From: Candidatus Obscuribacterales bacterium
Lineage (GTDB): Bacteria > Cyanobacteriota > Vampirovibrionia > Obscuribacterales > Obscuribacteraceae
Assembly: GCA_019744775.1 (NCBI GenBank)
Contig: JAIETZ010000001.1
Span: 310,001 to 374,000 of the forward strand
Reading direction: 5' to 3'
Length of the DNA: 64,000 bases
Shown: positions 1 to 64,000 of the stretch, piece after piece
Layout: every line of letters begins with the position of its first letter
How positions within the stretch are numbered: the first letter of the stretch is position 1
The notes under the pieces: generated by a model
Databases searched by the model: none
What the model saw: the letters and a program-made list of their open reading frames with translations, nothing else
What the model was told of the DNA's origin: nothing
Translations under genes and position numbers: made by a program

Positions 1-317
1 CAAAAAAGATCTGACAGCGGAATTTGATCCACAGTTTTAGCAGGGGCACCATTGCAAGTACTGCCATAATGCCACGGTGCATCGACATGCGTGCCCAGAT
101 GGCTCGATATGCTGAGGTTGTCTTCCGCCCAACCTTCTCCATTGGGAAGATCTGTTGTCGGACAGGAAAAAATTTCCTGCATGATTTTGGCACCTTGTGC
201 ATGATCGACAAAATCTATCTCCGGACAAATGATGCGATAGAGAGGCATCAGCATTGCTGGAAATTCCTTTTTGTCGACGATTTCCAATGGACGAGTGAGA
301 TCAATTAGCGTTGTCAT
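1..317 (-). CDS. Cyclase family / kynurenine formamidase-like protein (C-terminus beyond window)
   Basis: The reading frame begins with ATG at 317 and stays open to the window edge (105 residues seen). It begins MTTLIDLTRPLEI, and the motif SHLGTHVDAPWHYG at about residues 72-85 matches the HxGTHxDxPxH metal-binding signature of the cyclase family (PF04199), which includes bacterial kynurenine formamidase and related amidohydrolases. The His and Asp residues of this motif bind the metals in the family. The substrate cannot be told from this part. The gene is transcribed away from the OmpH-like gene, across a 400-base gene-free gap. Confidence 0.85.
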   Translation of the reverse strand, partial: MTTLIDLTRPLEIVDKKEFPAMLMPLYRIICPEIDFVDHAQGAKIMQEIFSCPTTDLPNGEGWAEDNLSISSHLGTHVDAPWHYGSTCNGAPAKTVDQIPLSDLF

Positions 318-724
318 CTTTCAAATTCCAGTCAGAGAATGCCTGATAAGGCGCCGTCAGCAAAAGATCTTTACACATTCGCGCAAATTTTGTTGTTGTT
401 TGGTGGCACTTCTCTCTCTGGTTATCAGACCGCCTTGATTACTTGCCTCGTCTCAAACAAGTTCAATATCTCGAGGATTTTCAACGCATTTGTGATTGAA
501 ACGCGATAAGCGGGTACAAGAAAAATGTACAGCCTGAAAGGACTATTCAAGAGCCCTTCGCATGAAGCATGCAATCTCAGGACCTGTTACACTGGGTTTT
601 AATGATCGGTATCTATTATAGGTATCATCATGACCCAAACATAGAGGCCTTATATACGCTCATCAGGCTTGTATAAAGCATCTTGATTTCCCCAAATGTG
701 ACTCTTAGGTAAAGGTGAACACGC
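318..724. other. Gene-free divergent intergenic region
   Basis: About 400 bases between the divergent cyclase and OmpH-like genes. I see no convincing open frame on either strand. It should hold promoters for both genes, but no consensus -35/-10 pair with correct spacing stands out; a TATAAA-like element lies near 674. The direct repeat GGTATC occurs twice around 608-625. No RNA gene was recognised. Confidence 0.4.
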
Positions 725-1315
725 ATGAAGAAACAGATAGTAACCAGTATTTGCAGTGCCTTGCTCCTGAGCATGGTAGCAATTACCGGACCGGCTTTCG
801 CTCAGAAGGCAGCCACGCCAACAACAGTGAAGCTCGGCTATTACAACTACAACATGGTCAAGACGTCTTTCCCAGAAGCTGCTGGCTCAGACTCGTTGAG
901 ACAACAAGCGGAAAGCCAACTAAGAGCTTTCCAAGAAGATGCCAACAAGCGTCTGCAAAAGGCTCAAGACGATAAGAAGCCCAAAGAAGAAATCGAAAAG
1001 CTGAAGAACGAATTGCAAGCTGAATACAATGGCAGATTGCAAGCACTTTCTCAATTGGTTTCAACTCAAGTAGCAATTGCCAACCAGAATATTGCCCAAG
1101 CCTTGAACTTAGTAATGAAGGACAAGGGTCTGGATTTGGTAGTTGATACCAGCACAATTTTGGCAGGCGGCGACAAGCTGGTTAATAACGGCATTGACGT
1201 TACCGACGAAGTTGTTAAGAAGCTCAATCCAGCACGTGGATTAACGAGCGGTGGCGGCGGTGGTTCTGCTCCAGCACCAAAAACTGGTGCCGGCGGTGGT
1301 GCTGCTCCACAGTAA
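725..1315 (+). CDS. OmpH/Skp-family periplasmic chaperone-like protein
   Basis: A 196-residue protein with a signal peptide (MKKQIVTSICSALLLS..., likely cut after AFA near residue 26), then a long charged helical segment with heptad-like spacing (about residues 55-115) and a hydrophobic conserved C-terminal core typical of OmpH/Skp (PF03938). Skp proteins are trimeric periplasmic holdases that escort unfolded outer-membrane proteins. After the family domain comes a Gly/Ala/Pro low-complexity tail (SGGGGGSAPAPK...) not part of canonical Skp. The ATG is preceded by AAAGGTG seven bases upstream. No bamA or lpxD neighbour is visible; the next gene encodes a large exported protein that could be a client, which is inference. 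Confidence 0.85.
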   Translation: MKKQIVTSICSALLLSMVAITGPAFAQKAATPTTVKLGYYNYNMVKTSFPEAAGSDSLRQQAESQLRAFQEDANKRLQKAQDDKKPKEEIEKLKNELQAEYNGRLQALSQLVSTQVAIANQNIAQALNLVMKDKGLDLVVDTSTILAGGDKLVNNGIDVTDEVVKKLNPARGLTSGGGGGSAPAPKTGAGGGAAPQ

Positions 1316-1345
1316 TTAATCAACGAACGTAAATTCGTAAATGCA

Positions 1346-1382
1346 AACAGGCAGGGAGAATTCCCTGCCTGTTTTGTTTTTT
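1346..1382 (+). terminator. Rho-independent terminator after the OmpH-like gene
   Basis: A perfect 10-bp stem CAGGCAGGGA / TCCCTGCCTG (1348-1357 with 1362-1371), extendable by two A-T pairs, has a 4-base loop and is followed by a T-rich tract (TTTTGTTTTTT). It lies 30 bases after the stop codon. This is the clearest intrinsic terminator in the window. Confidence 0.93.
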
Positions 1383-1531
1383 GCCTTCGCTGGAACTTGC
1401 ACTTGCAAAACGAAGTGGTACTATTTCAATACTTAAAAGATATACCCTTTATCAGCCTAATATATCCATTTTGCTGATAACCCAAATAACCAAACTAATT
1501 CCGGAACGCACCGGCTAGACAAGGGTCCTAA

Positions 1532-3430
1532 TTGCTTCTTAAAAAGGAGAGCGTCAGCTCCTCCTCACGAGCATTTAGATTGGCCAAGTTGATGGCAGCC
1601 TCGCAGGCGCTCGCTTTGGCATTGACCCCTGCTTTGCAGTTGTCTTCTTACGCTCAACCTGGTGCCGGCACCTTTACAGGTATCGAGAACGCCAACATAA
1701 GATCCGACGTTCGTGCCTTACCTGGCTCAATTATTCCAACCGATGTGGTACCACTACCGGCTGCTGAAGAACGTTTGTCTTTCGGCGAAAATTTGCAATT
1801 GAGAATTTTGCAAAGGCTGCCCGCTCGTCTATATTTCAACGGCTCTTGTGAATCAACGTTCCGTATTGAAACCAACCCGTTTCAGTTTCCCAAGAAATCC
1901 ACTTTTATAAAAAAGAACTTTCCGCCGCCACCTGTTTTTGCGCAGTTAAACGCATTCCAGCAAAACGACTTTTTCAGGCAGCTTAGTTTCATTAACGCTT
2001 TTGACGTTGTTTTCCGTGTCCTGCCCAACGTAACTATAGGTTGGACTTTGACACCACGTACAAGAGTTTTCGGAAACTTCTTTATGATCCGTGACTCGTT
2101 GATGCACGAAGTTCGCTTGAACACAACAATATTTTCCGTTGCCTACGGCATTCAGCAAGACGTTCCTATTACCAGACGAGGCAACCTGCAGATAGAGTGC
2201 CAAGCCCGTGAGTTAATGCAGCAAAACGGCACGCCTGTATTTGACTTGTTGCCTGCTTTGACTTTCTCCTACATTCTCACTCCCCGCATGGTGCTCTTTG
2301 CCAACACGCTTTTGCAGGCAAGAGGCAGAGGCTACTTCAAACCGGCAACACGTGAACTTGATCCGTTCTTTACTTTCGGCGGTCTTTATCAGCGTGGCGG
2401 TTGGTCGGTTTCCGCAACAGGTACATATGTACAGAACTGGCGTGAAATGTATGGCGCTAACGCCTCAATTCCTATCAATAACCAATCGTGGATTTGTGAC
2501 TTTGAAGTAGCAAGAAGACTATTCAAAGAATTATCCGGATTGCAGGCTTTTGTAAGAGCTGAACCAATCTGGAACTTCGGCTCACACAACACTGCCGGAC
2601 TAGCTGGATTTGACTACCGCTTTTTCTGGGGATTGCGTATGGCAATGGGCAAACCGCCATTGACTGCAGCTCTCAATCAAATTAGACAACAGCTGGAGGA
2701 AACAGAGGGCGAACCACCACCACCGTCTGCTCCAGGCACATCACCTGGCGCACCACGTCCTTCTGCTTATCTTATGCCTTACGAGATATCAGCGATAAAG
2801 CCGCAACCTATTCACGGCTTCATTTGCAAGGACACAGACAACCTGGCGCCAGTGCATACCATCAAAGACGAAATTGCTAATGTACCAACTAAGTATTTCT
2901 TCCCGCCGCAAGTCGATGAAACAATTGGCTACTACGACGACATAACTCCTATTATCGCCGGTGATTTAGAAGCACCTGTAGAGAAAAACGCTGCCTCTTC
3001 TATGATGTCGGCGCATCCTGAACTGGCTTCCAACCCTGACATCGACAATGAAGTTATGGATCCATCAGTTGAGTTTGCGGATCAACAATTGCCTGATTCA
3101 CGTCTTGTTGCCATGCTCACGCCTGACGAACTGGATATAGTCATCCCGGAAGCTGACGGTGGCGCCGCTACAAATCCTGATAGCGAAGATGCCATTGTTG
3201 AAAAGGCCGCTCAAAAAGCACAAGCCGGTCAAGACACAAGACGCACTCGAAAAATTGGCAAACCCGCGACTAAACGGATAGCACAAGTACCGACTGACAC
3301 TAAGGCAAAGAAACACCTGCCCATGGTCATCATGCCTCCTCTACCAAGCGTCAATATTGAATCGGATAATCCGCTTACTGGCACCGGCCTAGATGTAAGC
3401 CGTCCGATCATGTTCAACGTAGTGAGATAA
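1532..3430 (+). CDS. Large exported protein, possibly outer-membrane barrel-like
   Basis: About 632 residues; I do not recognise the family. A hydrophobic N-terminal stretch (LAKLMAASQALALALTPALQ) ending near SSYAQ looks like a signal peptide. Residues about 80-390 show alternating hydrophobic/polar segments with many aromatic residues and motifs such as GGLYQRGGWSVSATGTYVQN, compatible with a beta-barrel. The C-terminal third is Pro/Ala/acidic and probably disordered. The longest frame begins at a TTG; an ATG at 1592 would leave a shorter signal peptide, so the start is uncertain. It follows the OmpH-like gene but is separated by its terminator. Confidence 0.6.
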   Translation: MLLKKESVSSSSRAFRLAKLMAASQALALALTPALQLSSYAQPGAGTFTGIENANIRSDVRALPGSIIPTDVVPLPAAEERLSFGENLQLRILQRLPARLYFNGSCESTFRIETNPFQFPKKSTFIKKNFPPPPVFAQLNAFQQNDFFRQLSFINAFDVVFRVLPNVTIGWTLTPRTRVFGNFFMIRDSLMHEVRLNTTIFSVAYGIQQDVPITRRGNLQIECQARELMQQNGTPVFDLLPALTFSYILTPRMVLFANTLLQARGRGYFKPATRELDPFFTFGGLYQRGGWSVSATGTYVQNWREMYGANASIPINNQSWICDFEVARRLFKELSGLQAFVRAEPIWNFGSHNTAGLAGFDYRFFWGLRMAMGKPPLTAALNQIRQQLEETEGEPPPPSAPGTSPGAPRPSAYLMPYEISAIKPQPIHGFICKDTDNLAPVHTIKDEIANVPTKYFFPPQVDETIGYYDDITPIIAGDLEAPVEKNAASSMMSAHPELASNPDIDNEVMDPSVEFADQQLPDSRLVAMLTPDELDIVIPEADGGAATNPDSEDAIVEKAAQKAQAGQDTRRTRKIGKPATKRIAQVPTDTKAKKHLPMVIMPPLPSVNIESDNPLTGTGLDVSRPIMFNVVR

Positions 3431-3439
3431 AAAGGTCTT

Positions 3440-3562
3440 TTAAAACTCGGCGACGAGTCCGAAGCAGGCAATCAATACGATGCAGGCAAAGTAAAAGGCG
3501 AAGAACCATCCCCAGCGGATGATCATTTCAATTTCGCTTACTTTTGGTTGTGCAGCAGCCAT
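3440..3562 (-). CDS. 40-residue single-helix membrane protein, last gene of the respiratory operon
   Basis: A short frame beginning MAAAQPKVSEIEMIIRWGWF, followed by one strongly hydrophobic helix (about residues 17-37) rich in aromatic residues and two Cys, ending in VAEF. Its ATG directly follows the TAA stop of the MvhD-like gene with no spacer (TAAATG), so translation is very likely coupled. Size and position are like those of the tiny single-helix subunits common in cytochrome bc and cbb3 complexes. I recognise no named family. It could be an accessory subunit stabilising the cytochrome b or iron-sulfur subunit (inference). Confidence 0.65.
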   Translation of the reverse strand: MAAAQPKVSEIEMIIRWGWFFAFYFACIVLIACFGLVAEF

Positions 3563-3976
3563 TTACTTAGCCTCCGTTATGCTATTTAGGGTTTGCAGAT
3601 GTCCGACAAACTCCTTAGCTTCCGAAATAAAACGCTTGGTTTGCAATCTGGATAACCAGAGAGCGACAACACGTCTTCTATCGACAGTTTTCTTCAAACC
3701 TGGTGGACGCTCGCCCAAAAGGCGTTCGCGAATCATCTTATTGCCTTCGCGATAATAGCAATCGCCAATCTGGCAGCCACAAACAATTACGCCCTCAGCA
3801 CCGGCTTTCAGAGCTGCTTCAATCATCAAAGGTTGAATCATGCCGCTGCAGGGGAACTTAATGACCGTAACGTCAGGTGCATCTTTCAGGATACCCTTCT
3901 CATCCATCTCGCGATCAAGATCAACTGCTCTTTCACAGATGAGGGTGATTACTGTCTTCTTTTTTGTCTCGACCAT
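3563..3976 (-). CDS. MvhD/FlpD-family iron-sulfur electron-transfer subunit
   Basis: 137 residues matching the methyl-viologen-reducing hydrogenase delta subunit family (PF02662): PCSGMIQPLMIEAALKAGAE followed by VCGCQIGDCYYREGN. In known complexes this [2Fe-2S] protein passes electrons between a redox partner and a heterodisulfide-reductase-type flavoprotein. Here no hydrogenase or HdrA gene is nearby; the gene sits between a cytochrome b-ferredoxin fusion (23 bases upstream) and a 40-aa membrane protein. Of the usual N-terminal CxxC only the first Cys (C14) is kept; the equivalent of the second is Ala. A basic insertion (KKTVDRRRVV) near residues 95-104 is also atypical. AGGAGT precedes the start. 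It is likely cytoplasmic and docked on the membrane complex (inference). Confidence 0.88.
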   Translation of the reverse strand: MVETKKKTVITLICERAVDLDREMDEKGILKDAPDVTVIKFPCSGMIQPLMIEAALKAGAEGVIVCGCQIGDCYYREGNKMIRERLLGERPPGLKKTVDRRRVVALWLSRLQTKRFISEAKEFVGHLQTLNSITEAK

Positions 3977-3999
3977 GATAAGACCGACTCCTGAAATAA

Positions 4000-5151
4000 C
4001 TAAGACTGAGCTGCTGCTTTGATTTGGTTGGAAACATCGCTATCGAGCAAATTGGGTAAATCAATTGCATCGAAGGCACAGGCGCCAACGCAAAGTCCGC
4101 AGCCGGAACAACGATATGACTTAACTGTCGCCAGAAGTTTGAAACGACTGCCGGCAGGTGCCGGCACCATATCAATTGCTTCATAGGGGCAATCTTTATC
4201 GCAAAGCGAACAACCGGTACATTTTGTAAGGACTACTTCTGCTGTTTCCACAGGCTTGGTTCTTACAAACCAAGGAACTGCCGTGAACAGGATTACACCG
4301 CCAATCATCAACGCCCAGAAGAATCCTAAGGACATCTTGGTCATCATCCAGTAAGGCCAGAGGAAGAACCAATCTATTTCAAAGGATGTTGGGGTTTGAG
4401 TTAACTGAGCCATTGTTCCGCTTTGAATTGGGAACATGGCGACAACAGCCAGAATAATAGCTACAAGGATGTAGTTAATTACAGGCGGTGGTGTCAAAAC
4501 CGGACGTGCCATACGCACATAGTGAACCCACAAGCCGAAAAGGAGCATGAAGGACAAACCGATGTGAATAAAGAGGTAGTTGGATAAGGTGAGGTTGGTT
4601 ATTTCCTTGCCGTTGATAAACCAATCTTTCAATGGCTGACCAATAATAGGCAAAGCCTCAAATGCCGACACTGTCATACGAGTAAGCAAGAGTGAGCGTT
4701 CATCCCAAACAAGGTAATAGCCTGTTTGACCAATGAAGAGCACAGCTAATAGAAGAACTACTCCTGATACCCACTGCACCCAACGATACTGTCTATAGCG
4801 GTCGGTAAACCAAACTCTTAACACGTGCAAGATGATAGTGAGTACCATAGCGTCACCGGCATAACGGTGCAAACCGCGAAACACAGCTCCAAATGGAATT
4901 GTCTTGGTTATGTAATCAACTGATGTCCAAGCGTTAATAAGTCTTTCAGACGCATAAGCATTATCAATGGTTGGAATGTAGTAAGCGAAAAGCAAAAGAC
5001 CCGACAAAAAGAGCACCCACAGATAAAACTGTGGCAGCGCACCGTGGTAATAAAACGGGTTGTACTTGCTTGTTGCTATAACGTTAGTCCAGTGCTCAAG
5101 CCACAAGGTAGCCTTGTTTAGCGGATCTGTGTATAGCTTATGCATCACCAT
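4000..5151 (-). CDS. Cytochrome b (b6-type N domain) fused to a 2x[4Fe-4S] ferredoxin
   Basis: 383 residues. Residues 30-300 form a cytochrome b with all four heme ligands in two His-x13-His pairs: H95/H109 (LHRYAGDAMVLTIILH) and H196/H210 (FIHIGLSFMLLFGLWVH). The position of the Qo PEWY motif reads EIDWFF (about 258-263). After the last helix a C-terminal ferredoxin domain carries two clusters, C311xxC314xxC317xxxC321P and C348xxC351xxC354xxxC358. Such a fusion would give heme b a soluble-side iron-sulfur outlet or inlet, next to the MvhD-like gene. Start MVMHKL follows AGGAACAAACAAT; a second ATG two codons on is possible. It lies in the operon between a small membrane protein and the MvhD-like gene. 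Confidence 0.93.
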   Translation of the reverse strand: MVMHKLYTDPLNKATLWLEHWTNVIATSKYNPFYYHGALPQFYLWVLFLSGLLLFAYYIPTIDNAYASERLINAWTSVDYITKTIPFGAVFRGLHRYAGDAMVLTIILHVLRVWFTDRYRQYRWVQWVSGVVLLLAVLFIGQTGYYLVWDERSLLLTRMTVSAFEALPIIGQPLKDWFINGKEITNLTLSNYLFIHIGLSFMLLFGLWVHYVRMARPVLTPPPVINYILVAIILAVVAMFPIQSGTMAQLTQTPTSFEIDWFFLWPYWMMTKMSLGFFWALMIGGVILFTAVPWFVRTKPVETAEVVLTKCTGCSLCDKDCPYEAIDMVPAPAGSRFKLLATVKSYRCSGCGLCVGACAFDAIDLPNLLDSDVSNQIKAAAQS

Positions 5152-5211
5152 ATTGTTTGTTCCTATTTACTTACTCACCAGATAGGCTGAACGCCCCTAC
5201 AAAACCAAAAA

Positions 5212-5559
5212 TTATTTCAACGGTAGAACTGTTTTTTCCTCTGCGTCTTCACGACCGATTACGGCTATGCCAATCGCAGCAGAAATTAGAGCTAATGCCA
5301 TGAAAAAGCCGTAGACGTAATATGGAGCATTTACGTCATCTTTGAGATACGAAAAATTGTTGTTCACGAAGGCAATTGCCGGTTGAAGCAGTCCGGAAAT
5401 TCCCAGGGTATCGGCAAATTGCTTACCCCAATCGGAGCCGGGAATAGATGGAGTCAAAAGTCCGAATTCGGCCCAGGGCATCATAAAGGTCATGCCCAGA
5501 CAACCGGCGGCGAAGATAAGGACCAAAACTATCGGCAAAAATCTGTCGCGAGCGCTCAT
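5212..5559 (-). CDS. Small two-helix membrane protein of the respiratory operon
   Basis: 115 residues with one hydrophobic segment near the N-terminus (FLPIVLVLIFAAGCLGMTFM) and another near residues 82-103 (YVYGFFMALALISAAIGIAV), joined by a polar loop of about 50 residues that is probably periplasmic. AAGC at residues 17-20 resembles a lipobox but lacks a basic N-region and sits within a full-length helix, so a membrane-spanning protein is more likely. Its ATG overlaps the TGA of the upstream gene (ATGA), showing translational coupling. No family is recognised; the conserved place between two cytochrome b genes suggests a complex subunit. Confidence 0.75.
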   Translation of the reverse strand: MSARDRFLPIVLVLIFAAGCLGMTFMMPWAEFGLLTPSIPGSDWGKQFADTLGISGLLQPAIAFVNNNFSYLKDDVNAPYYVYGFFMALALISAAIGIAVIGREDAEEKTVLPLK

Positions 5560-5879
5560 CGAATACCTCCGCTAGCCTGACTGTTAACCCGTCTCATTAA
5601 ACGCACCTGCATTTTCTCGAAAAGCTCGATGCGCTTTTTCAAAGTACCTTTGTCTTTTTCCTCAAAGTAAATCCAGTATGACTGGACACCCAAAAGAAGA
5701 ATCGTAAACACTGTTCCTGAAGCGAGCAAAAGCCAATCGGCAAATACCGCGGTTTCATGAATTTGTCGCCATCCGGCAAAGAACCAGGAAAGCGTAATGA
5801 CGGAGGCTACAAAGGCAGTAAGACGAAATGCCCAGTGGACTTTTCGTGGATTTATTGCTTGGACTTCCTTCTGACTCAC
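5556..5879 (-). CDS. Small two-helix membrane protein of the respiratory operon (GTG start)
   Basis: 107 residues starting MSQKEVQAINPRKVHWAFRL. The GTG at 5879 is chosen because GGAG lies six bases upstream and it avoids the 100-base overlap with the preceding cytochrome b gene that a longer frame would need. Two hydrophobic segments (about 18-35 and 48-68) are followed by a charged C-terminal helix (YFEEKDKGTLKKRIELFEKM), which may be a short coiled coil on the cytoplasmic side. It begins 20 bases after the large cytochrome b and ends in an ATGA overlap with the next gene. Function unknown; probable accessory subunit. Confidence 0.75.
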   Translation of the reverse strand: MSQKEVQAINPRKVHWAFRLTAFVASVITLSWFFAGWRQIHETAVFADWLLLASGTVFTILLLGVQSYWIYFEEKDKGTLKKRIELFEKMQVRLMRRVNSQASGGIR

Positions 5880-5898
5880 GATTTCTCCAATTGCAATG

Positions 5899-7689
5899 CT
5901 ACGACGCTTGTGCCGAAGCTTGTGTTTGTGTTGCTTGAACCTGACTGGATTTCTTACACCACCACATGGTGCCGAAACCAGCGACCATAACAACAGCGCC
6001 GGCAATCATCCAAACCCAATCAAGATCGGGCACCGGCATAGGATATGGCGGGTTGCCTGGAATTGGTTGGGCCAAAACTGACGTGCCGATACCTTCCATG
6101 CGATCGACATAAGTGGCGTAGTCAAAACACCAGCGGTTGGAGACCATGAAGTCAATCAAGCCGTTGTACTTGATACCTTCAATAAATGTCGGCGCAGCGG
6201 CAAAAATGCCGTCAAGTGGTGTCGACTGTTTGCAGATGTCGGCAATCTTAGTTACAACTGCTGGAATATCTCCACCTTTGGCGATTATTTCGTGGTAGTT
6301 CCAGTAAGGAATACTGCCTTTAACTCCTTCACGTACAAGCTCCTCGGCAGCTTTAGCATTGTCGCCCATAAATGGTCTGAATGCTGCGTACGTCCAAGCT
6401 TGTGTGATTGGCGACATGAACATTTCTGTTCTCGCCATGAAGAAATAAACAATGGCAACAACAGTCTGAACAAGTCCAACTATGCCCATAACCATGGCAG
6501 CAAATGCACCTTTGGCCCTTTGAACCAAATTGGTTTCTTTCCAGATGAGCGCTAATTGCAAAAGAACGCCGATATCGATCATTAGGTAAAGACTGTCACG
6601 CCAGTACGGCGGATCATTGTGGATGTTGGCGATGTTGACAATGATGAGGAACGAGAAAACAATCCAGTTAACAAGTCCCATAAGTGCCACCCAGAAAATA
6701 ACCGGTCGTTTGTTGATGTCCTTTTCCGGTCCTGTCAGCCAAACATCAATGAACGGCAAAAGAACAACAGACAATGGAATTAACATCGTAATTTCTGTAG
6801 CTACAACCGGCTCGAGGTACTTATACATTTGATACAAGCCCAAGAAGTACCAGTCAGACAAAATAGGCAATGGCGTTACATCTGGATTGGAACGTCCACC
6901 AAGAGCCGCCGGCAAAATAATTGCCACAACCGCAATCATCAAAGTGACAATAATGCGCTTGGTCCAATTGATATTAATACGCTTGTAACCTGTCTTATAG
7001 AAATACAGCTCAACAAAGATGAGCGGTATTAATGAGAAGGCTAAGTGCAATGAGAAAAAGCGCGTAATTGTTTCTTGAGTAATAGCGCCGCCGGCACCCA
7101 ATAGAAATTCAGCCGTATTCCAACCCATGTGCATGGACTTAACCAGAGGCAAGTAGAAATCACCCATGCCCGGGAATTGGTCCATATAGGTTGGGAATGT
7201 GGCGAACACTTTTGTAGCCCAAAATGCGCGCTGGTTCCAGATGAGCAGATACCCAGTCAAACCGGAATACATAGATAGTAAGAGCGTTACAAGACCAATA
7301 GCAATGTTGAATTCCTTGCCTGGTTTGTAGTCTGCATTGATAAACATACGGAACATACGGATAGTGGCTGCAATAATCATCGCGTCCGCGCCGTATTTGT
7401 GCATGCCTCTCACGACGTTACCGAAAAGGATGCCGTGCTGAATGTTCAAGATTGAGTCATAGGCAGCCGCTTTGGTCGGGATGTACCACATAATCAAAAC
7501 GAGTCCGGTGAACATAACGATCATCCAGACCAGGTAGAAAATTGAACCGATGGCATAAAACGGGTTGGTCTTTGCCTCGAGTTGGTAATGTTCGTCAAAG
7601 AGATCAATGTTGGCTATGCGTGTTTTAAGCCAATCGTTGGTTGCAACTAATGCCCCCATTAGCCCCGCATTTTTAGTTGTACTAGGCAA
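5899..7689 (-). CDS. Large divergent cytochrome b subunit lacking one heme ligand pair
   Basis: 596 residues with a cytochrome b core and a long C-terminal extension. H97 (RGMHKYGADAMI) and H215 (FFSLHLAFSLIP) match the first His of each canonical pair, but the partners 14 residues on are R111 and Y229. By analogy with bc1/b6f the bL ligands are kept and the bH ligands lost. The Qo motif is SDWY (278-281) in place of PEWY. Several more helices follow, then an approximately 130-residue soluble segment without CxxCH, and a C-terminal helix (WVWMIAGAVVMVAGFGTMWW). The frame starts at a TTG overlapping the Rieske stop, with GGAGG upstream; ATG at codon 11 is an alternative. Confidence 0.9.
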   Translation of the reverse strand: MPSTTKNAGLMGALVATNDWLKTRIANIDLFDEHYQLEAKTNPFYAIGSIFYLVWMIVMFTGLVLIMWYIPTKAAAYDSILNIQHGILFGNVVRGMHKYGADAMIIAATIRMFRMFINADYKPGKEFNIAIGLVTLLLSMYSGLTGYLLIWNQRAFWATKVFATFPTYMDQFPGMGDFYLPLVKSMHMGWNTAEFLLGAGGAITQETITRFFSLHLAFSLIPLIFVELYFYKTGYKRININWTKRIIVTLMIAVVAIILPAALGGRSNPDVTPLPILSDWYFLGLYQMYKYLEPVVATEITMLIPLSVVLLPFIDVWLTGPEKDINKRPVIFWVALMGLVNWIVFSFLIIVNIANIHNDPPYWRDSLYLMIDIGVLLQLALIWKETNLVQRAKGAFAAMVMGIVGLVQTVVAIVYFFMARTEMFMSPITQAWTYAAFRPFMGDNAKAAEELVREGVKGSIPYWNYHEIIAKGGDIPAVVTKIADICKQSTPLDGIFAAAPTFIEGIKYNGLIDFMVSNRWCFDYATYVDRMEGIGTSVLAQPIPGNPPYPMPVPDLDWVWMIAGAVVMVAGFGTMWWCKKSSQVQATQTQASAQAS

Positions 7690-8254
7690 TTCCCCCGGCC
7701 TCCAGTGATAAGACTGCTATCTTGTCTCCGTCCTTTTTCAGCTCAAAGCGTCTTGGTGGTCTAGGAGCAGGACCCGATACCACCTTGCCGCCCTGGGCAA
7801 TATCATAAACGCTCAAGTGACACGGACAAGCAAATACTGGTCCGTTTGGCTTATAGTTATAGCCTTTAGCGCACTCTTCAGGATCTTTGACGAAGTTGAA
7901 CACGCAGCCTAGGTGCGGGCAAATGCGGCTGTAAGCAACCTTTTCACCATCAGGTAGGCTGACGATAAATCCTGGAATCTTACGAACTTCCTGACCTTCC
8001 GGGTTGTATTCCTTGTAGGTCTGTTCAAACATGAAGGGGATACATGTCCAAGCATCCGGAAAATCTGAATCCTTGAACTCAACTTCCTTCTTCGGCTTTG
8101 GTTGATCGGATGGACCGAGCAAATCCAACGGCTTAATCGTCGGTCTCAAAAAGCGCAATAGCGGTGAAGCTACCAAACCAAAGGTAAATGCCAATGGAAT
8201 GGCGGCTGCTGTCTTGAGAATAAGTCTTCTTGATGTTCCCTCGGTCATTTTCAT
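7682..8254 (-). CDS. Rieske [2Fe-2S] protein
   Basis: About 190 residues. The cluster motifs CPHLGC and CPCHLS are both present with the usual spacing for a bc-type Rieske protein. The N-terminus TSRRLILKTAAAIPLAFTFG is a twin-arginine type membrane anchor, as expected for Rieske proteins inserted by Tat. The chosen ATG follows AAGGA by four bases; a second ATG two codons later has more typical spacing. It would accept an electron from quinol at the Qo site and hand it to cytochrome c. The neighbours are a diheme cytochrome c upstream and the 596-residue cytochrome b downstream, with an 8-base overlap with the latter. Confidence 0.95.
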   Translation of the reverse strand: MKMTEGTSRRLILKTAAAIPLAFTFGLVASPLLRFLRPTIKPLDLLGPSDQPKPKKEVEFKDSDFPDAWTCIPFMFEQTYKEYNPEGQEVRKIPGFIVSLPDGEKVAYSRICPHLGCVFNFVKDPEECAKGYNYKPNGPVFACPCHLSVYDIAQGGKVVSGPAPRPPRRFELKKDGDKIAVLSLEAGGIA

Positions 8255-8291
8255 CACATCCTTTGAGCACGTTACTATTGCTACTCTATCC

Positions 8292-9143
8292 CTATTTCTT
8301 TTCAATTGCTGATGGGTTCTGCTGCGAAGCCGGCACATTTAAGCCAACCGCTACCGTAGGCTCGTTGGAGCTATGGAAGTGGCGTACAAATTGCACAAGC
8401 TTCTTGATGTAAGCCTCATCAAACTTCACGTTCTTGGCTCTGTCTTGCTTATTCAAGAAGTTGGGCATGCCTTCCCATTTAATGCCATTGGCGATGTGAT
8501 CCCAAAGGACATCATCAGTTCTGTCGAAGAATCTATTGAACTGGTGGAAGTTAGCAGGCACCGGCTGAAGAGCAAAGTTCTTAGTAAGAGGTCCATCTCC
8601 GTGTCCACGCTTACCGTGGCAAACGGCACAGTTGGCGCCAAATACTGCGTCCATATCGTCAATTTCTTTCTGAGCCAACGGCGGCACAGCGATTGAACGT
8701 GTGTAGAAAACCAAATCCCATACTTGCTTACGCGAACAGGCGTCCTTCAAAGATGGGTGGTTGACCTCATGTCCGGCGACAATTGCCGAACCTTCAGCCA
8801 TTGGTTTGCCATAAGTCAAGAAATAGTAAAGATCTAAAGGCTTTTGCTTGTGGACCATAACTTCGTTGCTCAAATCAACGGTAGTTTTGTTGGCCACGCC
8901 TTTACCGTCAGCCCCATGGCAGGCAGCACACTGTTGTTTTTCATAGACGACCTTACCATCCGGAATGGACGGGTTATCATCCGGGAAAATGACCACATCG
9001 GCAGCTTCTGTAACCTGACGGCTGGCAATTTTGTCATCTGCGCCTTTGAGAGTTACTTGTTCAGTACAACTGGACAAGGAAATAGCTGCCGGCAAGGCAA
9101 CTAAAAGGCTTAGTGTTTTCCACGAAAAGGTCTTGTTCAACAT
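8292..9143 (-). CDS. Diheme cytochrome c lipoprotein
   Basis: 283 residues. The start MLNKTFSWKT gives a lipoprotein signal with lipobox LSSC (C26), so the mature protein is probably anchored to the periplasmic face. Two class I cytochrome c sites are visible: CAACHG (C72, C75, H76) and CAVCHG (C172, C175, H176). It lies between the cbb3 oxidase genes and the Rieske gene and is the natural electron carrier between the cytochrome b complex and the oxidase (inference from context). The ATG is one base after the stop of the 59-aa gene (TAAGATG). Confidence 0.93.
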   Translation of the reverse strand: MLNKTFSWKTLSLLVALPAAISLSSCTEQVTLKGADDKIASRQVTEAADVVIFPDDNPSIPDGKVVYEKQQCAACHGADGKGVANKTTVDLSNEVMVHKQKPLDLYYFLTYGKPMAEGSAIVAGHEVNHPSLKDACSRKQVWDLVFYTRSIAVPPLAQKEIDDMDAVFGANCAVCHGKRGHGDGPLTKNFALQPVPANFHQFNRFFDRTDDVLWDHIANGIKWEGMPNFLNKQDRAKNVKFDEAYIKKLVQFVRHFHSSNEPTVAVGLNVPASQQNPSAIEKK

Positions 9144-9144
9144 C

Positions 9145-9324
9145 TTAATATCCAAAGAAAGGTATCCATGAAATAGAAGCCCAAATGACGATGATGGCAA
9201 AAGCCACAATCAAGAAGAGAGGCGGTGGTCCTTCGCCGATTCGATATTCGGCGACTTCTTCGTAGTGTTCAGTTGGTTGTACAGCATCTGCTGCTGCGCC
9301 TTCTGGCTTTTTCTTTTCTGCCAT
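9145..9324 (-). CDS. 59-residue single-helix membrane protein
   Basis: A short frame starting MAEKKKPEGAAADAVQPTEH, with an acidic/polar N-terminal half, a PPP turn, then one hydrophobic helix (LFLIVAFAIIVIWASISWIP) and a C-terminal FFGY. AGGCGGG lies just upstream, and the stop is one base before the cytochrome c start. In position it resembles the tiny CcoQ/CcoH-type subunits of cbb3 oxidases, but I cannot assign it to either family by sequence. Codon use is like that of its neighbours. Confidence 0.72.
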   Translation of the reverse strand: MAEKKKPEGAAADAVQPTEHYEEVAEYRIGEGPPPLFLIVAFAIIVIWASISWIPFFGY

Positions 9325-9334
9325 TTTTTCCCGC

Positions 9335-9544
9335 CTAGCTACTTAACTGAGTTTGACCATGAGTTGCTGTCGGCTCATCGGTCATCATGTCGTACTTAAC
9401 TGATTCCATGTCTTCGAACTCGCCGTTACGGAAAGCCCACCACATGGCTGCAATTCCCACCACAAAGAACAAGAAGCAGACGCCAAAGGCCACATAGAGA
9501 CCTGGTGAAATGCCGACTTGATTCAAGATGCAATTAGGACACAT
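9335..9544 (-). CDS. ccoS: CcoS-type cbb3 oxidase assembly protein
   Basis: 69 residues with one membrane helix followed by the CcoS-like pattern WWAFRNGEFEDMES and a short acidic tail. In the family the equivalent is WAxxxGQFDDLE. CcoS is needed for cofactor insertion into cbb3 oxidases. The N-terminus has an extra CPNC pair, which could bind a metal. The gene starts two bases after the stop of the ccoO-type gene, so it belongs to the same operon. Confidence 0.8.
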   Translation of the reverse strand: MCPNCILNQVGISPGLYVAFGVCFLFFVVGIAAMWWAFRNGEFEDMESVKYDMMTDEPTATHGQTQLSS

Positions 9545-9546
9545 GC

Positions 9547-10467
9547 TTAGTTACCACCTGAATGAGGTTCCCACTCTTGTTCTGTCAACTTGGGTAAGTG
9601 TACTTGTCCAACTTTGTTCAATTGATCAAGTTTGTCGACAGTGATTTCCTGGTTTTGCGGCAGAGTCTTCAAATATGCCACCAGGTACCAGCGCTCTTCT
9701 TCAGTCAAAATTTCGTTGAAGCGCGGCATGCGAGTACCAGCCACACCTTCGCTCACGCGATAGAACCAGAACGCATCCGGATACTGCTTGTAAAACGCTC
9801 TTGTGAAGTTAGCAGGCTTTTTCTCCAGTGAAATGGAGTTTGGTCCGTTGCCTTCACCTTCAAGTCCGTGGCAAGCAGCGCAGTTTTGCGTGTAGATACC
9901 GCGACCGGCATTAGCTGCCGCATCAGAATTGGTATCAACGGTCTTTTTCGGTAAGTAAACAAGTTCGTATTCAGCCGGTGCTTCCACATATGCATGAACT
10001 GTTCTCTGGTTACCCAATGTTTGAATGTAGGAAACCAAGTCGTTCATGTCACGATTGGACAAGTGGCTGAAACTCGGCATGATTGAACCGGGCTTAACAG
10101 CACGCGGGTTAATCAAGTGAGCCTTTTGCCATTCCGAGGGAAACTTGCCGCCCTCGTTGGTCAGATCCGGACCGGTTCTGGCTGTGCCTAATTGGTGCGG
10201 TGTTTCCCACACATAGTCACCAGCTTTAACAAGCGGTCCATATCCTCTATCTTGCAAACGCGTAAATTGCGTGTGGCAATAGAAGCAACCTTCACGCACG
10301 TAAATTTGACGACCTCTAGCCGGGTTGACCTCAGAGGTTTTTACGTATTTGTTGTAACTCTTAGACGGTACCGGATTAAAGAGCACCATCGGCAGAAGTA
10401 CAGTAGCTGTAATAATCGTAAAAAAGGTAATTACGATACCAATTGCACCAAGGCGATAGCCGTTCAT
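9547..10467 (-). CDS. ccoO: CcoO-type membrane cytochrome c with an added C-terminal cytochrome c domain
   Basis: 306 residues: an N-terminal membrane anchor, then the CcoO signature REGCFYCHTQFTRLQDRGYG (heme c ligands C61, C64, H65; distal Met probably M130 in GSIMPSF). A second class I domain follows with CAACHG (C196, C199, H200) and GTRMPRF. Canonical CcoO is monoheme and the diheme CcoP is a separate gene; no ccoP is present here, so this fusion may replace it. The start ATG overlaps the ccoN stop (TAATG). Confidence 0.9.
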   Translation of the reverse strand: MNGYRLGAIGIVITFFTIITATVLLPMVLFNPVPSKSYNKYVKTSEVNPARGRQIYVREGCFYCHTQFTRLQDRGYGPLVKAGDYVWETPHQLGTARTGPDLTNEGGKFPSEWQKAHLINPRAVKPGSIMPSFSHLSNRDMNDLVSYIQTLGNQRTVHAYVEAPAEYELVYLPKKTVDTNSDAAANAGRGIYTQNCAACHGLEGEGNGPNSISLEKKPANFTRAFYKQYPDAFWFYRVSEGVAGTRMPRFNEILTEEERWYLVAYLKTLPQNQEITVDKLDQLNKVGQVHLPKLTEQEWEPHSGGN

Positions 10468-11852
10468 TAGGCCTTCACCTCCGCCGTCTTAGCATCGGCT
10501 GCTTTTGCTGCCGGTGTGTACAACGACTTGAATGCATTGTAGGCAAATATACATTGTCCGAGCACAATCATGACTCCACTGACTGCTCTTAGTCCCCAGT
10601 AAGGACGAATCTGCAGTCCCCATTGATCAACTGGCACACCGAATGCCCAACCTGCTGATTGAATCAAACCGGCAATGGTGAGTGACACCATCATCAGCAA
10701 GAATCCTAAAAACTTCAGCCAGTAGTGAGCACGAATAAGACCTTGGCTGTGCCAGTCGCGCCCAGTAATTCTAGGCAGACCGTAATAAATAGCCGAGGTC
10801 AAAATAAAGGAAAACGTTCCAAGCAATGCCAAGTGAGCGTGTCCGACTACCCACTGAGTAAAGTGCAGGTACCAGTTGACCCAACGTGTTGCTTGAAATG
10901 GTCCTTGCACGCAAGTAACTAAATAGAACATGCAAGAAGTAACGGCAAAACGCAATGGCATATCTGTGACAACCTGTTGCCACTTGCCCTTCATGGTCAT
11001 GAAGAAGTTTGTCAACACGGTTAAAACAGGTACCAAAAGAAATACCGATGAGATAACGGCAATTGCTTTGAGCCATTCAGGTACAGGCGATTGCAAAATG
11101 TGGTGAGTACCAGTCGGTGCATAGAAAAGTGCAATACCCCAGAAGCCCAACATGGAAAGACCGTGGCTATATAAAGGAGCATTGGTCAGTCTTGGCAAGA
11201 GGTAATACATCATGCCGACACCAACTGTCGTGAACCACATACCAAGGATGTTGTGTCCGTAGAACCAACCGACAATAGCATCGTTCAAACCAGGCAAGGC
11301 AACGAAAGTACGCTGACCGATGATGTAAACCAGTGGAAACCAAAATAGTGCGCCCAGGAAATACCAGAGCGATACATATAGTTTCTTGACCTTTCTGTTT
11401 ACGACGGTCATATAAACGTTGGCGGCAATTGTGACAAGCGCAATTGCTACAAGCACATCGAGTACGGCGCCTAGTTCGGCGTATTCACGACCTTCTGTCG
11501 AACCATTGATCAAAGTACAAAAGGCACCAACCATCACGGCATTCCATGCCCACATAGTAAAGTTGCCCAGGCGCTCCGACCAGAGCTTTGTCTTGGCCAG
11601 AGACGGCACCATGTAATACATGGCCCCAACATAACCCATGGACAGCCAGCCTACGGCGACTGCGTTAACGTGCCACATGCGCAAGTGTGGAAAAGACAGT
11701 TGTGGAATGTTGTGGATGAGGTCTGGCATGGAGAATTCGAGTCCCCCAAGCATCCCTGCTCCCATTCCTAAAATTGACCACCAGATGGCGGACAGTATGA
11801 AGTTTCTGGCAGCGCTGCCTTCACGATTGCTTAAAACGGCGTCTAGTAACAT
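10467..11852 (-). CDS. ccoN: cbb3-type cytochrome c oxidase subunit I
   Basis: 461 residues with about 12 membrane helices. Ligands expected for a C-type heme-copper oxidase are present: H61 (RMWHVNAVAVGWL) and H340 for low-spin heme b, H338 (VVGHAH) for heme b3, and CuB ligands H200 (GHN), H250 and H251 (THH). The C-family catalytic tyrosine is present six residues before the HH pair (Y244 in FYAPTGTHH), which separates it from NO reductases. It is the first gene of the 12-gene operon; GGGG lies five bases before the ATG. It would reduce oxygen with electrons from the c-type cytochromes encoded downstream. Confidence 0.96.
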   Translation of the reverse strand: MLLDAVLSNREGSAARNFILSAIWWSILGMGAGMLGGLEFSMPDLIHNIPQLSFPHLRMWHVNAVAVGWLSMGYVGAMYYMVPSLAKTKLWSERLGNFTMWAWNAVMVGAFCTLINGSTEGREYAELGAVLDVLVAIALVTIAANVYMTVVNRKVKKLYVSLWYFLGALFWFPLVYIIGQRTFVALPGLNDAIVGWFYGHNILGMWFTTVGVGMMYYLLPRLTNAPLYSHGLSMLGFWGIALFYAPTGTHHILQSPVPEWLKAIAVISSVFLLVPVLTVLTNFFMTMKGKWQQVVTDMPLRFAVTSCMFYLVTCVQGPFQATRWVNWYLHFTQWVVGHAHLALLGTFSFILTSAIYYGLPRITGRDWHSQGLIRAHYWLKFLGFLLMMVSLTIAGLIQSAGWAFGVPVDQWGLQIRPYWGLRAVSGVMIVLGQCIFAYNAFKSLYTPAAKAADAKTAEVKA

Positions 11853-12230
11853 TGTTGCCCCGCTTGGCTTCTTGTTTTATCAACGGCAAATTTTAACGTA
11901 CTTACAACTATCTAAAAGCGTTGGAAGCTAAGGGCGTTTTTGAAGATTACTCTAAACAAATTGCAAAAACCCTTGTTAAGAGATGAATTCTTTGCATGCG
12001 TAATATAAGCAACTGCGCTATCTCAAAACAGCTAGCTTAGCCAACTTGGCCAACTTGCCAGTAGATCCAAAATGCTTTGCCGACAAGGTATCAGCTCGCT
12101 TGATTTGAGTGTCGTCAGCTACATCTTTGCAGCAACAAATTGATACAAAAATAACTTACGAGGAGATTATTTTTTCCAGCCTGCAACCCACTCAGATCCA
12201 TTTCGATATCCACTGAAAATCTCTTTGCTT
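11853..12230. other. Gene-free region upstream of the respiratory operon
   Basis: About 380 bases between the respiratory operon start and the pth stop. I see no convincing gene. It must hold the operon promoter on the minus strand, but no strong -35/-10 pair is evident, and only a half-site (ATCAA) rather than a full FNR-type palindrome is present. A GCCAACTTGGCCAACTTGCC stretch near 12040-12060 contains a small palindrome and a direct repeat. Confidence 0.35.
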
Positions 12231-12824
12231 CTACTGAATTTCAGAGGCAGCCAAATCAAGTCCATTGAATTTGTTGGCTGCTTCCACGGCACCTACTGTC
12301 AGCCAACCATTTGCTGCCTGAGCGGCATACTTTATGCAGCGGTTATAAAGATGGGAATTTGGTTCTACTTGCAAAACATATTTGCCGCGCACATCGCCAC
12401 CAGGGTCAGGTCCAACGCCAACTTTTATTCTGTCAAAACCTTGTCCGCCTAATTGTTGAATTATGGATTCCACTCCATGTTGCCCACCGGCACCACCTTG
12501 AGCCTGCACGCGAATGCGACCAAGCGGCAATGAAACATCGTCATGAATAACCAACAAATCCTTTGGTTCAAGCTTGAACCAGTTAAGAACTGCTCGTACC
12601 GACTTGCCGGAATCATTCATATAGGTAACTGGTTTAACAAGAAGAACTTCGACTCCTGACAAATCGATTTTGGCCATGTCACAGTACAAATTCTTCTTGT
12701 TGGCAAATTGCGCGCCAACTGAATCTTTCAATCGGCCGACTTCATCAATGACGGCAAAACCGGCATTGTGTCTTGTGAAGTAGTATTCAAGCCCTGGATT
12801 GCCAAGCCCAACAATAACTTTCAT
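12231..12824 (-). CDS. pth: Peptidyl-tRNA hydrolase
   Basis: 197 residues, the normal length. The N-terminal MKVIVGLGNPGLEYYFTRHN contains the family signature and the catalytic His (TRHNAGF). VKPVTYMNDSGKSV and VIHDDVSLPLGRIR with GGQHG.. are the other conserved blocks. Pth releases peptides from prematurely dissociated peptidyl-tRNA in the cytoplasm. It is a single gene here, with no ribosomal or ctc neighbour. There is little leader sequence and no clear Shine-Dalgarno. Confidence 0.97.
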   Translation of the reverse strand: MKVIVGLGNPGLEYYFTRHNAGFAVIDEVGRLKDSVGAQFANKKNLYCDMAKIDLSGVEVLLVKPVTYMNDSGKSVRAVLNWFKLEPKDLLVIHDDVSLPLGRIRVQAQGGAGGQHGVESIIQQLGGQGFDRIKVGVGPDPGGDVRGKYVLQVEPNSHLYNRCIKYAAQAANGWLTVGAVEAANKFNGLDLAASEIQ

Positions 12825-12980
12825 GCGACCATATTATGATGAATGTATGGCTCAAGATAGCTGGTTTCCAAGTTTGATGTAAAAAGAAACTAACGGCGAG
12901 CCTACCGCCTAATGTATTAATGTAACTTTGTATTTGGTTTTAGAGATATAGCTAAAAGCTAGGACAACTGAGGACAACAA

Positions 12981-14393
12981 ATGAGTGAGAGCCAGAACGT
13001 CCCCTATTTGCCGCACACAACAAAAGATCGGCAAGAAATGCTCAAAACAATTGGCGTTAATAGCTTTGAGGAATTGATAAAACATATTCCCAAAGAAATT
13101 CGCATCAAGGAATTGGCTCTTCAAGACAGTCTTTCCGAAATTGAAGTACGCGAAACAATTACTCAGTTAGCTGCTAAAAACACACCAGCATCAAGGCAAG
13201 CTTCCTTCCTTGGTGGCGGCTCATACCGCCGTTATACTCCAGCTGCTCTAGAATCAATTGTTTCTCGCTCTGAATTTGCCACTGCTTACACGCCTTACCA
13301 ACCGGAAGTAAGTCAAGGCACGCTCCAGACAATCTATGAATTTCAAACTGCCATTTGCCTTTTAACAGGAATGGATGTTGCTAACGCTTCATTGTATGAC
13401 GGACCAACAGCCTGCGCCGAAGCTGCTCTTATGGCTTGCCGTCTAACTGACAGACAGCATATCTATGTTGCTCAATCGGTCAATCCTGAATACCAGAAAG
13501 TGACCAAGACTTATGCCCAATCTTGCGGACTGCAGTTTGACACACTTGCGACACCGGATGGCTACTTGTCCGACAAGTTTGAAATTGCTGACGATGCATC
13601 CTGCGTGATTGTGCAATACAGCAATTACTTCGGCATTTTGGAAGATCTTCAAGCAATAAGCAAAAAGGCCAAGGAAAAAGGAGCCCTGCTTGTTGTCGTA
13701 AGCGAACCAATCTCACTTGGACTTCTGACGCCACCATCAGAGTTTGGTGCCGATATAGTTATTGGCGATGCGCAACCATGCGGTAATTTCTTATCATTTG
13801 GCGGTCCGTCTGCCGGATATCTAGCTTGCCGTAAGGATTTTGTCAGACAGCTACCCGGAAGAATTTGCGGCATGACCGTTGATTCGGAAGGAAAGCGCGC
13901 TTATACGCTGACATTGCAGACCCGCGAACAACATATTCGCCGTGCTAAGGCAACTTCAAACATTTGCACCAACCAGGCACTAAATGCTCTTTCCATGCTC
14001 GTCTATCTTGTCTTGATGGGACCAATTGGACTTAGGCAGTTGTCGGAAATAAGCGTAAGACGCGCGCATTATTTGCAAGAGCTGCTTACAGCAATTGATG
14101 GAGTAAAACTTTCTTTTGCCAAACCGTTCTTCAATGAATTTCTCATTGAGACAACAAAACCGGCCACACTAATTCTGCAGCAATTGCAGAAGAAGGGTGT
14201 GCTTGGAGGCATTGCCGTAAGCCTAAACTATCCGCATCTGGAAAAGGCAATTCTCATCACTGTCACTGAAATGAATAGCGTAAAAGACTTGCACAAATAC
14301 GCCGACGCTCTCAAAGAAATCCTGTCCAATGGACAAGACAAAATGATTACAGCCAATAGCGGAAAAACTGCTGCAACCAATTTAACCAAGTAA
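12981..14393 (+). CDS. gcvPA: Glycine dehydrogenase (decarboxylating) subunit 1
   Basis: 470 residues matching the N-terminal half of the P-protein in two-subunit glycine cleavage systems (YLPHTTKDRQEML, RQASFLGGGSYRRYTPAA, AYTPYQPEVSQGTLQ). This half forms a PLP enzyme with subunit 2, which carries the PLP lysine; gcvPB, gcvT and gcvH are not in the window. GAGG lies seven bases before the ATG. The product would decarboxylate glycine; the threonine-to-glycine genes kbl and tdh occur 34 kb away. There are about 25 extra residues at the C-terminus with no obvious motif. Confidence 0.95.
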   Translation: MSESQNVPYLPHTTKDRQEMLKTIGVNSFEELIKHIPKEIRIKELALQDSLSEIEVRETITQLAAKNTPASRQASFLGGGSYRRYTPAALESIVSRSEFATAYTPYQPEVSQGTLQTIYEFQTAICLLTGMDVANASLYDGPTACAEAALMACRLTDRQHIYVAQSVNPEYQKVTKTYAQSCGLQFDTLATPDGYLSDKFEIADDASCVIVQYSNYFGILEDLQAISKKAKEKGALLVVVSEPISLGLLTPPSEFGADIVIGDAQPCGNFLSFGGPSAGYLACRKDFVRQLPGRICGMTVDSEGKRAYTLTLQTREQHIRRAKATSNICTNQALNALSMLVYLVLMGPIGLRQLSEISVRRAHYLQELLTAIDGVKLSFAKPFFNEFLIETTKPATLILQQLQKKGVLGGIAVSLNYPHLEKAILITVTEMNSVKDLHKYADALKEILSNGQDKMITANSGKTAATNLTK

Positions 14394-14431
14394 AACTATC
14401 AAAATAACTAGTTGAGGTACAAACTCGTTTT

Positions 14432-15208
14432 ATGGAACCCGTAGAACCAACGGCAAAGACTCAGACCGAATCTCAAAAGGTCTCCAGCCAAAAAATAGAA
14501 GCTCGTAAAGCCGGTGGTCTTAAAGGCTTCATCAAGGAAATGGTAGAACTGGTTGTTGTCACCCTTGTTTTGCTCATTGTTATTCGTTGGTTGTTTGCAG
14601 AAGCTCGCTACATTCCGTCTTCTTCGATGGAGCCGACCCTGCAAATTGAAGACCGCTTACTTGTGGAAAAACTTTCCGGCCACCTGGGCAAACCAATTCA
14701 GCGTGGCGACATTTTGGTTTTCTATCCGCCACCAATTGAAATGGGCGGACGCGATTTAAGTAATGACCCTCGCTATATTCTGGGTCGCTTAACGGGTCTG
14801 CCCTTTTTGCCAAACGAGCCGGCTTTTATTAAACGAGTAATTGGTCTGCCGGGAGACAGTTTAAGAATTCAAAGAGGGGTCGGCGTCTTCATTAACGGCG
14901 AACTCTTGGATGAGTCGTCTTATATCAAAGAAAAGCCCAATTATGACTTGACGACGATGGAAGACATTGGCGGACGCTCGTCCACAGGTGGTGCAATACG
15001 TCCATATGGTCAGAGCAAAGACCAAATTGTCGTGCCTGCCGGCCAACTATTTATGATGGGCGACAACCGCAACAATTCCGAAGACAGCCACGTATGGGGC
15101 TTCCTGGATGAAAAGCGGGTGATCGGTCGCGCCTGGCTTCTCTTCTGGCGCCGGCTTGATCTAGGAATTCCGCACTACCCGCGCTTCCCACAAGATGGCG
15201 AAGACTAG
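14432..15208 (+). CDS. lepB: Signal peptidase I
   Basis: 258 residues: a charged cytoplasmic N-terminus, one membrane helix (VELVVVTLVLLIVIRWLF), then the catalytic Ser in YIPSSSMEPTL and the catalytic Lys in FIKRVIGLPGDSL. MGDNRNNSEDSH is conserved box E. It cleaves signal peptides of exported proteins on the periplasmic side. It starts 38 bases after gcvPA and may be read through from it. The GAGGT motif upstream is 13 bases from the ATG, so the initiation site is weakly supported. Confidence 0.96.
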   Translation: MEPVEPTAKTQTESQKVSSQKIEARKAGGLKGFIKEMVELVVVTLVLLIVIRWLFAEARYIPSSSMEPTLQIEDRLLVEKLSGHLGKPIQRGDILVFYPPPIEMGGRDLSNDPRYILGRLTGLPFLPNEPAFIKRVIGLPGDSLRIQRGVGVFINGELLDESSYIKEKPNYDLTTMEDIGGRSSTGGAIRPYGQSKDQIVVPAGQLFMMGDNRNNSEDSHVWGFLDEKRVIGRAWLLFWRRLDLGIPHYPRFPQDGED

Positions 15209-15428
15209 TCCGGATTAAATCCTGAGTAAAGGCCTGTTCACATTCTTAAAAAAGCGTATATTAGTGGCAACTAAGTTACTTGTATGGGCTTGATAGCCCG
15301 CCAAGCCCGCTTAGCCGAGAGTTGAGCACCTGAGAATTCCCCTCTCAGCTTGAGAACTAAGCTCTCACTGGGTATATAGCTCCCAGGGCTAAACCCACTG
15401 TATTGGCACTTACTACAGGAAAGCCAAA
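15209..15428 (+). other. Leader region upstream of the HD-GYP gene with inverted repeats
   Basis: About 220 bases with several complementary segments: GAGAGTT near 15318 with AACTAAGCTCTC near 15355, CTGAG with CTCAG near 15331-15348, and CTGGG with CCCAG around 15368-15387. These could fold into a structured 5' leader. No known riboswitch class (including c-di-GMP types) was recognised, so this is only a description. Confidence 0.25.
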
Positions 15429-16940
15429 ATGGCCAAAGAGCCTGCCGCTAACGATCCCACAAGAAGACAGGGTCAAAACGCAAACAATCCTGTCAATCTT
15501 GATGCGCGTAGGCGTTTGTTTCAGTCTGAGCCCAGACAAGTAAATGAAAAATCCAAGAAAAATAACCGTCCAAAGATAAACGAGGCTCCTGCCGCATCTG
15601 ACCTTGCCGGGCGCGAAGTGGAATTGATTGAAAGAGAAATCAAAATTCTATCCTTGCAGCAAGAAGTCGAACATTTGCGCCCCGTATCCGGTCTCTACAG
15701 ACTGGTTAGAGCAATGGCATCCGAGCGCAATCTTGATTCGCTCTTATCTCTCATTAGTCGCGAAACAAAGGCAATTTTGAAATGCGACCGTGCTTCTTTG
15801 TATGTTTTAGATAACGAAAATGGTGAACTCTGGACAACACACTACGATGACGGTCCTAACCACGAACCAACTGTAGTTAAGCTGCCTTTGTCCTCGACAA
15901 GCGTAGTTGGGCTGTGTGCAAGAAATGCCGAAACGGTAAAAATAGATACGGCATACAGCGACAACCGTTTTGACCCTGAATTTGACAGGCAATCAGGCAT
16001 GCTTACAAGAAATGTCCTGGCAGTGCCGATGCTCAATCCGGGCGGCGAAGTATTGGGAGTTTTTGAGGCAGTAAACAAAGCAGGCGGTCCTTTCGCTGCA
16101 GAAGATTTAGAGTGGTTGCAAGGGCTATCTGTTGTAGCCGGTGGCTTAATTGAACAAACCAAAGCGTACAGTGAAATGGAACGCTTTATGGACAAGACCC
16201 TGGAGATGCTGGCACGCACAATTGATAAGCGTGACCCGCTAACAGCCGGACACTCCATGCGTGTCACCAAATACAGCCTATTAATCGCCGAAGCATTAAC
16301 TATAGGACAACCAAATATTGACGTATTGCGCTATTCAGCAATGATGCATGACTATGGAAAAATTGGTGTGCCGGAGTCAATTTTGTGGAAAAACGGAAGA
16401 TTGACACCCGAAGAATATTCCTGCGTGCAACAGCATGCCAAATTCACCTACGACCTTTTAATTACTTTGCCATTTACCAAGCGACTGGCTTCAGTTCCTT
16501 TTGTAGCCTCCTGCCACCACGAAAAACTTGATGGTTCGGGCTATTACCGTGGACTTAAAGGCGATGAAATTCCTTACCTGACTCGCATCATTACAGTTGC
16601 CGATGTCTTCGATGCTCTAACTTCAGTCAGACACTATCGCAATCGCATGGCAATTACCAAAGTTACTGAAATTATGGAATCAGGTCGCGACAATCATTTT
16701 GATGCGCAGATGGTCGACACTTTCTATTCCCTGCCTGCTGATTTCGTACTCAAGGTAATGGAGTCAGAGCGCGGTCAAGCACAGCTTGCAGATTTAGATC
16801 AGTTCTCGGCTCTAAGCTTAAGGAGACTAGTTGAGTTATGCGCCGGCGCCAAAGGAAGTCCTGAAGAAATAGTACTCAAAGATGCCTTTGAACAGATTTA
16901 CTATGCCGGGCTGCCTTCTGATTATCAAGCTCTGGATTAG
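15429..16940 (+). CDS. GAF and HD-GYP domain phosphodiesterase-like protein
   Basis: 503 residues. A disordered basic N-terminus and a short coiled coil (about 60-80) precede a GAF sensor domain (about 85-245) and an HD-GYP domain (about 255-430). HD-GYP residues are visible: TAGHSMRV, MHDYGKIGVPE and HHEKLDGSGYY, then ITVADVFDALTS. HD-GYP enzymes hydrolyse cyclic di-GMP. The name-giving GYP is GYY here, but the His/Asp metal ligands are kept. AGGA lies eight bases before the ATG. It is probably a cytoplasmic signalling protein; the GAF ligand cannot be predicted. Confidence 0.92.
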   Translation: MAKEPAANDPTRRQGQNANNPVNLDARRRLFQSEPRQVNEKSKKNNRPKINEAPAASDLAGREVELIEREIKILSLQQEVEHLRPVSGLYRLVRAMASERNLDSLLSLISRETKAILKCDRASLYVLDNENGELWTTHYDDGPNHEPTVVKLPLSSTSVVGLCARNAETVKIDTAYSDNRFDPEFDRQSGMLTRNVLAVPMLNPGGEVLGVFEAVNKAGGPFAAEDLEWLQGLSVVAGGLIEQTKAYSEMERFMDKTLEMLARTIDKRDPLTAGHSMRVTKYSLLIAEALTIGQPNIDVLRYSAMMHDYGKIGVPESILWKNGRLTPEEYSCVQQHAKFTYDLLITLPFTKRLASVPFVASCHHEKLDGSGYYRGLKGDEIPYLTRIITVADVFDALTSVRHYRNRMAITKVTEIMESGRDNHFDAQMVDTFYSLPADFVLKVMESERGQAQLADLDQFSALSLRRLVELCAGAKGSPEEIVLKDAFEQIYYAGLPSDYQALD

Positions 16941-16969
16941 TCGAAAAATTCAAACTAGAAAGTCAATAA

Positions 16970-17329
16970 ATGAGCGAATTTACAACCATGCTTAGAGAGC
17001 TGGAAGGCTTCATCAAGGAAGCTGGTTCCAGTGCCTACAAAAAATTCGACAAAGCAACTTACCGCATGCTTATAGATGGGCTGAAAGGCGAAGACCCTGA
17101 TTCGGTCAAAGTAGTCATTGACCAATTAAAAAATGAAAGACACGCACTTGCCATCCCGCCGATGTTCATCGTCGCTAATGCCCACCCCATCGAATGGGTA
17201 CGCAAGCAAGCCCAAAACGCACTTTTAGATTTGGCCGGCGCCAACGAAATAGAAGGACTGACAGCCGGTAAAACCTTTAAAGAGCAAGTGCATGTTTTGC
17301 TGGAGCACTACGGCAATTACCGCGATTAG
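16970..17329 (+). CDS. Small helical protein, HEAT-like
   Basis: 119 residues, all predicted helical, with a pattern like HEAT/ARM repeats (VIDQLKNERHALAIPPMFIV and WVRKQAQNALLDLAG). No catalytic motif. It starts 29 bases after the HD-GYP gene and lies in the same direction, so it may be co-transcribed with it. I do not recognise a named family. A scaffold or partner role would fit but is inference. Confidence 0.7.
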   Translation: MSEFTTMLRELEGFIKEAGSSAYKKFDKATYRMLIDGLKGEDPDSVKVVIDQLKNERHALAIPPMFIVANAHPIEWVRKQAQNALLDLAGANEIEGLTAGKTFKEQVHVLLEHYGNYRD

Positions 17330-17365
17330 CCACCTACTTGTCACTAATACCGTTTTCTATTAAGG

Positions 17366-17390
17366 TTGTAGGGGCGCATTGCATGCGCCC
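17366..17390. repeat. REP-like hairpin element
   Basis: TTGTAGGGGCGCATTGCATG begins an element with stem GGGCGCA / TGCGCCC (17372-17378 with 17384-17390) and loop TTGCA. The first 11 bases (TTGTAGGGGCG) recur exactly, inverted, at 5192-5202 between two respiratory operon genes. Dispersed TAGGGGCG palindromes of this style are known as intergenic repeats in many genomes; here only two occurrences are seen. Confidence 0.45.
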
Positions 17391-17404
17391 TTCTGGTAAA
17401 GGCC

Positions 17405-20400
17405 ATGGTAATCAACACGCAAAGTGCCAATGAAACTGTCGATGGAAGCGCAATATCAATTGCCGACCTGTCGTTTCAGTATCCTCTAAGGCGTTATCAG
17501 CAAGAAATTCTTGAACTGGTCAAAATAAAGCTCAAGCGTGGTGAAAACAAGCTGCACATTGTGGCACCACCAGGAGCCGGCAAAACCATTATTGGCTTGC
17601 AGCTTGTCTCCGAGTTTAAGTGTCCCAGTTTGATAGTCAGTCCCAACACCACCATTCAGTCGCAGTGGGGACAAAAACTTGAACTCTTCATGCCACCACA
17701 TCTAAAGTCTTACGGCCTGGATGATTTGATAGGCACTCATGAAGACATGCCGCTTAAGCCGATAACCACCCTAACCTATCAAGTCTTATCCACTCCCGGT
17801 CGCGAACAGGAATATTTAGAGCGCCTGGCACGCAAATCCTGGCTTGAAGAAATCTGCAGGGCTCAAAGTCTTTCAGCAGGGAATGCCGAATTGCGCATGA
17901 TTGAACTCATGCAAAACAATCCTCGTGAATATCAAAACGAAGTCTCTCGGCACTTAAGCCGTTTAAGAAGACGACTTACAGAAGTGCTGGATTTAAAAGA
18001 AGTACTGCACGACAATGCGCTGGAACTTCTGCAATCTTTGCGCCGGCAAAAATTTGCGCTTGTGATTTTTGATGAATGCCACCACTTAACCGACTACTGG
18101 GCCGCTGTGATGACGCACTTAGTTAAGCGCCTAGACAATGCCGTCGTCATAGGTCTTACAGGAACTCCGCCTGAAGGCAAATCCAATCAGCAAGAAAATC
18201 GCTATCTAACTTTAGTTGGTGAAATTGACTACCAAGTACCCACACCGGCTCTTGTTAAAGAAGGCGGATTGGCTCCCTTTCAGGATCTGGTGCATATTAC
18301 TCAACCAACAGAAACCGAATATTCATTTTTGGAGTTACAACACGAAGACTTCCATACTCTAGTTGATGAGCTGACAAAGCGAAGAAGCGAGGAAAAACAA
18401 TCGCCTTTAACTGCTTGGGTTCAAGCAAGGCTGGATGAGTTTTTGTCCTCGGATGAGAAAAATATGCCTGAATGGCAACGAGAACTAACTACTGCCTGCA
18501 TAAGATATCTCTGGCGTCTGGAGAAGCCCTTACCCAAAGGCATTGAATTGTCCGAACAACTTTGCCAGTCTCCATTACTGGATGACTGGATGAACATCCT
18601 GGAAGACTATGCACTGCGCAAATTGAAGATAAGTTCAGAAGCAAGCGACCATGAGATGTACCAGGTAATTAAATCAGCAGTACGCAAACTTGGTTATGCT
18701 CTAACAGAACAAGGCATTCGCAAACAAGCATCGCCTGTGGACAGGGTGCTTGCTTTCAGCAAGAACAAGGCTCATGCGGTTGCGGAAATATTGAACCTGG
18801 AATACAGAAGTCTGGATGACCGCTTGCGTGCAGCTGTCGTCACTGACTTTGAGCGCATGTCCGCGCTTGAGACAAAGAGTCTAAAAGGCGTCCTCACTGC
18901 CGAATCAGGCGGCGCAATCGGTGTCTTCCATGAATTACTCAAGGAGCCTATTGCTGAATTTGTAAATCCTTGTCTGGTTACCGGCTCACTTCTTCTTGTA
19001 GATAAGCGTATTGGCGAGCAATTTCTGACAGCAGCTGAGCAATACGTAAAACAAGAAGGTCTTAAACTAGCACTCTCAAAAATAGACAATGATGAATTTG
19101 GTTACTGTGAAATAACAGGTAATTCCAGCGCTTGGGAAACAAGGCTTTACGTAGGTCTGGCCACAGAATTGTTTGAGCGTGGATTATCCAAATGTCTTAT
19201 AGGCACGCGTGGCTTATTTGGCGAAGGATGGGACAGTCAGGCGTTAAATACACTGATTGATCTGACAACAACAACTTCCCCTGTATCAGTCAAACAATTG
19301 CGTGGTCGTTCATTGCGTATCAACACTAACGATCCTCTAGGTGGGCGCAAAGTAGCCAACAACTGGGATGTTGTCTGTGTGGCGCCGCAACTGGAAAAAG
19401 GACTAAACGACTACAGCCGCTTTGTGCGCAAGCACGATGGCTATTTTGGTATTGCCGACGACGGACAAATTGAATGCGGTGTAGGCCACGTGCATCCGGC
19501 ATTTTCCGAACTAACACCAGCTGATGTTTTTGCCTCTTCAGAAGAACTAAATACCGAGATGAATTTGCGCGCTCTTGCCCGCGATGGTATTTATGATCTC
19601 TGGAAAGTTGGACAACCTTATGCCAACAAATCGCTTGGCTGTGTCGAGCTTACTCGATTGAAGAAAATGGCTCTCACTCCGCCTCACATAAGACAAGACT
19701 TGCCCTACAAAGAACACATCAAGTACCTGCGCTCACATTTAAACGGCATCTGGCTGGAATATCTAGGCATTGGCAGCGCAGTCTCCGCTATTCTTGCTTA
19801 TATGCTTACCTCGTATGGCATTCTTGTGTTTGCCGCCGCCTTGCCTTTAGTCTTTTCTTTGGTAATAGCAATAAGAAAACACTCGTCTTTATACGATAGG
19901 CTCAAAGCACAAGTCTGCCAACCAAACACGCAAGAATCTTCTCTTAAGGACATGGCATTAGCTGTATTTTCTGCGCTGCAGCAGATGCGCCTGCTGCCCA
20001 ATTACCTGGAGCATAAAGCAGTCACAGTCACTAGAAGATCTGACGGCTCGTTTCGCGTATTTTTAGATGAGGCAGAAGAAGTACATGCAGATATTTTCGC
20101 CGCTGCATTTGAAGAGACTATGGCACCTCTCAATAATCAGCCTTACATTATGCCCAAATACGAGTACTCACTTGAACCTGTCGAACCAATCGAAGTCCTG
20201 GAAAAACAAGAAGAGTCTTCAGATGGAACGAAAGAAATTCCCAAGCCAATTTCCACACAAACAAAGGACCCGGTAGAAAGATTTTTCAAATCATACTTGG
20301 CAGGCAAATGCGAGCCCTATATTGCCTCCTACCATGCCATTCCCAAGGTGCTTGCCCGCTCAGAAAAAGGGCGTGAAACCTTTGAAGCAGCCTGGAATAA

Positions 20401-20506
20401 GTATGTAAGCCCTGGTTTTATCATCGAAACAGAGACAAAGCCGCATCTCTTAAAACGCTATTTCGGCATTGGCCCAAGTCTGGCTCATAAGCTCATCTGG
20501 GAGTAG
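17405..20506 (+). CDS. SF2 DEAD/DEAH-type helicase with internal membrane hairpin
   Basis: 1033 residues. RecA-like domain 1 has Q-loop-like PLRRYQQEI, Walker A APPGAGKT (about 54-61), DECHH (about 222-226) and GLTGTPPEG. Domain 2 ends with GTRGLFGEGWDSQAL and KQLRGRSLRI (motifs V and VI). A helical insertion of about 250 residues separates the two. Around residues 785-825 two hydrophobic helices (GSAVSAILAYMLTSYGILVF then AAALPLVFSLVIAI) suggest membrane attachment, unusual for a helicase. The C-terminus ends with a small helical domain (GIGPSLAHKLIWE). Substrate and role unknown; DNA repair, defence or RNA handling are all possible. A REP-like hairpin precedes it. Confidence 0.85.
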   Translation: MVINTQSANETVDGSAISIADLSFQYPLRRYQQEILELVKIKLKRGENKLHIVAPPGAGKTIIGLQLVSEFKCPSLIVSPNTTIQSQWGQKLELFMPPHLKSYGLDDLIGTHEDMPLKPITTLTYQVLSTPGREQEYLERLARKSWLEEICRAQSLSAGNAELRMIELMQNNPREYQNEVSRHLSRLRRRLTEVLDLKEVLHDNALELLQSLRRQKFALVIFDECHHLTDYWAAVMTHLVKRLDNAVVIGLTGTPPEGKSNQQENRYLTLVGEIDYQVPTPALVKEGGLAPFQDLVHITQPTETEYSFLELQHEDFHTLVDELTKRRSEEKQSPLTAWVQARLDEFLSSDEKNMPEWQRELTTACIRYLWRLEKPLPKGIELSEQLCQSPLLDDWMNILEDYALRKLKISSEASDHEMYQVIKSAVRKLGYALTEQGIRKQASPVDRVLAFSKNKAHAVAEILNLEYRSLDDRLRAAVVTDFERMSALETKSLKGVLTAESGGAIGVFHELLKEPIAEFVNPCLVTGSLLLVDKRIGEQFLTAAEQYVKQEGLKLALSKIDNDEFGYCEITGNSSAWETRLYVGLATELFERGLSKCLIGTRGLFGEGWDSQALNTLIDLTTTTSPVSVKQLRGRSLRINTNDPLGGRKVANNWDVVCVAPQLEKGLNDYSRFVRKHDGYFGIADDGQIECGVGHVHPAFSELTPADVFASSEELNTEMNLRALARDGIYDLWKVGQPYANKSLGCVELTRLKKMALTPPHIRQDLPYKEHIKYLRSHLNGIWLEYLGIGSAVSAILAYMLTSYGILVFAAALPLVFSLVIAIRKHSSLYDRLKAQVCQPNTQESSLKDMALAVFSALQQMRLLPNYLEHKAVTVTRRSDGSFRVFLDEAEEVHADIFAAAFEETMAPLNNQPYIMPKYEYSLEPVEPIEVLEKQEESSDGTKEIPKPISTQTKDPVERFFKSYLAGKCEPYIASYHAIPKVLARSEKGRETFEAAWNKYVSPGFIIETETKPHLLKRYFGIGPSLAHKLIWE

Positions 20507-20592
20507 CCACCGAGGCTATTGGTTAAATCAGTCGACTGGATAGCAGCAAATGTCCTTGCTAGGATAAGCCTTCTATCCAAGTGAGGGCGACC

Positions 20593-20931
20593 ATGAACTT
20601 TGCAAGCGGCGTAAAAGAAATCTCTGCCAAGGCTCTTCAAGAGCGCATTAAAACCAATCCGGATCTTTTGTTATTGGATGTCCGTGAAGCAAATGAACTT
20701 GCCGTCTGCAAACTATCAAATATCAAACATATTCCTCTAGGCGAATTACCTGCCCGAGTAAACGAGTTATCCAACAAAGACTCTGAGATTGTTGTTTATT
20801 GCCGCTCAGGCAAGCGCTCAGAACGTGCCTGCCAATTCCTTACTGCCTCCGGCTACAAAGACGTGGCAAACCTAGATGGCGGCATTCTTGCCTGGGCCAA
20901 AGACATAGATCCAAGCATGCCGAATTACTAG
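20593..20931 (+). CDS. Rhodanese-domain sulfurtransferase
   Basis: 112 residues, a single rhodanese domain with LLLDVREANEL and the active-site loop YCRSGKRSERA (catalytic Cys). The ATG at 20593 is preferred over an in-frame GTG 12 bases upstream because GAGG lies seven bases before it. Single-domain rhodaneses (GlpE/PspE-like) move sulfane sulfur in the cytoplasm. The gene converges on the pilX-like gene with a 4-base overlap of stop codons. Confidence 0.93.
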   Translation: MNFASGVKEISAKALQERIKTNPDLLLLDVREANELAVCKLSNIKHIPLGELPARVNELSNKDSEIVVYCRSGKRSERACQFLTASGYKDVANLDGGILAWAKDIDPSMPNY

Positions 20932-22484
20932 AATTCTTCCCAGCTGACAGTTGTAAGACCGTTAACTACATAATTGCTACCCGAGCCGCTAGCAGGCACA
21001 TAGCCAATCGTATTGACTGCAGCATAGGAAGAATCTTTCAAAGCTAGATCAAAATGGATATTGCCATTACCGGAAGAGGTAATTGATTTGCCAACTATCG
21101 AGCCATAAACGGTGCCATTTCCGCTCACAGAGATGCTGGCTGATGGCGCATAGATTACACCTTTAAAGTCCGCATTTCCCGATAATGAAACACTTTTGGA
21201 ACTATTAGTAAATATTTGAAATTTCGCCGGAATATTTGTGGCATTACTCATTCCATTTCCAGCAATCTGAACGACTGTCGAGCCGGCGGAGTTCCCTTCT
21301 AAATAAACAACAGTATTGGTTGAGACATTGCTTTCAATTTGCAACTGTCCATTACCAGTAACACTAAATGAACTTGCTTTATATTTGCCAGGCGGGATAT
21401 AGAGCGTGTTATTAGCACTGACATTAATCGAACTTACCGGCGCAACACCATTTCTTACTATTACTTTCCCATTGCCAGAAATATTAACAGCACCGACATT
21501 ATATGAACCATCAGGCGAACTAGGAGCTACAGTCAAGCTGACCTGATCCTGACTTAGAGACTTATCAATTGGTGTTGTATAATCACCGCTGCGAGGAGTG
21601 CCTGCTTCAAGAGCTTTAACATTATCGCTGCCACCAGGTGCTGGTCCGACAGTGGCTGTAAAACCGCTGGTCATCCCATTAGCCTTGATTTGATTTTCAA
21701 CAATAGCATTACCGCTTCTAGTTGCAACAGTAGCTGTTGTGCTTCCCTTTGGCAAAGAAGCGACAATCAAATTGCCCCCAATATGGGTATTACCAGACAG
21801 ATTAACGCTGGTATTAGAACCAACATCACCTAGATAATTATTATGATTACTCGCACCATATGCACCATTTCTAGAATCATAAGCATCCGTAATCATATTA
21901 CCGGAAGCGCTGAGAGCATTTTGAGAGTAAAGAGCATAGGAAAAAAATGGTGTGGTAGCAGGTACCGTAGTTACTTGTTTCAACATAGGTGCAATGACTA
22001 TGCGTACGGTTGAAGTCAGCCCAGCATAATTAGAAGTAGCTGCAATCACTCTGAAACAGTTGGTATTTGATACCACATTGCCGGCCAATTGATCATCAAG
22101 CTGACTTTTCCAAACAGAGGCCGTAGATGGTGCTCTTACATTATTCACCGACACAGTTACAAGAGCTGCACTACCTACCACACTGGCGGGCACCTGCGAT
22201 ACGTGCGGCGCGCCATCAAGGCTTACATCATCATAGTTTGAAATCGTACCGTTCTTAAATGCGGTATCCAGCTGAGAGACCACGTAATCCAGACCAGCCT
22301 CCGCAGAACTCCTAACTATGGACCAATATCCAAGCTCGGATCCCTTCTGATACGTAGGGATAACGATGCTGGCCGTAGCCATTAGCCAGGTGGCTACCAC
22401 AATAGAAAATACGGACACCGCTACTAAACTATATCCATTCTGAGCCCGTCTATTGCGCCTGTCAAACAAGAACTGCATACGCAT
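20928..22484 (-). CDS. PilX-like minor pilin with long Asn/Gly/Ser repeat domain (copy 2)
   Basis: About 518 residues. NGYSLVAVSVFSIVVATWLM near the N-terminus is a prepilin-like hydrophobic segment after a Gly, without the Glu at position 5. The body has repeated [SN]xSGNGxxxV units (for example NISGNGKVIV, SVTGNGQLQI, SLSGNADFKGVIY), like a right-handed beta-helix similar to polymer-forming/DUF7305-type proteins. It is a close paralogue of the gene upstream; both end with TVSWEE. ATG at 22484 (or 22478) follows GGTGG and avoids a TTG start within a hairpin. It is last in a fimT-pilV-pilW-pilX order, so likely a pilus-tip or secretion pseudopilin partner. Confidence 0.8.
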   Translation of the reverse strand: MRMQFLFDRRNRRAQNGYSLVAVSVFSIVVATWLMATASIVIPTYQKGSELGYWSIVRSSAEAGLDYVVSQLDTAFKNGTISNYDDVSLDGAPHVSQVPASVVGSAALVTVSVNNVRAPSTASVWKSQLDDQLAGNVVSNTNCFRVIAATSNYAGLTSTVRIVIAPMLKQVTTVPATTPFFSYALYSQNALSASGNMITDAYDSRNGAYGASNHNNYLGDVGSNTSVNLSGNTHIGGNLIVASLPKGSTTATVATRSGNAIVENQIKANGMTSGFTATVGPAPGGSDNVKALEAGTPRSGDYTTPIDKSLSQDQVSLTVAPSSPDGSYNVGAVNISGNGKVIVRNGVAPVSSINVSANNTLYIPPGKYKASSFSVTGNGQLQIESNVSTNTVVYLEGNSAGSTVVQIAGNGMSNATNIPAKFQIFTNSSKSVSLSGNADFKGVIYAPSASISVSGNGTVYGSIVGKSITSSGNGNIHFDLALKDSSYAAVNTIGYVPASGSGSNYVVNGLTTVSWEEF

Positions 22485-22517
22485 ATGCCACCGCTTAGTC
22501 TGATACAAAAAAATGGC

Positions 22518-22580
22518 CGGTCGCAACCGCGCACGACCCTTTCATTCAGCCCCTATCTGAATGAAAAACGATTGCGACCG
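22518..22580 (-). other. Nested stem-loop between the tandem pilX-like genes
   Basis: A 9-bp outer stem (CGGTCGCAA 22518-22526 with TTGCGACCG 22572-22580) encloses a 10-bp perfect inner hairpin (TTTCATTCAG 22540-22549 with CTGAATGAAA 22557-22566, 7-base loop). It lies in the intergenic part, just upstream of the second copy. There is no long T run, so it may be an mRNA processing or stability element rather than a terminator. Confidence 0.6.
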
Positions 22581-22683
22581 CCTACTTCATCAGTACTTCC
22601 AGCATAGATCAGCAGTTCACTGGAAGCGTCCCCCCTAAGAGTTACCACTTGCTTAGATAAGCGGTAATTTAGAACTCTCTGCC

Positions 22684-24381
22684 TTAGCGCTCTTCCCAAC
22701 TAACAGTTTTGAGCGAATTCACAAGAGTGGGTGTAGTAGTAGTAATGGTTATCTCTTGACCAGGAATGGTCACGGTGGCACCCAAGTTGTGGGTATTAGC
22801 ATACGTACCATCAGCTAGAGCTAAATCAAAATGAACAGTGGCATTACCAGTTGATGTAACTTGTTTTCCAACTATTGCGCCATATACGCTACCATTGCCA
22901 CCTATGGTTATCGGAGAAGAGGGTGCATAAATGACACCACGAAAATCGGCATTGCCGGTGATACTGGTACTTTTGGAGCTATTTGTGACAACTTGAAATT
23001 TAGAAGGAATTTGCGTCGCATTAGAAACACCATTACCACCCAGCGAGATAACCGTGCTGCCGGCCGTATTACCTTCGAGGCTAATAACCACATCCGTACT
23101 GACATTACTTTCCAACTGAATTTGTCCGTTGCCTGAAATTGACAACGATGTAGCCTTATAGTTACCCGGAGGAATATAAATAGTGTTATTCGCTGACACA
23201 TTTATTGAACTGACCGGGGCGGCGTTATTGCGAACAATAACCTTGCCGTTACCAGAGACATTGATTGCTCCTACATTGTACGCGCCGGATGGCGCGCTGG
23301 GCGCAGGTGACAGGGTAATCTGATTTGAAGTTAAAGACTTATCTATGGGGGTTGTGTAGTCGCCGGATCTTGGTGTGCCAAATTCAAGAGCTTTAACAGT
23401 ATCACTACCGCCCGGTGTAGGTCCATTTGTACCAGTAAATCCACTTGTAACGCCATTCACCTTCAATTGATTTTGCACCACTGCGTTGGCAGATCTGGTT
23501 GCCACGACTGCAGTGGTACTTCCTTTGGGCAATGAGGTGACTACTAAATTGCCGCCAATATTCGAATTAGCACCAATTGTGGCACTTGTGTTGGAGCCTA
23601 CGTCGCCCCTATAGTTATTTCTATTTGTCCCACCATAGGCCCCGTTTCTTGAGTCGTAAGCATCAGTACTCATATTACCGGAAGCCAACATGGCGCCATC
23701 TGAAAAAATCGCATAATTAAAAAACGGCATAGTACTCGTACTCGTAGGACCTGTTGTTGTTGTCGTTGTCGTTGTCGTAGCAGGTAAGCCATTCAAATCA
23801 GGTCTGACAATAATTCTCACAGTTGAACTTAATCCAGCATATGTAGCAGTTGATGAAATAACCCTGTACCGGTTCACACTCCCGACAGAATTGTTTGTCA
23901 GCGTATCATCAAAAGCAGTATTGTAAACAGACGAAGTCGTCGGTGGTCGCACATTATTGACTGAGACATTTACGGTTGCATATGTTCCAATGACACTTGC
24001 CGGCACAGCACTGACTTTGGCCGTACCATCGACAGTGGTATCATCAAACGACGAAACTGTACCTGCTTTGAAATTTGAATCCAATTGAGCAGCTACATAA
24101 TCCAACCCAGCCTCGGCAGAGCTACGGACAGTTGACCAATAGCGGAATTCTGCCGCTTTTTGTATGACTGGTAATGACACCGACGCAGTCATAAGCATCC
24201 ACGCACCAGCTACAACGCTAAAAACAGTGACAGCGACTATCGAATAACCGTCATCTCGATTCGAACCTTTCACCCTCTTAGGTTTGGCATTCGGATTATG
24301 CTCTGAAGCTTGCATTAAAGCAGAGACCTTTCTACAAATGTCCCCCGCTTTATTATTGAGCCGTTTCAGAACTGTTCTCAC
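22684..24381 (-). CDS. PilX-like minor pilin with long Asn/Gly/Ser repeat domain (copy 1)
   Basis: 565 residues from GTG at 24381, chosen because GAGGGG lies four bases and AGGAG nine bases upstream; a longer TTG frame lacks this. After a basic leader, DDGYSIVAVTVFSVVAGAWM is a prepilin-like helix lacking Glu5. Domain order and repeats match the next gene (NVSGNGKVIV, SISGNGQIQL, GNADFRGVIYAPSS). It differs by a poly-Thr linker (about residues 200-213) and a longer Thr-rich C-terminus. Upstream is the pilW-like gene, in the fimT-pilV-pilW-pilX order. A surface or pilus-associated role is inferred from this. Confidence 0.8.
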   Translation of the reverse strand: MRTVLKRLNNKAGDICRKVSALMQASEHNPNAKPKRVKGSNRDDGYSIVAVTVFSVVAGAWMLMTASVSLPVIQKAAEFRYWSTVRSSAEAGLDYVAAQLDSNFKAGTVSSFDDTTVDGTAKVSAVPASVIGTYATVNVSVNNVRPPTTSSVYNTAFDDTLTNNSVGSVNRYRVISSTATYAGLSSTVRIIVRPDLNGLPATTTTTTTTTGPTSTSTMPFFNYAIFSDGAMLASGNMSTDAYDSRNGAYGGTNRNNYRGDVGSNTSATIGANSNIGGNLVVTSLPKGSTTAVVATRSANAVVQNQLKVNGVTSGFTGTNGPTPGGSDTVKALEFGTPRSGDYTTPIDKSLTSNQITLSPAPSAPSGAYNVGAINVSGNGKVIVRNNAAPVSSINVSANNTIYIPPGNYKATSLSISGNGQIQLESNVSTDVVISLEGNTAGSTVISLGGNGVSNATQIPSKFQVVTNSSKSTSITGNADFRGVIYAPSSPITIGGNGSVYGAIVGKQVTSTGNATVHFDLALADGTYANTHNLGATVTIPGQEITITTTTPTLVNSLKTVSWEER

Positions 24382-24564
24382 CGGTCCCCTCTCCTGGCTT
24401 CCCAAGACATCAACCGTCTACTTCCAGCCTATTACACATACCTCTTGTCAACTTATAATTGCTCTCATAATAAGCAAACTATAATGAGCTAGATCCCTGC
24501 AGATCGCCTTACTACTGGTTTCAACATCACTAACTGACCCATTTTGTTTGTTATCTCAACCCTC

Positions 24565-25380
24565 CTAGATTGTTGTAAGAGTGTTGTTGCGCAAGAAAAT
24601 CTCGCTCTTGATTCCAATCGTGCTTCGATTTCTCGCTTGCACTGACTCATGCCGCCGTAATTCAAAATTGACTATTACTCCTGTGTAATTCGACATTTGA
24701 TCGGCTAGCACCGTGTCTTGCGGTATACCAGCACTGGTCAAAAACTGAAACGTCTTGGGGGTTTCGGTCGCATTATCCATAGGACCAATTATTCCCCGCA
24801 AAAGCGTTCTTGGTGGATTCAACACTGGTCTGGTTGAGTTATTGCCGGGAAAGCTGGCCACCTGCAACATAAACGTGCCTGGATCAGTGCTATCAGGTAA
24901 AACTTGATAGACGTAGGTATCCGTATTATCCAGCGTTCCAATTTTTTGGGGAAAACCATTCGAGTCAAAAATTGGAACCTGTATTATCAAACAGGTGTTG
25001 GAAATGGTATATGGATGACTGGGCCAAGGCGAGCCTGGCCATCCGCCAGCTGGAGCCTGCCCAGCACCATATATGGGATTACTTGGAGTGGCAGGAAAGT
25101 AGCCGACGCTAATTTCCGGATTGTCGCCAGGCTCGCGCGTAATATCACCGATATTGCGGCCCATTCTCACGTCACCAGCAATTCTATCGATAGCTAATCT
25201 GGCTGCATTCAGACTGTCCACCTTGTTGAATAATTTCCACGAGCCTTGACTGTTCATGAACAAAAGTTCGGCTGTTCCTGCAGAAATGATGCCAATGATC
25301 ATTACTGATACCAGCATCTCTACCAGCGAGAGCCCGCTTGTCCTCTGTCTTGCATTATTTAGTGCTAAAAATGTACTCAT
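24565..25380 (-). CDS. PilW-like minor prepilin
   Basis: 271 residues with a type IV prepilin N-terminus: SGLSLVEMLVSVMIIGIISA, cleavage expected between G and L, and Glu at mature position 5. The C-terminal domain (about 220 residues) is longer than in major pilins, as in PilW/GspJ. GAGAGG lies five bases before the ATG. It begins nine bases after the pilV-like gene. PilW-type proteins prime pilus assembly at the inner membrane with PilV, PilX and FimT. Confidence 0.88.
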   Translation of the reverse strand: MSTFLALNNARQRTSGLSLVEMLVSVMIIGIISAGTAELLFMNSQGSWKLFNKVDSLNAARLAIDRIAGDVRMGRNIGDITREPGDNPEISVGYFPATPSNPIYGAGQAPAGGWPGSPWPSHPYTISNTCLIIQVPIFDSNGFPQKIGTLDNTDTYVYQVLPDSTDPGTFMLQVASFPGNNSTRPVLNPPRTLLRGIIGPMDNATETPKTFQFLTSAGIPQDTVLADQMSNYTGVIVNFELRRHESVQARNRSTIGIKSEIFLRNNTLTTI

Positions 25381-25389
25381 AAAAACCTC

Positions 25390-26025
25390 TCAATTATGAA
25401 TACCGTTTCGCGAGATAAACGTGCTGACTGTATAGGTCTTATTCATCTTAATTTCGGTCCAATTGACCGTAATATCTACTTTGACACCATTAGGAAGAAC
25501 CGCTCCTGCAGCGTCGGTATAGCTACCCCAACCAGCATTGGTTAGCATTTCTGTTACGGTGCCGACAAACTTGTTATTTTCCGCGTCCGTTGACCAGTCC
25601 AAATTAGTCAAGTCCAGCATTAGAGGTCTGGTATTTACCGGATTTCCAGAATTCGAGCTGTTGATATTTAGCGTATAAGTACTGCCAACCAAACCAGACA
25701 AAACCGCATAGTCAGTGTTTCTGGCGTTATCTATAAGTTCCTGTCCAATAGCTGCCGCAACAATCTGATTTTGTCCGCTGCTTGTCAGCTTGAGCGTCTG
25801 AGACATATTTTCTGCCAGCGCTGCTGCTAATAGGCTTGAAATAAAAACCGCTACTAAAAGCTCAACCAAATAGATACCAGAATTCGACCGGACATTTCCA
25901 GCATTCAAACGTACAGACTGTAGATTACGTCCCATACGCATATTCGCCTTAACAATCAAGGTCCGGCGCAACATCCGTACCCCATACCCAATATTCCACA
26001 AAATCGCTTGAAAACCATCACGCAC
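25390..26025 (-). CDS. PilV-like minor prepilin
   Basis: 211 residues in the longest frame (GTG start). The prepilin signature is NSGIYLVELLVAVFISSLLA, with cleavage after the Gly and Glu at mature position 5. The leader before it is long (about 48 residues) and contains several internal Met codons without clear ribosome-binding sites, so the true start is uncertain and may lie near residue 18, 29 or 31. PilV/GspI-like by size and by position between the fimT-like and pilW-like genes. Confidence 0.82.
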   Translation of the reverse strand: MRDGFQAILWNIGYGVRMLRRTLIVKANMRMGRNLQSVRLNAGNVRSNSGIYLVELLVAVFISSLLAAALAENMSQTLKLTSSGQNQIVAAAIGQELIDNARNTDYAVLSGLVGSTYTLNINSSNSGNPVNTRPLMLDLTNLDWSTDAENNKFVGTVTEMLTNAGWGSYTDAAGAVLPNGVKVDITVNWTEIKMNKTYTVSTFISRNGIHN

Positions 26026-26061
26026 AAGGGTTATTGGATTATTATTGAAGGATATTAATCT

Positions 26062-26565
26062 TTAGGGGATGGAAATCAGACCCTGCTCGCTAACTAGAAC
26101 ATGCTTCGTGGTGAGCCCATGGCGAATTGTAAATGAGACTTGCCCGTCCGGTACCCCTTGCGGATCAATACGAACTGCACCCGACAACGTCAGTCCTTTG
26201 GGCATAAATATCCGACTATCACCGCCACTGGGGGGTAAATATCTAACCACGTAGGAAGCTGGAAATCTTTGATCAGGTAATCGAGCTTCTAATATCGCGC
26301 AAGTGTTCGTTTTATGCGCCCGTTCTTTTATCTGACGCAAGGTAGCGGCAAGTTTGGCTGATTCGGAAACCATCGCCAATTGAGATGTAATCTCATCACA
26401 GGCAGAGTAGACCGCAAATGGGAGAAGCAACAGAACAATCAAAATCATTAACCGCTCAAAATACCAGGTAGTACGCCAGTAATTTAAGGCCTTCTGACGC
26501 CAGGTAATTTTGACAATCGGCTTGGCAAGTTTTGTATATGAGCCGCTTTGCCGAATGTCTGTCAC
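26062..26565 (-). CDS. FimT/GspH-like minor pilin without a prepilin cleavage site
   Basis: 167 residues from a GTG with AGGTGATAA just upstream. One membrane helix (LMILIVLLLLPFAVYSACDE) is followed by a soluble domain with C..LEARLPDQRFPASYV and a C-terminal VSFTIRHGLTTKHVLVSEQG that resembles the GspH/FimT beta-strand end. The G^FTLxE prepilin motif is absent, so it may stay as a membrane-anchored protein. It is the first gene of the pilin group, where fimT/fimU normally lies, seven bases after the acyl-CoA synthetase. Confidence 0.65.
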   Translation of the reverse strand: MTDIRQSGSYTKLAKPIVKITWRQKALNYWRTTWYFERLMILIVLLLLPFAVYSACDEITSQLAMVSESAKLAATLRQIKERAHKTNTCAILEARLPDQRFPASYVVRYLPPSGGDSRIFMPKGLTLSGAVRIDPQGVPDGQVSFTIRHGLTTKHVLVSEQGLISIP

Positions 26566-26572
26566 TTATCAC

Positions 26573-28297
26573 CTAGGCAGTTGTTACTGAGGCAGCCGAT
26601 TCCAACTTGAGTTCGGCAATCATCTGATCGCGCATAACAAACTTTTGAATCTTGCCTGTCACAGTCTTGGGATATGAACTGACAAATTTCACATAGCGTG
26701 GCACCTTAAAATGGGCAACGCGCGTCTTAAGCCAGGTTTTTATCTCATTTCCCTCAGCAACAACTCCTTCTTTGAGTTGAATCCAGGCGCAGACTTCTTC
26801 ACCAAAATGCTTGTCCGGCACTCCAAAAATCTGTGCTTGCGCAATCTTTTCATGCACATGCAAGACTTCTTCAATTTCGCGCGGATAGATATTTTCGCCG
26901 CCACGAATAATCATATCTTTCTTACGGCCGGTGATGTTCAGATGACCGGCTTCATTGAGCACACCTAAATCACCTGTGTGCAACCAGCGTCCTGCATCTA
27001 TGGCATCGTCTGTCGCTTGCTTGTTGTGCCAATAACCAAGCATGACGTTATAACCACGTGTGCAAACTTCACCTTGTTGCCCGCGCGGCAATAATGCACC
27101 TGTTTCAGCATCGACAACCTTGCACTCAACATGCGGTAAAACGCTGCCCACGGTTGTTGTTCTGACTTCAAGCGAATCAGTAGCCGATGTCACTGTAATT
27201 AAGGGCGAAGCTTCTGTCAGTCCGTAGAAGATAACGACTTTCGTCATATGCATTTTGTCGGCAACTTCTTCCATTAGTTTGACTGGGCAAGGAGCCCCTG
27301 CCATAAAGCCGCCGACAAGACTAGTTAAATCAAACTGGGTAAACTGCGGATGCTCGAGCTGATCGATGTACATCGTCGGCACACCGCATAAGTGCGTGCA
27401 TCTTTCAGCAGCTACAGCAGTAAGAGTAGCTTCCGGATCAAAATGTGGATTAGGCACAACTACACAGCCGCCACGAATAAGCGTCATTATGGTGCCTGTA
27501 ACCATGCCACCACAATGATAAAAAGGCATAGCTACGCAATAGCGAGTTTTGTTGTTTAGCTCCAGTGCGCGGCCTGCAAACCAGGCATTGTTGAGCAAAT
27601 TATGGTGCGACAGCGTTACACCTTTTGGAAAACCGGTTGTGCCCGATGTGTATTGGATATTGACGGCATCATCGAACTGCAATGACTCACTTCTTGCCTC
27701 CAACTCAGCTTGAGGCAAATCTTCGCCAATTTTCAAAACTTCCTCAAAACCAAGCGCCGGTCCTTCTATTTTTTTAGTTGAGCAAATAACAACAACTTGC
27801 TCGAGAGGCAGAATATCGTCGGCTTTTTCACTGTCCTGTCCGGCACCTAAAAGAGACGGCTTCAGGGCTTTTACCATCTCTAAATACTCATGGTCTTTAA
27901 ACCCGGGGCGGCAGATGAGCAACTTCATTTGCGATTGCTTCAAAACATACTGCAATTCTTCTTTGCGGTATGCCGGATTTATATTGACCAGGATGGCTCC
28001 GACTTTTGCCAGAGCAAATTGACAGATAACCCATTCGGCACAGTTGGTTGACCAGATGCCGACGCGGTCTCCTTTGGCTATTCCCAGCTTCATAAGTCCA
28101 CGGGCAAACAGGTCCACTTGAACCTTCAACTGCTTGAAGGTAAAGCGTAAGTCTTGCTTGGGGCTTACTAGAGCCTCACCCTGAGCATTTTCGCAGACTA
28201 CCTTATCCAGCCAGGCGCCCAAAGTATGTCCAAGCAAGGGCTCATCGCAAGCCCCGTGCTCATAGCTCAATTTCGAATCTGCAATTATGTCCGCCAC
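26573..28297 (-). CDS. Acyl-CoA synthetase (AMP-binding family)
   Basis: 574 residues starting at GTG. The AMP-binding signature YTSGTTGFPKGVTLSH is present, along with YGLTEASP, HTGDLGVLNEAGHLNITGRKKDMI and the C-terminal catalytic Lys in PKTVTGKIQK. The GGENIYPREIEE block is typical of fatty-acid (FadD3/AcsA-like) medium- to long-chain acyl-CoA synthetases. It activates fatty acids with ATP and CoA in the cytoplasm. It may feed beta-oxidation, with electrons entering via the ETF genes near 52-56 kb (inference). The pilin genes start seven bases downstream, perhaps by read-through. Confidence 0.93.
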   Translation of the reverse strand: MADIIADSKLSYEHGACDEPLLGHTLGAWLDKVVCENAQGEALVSPKQDLRFTFKQLKVQVDLFARGLMKLGIAKGDRVGIWSTNCAEWVICQFALAKVGAILVNINPAYRKEELQYVLKQSQMKLLICRPGFKDHEYLEMVKALKPSLLGAGQDSEKADDILPLEQVVVICSTKKIEGPALGFEEVLKIGEDLPQAELEARSESLQFDDAVNIQYTSGTTGFPKGVTLSHHNLLNNAWFAGRALELNNKTRYCVAMPFYHCGGMVTGTIMTLIRGGCVVVPNPHFDPEATLTAVAAERCTHLCGVPTMYIDQLEHPQFTQFDLTSLVGGFMAGAPCPVKLMEEVADKMHMTKVVIFYGLTEASPLITVTSATDSLEVRTTTVGSVLPHVECKVVDAETGALLPRGQQGEVCTRGYNVMLGYWHNKQATDDAIDAGRWLHTGDLGVLNEAGHLNITGRKKDMIIRGGENIYPREIEEVLHVHEKIAQAQIFGVPDKHFGEEVCAWIQLKEGVVAEGNEIKTWLKTRVAHFKVPRYVKFVSSYPKTVTGKIQKFVMRDQMIAELKLESAASVTTA

Positions 28298-28323
28298 TTG
28301 AATCTTCAGGTCTAATTTCTAAA

Positions 28324-28584
28324 TTACATGGGAAACGCTTCAGCGCCACCCAATATTAATACCTTATCGAGATCCTTGTGCGCCCGCTTGGCAGCTTTGG
28401 GCTTACCGGCAACCACTTGGCGACGTACTACTTTCTTATAGGTCTTGTTGTTATAGGTCCCGTTGAGGGTTTCTAATGCCTTGCTCAGTGCCGGGTCAAC
28501 AATCGACGCCTTACCAACTTCAGCGGAGGCTGCCGTTACGCTTATTAGGCTTAGAGCTATTGCCAGGTTTATTACCTTAATCAC
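28324..28584 (-). CDS. Small secreted basic protein, unknown
   Basis: 86 residues from GTG at 28584, selected because GAGGGG lies eight bases upstream. MIKVINLAIALSLISVTAASA is a signal peptide. The mature protein is short and basic (KTYKKVVRRQVVAGKPKAAK) with a hydrophobic C-terminus (VLILGGAEAFPM). I recognise no family. It is divergent from the persulfide dioxygenase gene and upstream of the acyl-CoA synthetase. Confidence 0.6.
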   Translation of the reverse strand: MIKVINLAIALSLISVTAASAEVGKASIVDPALSKALETLNGTYNNKTYKKVVRRQVVAGKPKAAKRAHKDLDKVLILGGAEAFPM

Positions 28585-28669
28585 AATTTTTCCCCTCGTT
28601 GGGTCCAGTTCCGGTAGTCTGTGAGGAGTATAGATTGGAAGCAACCAAAAGAAAAGGGAAAAAACACGT

Positions 28670-30052
28670 ATGCGGCTTAAACAATTTTCCTTAGACTGCC
28701 TGTCACACTTCTCCTACCTAGTTGCCGATAATACAGAGGGTATCGCTTGTGTAATTGATCCCCAACGTGATATCGACATTTATCTGGAAGAGGCCCAAAA
28801 GGCTAACCTAACTATTAAGTACGTCGTTTTGACCCACTGTCACGCTGACTTTGCTTCCGGTCATCTAGAGCTTGCCGCAAAGACCAAGGCGACTGTCGCC
28901 ATGGGTGCTAAATCCGACGCAAAGTTCCCATTCCAAGGGCTTTTTGAAGGAAACTTATTGGAATTAGGCAAAAATGTAACACTGAAGGTACTTGAGACAC
29001 CCGGTCACACCCCTGAATCCATCTGCATTTTGGCTTACGACAAGAGCGAATCAGACAAACCATATGCTGTTTTTACAGGTGACACACTCTTTTTAGGCGA
29101 TGTAGGCCGTCCGGATTTGCTAGCTTCTAAAGGTCTAAAAGCAGATGATCTAGCTTCAATGCTCTACGATTCATTGCAGACAAAGCTCTTGAATCTGCCT
29201 GATGAGACTATCGTCTATCCCGCTCACGGAGCCGGTTCTGCCTGTGGGAAAAATCTGAGCAAGGATTCTTTCTCGACGATGGCTGTGCAGAAACTTACAA
29301 ACTGGGCACTTAAGGAGAAGAACAAAGACGCCTTCATAAAAGAGCTCGTTAGCTGCCAAACAAGCCCGCCTAAGTACTTCTCTTTCACTGCTTCATACAA
29401 CAAAACCAATCACGAGCTTTTAGACAACTCATTGGCAGGCAAGCTGAGACCCTTAAGCCTCAAGGAGCTATTAGCTGTAAAAGACGCTCAAATACTCGAT
29501 GTGCGCACAGCTAATGAATTTGCTCAAGGTCATATAAAGGACAGTATCAATGTCGGACTGGGAGGAAAATACGCCAACTGGTGTGGCGCTATTTTGTCTC
29601 CCGAATTACCCATAGTAATAATTGCCAATAAAGGTGATGAGCGGCAAGCCGCCATGCGTCTTGGTCGCATAGGCTTCGACAATGTCGCCGGCTTCTTAAA
29701 TGACCTATCTGAAATACCGGCAAGTGATGTTTGTCGGTCAGTTACGCGTCTAGGTTCACACGAGCTTCAGCAAGCAGTAGCCGATGGCTCTCATACAGTG
29801 CTGGATGTAAGAACTGAATCCGAGTATTACGGTGGTCATATTGAAGGCTCAGTTCATGTCCCCTTAGCCGAACTAAAAGAGCGACTGAGCCATGTCCCCC
29901 AAAATAAAAGGCTGGCAGTCGTTTGCGCCGGCGGTTATCGTTCTTCAATAGCAGCCAGTTATCTGCGTAAACACGGCTTCACGCAAATAACCGACTTAAT
30001 TGGTGGCATGGGCGCCTACGTCAAAGACGTCGGCTTAAGACCAAAGACCTAA
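28670..30052 (+). CDS. CstB-like persulfide dioxygenase-sulfurtransferase
   Basis: 460 residues. An N-terminal metallo-beta-lactamase domain has THCHADFASGH, ETPGHTPESI and FTGDTLFLGDVGRPDLL, matching the mononuclear iron ligands (His, His, Asp) of persulfide dioxygenases. The usual last His of HxHxDH is Phe, so the second metal site is absent, as expected for this class. A pseudo-rhodanese (about 265-345, ANKGDE in place of the Cys loop) and an active rhodanese (about 360-455, VVCAGGYRSS) follow. This three-part layout is that of CstB, which oxidises low-molecular-weight persulfides to thiosulfate. It overlaps the YceI gene end by four bases. Confidence 0.9.
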   Translation: MRLKQFSLDCLSHFSYLVADNTEGIACVIDPQRDIDIYLEEAQKANLTIKYVVLTHCHADFASGHLELAAKTKATVAMGAKSDAKFPFQGLFEGNLLELGKNVTLKVLETPGHTPESICILAYDKSESDKPYAVFTGDTLFLGDVGRPDLLASKGLKADDLASMLYDSLQTKLLNLPDETIVYPAHGAGSACGKNLSKDSFSTMAVQKLTNWALKEKNKDAFIKELVSCQTSPPKYFSFTASYNKTNHELLDNSLAGKLRPLSLKELLAVKDAQILDVRTANEFAQGHIKDSINVGLGGKYANWCGAILSPELPIVIIANKGDERQAAMRLGRIGFDNVAGFLNDLSEIPASDVCRSVTRLGSHELQQAVADGSHTVLDVRTESEYYGGHIEGSVHVPLAELKERLSHVPQNKRLAVVCAGGYRSSIAASYLRKHGFTQITDLIGGMGAYVKDVGLRPKT

Positions 30053-30675
30053 CCTTGCGGTTTATCCTCTGACTTGACCATTTCTACATCCAGTGTAATC
30101 TTCACGTCGTCGCCAACCATAGCTCCGCCGTTATCTAAAGCAGCATTGTAAGAAATTCCGAAGTCCTTACGATTTAGTTTGGCTGTGGCAGATGTTCCGG
30201 TGCGAGTTTTGCCGTGCGCATTTACTATGGGACCCATTGCTTCCGCATCAAGTGTCACCTCTTTAGAAACACCATGCATGGTCAAAGTGCCGAGAATTTT
30301 GAAACCATCTTTTGTTTGAGTGATTTTCCTCGACTTAAAAGTAATTGTCGGATATTTATCTACTTCAAAAAAATCTTTGCTCTTTAAGTGCTCATCACGT
30401 TTCGGCTCGTTGGTATCGATGCTGTTCACGTCAATCACAGCTTCAACAGTGGCTTTCGGCAGGTTCTTTCCATCGTATTGAACATTGCCTGATACTTTGC
30501 CGAATGAACCATTGACGTTGGAAATCATCATGTGTTTAATAGAAAATCTTGCCGATGAATGCGCCGGATCAATTGTCCAACCATTCGCTGTGGCAATTTG
30601 TTCCTTAGCAGCAACAGGTAGGCTGAGACCTACAAGCATGGCAGAGACAATAAGAGTTCTAGTAATGTTCGTCAT
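30049..30675 (-). CDS. YceI-family periplasmic protein
   Basis: 208 residues from ATG at 30675, which has GGAG upstream; the longer frame would need TTG. Signal peptide MTNITRTLIVSAMLVGLSLP. The YceI lipocalin-like core follows: WTIDPAHSSARFSIKHMMIS, FGKVSG, AVIDVNSIDT, KFPTITFKS-like DKYPTITFKS. YceI proteins bind isoprenoid chains such as polyprenols; the ligand here is unknown. Convergent with the persulfide dioxygenase. Confidence 0.93.
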   Translation of the reverse strand: MTNITRTLIVSAMLVGLSLPVAAKEQIATANGWTIDPAHSSARFSIKHMMISNVNGSFGKVSGNVQYDGKNLPKATVEAVIDVNSIDTNEPKRDEHLKSKDFFEVDKYPTITFKSRKITQTKDGFKILGTLTMHGVSKEVTLDAEAMGPIVNAHGKTRTGTSATAKLNRKDFGISYNAALDNGGAMVGDDVKITLDVEMVKSEDKPQG

Positions 30676-30728
30676 TTCATTCTCCAATTAAGTAGTGAGA
30701 TCGAGATCCTAATTTAGTAATGGGTCAC

Positions 30729-31322
30729 CTAGACTTTTAATAGAGATCTGCCTTCAATAAGTACAGGCAGTCCGCGAATAATACAAAAGACGCACGAAAC
30801 ATAAACAAGTGCCATGGCGATTTCCGGCACGGCAGTTGTCTCACATTTTTCCGTATGGGCGGCAATCACCAAGCAAAAGGCAGCGGCTTTAGCAATTGCA
30901 TAGCTAAAGCGACTGAAATTAGACGCCACAAGAAACTTGCCTAGACCTGATTGCATCATGGTTGTTTTACCAAATGCAGTAAAGCCTTGTTCGCTTGCTA
31001 CTTGTCTTATCGCATCGACAAAAGTTCCTCTAATCAAATAGAGCAGTGGCACCCAAACAGGAATCCAGGAAAGCGCAGAAAAGGCTATCCAGTAAGCCAT
31101 TTCCACAGCCCTGTCGCCGACTATATCAAGCATCGCGCCAAACTTGGATGTTTGATTCAGTTTGCGCGCAAAATAACCATCAAGGCCATCACCCCAAATA
31201 ACCAATGCCGTCAAAACAAAGGCTATCCACCGCCAAGTATCACCGGGCAGCCAAAGCAAGGCAAGGGTCCCCAGTGCTAAAAACACTCTGGATACTGTTA
31301 TTACATTGGCTACGTTAATCAC
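30729..31322 (-). CDS. CDP-alcohol phosphatidyltransferase family protein
   Basis: 197 residues, about five membrane helices. The family motif DGxxARx8Gx3Dx3D is intact (DGYFARKLNQTSKFGAMLDI...). Such enzymes move a phosphatidyl group from CDP-diacylglycerol to an alcohol (glycerol-3-phosphate, inositol or serine); the acceptor cannot be decided. The frame starts at GTG five bases after gyrB, so it is probably co-transcribed with it. Confidence 0.9.
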   Translation of the reverse strand: MINVANVITVSRVFLALGTLALLWLPGDTWRWIAFVLTALVIWGDGLDGYFARKLNQTSKFGAMLDIVGDRAVEMAYWIAFSALSWIPVWVPLLYLIRGTFVDAIRQVASEQGFTAFGKTTMMQSGLGKFLVASNFSRFSYAIAKAAAFCLVIAAHTEKCETTAVPEIAMALVYVSCVFCIIRGLPVLIEGRSLLKV

Positions 31323-31327
31323 GTTTT

Positions 31328-33394
<2,067 letters not shown>

Positions 33395-33619
33395 TTATGT
33401 ATTCGCTCAGGGCACATCACGCGCGTTGAGCGCAAACTGGAAACTGCCCTCAAAAAGGGTTCGTCCAGCTCACGGGGATATTTTAACACCAAATGAGTCT
33501 AAATTTGAGTCCTAGAAATAGATAGCAGAAACGATATCTACGGATATATAGCCACTGAGATACAATATTAACTTGTCTATAGGTAAAGCCGCCCGACAAG
33601 GCGCTGGAAGCCCCAATTC

Positions 33620-34549
33620 ATGGAAGTTTTCTACGATTTTAAACCCGGCCTCATAAAGCAATCGGCACTTGCCTTGGGTTTCTTTGACGGTGTTCATCCA
33701 GGACATCAAGTAGTCATCAAAAAAGCCTTAGAAGAAGCACGCCGACTAAAAGTCACGCCGGCAATTGTCACCTTTACCGATCATCCGCGCTCACTGACAA
33801 CAGGCAGCGCGCCTAAACTTCTCACACTTGTTGAACAAAGGCTGAAATTATTTGAAGAACTGGGAATCGAAGCCGCTTTAGCGCTGACCTTCCGCGAAGA
33901 GATATGCAAAATGACGCCTCAAGAATATGTGCAGAAGGTGCTTGTAGAAGCAATGGGTGCCAAGTCAATTTCTGTCGGCGTCAATCATCGTTTCGGACGC
34001 AATCGAGAAGGCAACCCGGACTTACTGGCTGAGCTGGGCAAAGTTCACGACTTTTCCGTGCACACTCAGAAGATGGTAATGGAGGACAACCTCGATGTAT
34101 CCAGCTCGGTAATACGCCAGGCAATCATGGAAGGAAACGTAGAATTGGCGCAAAAACTCATGCAACGCCCGCATGCCATTCTAGCCCAAGTCGTCAGAGG
34201 CGATCAAAGAGGCAGACTGCTGGGATTCCCCACAGCCAACTTAGCTGTTTCTGCCGTGCAGGTAATTCCCAAGACAGGTGTTTATGCCGGCTTCTACAAA
34301 GACGATTCAGGCATTCATCCCTCAGTCATAAATATCGGCTATCGTCCAACTGTGACAAATGACTCGAAGCTGACAATAGAAGCGCACATTCTTGATTTCG
34401 ATAAGGATATTTACGACAAGGAAGTTGCCTTTGAGTTTTGTCACCGCTTACGTGACGAAATGAAGTTTAATGGAATTGAAGAGCTTAAGGCTCAGATACA
34501 GGCTGACTGTCAAAAGGCACGTCAATTACTCACAACTCAATGCAAGTAA
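33620..34549 (+). CDS. ribF: Bifunctional riboflavin kinase / FAD synthetase
   Basis: 309 residues. The N-terminal nucleotidyltransferase domain has GFFDGVHPGHQVVI and SSSVIRQAI; the C-terminal flavokinase domain has GDQRGRLLGFPTANL and VINIGYRPT. It converts riboflavin to FMN then FAD, cofactors for the ETF proteins encoded in this window. The last 10 bases overlap recF in another frame, so the two are co-translated. Confidence 0.97.
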   Translation: MEVFYDFKPGLIKQSALALGFFDGVHPGHQVVIKKALEEARRLKVTPAIVTFTDHPRSLTTGSAPKLLTLVEQRLKLFEELGIEAALALTFREEICKMTPQEYVQKVLVEAMGAKSISVGVNHRFGRNREGNPDLLAELGKVHDFSVHTQKMVMEDNLDVSSSVIRQAIMEGNVELAQKLMQRPHAILAQVVRGDQRGRLLGFPTANLAVSAVQVIPKTGVYAGFYKDDSGIHPSVINIGYRPTVTNDSKLTIEAHILDFDKDIYDKEVAFEFCHRLRDEMKFNGIEELKAQIQADCQKARQLLTTQCK

Positions 34550-35694
34550 AAGAAGTCACCCTAAATAATTACCGCAACTACAAACAAGTAGAAGTTCAAC
34601 TTGCCCCCGGCAAGAACATACTTATCGGTGACAATGCGCAAGGCAAAAGCAACTTCCTGGAAGCAATAGAAGTTTCCTCTCGCGGCAAATCCGCGCGAAC
34701 AAGTGATGACTTTGAACTAATTGCCTGGAAAAAATCGCCCATGCAATTAAAAGTCGTCTTTGAGCGCGGCGGCTATGACGAGGAAATTGCCATTAGCCTA
34801 AACAGGCCGGATACGGCAAGCCGTTTGGAAAAGCGCGTCACAATTAACGGAGTCAAGCCTCCTTCAACAAAAGCACTTTTCGGCAAACTTGTAAGCGTGA
34901 CATTTTCCACGCAAGACTTGTCCATGCTGCGTGACGGTCCCAAATTTCGCCGTGATTGGATTGACACCATTCTCTTCAGCCTGACGCCCAGCTATCAGGA
35001 CACTTTGAGTAATTATCAAAAGGTAGTCACTCAGCGCAACAGACTGCTTAAGACAATATTTGAAAAAGGCCGTGTCACAGTTTCCGATCAAGATCAATTA
35101 ATTGTTTGGGACAAGCAGTTAGCTCACTATGGCTCAACTATTATTAGAAGCCGCATAAAGCTTTTAAAAGAACTTTTGCCTCTAGCAGAAAAATACCAGT
35201 CACACCTGTCAAAAGAAAGTGAGCTGCTCACAGCCGATTATCTTTCTACGGCTGCTTCTTTTGATGAGTCAAGTGAAGCAGAAATTGCCGATACGTTAAT
35301 GACTATCTTGAAAAAATGCCGGGCAGAAGAAATTGCCCGCAAGCAAACGGTTGTAGGCCCGCACAGAGACGATATTACATTCAACTTGAACGGCGCGTCA
35401 GCCCTTGCCTTTGCCAGCCAAGGACAACAACGAAGCCTCGTGCTTTCCCTTAAACTAGCTGAATTGGATTTGATCAAAAACAAACTAAACGAGTCTCCGG
35501 TGCTTTTACTCGATGATGTCCTGGCAGAATTAGACGTTGACCGCCAGGGACTCTTAATGTCGGCGCTTAATGGCGATATGCAGACAATAATTACCACGAC
35601 CCACTTGTCTAAATTTGAGCCGGAATGGCTTAATGAAGCCAATATCTTCTCTGTTACAGCCGGTCAAGTCGAGAAAGCCCAGGCGATAGTTTAA
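34540..35694 (+). CDS. recF: DNA recombination/repair ATPase RecF
   Basis: 384 residues. Walker A is GDNAQGKSN, the SMC-type signature is near FASQGQQRSLVLSLKLAE, and Walker B is VLLLDDVLAELD. LNNYRNY at the N-terminus is typical. RecF loads RecA at gaps with RecO and RecR. It overlaps ribF by 10 bases and is near gyrB, as in many bacterial replication clusters, although dnaA and dnaN are not here. Confidence 0.97.
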   Translation: MQVKEVTLNNYRNYKQVEVQLAPGKNILIGDNAQGKSNFLEAIEVSSRGKSARTSDDFELIAWKKSPMQLKVVFERGGYDEEIAISLNRPDTASRLEKRVTINGVKPPSTKALFGKLVSVTFSTQDLSMLRDGPKFRRDWIDTILFSLTPSYQDTLSNYQKVVTQRNRLLKTIFEKGRVTVSDQDQLIVWDKQLAHYGSTIIRSRIKLLKELLPLAEKYQSHLSKESELLTADYLSTAASFDESSEAEIADTLMTILKKCRAEEIARKQTVVGPHRDDITFNLNGASALAFASQGQQRSLVLSLKLAELDLIKNKLNESPVLLLDDVLAELDVDRQGLLMSALNGDMQTIITTTHLSKFEPEWLNEANIFSVTAGQVEKAQAIV

Positions 35695-35732
35695 TACGCT
35701 GCTCGGGTAAAACCAAGGTAGTTAAAAAGAAC

Positions 35733-35753
35733 CCGATAAGGTAAGATTATCGG
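35733..35753. other. Inverted repeat upstream of the kinase gene
   Basis: CCGATAA (35733-35739) and TTATCGG (35747-35753) form a perfect 7-bp dyad with a 7-base spacer, followed by a second small dyad CCCTAAAGGG (35754-35763). There is no T run. It lies 18 bases before the GTG start of the kinase, so it could be an operator or a 5' UTR hairpin. Confidence 0.4.
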
Positions 35754-35771
35754 CCCTAAAGGGTGTCTTAA

Positions 35772-37205
35772 GTGCTGGAAGACTTACAAGGACAGTTGAC
35801 GAAGCGCTGCGTCACTTGCGATCGCAAGTTCAGTGACACGCACGCCAATTGCCCTTCTGACGGCACGGTCCTTATCCCTATAGCCCAGGACCCCTGGGTA
35901 GGCAAAAAGCTCACCGAGCACTATGAAGTCTTATCCTTAGTCGGTCATGGTGGCATGGGCGTTGTCTACAAAGCCAAACACGACTTGATGGAAAGATATG
36001 TCGCCATCAAAATGCTTTTGGCCCAGCACATAACTGACTCTCAAAGCGTTCGCCGCTTTCAGCATGAAGCAAAAGCAGCCAGCAAGTTAAGTCATCCAAA
36101 CATCATTACCCTCTATGACTATGGTGTGTCGCCAACCGGTCAACCCTACTTGGTTATGGATTACCTGGAAGGCATAAGTCTTGCCGACATAATAAAGTCC
36201 GACGGGCAAATCGGCTGTGAGCGCGGCGTAAAAATCTTTTTGCAGGTTTGCGATGCCCTTGAACACGCTCACAATCAAAAACTTGTGCACCGTGACTTAA
36301 AACCGGGCAACGTAATGCTCATCAACAACGAAGACTTGAAAGACTTTGTCAAAGTAGTTGATTTTGGCGTTTCCAAAATAATGGGCAGCGACGAAGCGCA
36401 AAGACTTACGCAAACAGGAGAAATTTGCGGCAGCCCCGTATACATGAGTCCTGAGCAGTGCGAGGGCAAAAAACTTGATCCTCGCTCGGATGTTTATTCA
36501 ATGGGAGTGCTCATGTATGAAGCGCTTACCGGCGAATTGCCTCTTATGGGCAAGACTATGGTTGAAACCATGTCCAAACATTTGGGCGAAAAGCCTCCTC
36601 GTTTTGCTTCCGTTAGAGAAGATCTCTACATACCGGAAAGACTGGAAAATGTAGTCTTTCACTGCCTGGAGAAAAACCCCGCCGACCGACCGCAATCAAT
36701 GGCTGCCCTCAAGGAAGAATTGATCTACTCAATTCCGCAGACAAGACCACCAGGCGAAGAACCACCATCTGTCAGAGACACACCAAGGCTAACTTACGCA
36801 ATGAGCAAGCCCATTGGAAAAGGTCGCTACATAACCATCTACATTCTTCTTGCGTTGGTTCTTATGGCACTTTGTTTTGCCATTGCACGCTACCAACAAA
36901 TAAAGCCTCAGAAGAAGCCTACGGTCGCAGCTCCTTTAGTGAAACCTTCTGCGGTCAAGCCAACGGTTGAAAAACCTCCTGCTGCGCCGCCTGAAGTTGT
37001 CGCGCCGCCCAAGACCGAAGCGCCAAAGACAGAAATACCCAAGATCGAAGCACCTAAGGCCGAAGCACCCAAGCCGATTAAAACAGCTCGACTAAAAATC
37101 AAATCCCCGGTAGCCAAATCCAAAATTAAAAAGCCGGCAGCTAAGCCGGCTGATCCCTGGGGCAACCTGGAATTAGAAAGCAGTGGTCGCAAGTACGCCG
37201 ATTGA
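35772..37205 (+). CDS. Membrane-anchored Ser/Thr protein kinase with N-terminal Cys motif
   Basis: 477 residues, GTG start. The N-terminus has CVTCDRKFSDTHANCPSDG, a zinc-ribbon-like CxxC...C pattern. The kinase domain (about 50-325) has GHGGMGVVYKAKH, VAIKML, HRDLKPGNVML, VDFGVSK and the activation-loop end GSPVYMSPEQ, so it should be active. A membrane helix (YITIYILLALVLMALCFAIA, about 355-375) and a Pro/Ala/Lys-rich C-terminal region follow. The basic tail would be periplasmic. Substrate unknown. It converges on htrA. Confidence 0.95.
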   Translation: MLEDLQGQLTKRCVTCDRKFSDTHANCPSDGTVLIPIAQDPWVGKKLTEHYEVLSLVGHGGMGVVYKAKHDLMERYVAIKMLLAQHITDSQSVRRFQHEAKAASKLSHPNIITLYDYGVSPTGQPYLVMDYLEGISLADIIKSDGQIGCERGVKIFLQVCDALEHAHNQKLVHRDLKPGNVMLINNEDLKDFVKVVDFGVSKIMGSDEAQRLTQTGEICGSPVYMSPEQCEGKKLDPRSDVYSMGVLMYEALTGELPLMGKTMVETMSKHLGEKPPRFASVREDLYIPERLENVVFHCLEKNPADRPQSMAALKEELIYSIPQTRPPGEEPPSVRDTPRLTYAMSKPIGKGRYITIYILLALVLMALCFAIARYQQIKPQKKPTVAAPLVKPSAVKPTVEKPPAAPPEVVAPPKTEAPKTEIPKIEAPKAEAPKPIKTARLKIKSPVAKSKIKKPAAKPADPWGNLELESSGRKYAD

Positions 37206-37218
37206 TTTACTTTCTCTT

Positions 37219-38427
37219 TTATTCTTCTTGGTCAGACTGCGTTGGACCTTCAGATGGGTAATCGCCAACCTTTACATTGGCAGGAATTAGTTTTCCGCTT
37301 CGTAAAATGAGCATGTTTACTGATTCGCCTACTTTGTGCGCGCGAACTAGACCCTGTACTTCCTTAGATGTTTTAACAGACTGCCCATCAACGCGTTCAA
37401 TCAGATCACCTTGCTGCAACCCTGCTTGATCAGCAGGTGAATTTGTTGCCACTTGAGCAACAACTACTCCTTGCGCACCGTTTGACAGACCGAGAGAGCG
37501 AGCCAATTTTTCATCGAGCTCTTGCATATAGACACCTATATAAGGTCTTTGAATACTGCCTCCTGCCAGAAGTTGGCTTATCACGTCCTTAGCACTGTCG
37601 ATGGGAATGGCAAAACCAATGTTTTGCGCATCACTGCGAATAGCCGTGTTGATACCAATAACTTCTCCATGAATATTAAGCAATGGGCCACCTGAATTGC
37701 CTGGGTTAATGGCGGCATCGGTTTGAATAAGTTCAACATTGTTATTTAAGTCGGCAAGTGAGCGACCAAGAGCCGAAACAATTCCTAATGTCACCGTATG
37801 ATCCAGTCCCAACGGACTGCCTATGGCAATAGCCCAATCGCCCGGACGCAATGCTTTACTGGAACCAAAGCGCGCAACCGGCAAATCTTGAGCGTCAATT
37901 TTAACAAGAGCCAGATCGGTGAAACTATCGCGCCCTACAACTTTGCCTTTAAAGACTTGTTTATCATTAAGCGTCACCTTAATAGCGGTTGCATTTTTTA
38001 CAACGTGATTATTAGTCAGAATATAACCGTCCTTGCGCACGATCACACCAGAACCTGATCCGCGACTTTCAAAACGTCTGGGTTCCTGGGGCAAACCCTG
38101 AAATCCCGGTCCAAAGAAAAATTCAAAATTGCCGAAGCCGCGCCCATTATGAAAAACATCACGCGGCATGGACACAGACATTTGCGTATCGATATTAACG
38201 ACACTGGGAGCAGCTGACTCAGCGATATCAGCAATGGCGTTGTCACCAATTTTAAGTGTGATAGCCGGTCCGCCTGATTCAGTAACTGTTGCCGATACTT
38301 TTGGCGCAGTATTTTTGACACTCTTATTAGGCAAAATAAAATAGCCCAAGCCGATGCCGATTATGAGCGTTAAAAGCACTGTGATAAACCACAAGATAGG
38401 ACCATTCGATTTGTCAGTCTTATCCAT
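37219..38427 (-). CDS. HtrA/DegP-type periplasmic serine protease with one PDZ domain
   Basis: 402 residues: an N-terminal membrane anchor (ILWFITVLLTLIIGIGLGYF), a trypsin-like S1C domain with His in LTNNHVVKNA, Asp in DSFTDLALVKI and Ser in GNSGGPLL, then one PDZ domain (about 300-390). The catalytic triad is intact. It degrades or refolds damaged periplasmic proteins. AAGGAG lies 11 bases before the ATG. The single PDZ and the anchor make it DegS/HhoA-like rather than DegP proper. Confidence 0.95.
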   Translation of the reverse strand: MDKTDKSNGPILWFITVLLTLIIGIGLGYFILPNKSVKNTAPKVSATVTESGGPAITLKIGDNAIADIAESAAPSVVNIDTQMSVSMPRDVFHNGRGFGNFEFFFGPGFQGLPQEPRRFESRGSGSGVIVRKDGYILTNNHVVKNATAIKVTLNDKQVFKGKVVGRDSFTDLALVKIDAQDLPVARFGSSKALRPGDWAIAIGSPLGLDHTVTLGIVSALGRSLADLNNNVELIQTDAAINPGNSGGPLLNIHGEVIGINTAIRSDAQNIGFAIPIDSAKDVISQLLAGGSIQRPYIGVYMQELDEKLARSLGLSNGAQGVVVAQVATNSPADQAGLQQGDLIERVDGQSVKTSKEVQGLVRAHKVGESVNMLILRSGKLIPANVKVGDYPSEGPTQSDQEE

Positions 38428-38593
38428 TTCTGTGTTTTCTCCTTAAGACCCGCGGCCGTATAAAAGCCCATCATAGCAATGCTGACAATTTTCAGCATGG
38501 CTTTTATAACTTAATGCAAAACCTATTCTTGACATTAACAAAAGACTCAACATTTAGCGCACATATATAATTGCCCTGAACTTGAGGTGAACC

Positions 38594-40744
38594 ATGTCCG
38601 GCATACTGAAAATCCTGAACTCGAAAAAACTGGCAATTTGTCTTGTGACACTAGCCTGTTTAGCCCTTTACTTGCCTTTTCTAAATGCGCCGGCACATTT
38701 AGACGACCAGTTTCTAATTAACTGGCTCACTCATCTGAAAGATGACGGCTCGGCATTTATGCAATGGGCAGGACCTGATAAGCCTGACGCCTGGGGCCCG
38801 TTTATGCACTTTTGGTTTTTCGCCAAAGCTGTCTTTATCAAAAAATCAATTTGGCTGTGGCGTTTTACCGGACTGCTAATACATGTCCTGGCAAGTCTTA
38901 GCGTCTATTTAATTGTCAAACGAATAACGAAGGAAAATTCCACACTAGTAGCTATATCGGCCGCACTTTTATTTGCTGTTTATCCTCTGCATCCGGAAGC
39001 TGTCTTCTGGATAAGCGGCAAGGCTTCTGAATTAAGTGCTCTGTTTTTCCTCATCTCCACCTATGCTTTTTTGAGAGGGAAGGAAAACAAAATATGGTTG
39101 GCAGGCGCGCTTCTCCTCTTAATTTTAGGCTTCACCGCGCAGGCTTATTTTGCCGTTTCCAGCCATGTCTTTTCGTTCAGCGAGTGGTATCAATTACTGC
39201 GCAATTTATTTTTCCCGATAAACAATGAAATTGTGCCGAAGTATCCACGCGAATACCGCTTTATGTATTTCCTTATTGCACCGGCACTTGTAGGATTTGT
39301 CGCAGCTATTTGGAAAAACAAACGATTCGGCATATATGCACTTATAACATTCATTGTGCTTGTAGTTCTTGTTTTGCCCTATGTAGGTGTTGCTGCCGAC
39401 CTGCGCAACCTATACGGCAGCCGCTGGCTTTACCTGGCGTCTTTTCCTGCTTGCTTGCTCCTAACCTATATCCTCACAAGCTTTACTTTTATCGCAAAGA
39501 AATTTCAGCCCGTGACAGTGACAGTAAGCTCCATCTTTGTTCTCTTGCTTGTCCTATTCTTTTGCCGCCTGACCTGGCAACAAAACTCTTCTTACAGAGC
39601 CAATACTCACGTATTGCAAAGCATTCAAAAATCAGTGCAAGTAGTTGTTGCCAAAGAGGGTTCACCCTACGTATTCATCAGGGATTTACCTAGAAATGTA
39701 TCTGTCGTACCTGCACCGGAAGAATATTCTGTTGCCGCACTTGATGGACAATCAGAATTACTGTCAGCCTGGGTTGTACCTTCTGAAAGACTCAAGCGCA
39801 GCCTGCAAGAAGGAAAAAACATTGGCTCAAGTTTGCGCTGGGACAAAGATTTTCTAAGTCTTGTCGGATTCGACTTAACACCTGACAAAAATAGCCTGCA
39901 AGAACTCGATGGCCCATCAATTGTGGCGCGCATGATGCCCGGACTAATCTTTTACCGCACAGCTTCTTATGACGAACCAAATAAATTGCTTGTTTTAGAA
40001 TCCAATTCCACAGTAAGCGGACCTGCCGTAAGGTTGTCTGCAGACGGTCTGAGTCCAATAGACAGCGATGTATTTTACATAGAAGCACGCATCAATGCGC
40101 CTGCTGTTTCAGCCAATCAAGAAGTAGAACTTTATTGGACAACAAGATTATTAGATGACTACAACCGACAAGACAGACGGAGTTTTACCCAGGCTTTTAC
40201 AAATGACGGGCAGTTTCATCGTTACTATCTGCCTTTGAGCGCAGCAGGCTATTTTACTAACGGCACCATAGCAGCTCTCACGCTAGGTTTTCCAGCAGGA
40301 TCCAAAGTTTGGATTAAGAATATTGGTGTGACCACAACAGAAAAGCTGAAGGCTCAATTGTCCATTGATCCGCTATCTATCAAGCCTGGAGCCGACTTTG
40401 TAAGCCCCTATTATAAATATCCGCAAACTGCTGAATTAGGCTTAGTGCAAATTGGTCCGCAAGACGACCTTGTCCTCAATTACTCTGTATCAAACATTGA
40501 AGGAGCAACGGGAGCCATAGTTGAAATATCTCAACCCAATGAATTTTTCCAAAACCCCAACGGCAATAAATTATCAGCCGCCTGCTTTAAGCAAATCCCT
40601 GTTAGCGGGTTAGAGGGCAAATGGACGCTCAAAAGAAGCGACCTTAAGTCCTCTGGTGTTTACAGTATTCGCTTGATTGCCACAGCCGCCAATAACCTAC
40701 CGGCAGGCAATTTTTCAGACTCTATTAACTGCCTTGCCAGATAG
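38594..40744 (+). CDS. GT-C-like multi-spanning membrane protein with C-terminal soluble domain
   Basis: 716 residues. Residues 1-330 carry about nine helices. HLDDQ after helix 1 and YPLHPEAVFWISGKASELSA resemble GT-C glycosyltransferases such as the TMTC/O-mannosyltransferase group, in which an acidic residue after helix 1 is catalytic. The C-terminal half (about 330-716) is soluble, beta-rich and of no known family. Donor and acceptor cannot be predicted. GAGGTG lies four bases before the ATG. Confidence 0.7.
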   Translation: MSGILKILNSKKLAICLVTLACLALYLPFLNAPAHLDDQFLINWLTHLKDDGSAFMQWAGPDKPDAWGPFMHFWFFAKAVFIKKSIWLWRFTGLLIHVLASLSVYLIVKRITKENSTLVAISAALLFAVYPLHPEAVFWISGKASELSALFFLISTYAFLRGKENKIWLAGALLLLILGFTAQAYFAVSSHVFSFSEWYQLLRNLFFPINNEIVPKYPREYRFMYFLIAPALVGFVAAIWKNKRFGIYALITFIVLVVLVLPYVGVAADLRNLYGSRWLYLASFPACLLLTYILTSFTFIAKKFQPVTVTVSSIFVLLLVLFFCRLTWQQNSSYRANTHVLQSIQKSVQVVVAKEGSPYVFIRDLPRNVSVVPAPEEYSVAALDGQSELLSAWVVPSERLKRSLQEGKNIGSSLRWDKDFLSLVGFDLTPDKNSLQELDGPSIVARMMPGLIFYRTASYDEPNKLLVLESNSTVSGPAVRLSADGLSPIDSDVFYIEARINAPAVSANQEVELYWTTRLLDDYNRQDRRSFTQAFTNDGQFHRYYLPLSAAGYFTNGTIAALTLGFPAGSKVWIKNIGVTTTEKLKAQLSIDPLSIKPGADFVSPYYKYPQTAELGLVQIGPQDDLVLNYSVSNIEGATGAIVEISQPNEFFQNPNGNKLSAACFKQIPVSGLEGKWTLKRSDLKSSGVYSIRLIATAANNLPAGNFSDSINCLAR

Positions 40745-40768
40745 TTACTAGGCTTGTATTCTCGAGAC

Positions 40769-41182
40769 ATGCAACCTGAAATCGACATGAAATATCTCAT
40801 CTTTGCCTGGCAAGATGAATCACCGGATCACAATTACTACCTGGATATTGAGCTAGGCAGCGTGCAATTCTTGCAACGCGACTTAAAAGACTTGCGGGAC
40901 CTAACTGATGAGTTGGAAACACATAGCCGACGATTTTTATATCTGCCCAAGCCCAAATTGTCCGAATTAAAAGCCGACATTTCCGATTTTATTGAAACCA
41001 TGAGCGATACACACTTAAAAAACATCGCTACAATAGCTTTTGAGAGCCCGGATCTTTCAGGAGCCTTTAAGAAGATTCTTGCAAGCAATAAAGACGAACT
41101 TAACCGCTGGCTGGAATTTCGAGACAACCGCGTAAGGGAGCGCATTGAAGAGTGGTTAAAAGCAAATTTCGTACAAACGTAA
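40769..41182 (+). CDS. UPF0158-family protein
   Basis: 137 residues. YYLDIELGSVQFL at the start and LNRWLEFRDNRVRERIEEWL at the end fit the uncharacterised UPF0158 family. ATG at 40769 is preferred to a TTG 15 bases upstream, although no strong ribosome-binding site is seen. Function unknown. The 3' end overlaps the next gene by 31 bases, indicating co-transcription. Confidence 0.7.
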   Translation: MQPEIDMKYLIFAWQDESPDHNYYLDIELGSVQFLQRDLKDLRDLTDELETHSRRFLYLPKPKLSELKADISDFIETMSDTHLKNIATIAFESPDLSGAFKKILASNKDELNRWLEFRDNRVRERIEEWLKANFVQT

Positions 41183-42033
41183 TTCTTCTTGTAGGAATGC
41201 TGGCAACACTACTAACCGGTTGTGGCGACCTATCGCAGCTGACAGGCGGTCTATTAGGAGGCAATAAAGAGCCGCTGACAGGCGAATGGACTATGGGTTA
41301 TCAAAACAATGATCAGGTAACAAAGGCCAAAGTCCGCTTGAAGCAGAAAGGCGAAAAGTTTGTCGGCGTCGGACAAGAAGAGCAAGGTCGCAAATTTAAA
41401 ATCCTCGACGGCTCTATTAATAAAGACGGGCAACTCACCTTCAATAAAGCATACGTTGATCAAAAACCTAGTGAGGTCAATCTGGTTGTCACCTACACAG
41501 GCGTAATGCAAATGCTCAACGATCCTGATTACAAAGGACCTTATTTAACTGGTCAATACCAATCAGTCTCGCAAGCAGGAACTCTTTCAGGCGAATGGGA
41601 AGCACAACTGACAAATGCACCCAAGGGCGATGCCGCACCGACACCACCTGCCGAGCCCACGCAACAACAAGCACCAGACAGCACCATATCTGATACCAAA
41701 GCGCCGGACTTATCCGGCAAATGGAATATTGCTTTCCGCCACAATTTCAAGATTATTAAGTCGACAATGTTCATTGAACAAGACGGAGACAAATTGCATG
41801 GACATGGTGTCGATACCAATACCAATGAAAGATTTGTCATAGAAAAGGGCTGGTATAACTTTCCTAAAGTTACGATCGTTAGGAAATATACAAAAGGTAA
41901 GGATGCGGCAAGCACGCGCTCCTGGACCTACAAGGGCGAGGTTTCTATTGTTAAGGATGCCGATTATCAAGGCCCTTACATGAAAGGCGAATTTCAGGGT
42001 GGCGGCGACTGGGAAGGCCAACAAGTCAAGTGA
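41152..42033 (+). CDS. Lipoprotein with two copies of a beta-rich domain
   Basis: 293 residues, GTG start. Lipobox LLTGC follows a hydrophobic segment (VILLVGMLATLLTGC). The mature protein has two related units: LTGEWTMGYQNN... with DPDYKGPYLTGQYQ, and LSGKWNIAFRHN... with DADYQGPYMKGEFQ, joined by a Pro/Gln-rich linker. These repeats probably form beta-sandwich or barrel domains. The family is not recognised. The gene begins inside the end of the UPF0158 gene. Confidence 0.75.
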   Translation: MVKSKFRTNVILLVGMLATLLTGCGDLSQLTGGLLGGNKEPLTGEWTMGYQNNDQVTKAKVRLKQKGEKFVGVGQEEQGRKFKILDGSINKDGQLTFNKAYVDQKPSEVNLVVTYTGVMQMLNDPDYKGPYLTGQYQSVSQAGTLSGEWEAQLTNAPKGDAAPTPPAEPTQQQAPDSTISDTKAPDLSGKWNIAFRHNFKIIKSTMFIEQDGDKLHGHGVDTNTNERFVIEKGWYNFPKVTIVRKYTKGKDAASTRSWTYKGEVSIVKDADYQGPYMKGEFQGGGDWEGQQVK

Positions 42034-42200
42034 CAGTTTCCAAGAGAAGCGCTGAGAAACCTTTTAGGTCACGCCAAGATCCTGCCATTTGATATCTGCT
42101 AACCTAGTTCGGCTGTCAGTAACTACTGGCATCACACAGATGCATGGCTATTGCCTACAGCCAATGCGAGTCATGGATTTTCTTTGGATTTTCAATACAT

Positions 42201-43604
42201 ATGCCTTCGGTATCTCGTGCTTTTTTAGCAGTCTCACTTATCTTGTCAGCTTATTTGCCACTGCCGGCTCAATCTGCCGATCCGGCACCGGATGAAAACG
42301 GCAATATGCGCATGAGCGGTTTGCTCATGCCTGTTTTTGATCAGCTGGAAGAAGAAAAGACATTACAGACGGCTCAAGCAACACAATCAACGCAAATTAA
42401 CGACGAAATAGAAGATGTAAACGAAGCAAGTTGTGTCTTCAACTTGCGCGCTATGAAATCTGAGGGTGATTCTCGTTGGTCACTGCCTATTTATGGTCAG
42501 TTAAGCAAAGCAACATCGCTTATTCGCACAGCCAAGCGCGTCATTTTAAATGAACCAGCCAAGCAGGAAATTCCGCAACTGGAAATAGGCATATCTCTTT
42601 CAGATCAACACACAAAGATAAGCCAGAGTATCGACAACTTACTTGACTGTGCACTCAACAATGACGATAAGACAAGTTCGCTAAATAAGGCTGTCTATCA
42701 CTACAACAAGCCTTTGCAAAAGGCTTTTGCCGAAGTAAAAGACGGTGCTGACTACTTAGTGCCTTATCGCGGCTTTGGACCGTCTGCTGAAGCCGGCAAC
42801 ATCATCCTTGGTGAGAAGATAAAAGTTAAAAGCCGCGCATCGGCCGAATACGCCAAGCAAAAGCATATCGATGAAAAACATTTGGAAGTAGTAAGCAACA
42901 TCTCACAAATTGCTATGGGGCTGGGCATGTCCGACAAAGTACGCGGCGCCCAAGTTGTTGAATCCGGAAAGACTTCCCTTGTTGCTTTGGTCGGGCAAGA
43001 TGAAGCCGACAAGACAATTGCCATGCTCAAGAGTTGGGCAAAAGACATAGATGTGCCTCAAGAAGTATTTGCGCAAGGTCCATGGGACGTACAGGCTCGT
43101 CAGGAAAAACTAAAAACTGTTGTCTCGACATCACTAGATAATGATCCTGTTGTCGGCGAAATTAAACGCCGCCTGCACAAATACAATCAGAAAAGCAAAT
43201 TCTCCATGGTAACTTCGCAAGTTGTGCAGACGACTCTAGGTGTTGCTGCCATGACGCCGACATTTATTGGTCCGGCGGCAAAAGTAGCCTTGCTTTCTTT
43301 TGTCATGGCCACAGGCGGTCCTGAGTCTTGCAAGCTAATGAAAGAGCTTTACTTGGACAAGCGCTTTGAAAGCCGCTGCCAGGTCACAACAGAAGAAGCG
43401 CATTTGGCAGTGGAAAACTATCACATTGCAGTGCTCACAAAAAATCCTGTCTTGTTGGCATTTTCTGAATCCATGATTGCCGATATGGCAGGGCGTGCCT
43501 CAGTCAAGAAAGTCCTTGGCTTGGAAGTACTGGCTTACGCAACTGAAGTCAGTCCGGATAAAGGTCCGGAAATAGTACAATCATCAGCAGTCAAAACCCA
43601 ATAG
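42201..43604 (+). CDS. Large secreted protein of unknown function
   Basis: 467 residues from ATG at 42201, chosen because it gives a clean signal peptide (MPSVSRAFLAVSLILSAYLP, cut near AQSA); an upstream ATG at 42144 would put a poor leader in front. The mature protein is mainly helical, with a hydrophobic hairpin near the C-terminus (VVQTTLGVAAMTPTFIGPAA). No motif recognised. It may be in one operon with yqeY, nine bases downstream. Confidence 0.65.
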   Translation: MPSVSRAFLAVSLILSAYLPLPAQSADPAPDENGNMRMSGLLMPVFDQLEEEKTLQTAQATQSTQINDEIEDVNEASCVFNLRAMKSEGDSRWSLPIYGQLSKATSLIRTAKRVILNEPAKQEIPQLEIGISLSDQHTKISQSIDNLLDCALNNDDKTSSLNKAVYHYNKPLQKAFAEVKDGADYLVPYRGFGPSAEAGNIILGEKIKVKSRASAEYAKQKHIDEKHLEVVSNISQIAMGLGMSDKVRGAQVVESGKTSLVALVGQDEADKTIAMLKSWAKDIDVPQEVFAQGPWDVQARQEKLKTVVSTSLDNDPVVGEIKRRLHKYNQKSKFSMVTSQVVQTTLGVAAMTPTFIGPAAKVALLSFVMATGGPESCKLMKELYLDKRFESRCQVTTEEAHLAVENYHIAVLTKNPVLLAFSESMIADMAGRASVKKVLGLEVLAYATEVSPDKGPEIVQSSAVKTQ

Positions 43605-43613
43605 AGTCAAGAT

Positions 43614-44057
43614 ATGAGTCTTAAAGAACAAATTTCCAGCGATCTAAAACAAGCAATGAAGGATCGCGACCAGTTGCGTATAGACACATTGCGCTCGATT
43701 CTTTCAGCCTTTACCTATAAAAGAGTGGAAACGGGCAAAGAAGAGTTAACAGCAGATGAAGAATTGGCTGTCGTCGCCAAGCAAGTAAAGCAGCGTACTG
43801 ATGCCATTACCGAATTTTCCAAAGCGCAAAGGGCAGATTTGCTCGAAAAAGAGCAGAAGGAAAAGGACATCTTGGTGAAATATCTACCTGCTCAAAAATC
43901 CGACGCTGAAATTAGAGAAATAGTACGCGGAATAATTTCGGCAATACCTGAAGGCGAGCGCAATCAAGGCAATGCCATGAAACTAGTCATGCCGCAATTA
44001 AAAGGTCTTGCCGACGGCAATTTGGTCAGACAAATAGTAACTGAAGAACTTTCTTAG
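43614..44057 (+). CDS. yqeY: GatB/YqeY-domain protein
   Basis: 147 residues, the usual length. SLKEQISSDLKQAMKDRDQL and RIDTLRSILSA at the N-terminus and GNAMKLVMPQLKGLADG near the end are typical of YqeY. The C-terminal helical domain is shared with GatB of the tRNA amidotransferase, so a tRNA-related role is assumed but not proven for the family. Confidence 0.93.
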   Translation: MSLKEQISSDLKQAMKDRDQLRIDTLRSILSAFTYKRVETGKEELTADEELAVVAKQVKQRTDAITEFSKAQRADLLEKEQKEKDILVKYLPAQKSDAEIREIVRGIISAIPEGERNQGNAMKLVMPQLKGLADGNLVRQIVTEELS

Positions 44058-44080
44058 TCGCGCAAGCGCACAGCGAAAGC

Positions 44081-44386
44081 CTACATCAGATCGGTGCAAA
44101 GATATGAGCCGCCTTTTTGCACTCTTTTAGGTGTGTTAGGTTCATCGGGATCAAGACTTGTTTGAGAACCTTGAGGATTTTTTGCCACAACACCTCTGAA
44201 TTGCCAGTAAGCCATAGCCATTGGGCTTAAAATTGGCTATAGGAGAACTTGTCACAAAGCCATCTTTAATTGTCTTGCAGCCTGTAGCTTTAACAAAGCG
44301 CGAGAACTCGTGACTAGTTACTTCCGTTCCGGTAAAGACTTCTCGTTTGCTCCCATCGTAAACAAGCCGGGCTTAAGCCAAATCAT
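44081..44386 (-). pseudogene. Decayed formylglycine-generating enzyme (FGE-sulfatase/SUMF1) gene
   Basis: Three fragments in different frames read as pieces of one FGE-type protein. MIWLKPGLFTMGANEKSLPE (from 44386) is the family N-terminal block WxxxGxFxMG. GTEVTSHEFSRFVKATGC then matches EVTNxEFxxFVxATG. Near the end NPQGSQTSLDPDEPNTPKRV followed by QKGGSYLCTD matches the C-terminal block DPDEPxxxKRVxRGGSFLC. Between the second and third fragments most of the roughly 250-residue domain is missing, and stops and frameshifts separate the parts. The gene is thus dead. It lies just downstream of ovoA, whose middle domain is a distant FGE relative, but these motifs are those of a true FGE. Confidence 0.85.
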
Positions 44387-44433
44387 GTCCGAATCTGTCC
44401 CAGCTAGAAAACGTATGCAACACAGCAACAACT

Positions 44434-46827
44434 TCATTTGCGACGCCAAATGGTTGCCAGAGACACAATGTATTGATACTTTCTCTTGTGCTCTCGTATT
44501 AGAAGCGGCATGTCTTCTCTATGCACAAGTTCAAAATTTTCTGAGAGCGCTTCTTTTAATGCTTCTTCTGAAAGCTTGGCGTCGCCCTTCTCATCGTAAT
44601 AGCCACCCAACCAGACATCTTTCGGTGTAAATTGCTCCATCCATGTAAATGGAGTTGTGAGCATAAGCAGTCCGCCTTTGCGCACAACTGCAAGTTCGCC
44701 TGCCATGCGCGAAAGCAAAGCACTTGGGCTAGGCAGACGACAAAGGACATTAGCTATGAGAACAGCATCAAAGTCAACATATTCAGGCGGCAAAGAGCAG
44801 GCATCCGCACGCCTGAAATTGATATTACGAACCTTGTCTTTTTCTACTTGGGCAGTTCTTTGTTCATATAGCTCGCCCTCTGCCAGCACGCGATAAGCGT
44901 AATGCCCCTCACTCTGCAGAATTTTTGCAGTGTCAATAAAGGCTTCGCTTAAATCAATTGCCTCGACATGTTTAAAACTGCGAGCCAAAGCAAATGCCGA
45001 ACCGCCAACTGCACAACCAATGTCTAAGACCTTGTCGTGAGAAATAGCCAACTTGTCAGTCCACGTCGCTAAAAGGTCAGCACAACGTTTTGGGAAATTC
45101 AAAGCTGTCTTAGGTCCTAGTCCAAACGGCATTTGGTCATCATCGTCTCCAAAATGCAAGAGCATGTATTGATCAACAAGCATCTGTGTTTCATATTGGC
45201 TGGAAACCGTATTGGCATTTTCAACATGCTGCACTGAACCGTCGTCGCCATCCGGACAATATGCAAGACGGAATCCCGCGTGCTGGAAAAAGTGCGGGCG
45301 AAAATGAAAACGCGCCCAAGGCGTATCTTCATCACCCAGGCTGACAAAGGAGCCACCCATGATCATCTTATGCTCACCATCAAAGCAAGGCGTGCTGAAA
45401 TCATCGTAATAACGATGCACCTTGAAGCCAGGCAATGGATTGAAATCGTCTTCCAGCCATTGCCAGACATTACCAAAAACATCACTACAAGCAAGTCCAA
45501 AAGCATCAAGCGCATTAACGGATGACTCTGAGCCGTAATGCAAATTGGTGTTGTGTAACGGAGCAATTGCTAAATGCTCATCTTTGTCATCAATACCTAC
45601 AAGCTCACGCAAACGATGATGTTCGGCTTCAGTTATTAGCCTATAAGGCACTTTCGTTTTGTCCTTTAGTCCAAGCCAATTGGCATAAGCATGCGCCTCG
45701 TGGTAATTGACTATTGCCGGCCATGACCATTGCATAGGCACAAGCTCAAATATTGTGCGCAAGAGATAATCATGTGAACCTGATGGACCATTTTGATACC
45801 AAAAGGTCGGCCACTTGGCGTTGCGAAAAACACGCCACTGCCAGCCTTCTGCCGACCAGTATTGTTCATCGGTATAGCCACCATCGGCAACGAATTGCCA
45901 GAATTCTCCATTGCTTATTAGATGCTTGGTTGCCTTAAATTGGTGGACGTTGACACTGCGCTTACCATACTCGTTGTCCCAACCATAAGTCGGCCAATCT
46001 TTCGGCTTACCGATGTCGACTGAAGCAAAGGGCACATCAATAAATTCATTTGCCGGAAATTGTCTTTCGTAGCCTTCAGCCTCATAACTTTCATGAAAGT
46101 CGGGCCACTGCTGAGGTTTATGCACGAGATGCACAGGCAATTCTCTAACTAGAACAGATGAAGTCTCAAAATGAATGCGCTCATGTTCAAAGCCCATAAA
46201 TAATGCCCACAATGGACTATCTTGATTAATCAAGTCATGACCTGGATTTAGCCCTTCATTTGTTGCAATGACATGCACAACCGTCTTATAGACTTCTTTT
46301 CTGTATTGCCACATTTGATCAATTGAAGGCCATTCAATTTCATTTTTAGACATGTCGTCCCACGACATCTCATCAACACCTGTTTCAAACAGTCTTTCGT
46401 AGTAGGAGTTAATAGGCTCAGCGATTAGACCGCTTACTTGCAATTTGTTTATATAAAGTGAGGCAGGATGCCCATAATAAAACACCAGCGGATGTCTGAG
46501 CCCATGATACGGCGGTCTGTAGAAAGCCTCTTCTCCTAATAGTGATGAAAAGAGCACTTCTGTCAGTGTCCAACCATTATCGAAGTAATCGAGTACTTCT
46601 TGTCTTGTGCAAGTTTTCAAATTAGGAATAGGCAGCGCCTTCATTTTGCCATTGGGACAAACTCCCGGACACTGGCCAAAAAGAGGTGGCTTGCCTGTCC
46701 ACCAGCTTTCTTGACGTGGATAATTCAAATCAATTACAGACTTACCCAAATTAAGCTGCCAGCCCTGTGAGCTGTCTTCGACAGATTTACTCAAAAGCCC
46801 TAAATTTGGATTTCTACTTAAGCTCAT
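44434..46827 (-). CDS. ovoA: 5-histidylcysteine sulfoxide synthase / 4-mercaptohistidine N-methyltransferase (ovothiol A synthesis)
   Basis: 797 residues in the full OvoA layout: a DinB-like/FGE-like iron enzyme (about 1-490) with metal-binding His in YYGHPA and EHERIHFETS, the FGE-like block DVFGNVWQWLEDDF and MGGSFVSLGDEDTP, then a class I SAM methyltransferase (about 555-797) with VLDIGCAVGGSAFALA. OvoA joins cysteine and histidine with oxygen and the methyltransferase domain finishes ovothiol A, a redox-protective thiol. AGGATG lies about eight bases before the ATG. No ovoB (PLP lyase) is seen nearby. Confidence rests on the domain order and the conserved motifs. Confidence 0.9.
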   Translation of the reverse strand: MSLSRNPNLGLLSKSVEDSSQGWQLNLGKSVIDLNYPRQESWWTGKPPLFGQCPGVCPNGKMKALPIPNLKTCTRQEVLDYFDNGWTLTEVLFSSLLGEEAFYRPPYHGLRHPLVFYYGHPASLYINKLQVSGLIAEPINSYYERLFETGVDEMSWDDMSKNEIEWPSIDQMWQYRKEVYKTVVHVIATNEGLNPGHDLINQDSPLWALFMGFEHERIHFETSSVLVRELPVHLVHKPQQWPDFHESYEAEGYERQFPANEFIDVPFASVDIGKPKDWPTYGWDNEYGKRSVNVHQFKATKHLISNGEFWQFVADGGYTDEQYWSAEGWQWRVFRNAKWPTFWYQNGPSGSHDYLLRTIFELVPMQWSWPAIVNYHEAHAYANWLGLKDKTKVPYRLITEAEHHRLRELVGIDDKDEHLAIAPLHNTNLHYGSESSVNALDAFGLACSDVFGNVWQWLEDDFNPLPGFKVHRYYDDFSTPCFDGEHKMIMGGSFVSLGDEDTPWARFHFRPHFFQHAGFRLAYCPDGDDGSVQHVENANTVSSQYETQMLVDQYMLLHFGDDDDQMPFGLGPKTALNFPKRCADLLATWTDKLAISHDKVLDIGCAVGGSAFALARSFKHVEAIDLSEAFIDTAKILQSEGHYAYRVLAEGELYEQRTAQVEKDKVRNINFRRADACSLPPEYVDFDAVLIANVLCRLPSPSALLSRMAGELAVVRKGGLLMLTTPFTWMEQFTPKDVWLGGYYDEKGDAKLSEEALKEALSENFELVHREDMPLLIREHKRKYQYIVSLATIWRRK

Positions 46828-46853
46828 TAGCTATCATCCTACTTCAATATACT

Positions 46854-47135
46854 CTAAAGTTGTCTATCAATTGCCGGATAGGCTTTCCTATTCAAAATCT
46901 TTCTGACAGATGGACCCGGTCTGGTACCTTCTAAAGCTTGGCGCAGTAATCGCCAATCGGTATTGGTTAAATAAACATCCGAATATTGACGAATAACCTT
47001 TTGGGCTCGCACGAATGCCGCTTCCATGATGAAACTAGAAACTGTCTTCTGCTTAATAAGAGCTGCTTGTTCAATAAGAGCCTTCTGCTCTTCGGTAACT
47101 CTTAAGCCTATCCGTTCTTTTCTCAATCGAGCCAA
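46854..47135 (-). CDS. DUF1778 (TacA-type) antitoxin-like protein, no toxin partner seen
   Basis: 93 residues from TTG, strongly supported by GGAGGAG about eight bases upstream. RIGLRVTEEQKALIEQAALI and SSFIMEAAFVRAQKVI fit the ribbon-helix-helix DNA-binding N-domain of DUF1778 antitoxins, which usually pair with GNAT acetyltransferase toxins. The C-terminal part would bind the toxin. The toxin normally follows the antitoxin; here ovoA follows after 26 bases and no GNAT gene is present. It may be a remnant, a solitary regulator, or an antidote to a distant toxin. Confidence 0.75.
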   Translation of the reverse strand: MARLRKERIGLRVTEEQKALIEQAALIKQKTVSSFIMEAAFVRAQKVIRQYSDVYLTNTDWRLLRQALEGTRPGPSVRKILNRKAYPAIDRQL

Positions 47136-47193
47136 AGTAATCTCCTCCAGCTAATCATCCATTGTCGATGGCATACGTCTTACAGCACTCCGC

Positions 47194-47259
47194 CCTCACT
47201 TCGTCATTCTCACATCTCGACTTTGTCATTCTAGCGTCTCGACTTCGCTATCTCGACAT
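47194..47259. repeat. Three degenerate 22-bp tandem direct repeats
   Basis: Units start at 47194, 47216 and 47238 with the shared core ctcgacttYGtcatTCT (unit 2 reads CTCGACTTTGTCATTCTAGC). Units 1 and 2 are nearly identical over 14 bases; unit 3 is diverged. The period of 22 bp is two helical turns. Upstream of the DUF1778 gene start; a protein-binding role is possible. Confidence 0.55.
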
Positions 47260-47353
47260 CTTTGACCCTTCGACTAATTCCAAGCCCTAGCTGTCAAGCA
47301 CAAACTTCTCGCTCCAACTACTTTCTGTCCGGAGTATATCTTGCTTTTTCTAC

Positions 47354-47388
47354 TTTTTCTTGTACGTACAATGTACGTACAAGAAAAA
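47354..47388. promoter_or_regulatory. 35-bp perfect palindrome made of two tandem TGTACGTACA dyads (operator candidate)
   Basis: Two 17-base arms pair perfectly around a single central A (47371). Inside, the 10-bp sequence TGTACGTACA, itself a palindrome, occurs twice (47361-47370 and 47372-47381 in reading order), centres 11 bp apart, flanked by a T5 tract on the left and an A5 tract on the right. Tandem dyads at one-helical-turn spacing are typical of ribbon-helix-helix repressor operators. It lies about 220 bases upstream of the DUF1778 gene. A bidirectional terminator is the alternative reading. Confidence 0.55.
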
Positions 47389-47569
47389 CATCAAAACAAA
47401 AGATAAGCCCCAGCGGTTAATGTGAAACGAATTCGGCCGCGACCCCCATGCTTGAAAAGGCCTCCTAGATCTGTGCTGAATAGGAAAATGGACTGATCGC
47501 CACCGATTGCCGCATTGCGAGCACGCAGGTGGCAGACCGGCAGATTCCGAACTACTTAGGTGGGTTCTT

Positions 47570-47866
47570 TTAGCTTGGTTCTTTCGAATTCAATTGACCG
47601 GCGTTCTTTTCTTTCCACCTTTTATATTGATTCTCGTAATGCCTCAGGTACTTTGGATTTGACGGCAATCCACTAAGAACCTGCCAAATGCGGTCAGGGT
47701 CAAATTCGCATTCGATCCATTTCTCATTGGCTGAATACACTTTGATACCAGACGCAGCAAAAAGATCTGCCGCCTCATTTAGTGTTGGTGGAACACCCGG
47801 GCGTCTCCACCACCTGGCTACCCGAGGTGCAGTAACATTGAATCTACCGGTTTTCCTGTTGAGCAA
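47570..47866 (-). CDS. Small hypothetical protein, possibly helix-turn-helix-like
   Basis: 98 residues, TTG start, 18 bases after kbl. The N-terminal RFNVTAPRVARWWRRPGVPP followed by LNEAADLFAASGI could be a helix-turn-helix-like segment, but this is weak. The rest is charged (HYENQYKRWKEKNAG). No family recognised. No good ribosome-binding site; a shorter or spurious gene cannot be excluded. Confidence 0.4.
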   Translation of the reverse strand: MLNRKTGRFNVTAPRVARWWRRPGVPPTLNEAADLFAASGIKVYSANEKWIECEFDPDRIWQVLSGLPSNPKYLRHYENQYKRWKEKNAGQLNSKEPS

Positions 47867-47884
47867 AGATTTTCTCAGAGATAC

Positions 47885-49144
47885 TTAAATGACAGAAAGT
47901 TTTTTGCCGACTTTTTGGAAGGCAGCCAACGCGCGGTCCAATTGTTCTTTTGTGTGCGCTGCGGAAATCTGTACACGTAGTCTGGCTTCGCCTTTTGGTA
48001 CAACCGGGTACCAGAGACCACGTACATAGACGCCTTCATCTAAAAGCACTCGGCTCATATCTTGTGCAACTGCCGCTTCACCAAGCATTACAGGCACAAT
48101 TGGATGATCTCCTGGCAATATCGTGAAGCCCAAACGCACTATTTCTTTGCGGAAATAGGCGGTGCTCTCACGTGATTTGGCAACCAAGCTATTGTCTTCT
48201 TGCAATAGATTAATAGCTTCAATCGCAGCAGCAACAATTGGTGGTGGAACTGTATTTGAAAATGTGTATGGACGAGATTTTTGTCTCAGATAATCAATCA
48301 ATTCCTTTTTACCGGCAATATAGCCGCCGGCTGCTCCGCCCAAGGCTTTCCCTAAAGTACCTGTGTAGACATCAATTTGTCCAAATACGCCTTGGTGTTC
48401 AGCTGTACCGCGACCAGTTGTGCCAAGCACACCTGTTGAGTGTGAGTCATCAACAAATAGAAGTGCGCCGTATTTCTGAGACAGGGCAATGAGTTCAGGC
48501 AATGGCGCTACATCGCCTTCCATGCTGAATACGCCATCAGTGGCAATAACTTTTATGCGATAGTCTTTGCTTGCGTCTTCTTCAAGCATGGCGGTCAGAC
48601 CATTAATATCATTGTGTTCGTATGGTCTTGCATCAGTTGTTTTAACGGCAATTCGGCTCAAGCGCACGCCATCAATGATGCTTGCATGGTTTAGTTTATC
48701 GCTGTAAATTACATCGCGATAATTGGTCATGCCTAGATCGCCTGAGAAAAGCGCTGTAAAAAATGCTTCGTTGGCAGCAAAGCATGACGAGTGCAAAATG
48801 GCATCTTCCACACCTAGAAACGCCGCCAGCTTTTCTTCCAATCGTTTGTGGATTGTTTGTGTTCCACAGATAAAACGCACAGATGCCATGCCGAAGCCAT
48901 ATTTATCAAGTCCCTTGCGAGCGGCTTCTCTAATGCGCGGGTGATTGGCCAAGCCCAAATAGTTATTGGAAGCAAGCATCACGACGCGGCGACCGTTAAC
49001 GGTTACTTCACCGCCTTGTTCGTCCTCAATTGGCACTTCAATTTTGTAAGTCCTTGCTTCCTTGACCTTTTCCAAATCGGCACCAAGGGCTTTGTATAAA
49101 GTCTCTTGATTGAGTGATACTGCTGACTTTGTTTGCGCGGTCAT
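47885..49144 (-). CDS. kbl: Glycine C-acetyltransferase (2-amino-3-ketobutyrate CoA ligase)
   Basis: 419 residues, a PLP enzyme of the alpha-oxoamine synthase family. [11 protein letters not shown], the PLP lysine block [14 protein letters not shown], and [14 protein letters not shown] are visible. It cleaves 2-amino-3-oxobutyrate with CoA to glycine and acetyl-CoA. tdh lies 19 bases upstream in the same direction, which fixes the role in threonine catabolism; without that, serine palmitoyltransferase-like relatives would be alternatives. AGGAG lies six bases before the ATG. Confidence 0.95.
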
Positions 49145-49163
49145 GAAAGCTCCTATTTCTTAC

Positions 49164-50372
49164 TTATGGTGTAAATGCCAGATTGTTTATTTGGTTCGGG
49201 ACAAAAGATGGTGCATACTCTGCCGATGGCTGAAAGACAAGTTTCATTTCCGAGCCTTTGGTTAAAGCATCAAATGCCTCTTCAAATTCTGAAAGTTTGT
49301 ACTGACGCTCAGCAACAAGTTTTCCTAGTTGTGAGCGCATATCGAATTTGTCAGAATTCAAAAGGCGCAGAAGTGTTTCCCATGTGGAGAACATCTTGCG
49401 TCCAAAAATTCCTTGGACGGTAACACCTTTCCAGATAACACCATTAGCAATGTCGAAATTGCTCAGTGGCTGGCGCGGTATACCTAGAAGCACAACTTTG
49501 CCGCCGTTACGTACTATCTTGAAAGCGTCTTGATACGCAGTAGGCGAACCGGACATTTCTAATACAACATCTACGCCATTGGCTTGTTTTTCCCATTTCT
49601 CAACGGCTGTATAAAGTTCGCTGCCACCTGAGGCAACATCAAAGCAAAGATCAGCACCAAATTCTTGCCCGAGAGCAAATCGACGTTCGATATCAGTAGC
49701 TTCTGTCAAATAAATGCGCGTAGCACCAAAAGCTTTGCAGAGAAAAACAGCCATTAGACCCAGTGGTCCTGCTCCTAGAATGGCTACAGACTTGCCTCTT
49801 ACATCTGCTTCTTCAACGGTATGCACGGCATTACCGAAAGCATCAAGCATGGCGCCAATGCGCGGCGGAATTTTAGATGTATCGCCCTTTTTGCCCAGCA
49901 TAATTACATTGTGTTGCGGCACAACAACGGATTCGGCAAAGCAGCCATCCAAATGCAGACCCTTCACTTTGAAAGATGTGCAAATGTGTTCGTTGCCTGT
50001 GCGACATTGGTAGCAACGCCCGCATCCTAAGTGCATTTCGGCTGTTACATAGTCGCCTTTTTGTAAGCGCAAATGATCCGGCAAATTCTGCCATTCACCT
50101 TTGGTGACAGATGCGCCCACTTCTTCGATAATGCCGCAGAATTCATGGCCTATGACCATCGGCTTAAAAGTTTGGCCGGGGGCTAAATAGCGCTGCATCT
50201 CGCGCCTTATGCCTTCTGACTTGCCGCTGTTATAAATGCTTTTGTCGGTACCGCAAACAGCCGTTGATAAGACTTTGATTTTGACTTCATCGAAGCCTAG
50301 CTCAGGCTCCTTGTAGCTGCTCTTAAAGGACAAGCCGTCCTTATTGACGTCTTCTTTGACTAAGCACTTCAT
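49164..50372 (-). CDS. tdh: L-threonine 3-dehydrogenase (zinc-dependent MDR family)
   Basis: 402 residues. Catalytic zinc ligands are in AVCGTDKSIY and GHEFCGIIEEVG; the structural zinc site is CGRCYQCRTGNEHIC. The Rossmann motif is AILGAGPLGLMAVF. It is longer than E. coli Tdh (341), mostly by an N-terminal-domain insertion and a C-terminal tail. It oxidises threonine to 2-amino-3-oxobutyrate for Kbl. Function rests on the kbl neighbour; the MDR family is broad. Confidence 0.88.
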   Translation of the reverse strand: MKCLVKEDVNKDGLSFKSSYKEPELGFDEVKIKVLSTAVCGTDKSIYNSGKSEGIRREMQRYLAPGQTFKPMVIGHEFCGIIEEVGASVTKGEWQNLPDHLRLQKGDYVTAEMHLGCGRCYQCRTGNEHICTSFKVKGLHLDGCFAESVVVPQHNVIMLGKKGDTSKIPPRIGAMLDAFGNAVHTVEEADVRGKSVAILGAGPLGLMAVFLCKAFGATRIYLTEATDIERRFALGQEFGADLCFDVASGGSELYTAVEKWEKQANGVDVVLEMSGSPTAYQDAFKIVRNGGKVVLLGIPRQPLSNFDIANGVIWKGVTVQGIFGRKMFSTWETLLRLLNSDKFDMRSQLGKLVAERQYKLSEFEEAFDALTKGSEMKLVFQPSAEYAPSFVPNQINNLAFTP

Positions 50373-50497
50373 GGCAATGTTTCCAAAAGAAATACAAGAG
50401 AACTTTACTAGAATTGCAATTTCAATTTGTTAGCTTTTCTTAAGTTGCCAAGCATGCCAACAACGCCTAAATTCATGGCTGAGAAAAGGCTAGTGAA

Positions 50498-50794
50498 TTG
50501 AACTTCGATCCCGATAGTTTTGGTTTAGATTTCCGCCCGCCGCTTCAGAGTCCATCTGTGAGCGGGGCTCCGGCTACTCTTTTGAACGCCATGGCCGAAG
50601 AGTCAATAGTCCAGGCAATCACGTCAAAATCTTCAGCTGGACTGCGCATCATTCGCTATCTGATGTCCAGGATGGCAAGTAACAGCCTACCTGATTTCAA
50701 TAATTCGGAAACCATAAGACTGCTTGCCCGCCAGTTCATTAACGAAGCCGGCAACGGCATGTATGCAATTGAATTTATGAATGCGGCAGACTAA
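50498..50794 (+). CDS. Small hypothetical protein
   Basis: 98 residues from TTG, with AAAAGG about eight bases upstream. The first 30 residues are Pro/Ser-rich; the rest is helical (SSAGLRIIRYLMSRMASN, IRLLARQFINEAG). No family recognised. It lies alone between the divergent tdh and the convergent fabI. An internal ATG (codon 32) is an alternative start. Confidence 0.45.
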   Translation: MNFDPDSFGLDFRPPLQSPSVSGAPATLLNAMAEESIVQAITSKSSAGLRIIRYLMSRMASNSLPDFNNSETIRLLARQFINEAGNGMYAIEFMNAAD

Positions 50795-50804
50795 GTAACT
50801 TCAG

Positions 50805-51626
50805 TTACATAGCCATGATGTTGTAGCCGCAGTCAACAAATATTGTCTCGCCGGTAACACCTGAGGAAAGATCGCTCAAGAGATAGAGTGCAGTCTTGCC
50901 GACTTCTTCAGCTGTTACGTTACGCTTCAAAGGAGCGCGCGATGCTACAAACTTGAGCATGTCGCGGAACCCGGCAATACCCATAGCAGCGAGTGTTCTT
51001 ACAGGACCAGCTGAGATGGCGTTGACGCGAATATTCTTTTCACCAAGATCGGCTGCCAAATAACGCACGCTTGATTCAAGTGCTGCTTTTGCTACACCCA
51101 TAACGTTGTAGTTCGGCAATACTTTGTCGGCGCCGTAATAGGTCATTGTGATGAGGCTACCGCCATTTGGCATAAGTTTGGCTGCTTCGCGAGCAACTGC
51201 GGTCATTGTAAAAGCGCTTACATCAAGAGCTTTTTGGAAACCTGTACGCTTGGTGTCGACATAGTGCCCTTCCAAGTCTTCCTTATTAGCAAATGCGACA
51301 GCGTGAATTACAAAATCAATTGTGCCGAATTCTTTTTTGACTTTGGCAAAGAATTCTTCAATTGCTTTGTCGTCTGAAAGATCGCATGGTTCGATAATTT
51401 TTGCCTTTACCGACTCCGCCAACGGACGGACTCTTCTTTCAAGTACTTCGCCTTGATAATTGAATGCCAGAGAAGCTCCTTGCTCACAAGCCAGCTTGGC
51501 ACATGCCCAAGCAATGCTGTGATCGTTTGCTACTCCAAAGACAACGCCTTTTTTGCCCAGCAACATATCTTTGCCGGTAAATTGGCTTTTCTCGGAAACT
51601 TCTACAGATGCTACTTCCTGAACCAT
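50805..51626 (-). CDS. fabI: Enoyl-[acyl-carrier-protein] reductase (NADH)
   Basis: 273 residues. The short-chain dehydrogenase fold with FabI features: GVANDHSIAWACAKLACEQG for the nucleotide, catalytic Tyr and Lys in MTYYGADKVLPNYNVMGVAK, and DLSSGVTGETIFVDCGYNIM at the end. It performs the last step of each fatty-acid elongation round. AAGGTG lies five bases before the ATG. About 20 extra residues at the N-terminus are usual in some cyanobacterial and related forms. Confidence 0.97.
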   Translation of the reverse strand: MVQEVASVEVSEKSQFTGKDMLLGKKGVVFGVANDHSIAWACAKLACEQGASLAFNYQGEVLERRVRPLAESVKAKIIEPCDLSDDKAIEEFFAKVKKEFGTIDFVIHAVAFANKEDLEGHYVDTKRTGFQKALDVSAFTMTAVAREAAKLMPNGGSLITMTYYGADKVLPNYNVMGVAKAALESSVRYLAADLGEKNIRVNAISAGPVRTLAAMGIAGFRDMLKFVASRAPLKRNVTAEEVGKTALYLLSDLSSGVTGETIFVDCGYNIMAM

Positions 51627-51716
51627 TTCTACACCTTACTTTGCAATTGACAGACGACAAATTATGCCACAGACCACTTACTGTGACCGCGGCTTAGCTA
51701 GGCTTAAGCTACATAG

Positions 51717-52301
51717 TTACATTGGTGTATTTGGTTGCAAGCCGGCAGCTTTGGCTAATTCGGCAGGAAATTCATTAGGCTTGCGATAGCCGTAGAACAT
51801 GCCTTTTACTTGACCATTGCTATCAAGAACTACGGTACAGGGATACCCACGTATTTCGTGCTTGCGAGCAAACTCTTGCCCTTCGCCACCGTCTTCTGCG
51901 TCCATTTTCAACGGCACAAACTGGCTGTCGACATATTGGGCAATTCTGGCATTTGAGTAAACATCTCTATCCAGTCTTTTGCACCAGCCGCACCAATCGG
52001 TATAGACATCAATTAAGACTAATTTTTGTTCACGCTTGGCCTTGCTGAGACTTGTGCGCAAATCGTGCTGCCAGGTAAGCCTGGTCATATTGGCAGCCAA
52101 GGCAGGCGATCCATCCATAACGTAGCCATTGCCATAAGACTCTTCGTACATTTGAGGCGTTGCCTCAGGCATCTCTAAAGTTTCTTGCCAGTTTGCACCT
52201 TCAGCTGGCGGCATCTGTCCTGCAACTGGGACTGCATCCTGGCAGTAACCAAGCGGAGCGAGCCCTGCCAAGCAGATGGTGACCAAAAGAGCTCTTAACA
52301 T
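51717..52301 (-). CDS. Exported thioredoxin-like protein
   Basis: 194 residues. The signal peptide (MLRALLVTICLAGLAPLGYC) is followed by an acidic linker and a thioredoxin fold (about 75-190) with the active site YTDWCGWCKRLDRDVY and the cis-Pro block RGYPCTVVLD. CGWC is typical of DsbD-gamma/thioredoxin_7 proteins. It probably acts as a periplasmic thiol reductant or oxidase. GAGG lies nine bases before the ATG. An added Cys next to the cis-Pro (YPC) is unusual. Confidence 0.9.
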   Translation of the reverse strand: MLRALLVTICLAGLAPLGYCQDAVPVAGQMPPAEGANWQETLEMPEATPQMYEESYGNGYVMDGSPALAANMTRLTWQHDLRTSLSKAKREQKLVLIDVYTDWCGWCKRLDRDVYSNARIAQYVDSQFVPLKMDAEDGGEGQEFARKHEIRGYPCTVVLDSNGQVKGMFYGYRKPNEFPAELAKAAGLQPNTPM

Positions 52302-52472
52302 ATTGCTTATCCTCTCGCCAAGGTCGAATAATGAGTTGCGCGCACGCTGTTGTCATTCTACTCTGAATGGCTTATTGCAGATGAACCTTAGTTAAATGGA
52401 AAGAACAATTATCAACAAGGTAATTAGATCTAAACTATATGCAAATCTAGCGCGAAAGTTTTGGGTATCACC

Positions 52473-53306
52473 ATGGCTGGGCCATACGAAATCTTTGTCC
52501 TTATAAAACAAGTACCGGATCAGGGTTCAAAAGCCGGTCTTAATCCGGACGGAACAATTGATCGAGCTAAAGCAAAACGCATGCTCAATCCATTTGACCG
52601 CTATGCATTGCAGGCCGCCTTACATGTTAAGCGCACATACGGTGGGCGCGTAACGGCCATATCTATGGGACCACCACCGGCCGTGGAAATCCTTTTAGAA
52701 GCCCTTGAACATGGCGTCGACCGGGGCTATTTGCTTTCCGACAGACGCTTGGCTGCTTCCGACACCTTAGCCACGGCTTACGCGCTTTTCAAAACAGTGA
52801 CGCATGTCGGCAAGTTTGACCTTATTTTCTGCGGACTGCAAACAACAGACGGCGACACTGCCCAAGTCGGCCCGCAACTTGCAGAACGACTCTCCTTGCC
52901 GCAAGTTACTTACTGCGAAGACTTCCACTTAGATGATGGTCGTTTGCATGCCAGACGAATAATTGAAGGCGGCGTGCAATTTGTCGACTGTGTTACACCG
53001 GCATTAATTACTGTCGCCAACTCCTACCACCCGCTTGCCTATAAGTCATTTAGAGGGGCTTGGCGCGTTCAGCAACTGCAACGCAACCCGGAAGAATTAG
53101 GCAAATACATCCGCACTGTCGATCTGGACATAATTCAAGCAGACCCGGAACGCTGTGGTCTTAAGGGTTCACCGACAATTGTTGCCGCGACAGAAAAGGT
53201 CGGCGAATTGGGTGGCAATTGCTCCATGTACGAAGGGCACGCACCAGATGAGCTGGTCGGCGAGCTTATTGAAAAAAGCAATCTTAAGGAGTTCTTGGTG
53301 GCATGA
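52473..53306 (+). CDS. etfB: Electron transfer flavoprotein beta subunit
   Basis: 277 residues. FVLIKQVPDQGSKAGLNPDG and LNPFDRYALQAALHVK are typical; GLQTTDGDTAQVGPQLAE is the AMP-binding segment. It takes electrons from acyl-CoA dehydrogenases with EtfA. ATG at 52473 is preferred to a TTG 12 bases upstream. The last 4 bases overlap etfA (ATGA). Confidence 0.95.
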   Translation: MAGPYEIFVLIKQVPDQGSKAGLNPDGTIDRAKAKRMLNPFDRYALQAALHVKRTYGGRVTAISMGPPPAVEILLEALEHGVDRGYLLSDRRLAASDTLATAYALFKTVTHVGKFDLIFCGLQTTDGDTAQVGPQLAERLSLPQVTYCEDFHLDDGRLHARRIIEGGVQFVDCVTPALITVANSYHPLAYKSFRGAWRVQQLQRNPEELGKYIRTVDLDIIQADPERCGLKGSPTIVAATEKVGELGGNCSMYEGHAPDELVGELIEKSNLKEFLVA

Positions 53307-54409
53307 GCGAGTCAGTTAATTTAGCTCCACCATCAGATGGAGAAGTGTTAGTCATTGCCGAGCAAATTCTCGGTGAATTGCAGCCTGTCACTTTGGAATT
53401 GCTTGGTGCCGGTCGCTACTTAGCAGACAAATTGGGCGGCAAATTGTCCACGGTTATTATTGGTCACAATCTAGGCGATATTCCCCAAAAGCTCATTGAA
53501 TACGGCGCAGATACAGTCTATGTAGCAGACGATCCGGAATTGCAAGATTACAGAACACTTTCCTACAGACGCGTTGTTTGTGATTTGCTGGAGACTTTTA
53601 AATTACCACCGCATATTGTCCTTTTAGGCTCAACTACTACAGGACGCGACTTGGCTCCCCGTATTGCCGCCAACTTCGAGACAGGGCTAACAGCTGACTG
53701 CACTGAATTAGATATCGGTCCTTACGAGCACAAAAGCAAAGTTGACCCAAGCAAAGTCGGTTTATATGAAGGCTGTCTCTATGCCATTCGTCCAAGTTTT
53801 GGCGAAAGCTTGAAGGCACGTATTTTAGGACCGTGGAAAAACCCGCAGATGGCTACAACGCGTCCTGGTCAAATGACACCACTTGCACCAGACGCTAATC
53901 GCATAGGCAAGATCGTAAACATTCCAGTTAAACTGCAAAAAGAAGACTTGCGTTTAGTTGTGGCAGAAACAGTGCGCGAAGTATCCAAAGGCGTGCGCCT
54001 GGCAGAAGCTGACGTAATTGTCGCGGGTGGTTATGGTTTAGGTTCAAAAGAAGGTTTTGAGCTTATGCATGAGCTGGCTAAATGCTTTGAAAATTCAGCA
54101 GTCGGCGCTTCACGTAAAGTAGTTGACTTAGGCTGGATACCCTATGAGCATCAAGTAGGACAAACAGGCAAAACCGTGCGTCCCAAAGTCTACATAGCTT
54201 GCGGTATATCAGGAGCCATTCAGCACAGAGTCGGCATGTCCAAATCGGGCACGATAATTGCCATCAACAAAGACCCTGATGCGCCAATTTTCAAGTTTGC
54301 TCATCACGGCATAGTCGGTGATGTTTACCAAATCGTTCCTGAACTGATAAGACAGTTCAAGGAGAAATTAACTACCAAGGGAGAAAAGACCGTTGTCCAC
54401 ACGCATTGA
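53303..54409 (+). CDS. etfA: Electron transfer flavoprotein alpha subunit
   Basis: 368 residues. The FAD-binding C-terminal domain has VGASRKVVDLGWIPYEHQVG, QTGKTVRPKVYIACGISGAI and INKDPDAPIFKFAHHGIVGD, all standard for EtfA. It holds FAD and passes electrons to ETF:quinone oxidoreductase, encoded next with a 17-base overlap. It is slightly longer than typical (about 310-340) due to an insertion of about 35 residues near 125-160. Confidence 0.96.
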   Translation: MSESVNLAPPSDGEVLVIAEQILGELQPVTLELLGAGRYLADKLGGKLSTVIIGHNLGDIPQKLIEYGADTVYVADDPELQDYRTLSYRRVVCDLLETFKLPPHIVLLGSTTTGRDLAPRIAANFETGLTADCTELDIGPYEHKSKVDPSKVGLYEGCLYAIRPSFGESLKARILGPWKNPQMATTRPGQMTPLAPDANRIGKIVNIPVKLQKEDLRLVVAETVREVSKGVRLAEADVIVAGGYGLGSKEGFELMHELAKCFENSAVGASRKVVDLGWIPYEHQVGQTGKTVRPKVYIACGISGAIQHRVGMSKSGTIIAINKDPDAPIFKFAHHGIVGDVYQIVPELIRQFKEKLTTKGEKTVVHTH

Positions 54410-56108
54410 GTATGATGTCCTCCTCGTTGGCGGATCGCCTTCCAATTTGACCCTTGCCTATCATCTTCTGGACTTAGCCAAAGCAAGCGGCAAAGAACTT
54501 TCCATTTGTATTTTGGAAAAGGGCAAGGAATTCGGCAGCCATGTAATGAGTGGAGCTGTGTCCAATCCCCACGTTTTGCAAAAGATTTGGCCAAACTATA
54601 AAGAAATCGGCTTCCCAATTGAAGCTACTTGCACAGAGAGCAATTTCTCAGTGCTCGGCACAAACAAAAAATGGGACATGCCGTCTTTTGCCTATCCAAA
54701 GTCTTTGGATAAAACAGGCTATTTAGTTTTGACCTTGAGCTATGTCACCGGCTGGATGGCCATGCAAGTGCAAGAAAAGGCTAAAGAAGTACCAAATGTC
54801 ACGGTTGACTTATTCACCGGCTTTGCTGCTCACAAAGTAGTCTTTGAAGATGGACGCGTAGCAGGTGTTGCCGTTACCGAAAATCCAAAATCCGAAGAGG
54901 ATTACGTCTACGGCAAATTCACCACATTTGGCGATAAGGGTTTTATTTCCCGCGATGTAATTGACCACTACAAACTGCGCGACTGTCCGCAAATCTGGTC
55001 GGTCGGCGTTAAGGAAGTCTGGCAATGCAATGAGTCATATGAAGGCAAAGTCTGGCACACGCTTGGTTGGCCGCTTTTAGACGGCACCTTTGGTGGCGGC
55101 TTTGTCTACGGCATGAAGGACAACAAAATTACTATAGGCATGGTTATCAGCCTCGATAGCCATGACCCGAATATGAACCCGCAGCAGAAATTGCAAGAGT
55201 ATAAAAAGCATCCCTGGATTCAATCAATGATCAAAGGCGGCAAATTACTCAAGTATGGCGCAGCGCTTTTACCGGAAGGCGGCTATTACAGCTTGCCCAA
55301 GAAGTTTGCTGTACCAGGAGCACTATTGTTAGGTGATGCTTTAGGCGTTCTTGATGTAAAACACTTGGCCGGTATCGACCGCTCTATGGAATGCGGCTAT
55401 GTAGCAGCGGAAGTCCTCCATGATGCCCTGGTCAAAGGTGATTTGAGCGAAGAAGCACTCGCTGCCTATCAGCAAAGACTAACAGACTCTTTTGTCATCA
55501 AAGAGTCGTACAACGACAGATATTTCCGTTGGGCTTTCATGGAAAACCCGAGACTCTTGTCGGACTATGTGCCGACAATTGCCAAATCAATCGACAACTC
55601 ATCTCCGTTTATGGGCATGCTGCAGATTGGCTTAAAAAATCCATTCCGGGCAATTGGCGACGGCATAAAATCGCTTTCTCTAATTGAAGGCATGAAAGAC
55701 ATCGGCCCAATTAAATACAAGCCTGACTACCAGCACATCATTCCTGACTATGTCACACCTAAATATGATGAGCCGCCTTACGACAAGGCAACAATCTATT
55801 CGCGCCCTGATGCTGTGTTTTACGCATCAACCAAATACCACGAAGGCAATCAACATATTGATGAATTCAATGCCGACGTTTGCGTAAAGTGCATCGGGAA
55901 ATACGAAGGCTTAGGAAAAACCACGCCATGCGTAGCTGATTGCACGGCAGAAGTGCACAGAATTGACATCATTGCAGACGTTCGCCGCCACGGCATGTCG
56001 CTGGAAAACTGCGTCCACTGCCGCACTTGCGAAATAGTCTGCCCCGAAGTCAACCTGCGCGTCAAACCAACAGAACAAGGCTCCGGCCCCGACTTCATGG
56101 GTCTCTAA
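54393..56108 (+). CDS. Electron transfer flavoprotein:quinone oxidoreductase (FixC/FixX-type fusion)
   Basis: 571 residues. FAD domain, then KKFAVPGALLLGDALGVLDV and a C-terminal ferredoxin domain with CVHCRTCEIVCPEVN and the terminal GSGPDFMGL, as in ETF-QO. It oxidises reduced ETF and reduces quinone at the membrane. TTG start with GGGAGA eight bases upstream. The dinucleotide motif is DVLLVGGSPSNLTLAYHLL: the family GxGxxG appears as GGSPSN, so Gly 3 and Gly 6 are replaced. The rest of the protein is not degraded. Co-translated with etfA. Confidence 0.9.
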   Translation: MSTRIEYDVLLVGGSPSNLTLAYHLLDLAKASGKELSICILEKGKEFGSHVMSGAVSNPHVLQKIWPNYKEIGFPIEATCTESNFSVLGTNKKWDMPSFAYPKSLDKTGYLVLTLSYVTGWMAMQVQEKAKEVPNVTVDLFTGFAAHKVVFEDGRVAGVAVTENPKSEEDYVYGKFTTFGDKGFISRDVIDHYKLRDCPQIWSVGVKEVWQCNESYEGKVWHTLGWPLLDGTFGGGFVYGMKDNKITIGMVISLDSHDPNMNPQQKLQEYKKHPWIQSMIKGGKLLKYGAALLPEGGYYSLPKKFAVPGALLLGDALGVLDVKHLAGIDRSMECGYVAAEVLHDALVKGDLSEEALAAYQQRLTDSFVIKESYNDRYFRWAFMENPRLLSDYVPTIAKSIDNSSPFMGMLQIGLKNPFRAIGDGIKSLSLIEGMKDIGPIKYKPDYQHIIPDYVTPKYDEPPYDKATIYSRPDAVFYASTKYHEGNQHIDEFNADVCVKCIGKYEGLGKTTPCVADCTAEVHRIDIIADVRRHGMSLENCVHCRTCEIVCPEVNLRVKPTEQGSGPDFMGL

Positions 56109-56221
56109 TACGCCCCACTTAGTAAAAACCGCCCAGATGCGCCCACAAAGGCTAGTCTGAGTGGGATTTTTCCCGGCTAAAGCCGTTGTTCCAAAACCCG
56201 TTGCGTCATACAATCGTTGTC

Positions 56222-56857
56222 ATGGTAACAACAGCAGACTACGATCAAAAGACAACGCCCTCCTTTAAGTCTCCCTTTCAGGAGCCTATGTGTGCCGGCG
56301 TCATAATAAGCAAAGGCAAAAAGCTTCTCTTCAGTCTTGGTGATGAAAACCGCTGGCGCGAAGTAAATGGCGTTCTGCAAATTCCACTTGGTGGCATAGG
56401 TGGCGGTCAAGAAATAGACGAAAGCTTTATCGATTGTGCGCTGCGTGAAGCCGCAGAAGCAATTGGCTGCACGGTAAGCCTTTTACATTCACCTGTCACT
56501 TACATGCAGGACGAATTAGGCTACATAAGTGAAGCACGATTGGAAGAACTGCCGGCACCACTTTTTTATCATCGCAAGAAAAGAAAATCATCCGAGCCTA
56601 ACATTTTGCATATTTGTAATTTCCGCGCGCGAGCAATAGGACAACCGGAACCCAAAGATGTGCCGGGCATAGTTTATGTAAGCCCTAAATGTCTTCAGCC
56701 TTTTCAAAACGGCATAGCTATTAAAGATTTAGAACAAGTAGAAGCTCTAATTACATTGCGCGACAAAATTTCCGACACCGCTCAATTGGTTATTGATCCG
56801 GATAGCCACGAAGAGTTCATCATGAGATGCTACGAACAATTTGCTATTCAATGGTAG
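56222..56857 (+). CDS. Nudix-fold protein with altered Nudix box
   Basis: 211 residues from ATG at 56222; an in-frame TTG 36 bases upstream would extend it, and neither has a clear Shine-Dalgarno. The Nudix box GX5EX7REUXEEXGU reads GGQEIDE then SFIDCALREAAEAIGC, so the second Glu of EE is Ala. That residue binds catalytic metal in most members, so activity may be altered or lost. LHICNFRARAIGQPEP follows. Substrate unknown. Confidence 0.8.
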   Translation: MVTTADYDQKTTPSFKSPFQEPMCAGVIISKGKKLLFSLGDENRWREVNGVLQIPLGGIGGGQEIDESFIDCALREAAEAIGCTVSLLHSPVTYMQDELGYISEARLEELPAPLFYHRKKRKSSEPNILHICNFRARAIGQPEPKDVPGIVYVSPKCLQPFQNGIAIKDLEQVEALITLRDKISDTAQLVIDPDSHEEFIMRCYEQFAIQW

Positions 56858-56881
56858 GTTCTGGGAACATTTAACGCCTTG

Positions 56882-56899
56882 AAGCGCTCTTAAGCGCTT
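56882..56899 (+). terminator. Weak stem-loop after the Nudix gene
   Basis: AAGCGC (56882-56887) pairs with GCGCTT (56894-56899) around loop TCTTAA, 24 bases after the stop and followed by TCTCCTTC. The stem is only 6 bp and the T tract is broken, so it is a weak intrinsic terminator at best. Confidence 0.4.
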
Positions 56900-56937
56900 T
56901 CTCCTTCGGCCATTATGTCTATGGAAGGGAGCCGGCT

Positions 56938-57552
56938 ATGATCCAACAAACGCTACTTACTGTAACCACCTGTATAGCAGTTCTCGTCTTGACGGGCTGC
57001 CAAATAGAAAAGGTATCTGATGGTCTCTATCGAGGACCGTACGTAAACAAAAAGCGTCTTGTCGAATTGAAAAAATTAGGCATAAAAACGATCGTCAACG
57101 TGCGTCTCAATCCCCACAAAGACAGCGAAAAAATGGCTAAGGAAATGGGCATTAAGTGGGCGCATATTCCCAGTGGCGTTTTCATTGCCCCAAGAGAAAA
57201 AGAATGGGATCAGTTTTTAGCCATTATTGAAGATCCCAAAAACCAACCTGTCTACTTAACCTGCACAATTGGTGCAGACAGGACAGGTTTTTATGTTGCT
57301 CTATATCGACTTGCAGTACAGCACTGGCAGCGTAATGAAGCAGTTGCTGAATTGCAAAACGGATTTAGCCCGTGGTGGCGAGCTTGGTACGCATTCTATT
57401 ACTATCCAAAAGAATTAAAGAATTGGGAATTGCTGCAATCTTCAGTAAGCCGGTCCGATATCATCCCAAACGAACGCACAGCTAAAGGCCTCTTTAAATT
57501 AAAACCTGGTGTAGATCTTGATACAAAGAGGCTCAGCGTCGACGTTGATTGA
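56938..57552 (+). CDS. Lipoprotein of the dual-specificity/tyrosine phosphatase family
   Basis: 204 residues. The lipobox LTGC (C20) follows a hydrophobic leader. The phosphatase P-loop CTIGADRTGFYVALYRL has the CX5R(T)G signature with catalytic Cys and Arg. VSDGLYRGPYVNKKRLVELK and LGIKTIVNVR are typical of the atypical DSP/PFA group. It would act on the periplasmic side. Relatives include inositol-phosphate and lipid phosphatases; the substrate here is unknown. Confidence 0.88.
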   Translation: MIQQTLLTVTTCIAVLVLTGCQIEKVSDGLYRGPYVNKKRLVELKKLGIKTIVNVRLNPHKDSEKMAKEMGIKWAHIPSGVFIAPREKEWDQFLAIIEDPKNQPVYLTCTIGADRTGFYVALYRLAVQHWQRNEAVAELQNGFSPWWRAWYAFYYYPKELKNWELLQSSVSRSDIIPNERTAKGLFKLKPGVDLDTKRLSVDVD

Positions 57553-57558
57553 TTTGGT

Positions 57559-57798
57559 TTAGTTAGAGCACTCAGCCGGCTGAGCATCCACTTCTCTGAC
57601 GGCTTCGTCAAGATCGGCATCAGTTTGACCTTTGAAAGCACGCACCAAGCGCACAATGGCATTTCCAACAGCAGCATCGAGTTCATCTACGTCAGATTCT
57701 TCGTCGACATTAATGGCATCGCGTAAGTCTTCAACAAGCCATGTACCGGCAATGCAAGCTCTCTTTTCATCAATTGACATTTGATCCCAGCTAAACAT
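57559..57798 (-). CDS. Small acidic hypothetical protein
   Basis: 79 residues, strongly acidic and helical (SIDEKRACIAGTWLVEDLRD, DADLDEAVREVDAQPAECSN). AGGAG lies six bases before the ATG, which supports a real gene. No family recognised. It converges on the phosphatase gene and lies just downstream of tRNA-Gly. Confidence 0.6.
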   Translation of the reverse strand: MFSWDQMSIDEKRACIAGTWLVEDLRDAINVDEESDVDELDAAVGNAIVRLVRAFKGQTDADLDEAVREVDAQPAECSN

Positions 57799-57885
57799 AG
57801 AGTTCTCCTCTTATAACCTCAATCACTCGGCTTATTTTCGCATAACTAAAACAACCTTTGATGAAAAGTTGGATTCTCAACAAAA

Positions 57886-57958
57886 AGCGGGCGACGAGTC
57901 TCGAACTCGCGACCTATAGCTTGGGAAGCTATCGCTCTACCAACTGAGCTACACCCGC
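57886..57958 (-). tRNA. tRNA-Gly (anticodon CCC)
   Basis: 73 bases fold into a full cloverleaf: acceptor GCGGGTG / CGCCCGC (one G-T pair), D-arm GCTC/GAGC with loop AGTTGGTA, anticodon stem ATAGC/GCTAT with loop TTCCCAA (anticodon CCC), T-arm GCGAG/CTCGT with TTCGAGA, and discriminator T73. The 3' CCA is not encoded. It reads GGG glycine codons. Confidence 0.97.
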
Positions 57959-57965
57959 ATTTGTT

Positions 57966-59069
57966 CTACCAGTGACCGCTTGCTTGCACTTTGGCAGCTT
58001 GCGTCTTAAGCACTTTAGCTAAGTCTTCTTTGGGCAAGGCTTGAGCAATGTTATAGCGCTTGAACAAGCTGAAGAAGTGATAGGGGAATACTTGCATTTG
58101 CATACCGTCAGCCAACTTATGAGAAGAAAGCATTTTGGTGGCAATAGGCAAAGTCTTAGATTCTTTTTCTTCTGCCGGGCGAACTTCGGCAATTTCACCA
58201 ATACTTACGTATACGGAATGAAATTGACCGGGTTTAGCACCCGGCACATAGGCGGTACAGGCACCACAACAAAGATCTGTCAGATTGGCAATTGTCAGTC
58301 TGTTGTCCATCGTTGAAACAAGAGACAAAACATTGCCGTGAATGCGTGTGCGAATTTTCTGGCCACCTACATTTGTAGTGACATAAAAAGGACGATTGCC
58401 GGCACGCAGCAAAACAGCGCCATCAGCAAGTTCCAACTCATCCGGTCCAACTTTATGTATATGCGCATTGCTTGTCGGCATGAATGCGGGCTCTTTGCCT
58501 TTGGCAGGTACAGTCCTAGCAGTATGCACAACTTTTCCCATATGCAATTGTTCAATCACCGGACGAATAGGCTCATTATCAACAATGCCATCGTTGTCGG
58601 CGACTAATTCTTCAGCCGTAAATGTTGTCCACTCACGACCAAAGTCATAGCGCTTATCACGCTCGACCATTTTCATGGCTTCTTTGAAGGAAAGTCCTTC
58701 GCCTTGTCCTGGCGCTACAACATTATTACCAAGTCCTTGAGCGCGACCTAAGCCTCCGCCAATACCCGTGGCGTCAGTTGGCAGCATGACACCATTAGGA
58801 GGCATCGTCACCGGCAAACGCGCAGAATTCGCCGCGTTATTTATTATGTTGGTAAACAACGTCACTGCCGGATTGATAGGAGCCGGAGCTTGCATAGCCG
58901 GCAGACTCATTACAGGAGCTGGAGGAGGCGGCGGCGGAGCCGGTGCAGGCGTTGGTGATGGTCCATGATCGTGACCATGGTGAGCAAAAATAGCCGGACT
59001 ATTGAGAGCAAAAATAGTAGCCGACAAAAAACTGGCAGCCACAAAGGCCCGCTTACGATTTATGCGCAT
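57966..59069 (-). CDS. Secreted Pro/His-rich protein with possible FecR-like domain
   Basis: 367 residues from ATG at 59069 (AAGGATG upstream). The signal peptide is followed by HHGHDHG, a potential metal-binding His cluster, and a Pro/Ala-rich linker. ADGAVLLRAGNRPFYVTTNV followed by RTRIHGNVLSLV, about residues 235-275, is suggestive of a FecR-like module. CCGACTAYVP near the C-terminus carries three Cys. No firm family; an exported or cell-surface protein is likely. It starts seven bases after tRNA-Gly in the same direction of transcription order. Confidence 0.65.
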   Translation of the reverse strand: MRINRKRAFVAASFLSATIFALNSPAIFAHHGHDHGPSPTPAPAPPPPPPAPVMSLPAMQAPAPINPAVTLFTNIINNAANSARLPVTMPPNGVMLPTDATGIGGGLGRAQGLGNNVVAPGQGEGLSFKEAMKMVERDKRYDFGREWTTFTAEELVADNDGIVDNEPIRPVIEQLHMGKVVHTARTVPAKGKEPAFMPTSNAHIHKVGPDELELADGAVLLRAGNRPFYVTTNVGGQKIRTRIHGNVLSLVSTMDNRLTIANLTDLCCGACTAYVPGAKPGQFHSVYVSIGEIAEVRPAEEKESKTLPIATKMLSSHKLADGMQMQVFPYHFFSLFKRYNIAQALPKEDLAKVLKTQAAKVQASGHW

Positions 59070-59179
59070 TGGCTTTTCATCCTTAAAAAGCGTTAATAGA
59101 ACCATTCTAGCAGAGATGAGACCGCGCTCATATTTGCAGCTTGACATTTCAATGTTAACTTCGGACAGAAGGCTTCAAA

Positions 59180-59758
59180 TCAGGCTGGGTTGGGCTTTTC
59201 CAGGGAATTCAGCCAGGACTCGACGTTGTCGCAGTTTTTCGCGTAGTCGAAAAGTACAGTATCGGATTCAGACCTGCTTATACAAGTAACCAGCCAACAT
59301 TTATCGTTGCCAGTCTTGGGCTCGATCTTTACACGCATCTCCTCGCCTGACGATCGCCAACTTGAACCAATTTTTGCTGTGATTGTACTTTTCGCAACAT
59401 CATCAGAAACAGCCATTACATAAGGCACGCTCAACAAAGCAAGGCGGCAACGCGTAATAACTTCATGCAAGGTGCCGGTAAGCTCTATATCGCGCCTTTG
59501 TTCAAGCTCCCAAATTTCTGCATAGTAATTTTTACCGGCAAACATGTGCGCGGTTAAATCCATCGGTAGTAGAACGCCTAAAAGTAAAACTGCAAATACA
59601 CTGCCGATAGCAAGTCCGGCATTAATGCCATATTGAAAAGCATGAGGATCGCCCTTAAAAACCAAAGCAATGATCATTACAAGCAAACCAATGCCACCGC
59701 CAAAGCCCAGGCAGCTAACAATCAGCGCTCGCATTACACGACCGAAGTATCGGCTCAT
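59180..59758 (-). CDS. Two-helix membrane protein of unknown function
   Basis: 192 residues. Two N-terminal helices (CLGFGGGIGLLVMIIALVF and INAGLAIGSVFAVLLLGVLL) are followed by a soluble cytoplasmic domain with LHEVITRCRLALLSVP and KIEPKTGNDKCWLVTC. No family recognised. The start codon overlaps the stop of a 41-aa gene upstream (ATGA), so it is part of a three-gene coupled group. Confidence 0.65.
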   Translation of the reverse strand: MSRYFGRVMRALIVSCLGFGGGIGLLVMIIALVFKGDPHAFQYGINAGLAIGSVFAVLLLGVLLPMDLTAHMFAGKNYYAEIWELEQRRDIELTGTLHEVITRCRLALLSVPYVMAVSDDVAKSTITAKIGSSWRSSGEEMRVKIEPKTGNDKCWLVTCISRSESDTVLFDYAKNCDNVESWLNSLEKPNPA

Positions 59759-59880
59759 TCAAGTTCCGGTTCTTGGGCGTCTTTCAAGTACCAGCGTATA
59801 TAGCGAAAAACAACCAAAACAGGTGGCAAAAATAGTAACAACTGAACAAGTCTGGCAATTACACGAAAGATGTTTGTCAT
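59755..59880 (-). CDS. 41-residue membrane protein
   Basis: Starts MTNIFRVIARLVQLLLFLPP and has one hydrophobic helix followed by RYIRWYLKDAQEPELE. Its ATG overlaps the TGA of the gene upstream and its TGA overlaps the ATG of the gene downstream, four bases each, so it is flanked by translational coupling on both sides. This arrangement, and not similarity, supports it being real. Confidence 0.62.
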   Translation of the reverse strand: MTNIFRVIARLVQLLLFLPPVLVVFRYIRWYLKDAQEPELE

Positions 59881-60287
59881 AAGTCCTCATCGCTTAGTGC
59901 GTCTAATGATTCTACCGGCTCATCAACAGGGATTCCATCTGTATTTATATCTGCAACTTCTGTAGCTTCCAACTCCAACTCTTCAACATCAATTACTTGA
60001 GTCGTCTCGTTATCTAAAGGCGATTCGCTTGTTTCTAATTGCGCCATCTTTGCTTCCTGAGCGGCAATGCGTGCCTTTAATTTTTCTGCTTGAGTGCGCC
60101 TGGGATAAAGCCGCGCTCGACACTTAGTGCAAAAGCAAAAGCTGCCTTCAGATAAGTGCGCTAAATCTGCTTGTTTAAAACCTACAGGCAAATATGCACG
60201 AGTAGCAACCAGGCGTCTTTCCAATCCCTTCAAGCGACGCTGGATGATTTTTACGTATTCATGCCGGCAAGACTCTGTCTCTGTCAT
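59877..60287 (-). CDS. Small protein with Cys motif and acidic tail
   Basis: 136 residues. FCFCTKCRARLYPRRTQ contains CxCxxC and may bind zinc with an upstream CRH. A coiled-coil stretch (RTQAEKLKARIAAQEAKMAQ) and an acidic C-terminus follow. AAAGGAG lies four bases before the ATG. Function unknown. First in the ATGA-coupled three-gene group. Confidence 0.65.
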   Translation of the reverse strand: MTETESCRHEYVKIIQRRLKGLERRLVATRAYLPVGFKQADLAHLSEGSFCFCTKCRARLYPRRTQAEKLKARIAAQEAKMAQLETSESPLDNETTQVIDVEELELEATEVADINTDGIPVDEPVESLDALSDEDL

Positions 60288-60321
60288 ATCGCTCCTTTAA
60301 CTGCCAAGTCTACCAGCTCTG

Positions 60322-61815
60322 TCAGCGATACTTAACTACAGGCAACTCTTTTAAAACATGCCCATGCCAACTGATGAGGACAACCAACTGATGATCAGGA
60401 GCTACCGTTGTCGGACAGGAGAAATACAAAGTGCGCTCAGTCTGAGAGGGCATCGGCGGGGAATTCACAGTTGCTACAGGCAAGCTGACTGCTCCACAGG
60501 AACGCCTGGTTGTCTTATCGAAAAATACAACACTCAAACTTAGATCGGAAGCGGGATTAGCGCTTATGTTTTTGATATTGACTTCCCCTTCCGGCGTCAA
60601 GCTTCCTCGGGCAAGCCAGATGCGTGAACTCAAAAGGGCAACTTTTGGTCCTTGCGGATCATTTAAGAACTCAGCAGGTTCTTTTTTTCCTTGGGCTTTT
60701 AGAACAAGAGCAATCATTTCGCCTACGCGCTCAGCATGCCCTTTTACTGAAGCTGCTTCATCCACTTTGCCTTGTTGACTTAACTCATGGCTCCAAGACA
60801 AAAGCACTTCTTTCAACTTCGACAATAGATGCAAATCATTGTCACGCATCGCACAAGCATCTTCTAAGGCTCGAACTGCTCCTGCTTTGTTGTTCAACTT
60901 CAATTGCAGTGCCGCTAGCAATTGGAAATTTTCCACACTTCCTTCTTGCGCGGTCAATTCAATTAAGGCGTCTCTAGCCTTTTCGTAATCCTTGCGAAGT
61001 ACATACAGCTCCACAAGACGGTGCCGTGCCTCTAGGTTATTGGGATCAGTTGCCACCACATGCCTGTAATTATCTACAGCCAAATCCCACTTCTTCTGAC
61101 GAACGTAAATGGTCGCTAAATCCATGTGTGTTACCGGATCGTCTTCAGCCTCAAGTGATCTATTGAGAAGAGCGACGGCTTTATCCATATCTTGATCTTT
61201 CAATTCGGCATTCGCTGCAAGCTCTCGAAGGTACTCCCCCAGTCGCCTATTGATAAGGTTTTTTCTTTGCTCTTTGAGATTCGGCTCAAGCTTAAGCACG
61301 GTTTCCAATCTTTCCACAGCACGTTGCATGTCGCCTCTTACCGCCTCGGCATGAGCCCAACTTATATAAAGTTCTCCGCGCGCATCAGCCAACTCATTGT
61401 CGGTTTGAGCATCAGCACCTAAAAGATCAAATAATTTGCCGGCTTCGGCATAGTCATTATGCCGTTTGTAGTATTCCGAAAATGCCAAGATCATCGGAGC
61501 CAACTTGTAAGCAGGCAGATGCAAATGCAGAGCGGTATCCAGTGCAGTACGTCCTTCGGCAATACGATCGCAACTTAGATATCCCTGCGCCAACCAAGGT
61601 AAAAGCGACGGATCATCGGGATTATTTCTGGCAAGTTCTTCCAGAATAGGTAAAGCTCTTGCCGCTTTACCGGCATGAATGTCCTTGATAGCCTTGTTTA
61701 AAGGGGTATCTTGAGCCTTTTGATAAAGGAAAAATAGAACCGCCGCCAATAGCAAAACGATAAGGACTACAGATCCTCCTTTTAGATATGCTTTCTTGGC
61801 AGCTAACGGATACAC
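60322..61815 (-). CDS. TPR-repeat membrane-anchored protein
   Basis: 497 residues, GTG start. An N-terminal helix (GGSVVLIVLLLAAVLFFLYQ) is followed by about six to eight tetratricopeptide repeats (residues about 45-360; e.g. HMDLATIYVRQKKWDLAVDN) and a C-terminal beta domain with LSVVFFDKTTRRSCG. It is probably a periplasmic scaffold. It begins 35 bases upstream of the next gene group and may be first in that operon. No specific function. Confidence 0.75.
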   Translation of the reverse strand: MYPLAAKKAYLKGGSVVLIVLLLAAVLFFLYQKAQDTPLNKAIKDIHAGKAARALPILEELARNNPDDPSLLPWLAQGYLSCDRIAEGRTALDTALHLHLPAYKLAPMILAFSEYYKRHNDYAEAGKLFDLLGADAQTDNELADARGELYISWAHAEAVRGDMQRAVERLETVLKLEPNLKEQRKNLINRRLGEYLRELAANAELKDQDMDKAVALLNRSLEAEDDPVTHMDLATIYVRQKKWDLAVDNYRHVVATDPNNLEARHRLVELYVLRKDYEKARDALIELTAQEGSVENFQLLAALQLKLNNKAGAVRALEDACAMRDNDLHLLSKLKEVLLSWSHELSQQGKVDEAASVKGHAERVGEMIALVLKAQGKKEPAEFLNDPQGPKVALLSSRIWLARGSLTPEGEVNIKNISANPASDLSLSVVFFDKTTRRSCGAVSLPVATVNSPPMPSQTERTLYFSCPTTVAPDHQLVVLISWHGHVLKELPVVKYR

Positions 61816-61856
61816 AGAAATTAGATTCCCAAATTTGGTTATAATAACGCTTTGTT

Positions 61857-62723
61857 ATGAAACCTGAAATAAACCTGACACCTACTTGCTCCTTTTTCGA
61901 ATTGAACCATAAGGATGGTCCAATTACCGGACGAACCTGGGGAACAGCTTCAGACAGCCCGGCAATTGTGCTTTTAGTGCACGGACTGGGTGCGCACAGT
62001 GGTTGGTTTGAAGCAATCGGCAGACGCCTGAAAGTCCGCGGCTTGTTTGCCGTCTCTTACGATCAAGTTGGTTTTGGCAAAAGAGCCTCCCAGGAATTTC
62101 AAGGTTATGAGCAATGGCTTAACGACTTAGAATTCGTCTACAACCATCTAAGATATCAGCATAAGGACAAGCCAATCTTCATCATGGGTAACAGCATGGG
62201 CGGAGTCGTGGCAATGGCCGGCGGCCCCAAACTCAACCCTCAAGGAATAATTCTTGTTGCGCCGGGTTTTGACGGTTATCCGGAAACTTTCAAATTAGGC
62301 TTTCGTTTAAAAGCCATGGCGACAGCCCTTTTATCTCCAAATTCGTTAGTGGACTTGCCCTATAGATCAGACCTTGTCGCTCGCGAGGAATCAGCACGTA
62401 CTTTTATGGACACAGACCCTGATGGTCGTTTTTCGCTACCGGCAAAGATGCTTCTCGGTCTTTTGAAATTGACTATCTACAGCGGTAAAAATGCAAAGTC
62501 CTCTCCTGCACCTGTACTTATGCTGACAGCAGGTGTTGATCGCATCGTCAACAACGAAGTCTCGACAAAAGTGTTTGATTCACTTATTGCCCCGGCAAAG
62601 AAAAGACGCCACTTCAAAGAAGCCTGGCATGACTTGCTCTTTGATCCTGTTATTGATGAGGTCGCTGACGAGGTGACAAGCTTCGTTAACGCCAATCTTA
62701 CACAAAGTGCCGTAAGTACTTAA
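61857..62723 (+). CDS. Alpha/beta hydrolase, monoacylglycerol lipase-like
   Basis: 288 residues. The oxyanion-hole HGLGAHSGWF, nucleophile elbow GNSMGG (Ser), acid near MLTAGVDRIVN (Asp) and His in EAWHDLLFDP form a complete triad in the order of the serine aminopeptidase S33/monoacylglycerol lipase group. It would release fatty acids that the following acyl-CoA synthetase could activate (inference). There is no clear Shine-Dalgarno. Confidence 0.88.
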   Translation: MKPEINLTPTCSFFELNHKDGPITGRTWGTASDSPAIVLLVHGLGAHSGWFEAIGRRLKVRGLFAVSYDQVGFGKRASQEFQGYEQWLNDLEFVYNHLRYQHKDKPIFIMGNSMGGVVAMAGGPKLNPQGIILVAPGFDGYPETFKLGFRLKAMATALLSPNSLVDLPYRSDLVAREESARTFMDTDPDGRFSLPAKMLLGLLKLTIYSGKNAKSSPAPVLMLTAGVDRIVNNEVSTKVFDSLIAPAKKRRHFKEAWHDLLFDPVIDEVADEVTSFVNANLTQSAVST

Positions 62724-62909
62724 GTCAGCTTTCCAAGGTAGTTATGCCGGCATGCGACTAAAATTTTTATCACAATAGCCATTTAATCGAAAAGCTGTAA
62801 ATTACCCTGTACTAATTCAGGCAAACATGTATATCTTGGCCCTAGGTCACGGGGCTATAATACCTGTGGGTCAAAACCCCATGCATATGTCACCAGTAGA
62901 GGGATCAAC

Positions 62910-64000
62910 GTGCCTCAGAATATTGCCAGCATTTTTTACGAACGGGCCGCCTCGCAAGGCGCCTTGCCTATTGTTCGCTTTAAGGAGGGCAAAGGTCCTT
63001 ACCGCGACACGAGTTGGGCAGATTTTGCCCGCATGGTCAACGAAATGGCTTTCGGACTTGCTTCCCTTGGTCTTGAATCAAAAACTTCAGCAGCTATATT
63101 TTCGCCAACCTCGCACTTGTGGGTGGCAGCCGATATGGCTATTATTTCCAACGGTGCATTCTCCATCCCGCTTTATCCAACTTGTTCGGATGCCGATGCT
63201 GAATTCATCCTCAATAATTCAGAAGCTCAGTTTCTGTTTGTAGCCAACGAAAGCTTGCTTAAAAGATCACTGGCGATTCGAGAAAATCTACCGAACCTAA
63301 AAAAGGTCATTCTTATGGCGGCACCGTCTCGCGGGCGCTCTCTATCGGACTTGAATTTGTCCGATGAAGACAGAGCCTTAGTGATTGGCTTAGAAGAGCT
63401 GCAGGAATTGGGCAGACAGTTAAAGGATGAAAAACCAACGCTTATCGAAGAGCGCATTGCAGCAACCGGTCCAGACGATCTAGCCACAGTTATCTACACA
63501 TCCGGCACAACCGGCACACCTAAAGGTGCCATGATTACCCACGGTAATATTGCCGCAATTCTGGAAGATCTCAAAGTAATTATTCCAGTAGGCGCTGCTG
63601 ATGTTTATTTAGCTTACCTGCCGCTTTCACATGTATTTGAGCGCATTTGCGGTGAGTTTTATTGCATGCAGTCAGGAGGGGTTTACTCCTTTGCTGAAGG
63701 CATTGAACACATGTCCAAAAATCTCGCCGAAGTACAACCGACAATGGTCCTTGTTGTGCCACGCGTTTTGGAACGCATCTACAACAAGGTAAAAGCCGGA
63801 ATCGATGCTTCACCCAAAAACAAAAAAGCACTGGCCGAATGGGCAATCAACGTCGGCAAAGAAATGCTTCAATACCGCTCAAACGCTCAAGAGCCAGGTC
63901 TCATGCTGAAGGCTAAACACTATGTTGCGACGCGCCTGGTATTAACCAAGATCAAAGAGAAGATAGGCTCGCGTCTGACTTGCATTATCTCTGGTGGAGC
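62910..64000 (+). CDS. Long-chain acyl-CoA synthetase (C-terminus beyond window)
   Basis: 363 codons seen from GTG at 62910, which follows AGAGGGATCAAC. It begins MPQNIASIFYERAASQGALP and has the AMP-binding motif TVIYTSGTTGTPKGAMITHG and YLPLSHVFERICGEFYCM, the pattern of FAA1/FadD15-type long-chain fatty acyl-CoA synthetases. The sequence ends at LTCIISGGA, the start of the next family block. It differs from the acyl-CoA synthetase at 26.6-28.3 kb, so the genome has at least two types. Confidence 0.93.
   Translation, partial: MPQNIASIFYERAASQGALPIVRFKEGKGPYRDTSWADFARMVNEMAFGLASLGLESKTSAAIFSPTSHLWVAADMAIISNGAFSIPLYPTCSDADAEFILNNSEAQFLFVANESLLKRSLAIRENLPNLKKVILMAAPSRGRSLSDLNLSDEDRALVIGLEELQELGRQLKDEKPTLIEERIAATGPDDLATVIYTSGTTGTPKGAMITHGNIAAILEDLKVIIPVGAADVYLAYLPLSHVFERICGEFYCMQSGGVYSFAEGIEHMSKNLAEVQPTMVLVVPRVLERIYNKVKAGIDASPKNKKALAEWAINVGKEMLQYRSNAQEPGLMLKAKHYVATRLVLTKIKEKIGSRLTCIISGG

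Follow-up and report, generated by a model that had tools for sequence, protein, structure and literature searches.

The locus considered here, in a 64,000-nucleotide window from an Obscuribacterales genome of 4.1 Mb, sets a haem-copper oxidase beside a Rieske protein, two different cytochromes b, a ferredoxin domain and an FlpD/MvhD-like protein, and raises the question of what such a combination might do and what place it has for a second cytochrome b. As the preliminary description had it, twelve genes follow one another closely on the minus strand (Table 1); intergenic gaps are no longer than 60 bp and several genes overlap (from the 5′ end: -1, 2, 10, 1, 43, -8, 19, -4, 60, 23 and 0 bp, negative values being overlaps). 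The subunits that it had named were all recovered by Pfam and NCBIfam, with matches to COX1/CcoN, FixO with a cytochrome c domain, FixS/CcoS, the dihaem cytochrome c, the Rieske protein, both cytochromes b, a dicluster ferredoxin and FlpD. The small membrane proteins number five when CcoS is counted, and apart from CcoS none has a convincing family in either collection; the 59-residue one is possibly a detached membrane anchor of CcoP. A scan of the cluster for consensus promoters and terminators gave nothing better than shuffled sequences did.

Table 1. Genes of the cluster, with positions counted from the first nucleotide of the window.
Feature	Position	Strand	Evidence
CcoN-like catalytic subunit, C-family haem-copper oxidase (by sequence)	10467-11852	-	PF00115 279 bits, cut-off 34.8
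CcoO-like subunit with second haem-c domain, two CxxCH	9547-10467	-	PF02433 FixO 111.9 bits and Cytochrom_C
CcoS/FixS-like cbb3 maturation protein, 69 aa	9335-9544	-	PF03597 above cut-off
59-aa single-TM protein	9145-9324	-	No family match; conserved across loci
Dihaem c-type cytochrome, lipoprotein-like signal	8292-9143	-	Two c domains (Pfam, NCBIfam)
Rieske 2Fe-2S protein	7682-8248	-	PF00355 36.1 bits, cut-off 20.3; CPHLGC and CPCH motifs
CytB1, cytochrome b with C-terminal extension	5899-7689	-	PF00033/PF00032
Small membrane protein A, 107 aa, GTG start	5556-5879	-	ORF; position conserved
Small membrane protein B, 115 aa	5212-5559	-	ORF; position conserved in Obscuribacterales
CytB2-Fd, cytochrome b with fused two-cluster 4Fe-4S domain (residues about 300-370)	4000-5151	-	Pfam, alignment, AlphaFold
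FlpD/MvhD-like protein, candidate 2Fe-2S	3563-3976	-	PF02662 73.1 bits, cut-off 22.3
40-aa single-TM protein, last gene of the cluster	3440-3562	-	Same place in relatives

The comparison of gene order in relatives that had been proposed as a check bears the cluster out. All 12 genes are found in unchanged order in 16 sampled Obscuribacterales loci, and the order is kept in four loci from Caenarcaniphilales, where most of the main subunits are 46-59% identical and the dihaem cytochrome c about 32%. Of 70 named loci, 45 have the length needed for the entire cluster, and in all 45 the seven core genes stand in order, those of Obscuribacter phosphatis (L100) and Vampirovibrio chlorellavorus (L142) being among them; the conserved core order extends over Obscuribacterales, Caenarcaniphilales and Vampirovibrionales. 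Breaks in the order at L103, L106, L126, L136 and L141 were only apparent, the contigs being cut and a paralogue having taken the match. The fusion of CytB2 to ferredoxin is present in 48 of 53 Obscuribacterales genomes and in every one of the 22 of good quality. Even the 40-residue protein, 58-72% identical within Obscuribacterales, recurs in Caenarcaniphilales at 32-43% identity. Since the core order holds in all 45 loci and this small protein recurs in another order, the gene cluster is old and real, beyond what chance would give.

The most telling feature, absent from the preliminary description, is that by sequence each cytochrome b has lost what its partner retains. CytB1 (n = 64) and CytB2 (n = 70) were aligned to cytochromes b6 and bc1, with L217_bc1 omitted as it was in the wrong reading frame. 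The four haem-ligand histidines are present in all CytB2 sequences (70/70). CytB1 keeps the bL ligand pair, His97 and His215, in 64/64, whereas its bH histidine pair is replaced by Arg (55 sequences) or Lys (9) together with Tyr (64/64). At the quinol-oxidising site the pattern is reversed. The Qo hot spot, located in the alignment by means of the canonical bc1 WGA motif, is the position that we take to be equivalent to Gly143 of yeast and Gly158 of R. capsulatus; it is Gly in bc1, Ala in b6 and in the ordinary cytochromes b of these same genomes, Ala in every CytB1 (64/64), and Leu or Ile in every CytB2 (70/70). The PEWY-type motif reads SDWY in all 64 CytB1 sequences, and in CytB2 its Tyr is never present and its Trp is absent in 14 of 70. 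Both the loss of the bH ligands from CytB1 and the lesions of CytB2 were seen again in a profile alignment to b6 structures. CytB1 is thus predicted to be unable to hold a bis-His haem bH while retaining the haem-bL ligands and Qo features, and CytB2 to retain both haem sites without the key Qo features; the analogy with G158W suggests that the Leu or Ile may block the CytB2 Qo site.

Set against the traits of a bc complex, the cytochrome b fold and a Rieske protein are both present (Pfam, and a structure model for CytB2), the ligands for two bis-His haems are complete in CytB2 and incomplete in CytB1, and Qo sequence features occur not in both cytochromes b but in CytB1 only. A covalent haem ci is unlikely, as the position of b6 Cys35 is Tyr in CytB2 and a residue other than Cys in CytB1. 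An AlphaFold prediction of CytB1 from 12 sequences was unusable (pLDDT 52). CytB1-like proteins were not found in 393 genomes of another phylum, a result that by itself is uninformative.

Judged by its motifs and family matches, the oxidase is a divergent member of the C-family (cbb3). The best NCBIfam matches of CcoN are the cbb3 models PRK14485 and ccoN; both fall below their equivalog cut-offs, as do the ccoO and ccoS matches of its neighbours, with the Pfam matches to COX1, FixO and FixS above cut-off. Relatives of CcoN have a Tyr six residues before the HH pair (Y-x5-HH, 56/56) and a GHNIL motif with no Tyr at GHN+4 (56 relatives); an active-site Tyr located in helix VII, and not at His+4 of helix VI, is presumably the mark of the C-family. 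Two CxxCH motifs are found in the CcoO-like protein in 58 of 58 relatives and in the dihaem cytochrome c in 55 of 56. The latter, for which the best NCBIfam match is ccoP, below cut-off, and which is also QcrC-like, is a candidate for the linker that would carry electrons from the Rieske protein to CcoO.

The iron-sulfur arm is conserved in its cysteines across about 70 sequences, all eight in the CytB2 ferredoxin domain being kept with one exception at one site, and Cys14, Cys43, Cys68 and Cys73 of FlpD being invariant. In the AlphaFold model of CytB2-Fd (pLDDT 84.7, pTM 0.80) residues 16-300 superpose on bc1 cytochrome b with Z of 23-27 and the ferredoxin domain comes directly after the last membrane helix, which, from the known topology of cytochromes b, would put it on the cytoplasmic side. 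FlpD matches MvhD in the PDB (5odc_D, E 1.7e-20), and in NCBIfam the ferredoxin domain and FlpD match consecutive parts of HdrA2, namely its C-terminal ferredoxin-MvhD tail. The HdrA2 tail and MvhD/FlpD of methanogens (PMC6019823) likewise have a dicluster ferredoxin followed by MvhD, four of whose cysteines are kept here, but in this cluster there is no HdrA flavin domain and it is a cytochrome b that bears the module. No Hdr, hydrogenase or formate dehydrogenase gene was found within the operon at any locus. Since the genome yielded no second FlpD, the FlpD of the cluster is unlikely to serve a separate Mvh/Hdr system. The 2-oxoacid:ferredoxin oxidoreductases are present in 8/8 genomes, and NuoF was detected in just one of 13, with NuoD found in all seven tested.

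Outside this lineage, when 84,980 species genomes were scanned, cytochrome b, ferredoxin and FlpD were met united in single-chain proteins; the records concerned bear the labels Gamma-, Alpha- and Deltaproteobacteria, Spirochaetes and Chloroflexi. Of 350 genomes sampled from the phylum to which one of the Chloroflexi-labelled records belongs, 10 have the fusion. These proteins have the same three modules in the same order as here and, like CytB2, a bulky side chain at the Qo hot spot. In a tree of 203 columns and long branches, whose root is its weak point, CytB2 groups with the fusions (UFBoot 100) and CytB1 is sister to that clade. The preliminary description had held the ferredoxin and MvhD parts to be the least explained, and the match to the HdrA2 tail together with the place of CytB2 within this fusion family now explains them in part. 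The fusions differ in that FlpD is part of the chain, without its cysteines in most of those from Chloroflexota, in that neither CytB1 nor a match to Rieske is found in their clusters, and in the oxidase beside them, which is not of the cbb3 type. In each of the eight long fusion loci a CuA-type subunit lies nearby, as does a haem-copper subunit I that shares 43-52% identity with the one at L150; the upstream neighbours of the distant fusions had first been read as NuoE/NuoF, and are COX2 and COX1 by Pfam. The active site of subunit I, read directly at L150, L151, L156 and L159, has Gln where the usual Tyr stands. Gln is the eNOR residue at that position (PMC8756737 Table A4), which suggests that these oxidases are eNOR-like NO reductases, and the same paper lists the domain set of the fusions as a table entry, by domains (RME88945.1). 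Five of the fusion-carrying genomes have a separate ordinary cytochrome b.

On balance the product of the cluster is probably a Rieske/cytochrome b complex of asymmetric build, provided with a cbb3-family oxidase of its own and a cytoplasmic iron-sulfur arm, this arm being more likely an inlet for electrons. CytB1 and CytB2 would be the two halves of one dimer, with quinol oxidised at the Qo site of CytB1. The first electron would pass from the Rieske protein through the dihaem cytochrome c and CcoO to CcoN and oxygen. The second would go from bL of CytB1 to bL of CytB2 and on to bH of CytB2, and then reduce quinone at the n-side of CytB2; the crossing between the two bL haems would be required because CytB1 is predicted to have no bis-His haem bH. 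The FlpD-ferredoxin arm would feed low-potential cytoplasmic electrons, for example from ferredoxin reduced by the 2-oxoacid:ferredoxin oxidoreductases, to haem bH of CytB2 or to the n-side quinone, so that quinone would be reduced by electrons from both directions. The more specific proposal, of an obligatory natural heterodimer that oxidises quinol on one subunit and reduces quinone on the other, with bL-bL transfer as the sole link between them and a hard-wired arm co-reducing the cytoplasmic-side quinone, is put forward more tentatively, as something that may perhaps be so. That a single unit oxidises quinol, reduces oxygen and exchanges electrons with a cytoplasmic carrier, as had been suggested at the outset, is plausible, and the conservation of the operon suggests that complexes III and IV may assemble into a supercomplex.

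For the direction of the arm we have a modest preference. An inlet is favoured because the fusion homologues, having a bulky Qo residue and no Rieske protein, are probably not fed by quinol oxidation on the p-side, and because 2-oxoacid:ferredoxin oxidoreductases are present and NuoF is mostly undetected though NuoD is there. The haem bH of bc-type complexes usually lies well above ferredoxin in potential, so an inlet from ferredoxin into this haem would waste energy unless it were coupled. The same asymmetric dimer could instead use the arm as an outlet, quinol oxidation pulled by oxygen pushing a low-potential electron from bH of CytB2 by way of ferredoxin and FlpD to an acceptor in the cytoplasm; we think this rather unlikely. 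It would accord with CytB2 bH being the sole predicted haem-bH acceptor for electrons from the Qo site, with the position of the ferredoxin domain directly after the membrane part of CytB2, and with a complex I lacking a detected NuoF, which could use the reduced carrier. However, haem bH does not readily reduce low-potential iron-sulfur clusters, and an arm found in homologues that lack Rieske and have a bulky Qo residue did not evolve there as a Qo outlet. An outlet of this kind amounts to quinol-based bifurcation, an idea similar to that of the preliminary description.

Other readings give up part of the asymmetric dimer. Lys at the bH position in nine of the 64 CytB1 sequences recalls engineered bc1, where a His-to-Lys haem bH works (PMC4807273), and CytB1 might bind a second haem by unusual ligation, through Tyr or Arg/Lys-Tyr, in an ordinary two-haem dimer with altered potentials; but both ligands are replaced, the residue is Arg in 55 of 64 and its partner is always Tyr, and we consider such a haem improbable. 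It is quite improbable that the two cytochromes b share no dimer at all, with CytB1 joining Rieske and the oxidase in a complex that has one haem, and CytB2-Fd-FlpD being a module apart, linked to quinone or to an oxidase, that is kept in the same operon. Fusions of the CytB2 type in other phyla do manage without CytB1 or Rieske in their clusters, but the defects here are exactly complementary and co-conserved across three orders, and the two genes are always together in complete loci. Loss of the FlpD cysteines from most Chloroflexota fusions might point to an arm that is vestigial or purely structural, which the retention of the cluster cysteines in essentially all of the sequences from this lineage makes very improbable.

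The bc1-cbb3 and bcc-aa3 supercomplexes are built, to our knowledge, on a symmetric dimer of one and the same cytochrome b and lack a ferredoxin/FlpD arm. Those of P. aeruginosa (8smr), engineered R. capsulatus (PMC7876108) and actinobacteria join a bc complex to a haem-copper oxidase as here, and actinobacterial QcrC is likewise a dihaem c linker. Nearer to hand, a combination of complexes III and IV has been published for Melainabacteria (Obscuribacter; HO7A, BJ4A), where genes for a Rieske protein and a cytochrome b6-like protein accompany a C-family oxidase, in the same lineage and surely in the same type of cluster; the part of that paper available to us speaks only of petB and petC adjoining the oxidase and makes no mention of the cytochrome b split, the ferredoxin fusion or FlpD (PMC6349859). 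Complexes I-IV, with an oxidase of the cbb3 type, are described in Soo 2014 and 2015. The earlier suspicion that two-cytochrome-b clusters may already have been noted in Melainabacteria holds for the pairing of III with IV and not, in the texts available, for the split. In a partial literature search MvhD/FlpD was not found described together with a Rieske/cytochrome b; the part that we did not find described is how the two cytochromes b would share the work, and priority is uncertain. Its closest counterpart is engineered: in a bc1 cross-inactivated by G158W in one half and H212N in the other, catalysis runs via bL-bL transfer (PMC4330944). Here too, going by the residues, one half would be without haem bH and the other would have a bulky Qo residue, leaving bL-bL transfer as the only route, but the arrangement is natural and fixed in three orders, it involves Tyr with Arg/Lys and Leu/Ile, and it has the ferredoxin/FlpD arm in addition.

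The role of bL-bL transfer in working bc complexes has been disputed by way of engineered mutants, and an evolved split would, if true, be a natural test. A link from ferredoxin to quinone has long been proposed for cyclic electron flow through cytochrome b6f. The arm of CytB2 resembles a wired form of that link, here in non-photosynthetic relatives of the cyanobacteria, and suggests how bacteria without a detected NuoF, the NADH-binding subunit of complex I, might feed their respiration.

His36 of CytB2, the cytochrome b fused to a two-cluster ferredoxin domain (window 4000-5151, minus strand), is invariant (71/71) and adjoins the position equivalent to the haem-ci cysteine of b6. In several of the single-chain CytB-ferredoxin-FlpD relatives found in other phyla a histidine lies exactly at that cysteine position. 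The residue may serve as an additional ligand to a haem or a quinone. The partner cytochrome b, CytB1, contains extra membrane helices within its C-terminal extension, a region that is poorly conserved between orders.

Two of the single-chain proteins stand in tandem at locus L150, possibly a second way of building a two-cytochrome-b unit. In those of Chloroflexota (L196-L204) the cysteines of the FlpD domain are mostly lost, and the function of this arm has therefore been changed or lost there. The cluster of the window type is also present in two MAG records titled Chloroflexi and Proteobacteria (L082 and L117), with identities of 93% and 67%; as these are at the level seen within Obscuribacterales, the records look to be mislabelled.

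Features in the window, in the source genome and at compared loci
Feature	Location	Strand	Details
CytB1 C-terminal extension	window 5899-6650		roughly 250 aa
Two tandem CytB-ferredoxin-FlpD proteins	L150:8271-11518	+	514 and 535 aa; adjoin one eNOR-like oxidase
Nitrate reductase operon, NarI-Rieske fusion	L192:4716-6029; source genome contig C13, about 37.7-39.0 kb	+	PF02665 plus PF00355
Complex I genes	L194:5673-11929; source genome contig C2	-	gene order A-B-C-D-H-I and onward

No NuoEFG was seen in the complex I locus L194, and NuoF (PF01512) was detected neither in the source genome nor in 11 of 12 relatives. The nitrate reductase operon at L192 encodes NarG, NarH, a NarJ-like protein and a 438-residue fusion of NarI with a Rieske domain, followed by genes for an ordinary cytochrome b and a one-haem c cytochrome. 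Besides the window cluster, this operon is a further case of a bc complex connected with a terminal reductase.

Follow-up and report, generated by a model that had tools for sequence, protein, structure and literature searches.

In dimeric bc complexes the two bL haems lie close together, and helix F of cytochrome b terminates on the n-side of the membrane. Whether electrons pass from one bL to the other in normal operation has been argued from engineered mutants, and a 2013 paper still treats the issue as controversial (PMC4330944). In the cross-inactivated bc1 built from fused Rhodobacter cytochromes b, one half has only the Qo site and the other only bH and the Qi site, and this enzyme still turns over via bL-bL transfer (PMC4330944). 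All of the asymmetric bc complexes that we found in the open-access literature are engineered ones. An n-side Fe-S path to the cytoplasm has been proposed for Rieske/cytochrome b complexes of Kuenenia stuttgartiensis that have a NAD(P) oxidoreductase, and these were modelled as homodimers with an FAD/NAD(P) subunit (PMC12954380). A complex III/IV combination in which petB/petC-like genes adjoin a type C oxidase is described for Obscuribacter and other Melainabacteria (PMC6349859), and complexes I to IV are named, with no further detail, in the paper on the Vampirovibrio genome (PMC4451040). The passages of the former paper on which we draw annotate the complex as b6f and make no mention of haem loss, a ferredoxin or MvhD. 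Nor did the open-access literature yield any account of the haem loss, of Qo and bH being split or of the MvhD link; a search of that scope does not assure priority.

The window, by which we mean the whole 64,000-nucleotide stretch of a Candidatus Obscuribacterales genome that was analysed (class Vampirovibrionia, judging from its relatives), carries a complex III/IV operon on its minus strand, spanning 11852-3440. The first gene is ccoN, encoding C-type haem-copper oxidase subunit I (10467-11852; COX1 E 9e-83, and a match to the ccoN model), and it is followed by a fusion of a CcoO-like subunit and a cytochrome c domain with two CxxCH motifs (9547-10467; FixO and Cytochrom_C), a c-type cytochrome that also has two CxxCH motifs (8292-9209; Pfam and motif reading) and a Rieske [2Fe-2S] protein (7682-8338; PF00355, with CPHLGC and CPCH motifs). 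Then come two cytochromes b, separated by two small membrane proteins. The one adjoining the Rieske gene is the partner of the Rieske protein; it has 596 residues (5899-7689) and is called CB here; the other, CBF (4000-5151, an ORF of 383 aa), is a cytochrome b with a fused C-terminal 2[4Fe-4S] ferredoxin. CBF and an MvhD/FlpD-type protein (3563-3976, 137 aa; PF02662 E 3e-20) form a pair at the end of the operon, and directly downstream of the MvhD gene lies a translated ORF of 40 aa with a single TM helix (3440-3562), which is a possible extra subunit. The small membrane proteins each have two predicted TM helices and a conserved position. The one at 5212-5559 has 115 aa (helices by hydropathy), gave no family match in Pfam and profile searches and has equivalents in L059, L113 and L118; the start of the other (5556-6005) is uncertain. 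In Obscuribacterales, CB is also extended at its C-terminus by a long region in which additional helices are predicted; the CB of Caenarcaniphilales lacks this region.

With bc1 and b6f this gene set shares a Rieske protein encoded together with cytochrome b, the cytochrome b fold, the bL ligands, a Qo motif in CB and c-type cytochrome acceptors. It differs from both in that its two cytochromes b are dissimilar: one lacks the bH ligands, and the other carries a ferredoxin fused to it. A further difference from b6f is the absence of Cys35 of b6, the covalent attachment point of haem cn, from both CB (most often A, T, S or Q) and CBF (Y). The original prediction was made for the CBF-MvhD pair and read it as a stand-alone device between quinol and a soluble carrier. 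Both genes are real, and the exchange between haem b and the cytoplasm that was suggested for them is well supported, as set out below, although the interpretation as a whole holds up only in part. The prediction overlooked the Rieske gene and the second cytochrome b in the same operon, however, and a Rieske gene next to a cytochrome b without bH changes the mechanism. The CB/CBF pair is the more important feature of this locus than CBF-MvhD alone.

The composition predicted for CBF, a 383-residue cytochrome b with both b haems and two C-terminal [4Fe-4S] sites, was borne out, as were its position and strand. Pfam places Cytochrome_B at residues 26-213 (E 4e-24) and 4Fe-4S dicluster domains at residues 306-363, within a ferredoxin of about 305-365, and the protein has six TM helices. 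Across 59 aligned rows, with identities as low as 30%, neither the four haem-ligand histidines (H95, H109, H196 and H210) nor any of the eight ferredoxin cysteines varies. An AlphaFold model (pLDDT 88.1, pTM 0.85) consists of six long helices and then the ferredoxin; helices A to F superpose on mitochondrial cytochrome b (5xte_J 28-313, Z 25.2, rmsd 2.6, 256 residues). Because the ferredoxin follows helix F, which in bc complexes ends on the n-side, homology places it in the cytoplasm beside bH, and a periplasmic ferredoxin, the topology that would have spoken against the original prediction, was not the outcome.

The neighbouring gene does encode an MvhD-type protein: the FlpD domain covers residues 9-130 (Pfam, E 3e-20), and the solved MvhD 5odc_D is matched with E 1.5e-14. 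C14, C43 and C68 are kept in 68/68 rows and C73 in all 67 rows that have a residue there, and these four cysteines are consistent with the one [2Fe-2S] cluster that had been expected. The CBF ferredoxin and MvhD are collinear with the C-terminus of HdrA2 (profile positions 571-642 and 650-774), a family in which ferredoxin and MvhD follow one another in a single chain in the same order as in CBF-MvhD. The arrangement thus resembles both the HdrA2 C-terminus and the HdrA-MvhD contact of 5odc, a 2[4Fe-4S] ferredoxin followed by MvhD. Unlike in HdrA2, there is no HdrA flavin domain here and the ferredoxin is attached to a cytochrome b.

Evidence for contact between the two proteins comes from other phyla. 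Eleven relatives, from Alpha-, Gamma- and Deltaproteobacteria, Spirochaetes and Chloroflexi, fuse the ferredoxin-cytochrome b to a further C-terminal region, and ten of these score with the MvhD model. That all three parts, cytochrome b, ferredoxin and MvhD, occur in nature as one fused protein is gene-fusion evidence for contact between CBF and MvhD. One fusion was modelled (pTM 0.82); its cytochrome b domain fills the list of structural matches, and no solved HdrA or MvhD fold is among the matches listed. Taken with the n-side ferredoxin and the HdrA2 order, the fusions lend good support to the suggestion that electrons pass between haem b and a cytoplasmic partner, specifically for bH.

The haem ligands were compared in an alignment of 73 CBF and 68 CB with one b6 and two ordinary cytochromes b from the same genome. 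The CBF clade contributed another 12 proteins, of which 11 are true fusions and the last is a CBF ORF with extra residues in its call. A few genomes are represented twice in the counts (e.g. L037/L106, L038/L120, L039/L103). We number by b6, where bL, the haem on the p-side, is ligated by H86 and H187, and bH, on the n-side, by H100 and H202. The bL positions are His in every aligned row, CB and CBF alike. The bH positions are His in all CBF, fusion and reference rows, whereas in CB position 100 is Arg (59 sequences) or Lys (9) and position 202 is Tyr in all 68. In the window's own proteins, CB keeps H97 and H215 for bL and has R111 and Y229 where CBF has H109 and H210. Ligands for two bis-His b haems are thus present in CBF and incomplete in 68/68 CB. 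The Qo motif is divided the other way. CB has a PEWY-type motif, LPILSDWYFL (SDWY), invariant in 68/68. The CBF motif is degenerate: the Asp is kept, the first PEWY residue is lost, and the Tyr is replaced by Phe or Leu, rarely by Trp or Ile (73/73). The losses of ligands and motif are complementary: CB keeps Qo and loses bH, and CBF keeps bH and loses the canonical Qo motif. Two more, ordinary cytochromes b with four His and PEWY occur elsewhere in the same genome (L040 and L041, G000:C13), one of them adjoining narGHJ-like genes.

Loss of the bH ligands does not in itself say that the site in CB is empty. CB might hold an n-side haem in an unusual way, with Tyr ligation aided by Arg or Lys as in catalase, giving a complex of four b haems of which one is high-spin. 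The Tyr is invariant and the Arg/Lys nearly so, and the n-side half of CB is not less conserved overall than that of CBF (permutation p 0.55); for these reasons the two residues look selected rather than drifting, and relaxed conservation across the whole n-side half was rejected on the same test. The window's own CB also retains Gly at the bH-side helix C position, which together with the undiminished n-side conservation leaves some room for an unusually ligated haem. Against this, 45/68 CB have another residue in place of the helix C glycine that packs against the haem on the bH side (A35, G23, C8, S2), while the bL-side glycine is invariant, and no cytochrome b four-helix bundle with Tyr ligation of a haem is known to us. 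We therefore regard a Tyr-ligated haem in CB as very improbable.

The two genes also travel together. In a scan with one genome per species, the CBF gene turned up in all parts of Vampirovibrionia, Obscuribacter phosphatis (L072) and Vampirovibrio chlorellavorus (L113) among them, and the order CB, CBF, MvhD is the same wherever the contig is long enough. In all 68 loci CB and CBF share a strand, and a median of about 32 bases separates CBF from MvhD. Among 53 Obscuribacterales genomes, 47 have both genes, four have neither and two, both fragmented assemblies, have one only; where they co-occur across the order, both are single-copy. A search of viral contigs gave no match. Two MAG records titled Chloroflexi and Proteobacteria (L054, L088) have CBF loci that share 93% and 67% identity with that of the window, and are probably mis-binned contigs or mislabelled records.

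In a maximum-likelihood tree that includes long branches, CB forms one clade (100/99) and CBF plus the fusions another (100/99). These separate clades indicate that CB and CBF are not recent duplicates, and that the loss of bH in CB probably happened once. The distinct histories would suit two homodimeric complexes encoded in one operon, one a quinol oxidase made of Rieske and CB that has no Q-cycle, the other a module of CBF and MvhD linking a cytoplasmic reductant and quinone, and so would the CBF relatives of other phyla that work without Rieske. However, a CB homodimer would have no visible exit for the bL electron, the losses in CB and CBF are complementary, and the genes are almost never apart, which makes two separate complexes improbable.

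Instead, the gene content suggests a CB/CBF heterodimer, and these sequences make a strong case for wiring between the two. We propose a bc complex in which CB and CBF stand where there are normally two copies of one cytochrome b, and which would feed the co-encoded C-type oxidase. CB would contribute haem bL, the working Qo site and the contact with Rieske, and would lack bH; CBF would contribute its own bL, the only bH and an Fe-S wire running from 2[4Fe-4S] to the MvhD [2Fe-2S] and on to the cytoplasm. Quinol would be oxidised at the Qo site of CB, sending one electron through Rieske and cytochrome c to oxygen. The other would leave CB through its bL, enter CBF at the bL there and go on to bH of CBF, where it would meet the cytoplasmic port. 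This low-potential electron would have to cross from bL to bL, because CB has no bH and the sole bH is on CBF. The proposal draws on gene content, ligand losses, the motif split, co-occurrence, the n-side ferredoxin placed by homology and the MvhD fusions; the heterodimer, bL-bL transfer, an n-side quinone site, the direction of flow and the donor are what we infer. For the wiring as such, with Qo and the only bH on different subunits, a bL-bL crossing and a cytoplasmic Fe-S port, we consider the chances about even. That it constitutes a natural heterodimeric bc complex across the class, with obligatory bL-bL transfer and bH wired via ferredoxin and MvhD to a cytoplasmic carrier, seems to us slightly less probable than that.

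CB and CBF look, by analogy, like a natural version of the cross-inactivated bc1, in which Qo sits on one half, bH and Qi on the other, and the route between them runs via bL-bL; that enzyme is a laboratory construct, however, and has no cytoplasmic port (PMC4330944). The operon is natural and widespread and seems to offer the electrons no alternative, so the bL-bL question could be tested in an evolved enzyme. If the proposal is correct, a Rieske/cytochrome b complex with a built-in ferredoxin-side entry exists in the sister lineage of photosynthetic Cyanobacteria, and ferredoxin input to b6f has long been discussed in Cyanobacteria.

The port could work in either direction, as the original prediction also allowed. 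Flow inward would take electrons from a cytoplasmic reductant through MvhD and ferredoxin to bH, so that n-side quinone would be reduced by one Qo electron and one cytoplasmic electron, a hard-wired, ferredoxin-assisted Q-cycle. MvhD is usually an entry adaptor, as in HdrABC-MvhAGD systems. For this reason, and because outward flow opposes the membrane potential and the operon has no gene for a NAD or flavin subunit, we lean weakly towards net inward flow. It would, on the other hand, bypass the proton-pumping complex I encoded in the genome, and outward flow better explains why CB lost bH. The asymmetric wiring with inward direction included we consider somewhat unlikely, and we put it forward tentatively.

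The same asymmetric complex with its port facing outward would bifurcate quinol at Qo and pass the second electron via bL, bL and bH to ferredoxin, MvhD and a cytoplasmic acceptor. A CB without bH removes the ordinary exit of the Q-cycle and would force the electron outward, which would account for CB shedding this haem, and the genome lacks NuoF but encodes complex I core subunits (cluster L145). The Kuenenia complexes with cytoplasmic NAD(P) oxidoreductase subunits were proposed to act alike, their authors deeming inward flow wasteful, and they share with CBF a proposed n-side Fe-S path (PMC12954380). The window's locus differs from those of Kuenenia in its MvhD adaptor and fused ferredoxin, in lacking a flavoprotein gene and in having one cytochrome b without bH. 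Outward electrons would moreover run against the membrane potential toward low-potential clusters, and acceptors much below about -200 to -350 mV would be unreachable (an estimate from textbook menaquinone potentials); the lack of a NAD or flavin subunit in the operon also weighs against an outward port, which we consider somewhat unlikely.

A soluble partner was sought genome-wide. It had been correctly noted that no hydrogenase or HdrA lies near the CBF-MvhD pair, and the absence of HdrA extends to the genome: the HdrA2 model matches only the CBF and MvhD genes, through its C-terminal ferredoxin and MvhD parts, plus short fragments with FAD or Fe-S motifs, and an FAD-binding HdrA core was not found. 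There is one FlpD in the whole genome and no NuoF, and neither the window operon nor the relatives listed contain a NAD(P)/FAD oxidoreductase gene. Of the HdrA-like or NAD-binding flavoproteins for which the original prediction proposed a search, neither HdrA nor NuoF turned up, and an HdrA or NADH module was rejected as the partner. AprA/AprB-like (adenylyl-sulfate reductase) genes occur near the CBF-MvhD end in four Caenarcaniphilales genomes (L036, L037, L038 and L039). As a general partner of MvhD, AprAB was rejected, the two full-length FAD_binding_2 proteins of the window's genome resembling NadB and SdhA by neighbourhood and sequence. With HdrA, NuoF, a second FlpD and AprAB considered, neither a donor nor an acceptor for MvhD came to light. 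A Hyf/group-4-hydrogenase-like cluster (L144:7624-14888, G000:C1) lies beyond the window, at a distance of about 22-29 kb from the operon, with a 49-kDa-like subunit, an Fe-S protein and NuoL/N/H-like membrane subunits.

The fused relatives have a setting of their own. A change from Tyr to Gln in the haem-copper subunit has been described for eNOR (PMC8756737). In at least six fused loci the haem-copper subunit has the motif GHSxQQxN or one close to it, so that Gln stands in place of the cross-linked Tyr of oxygen reductases. CuA subunit II is encoded as well; its CNEYC...H..M motif is intact, so a CuA-less quinol oxidase was rejected. The flanking DNA examined at fused loci contained no Rieske motif. 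These eNOR clusters of other phyla (L121-L131) resemble the window's locus in their cytochrome b-ferredoxin-MvhD with four haem His, which falls in the CBF clade; they differ in having a single fused protein, no Rieske found and an adjoining oxidase with the Tyr-to-Gln change. The fusion may be an unrecognised subunit of eNOR systems. Fusions near eNOR-like oxidase genes (GHSxQQxN, CuA subunit II) were seen in L121, L122, L123, L128, L129 and L131; SCO genes occur near those of L121 and L129, and L121 has two fused copies in tandem. In a Chloroflexi fusion (L125:8001-10085) the MvhD-like part lacks the cluster cysteines, and the fusions of L122, L125, L129 and L130 end in an extra C-terminal domain that resembles the small downstream proteins of other fused loci.
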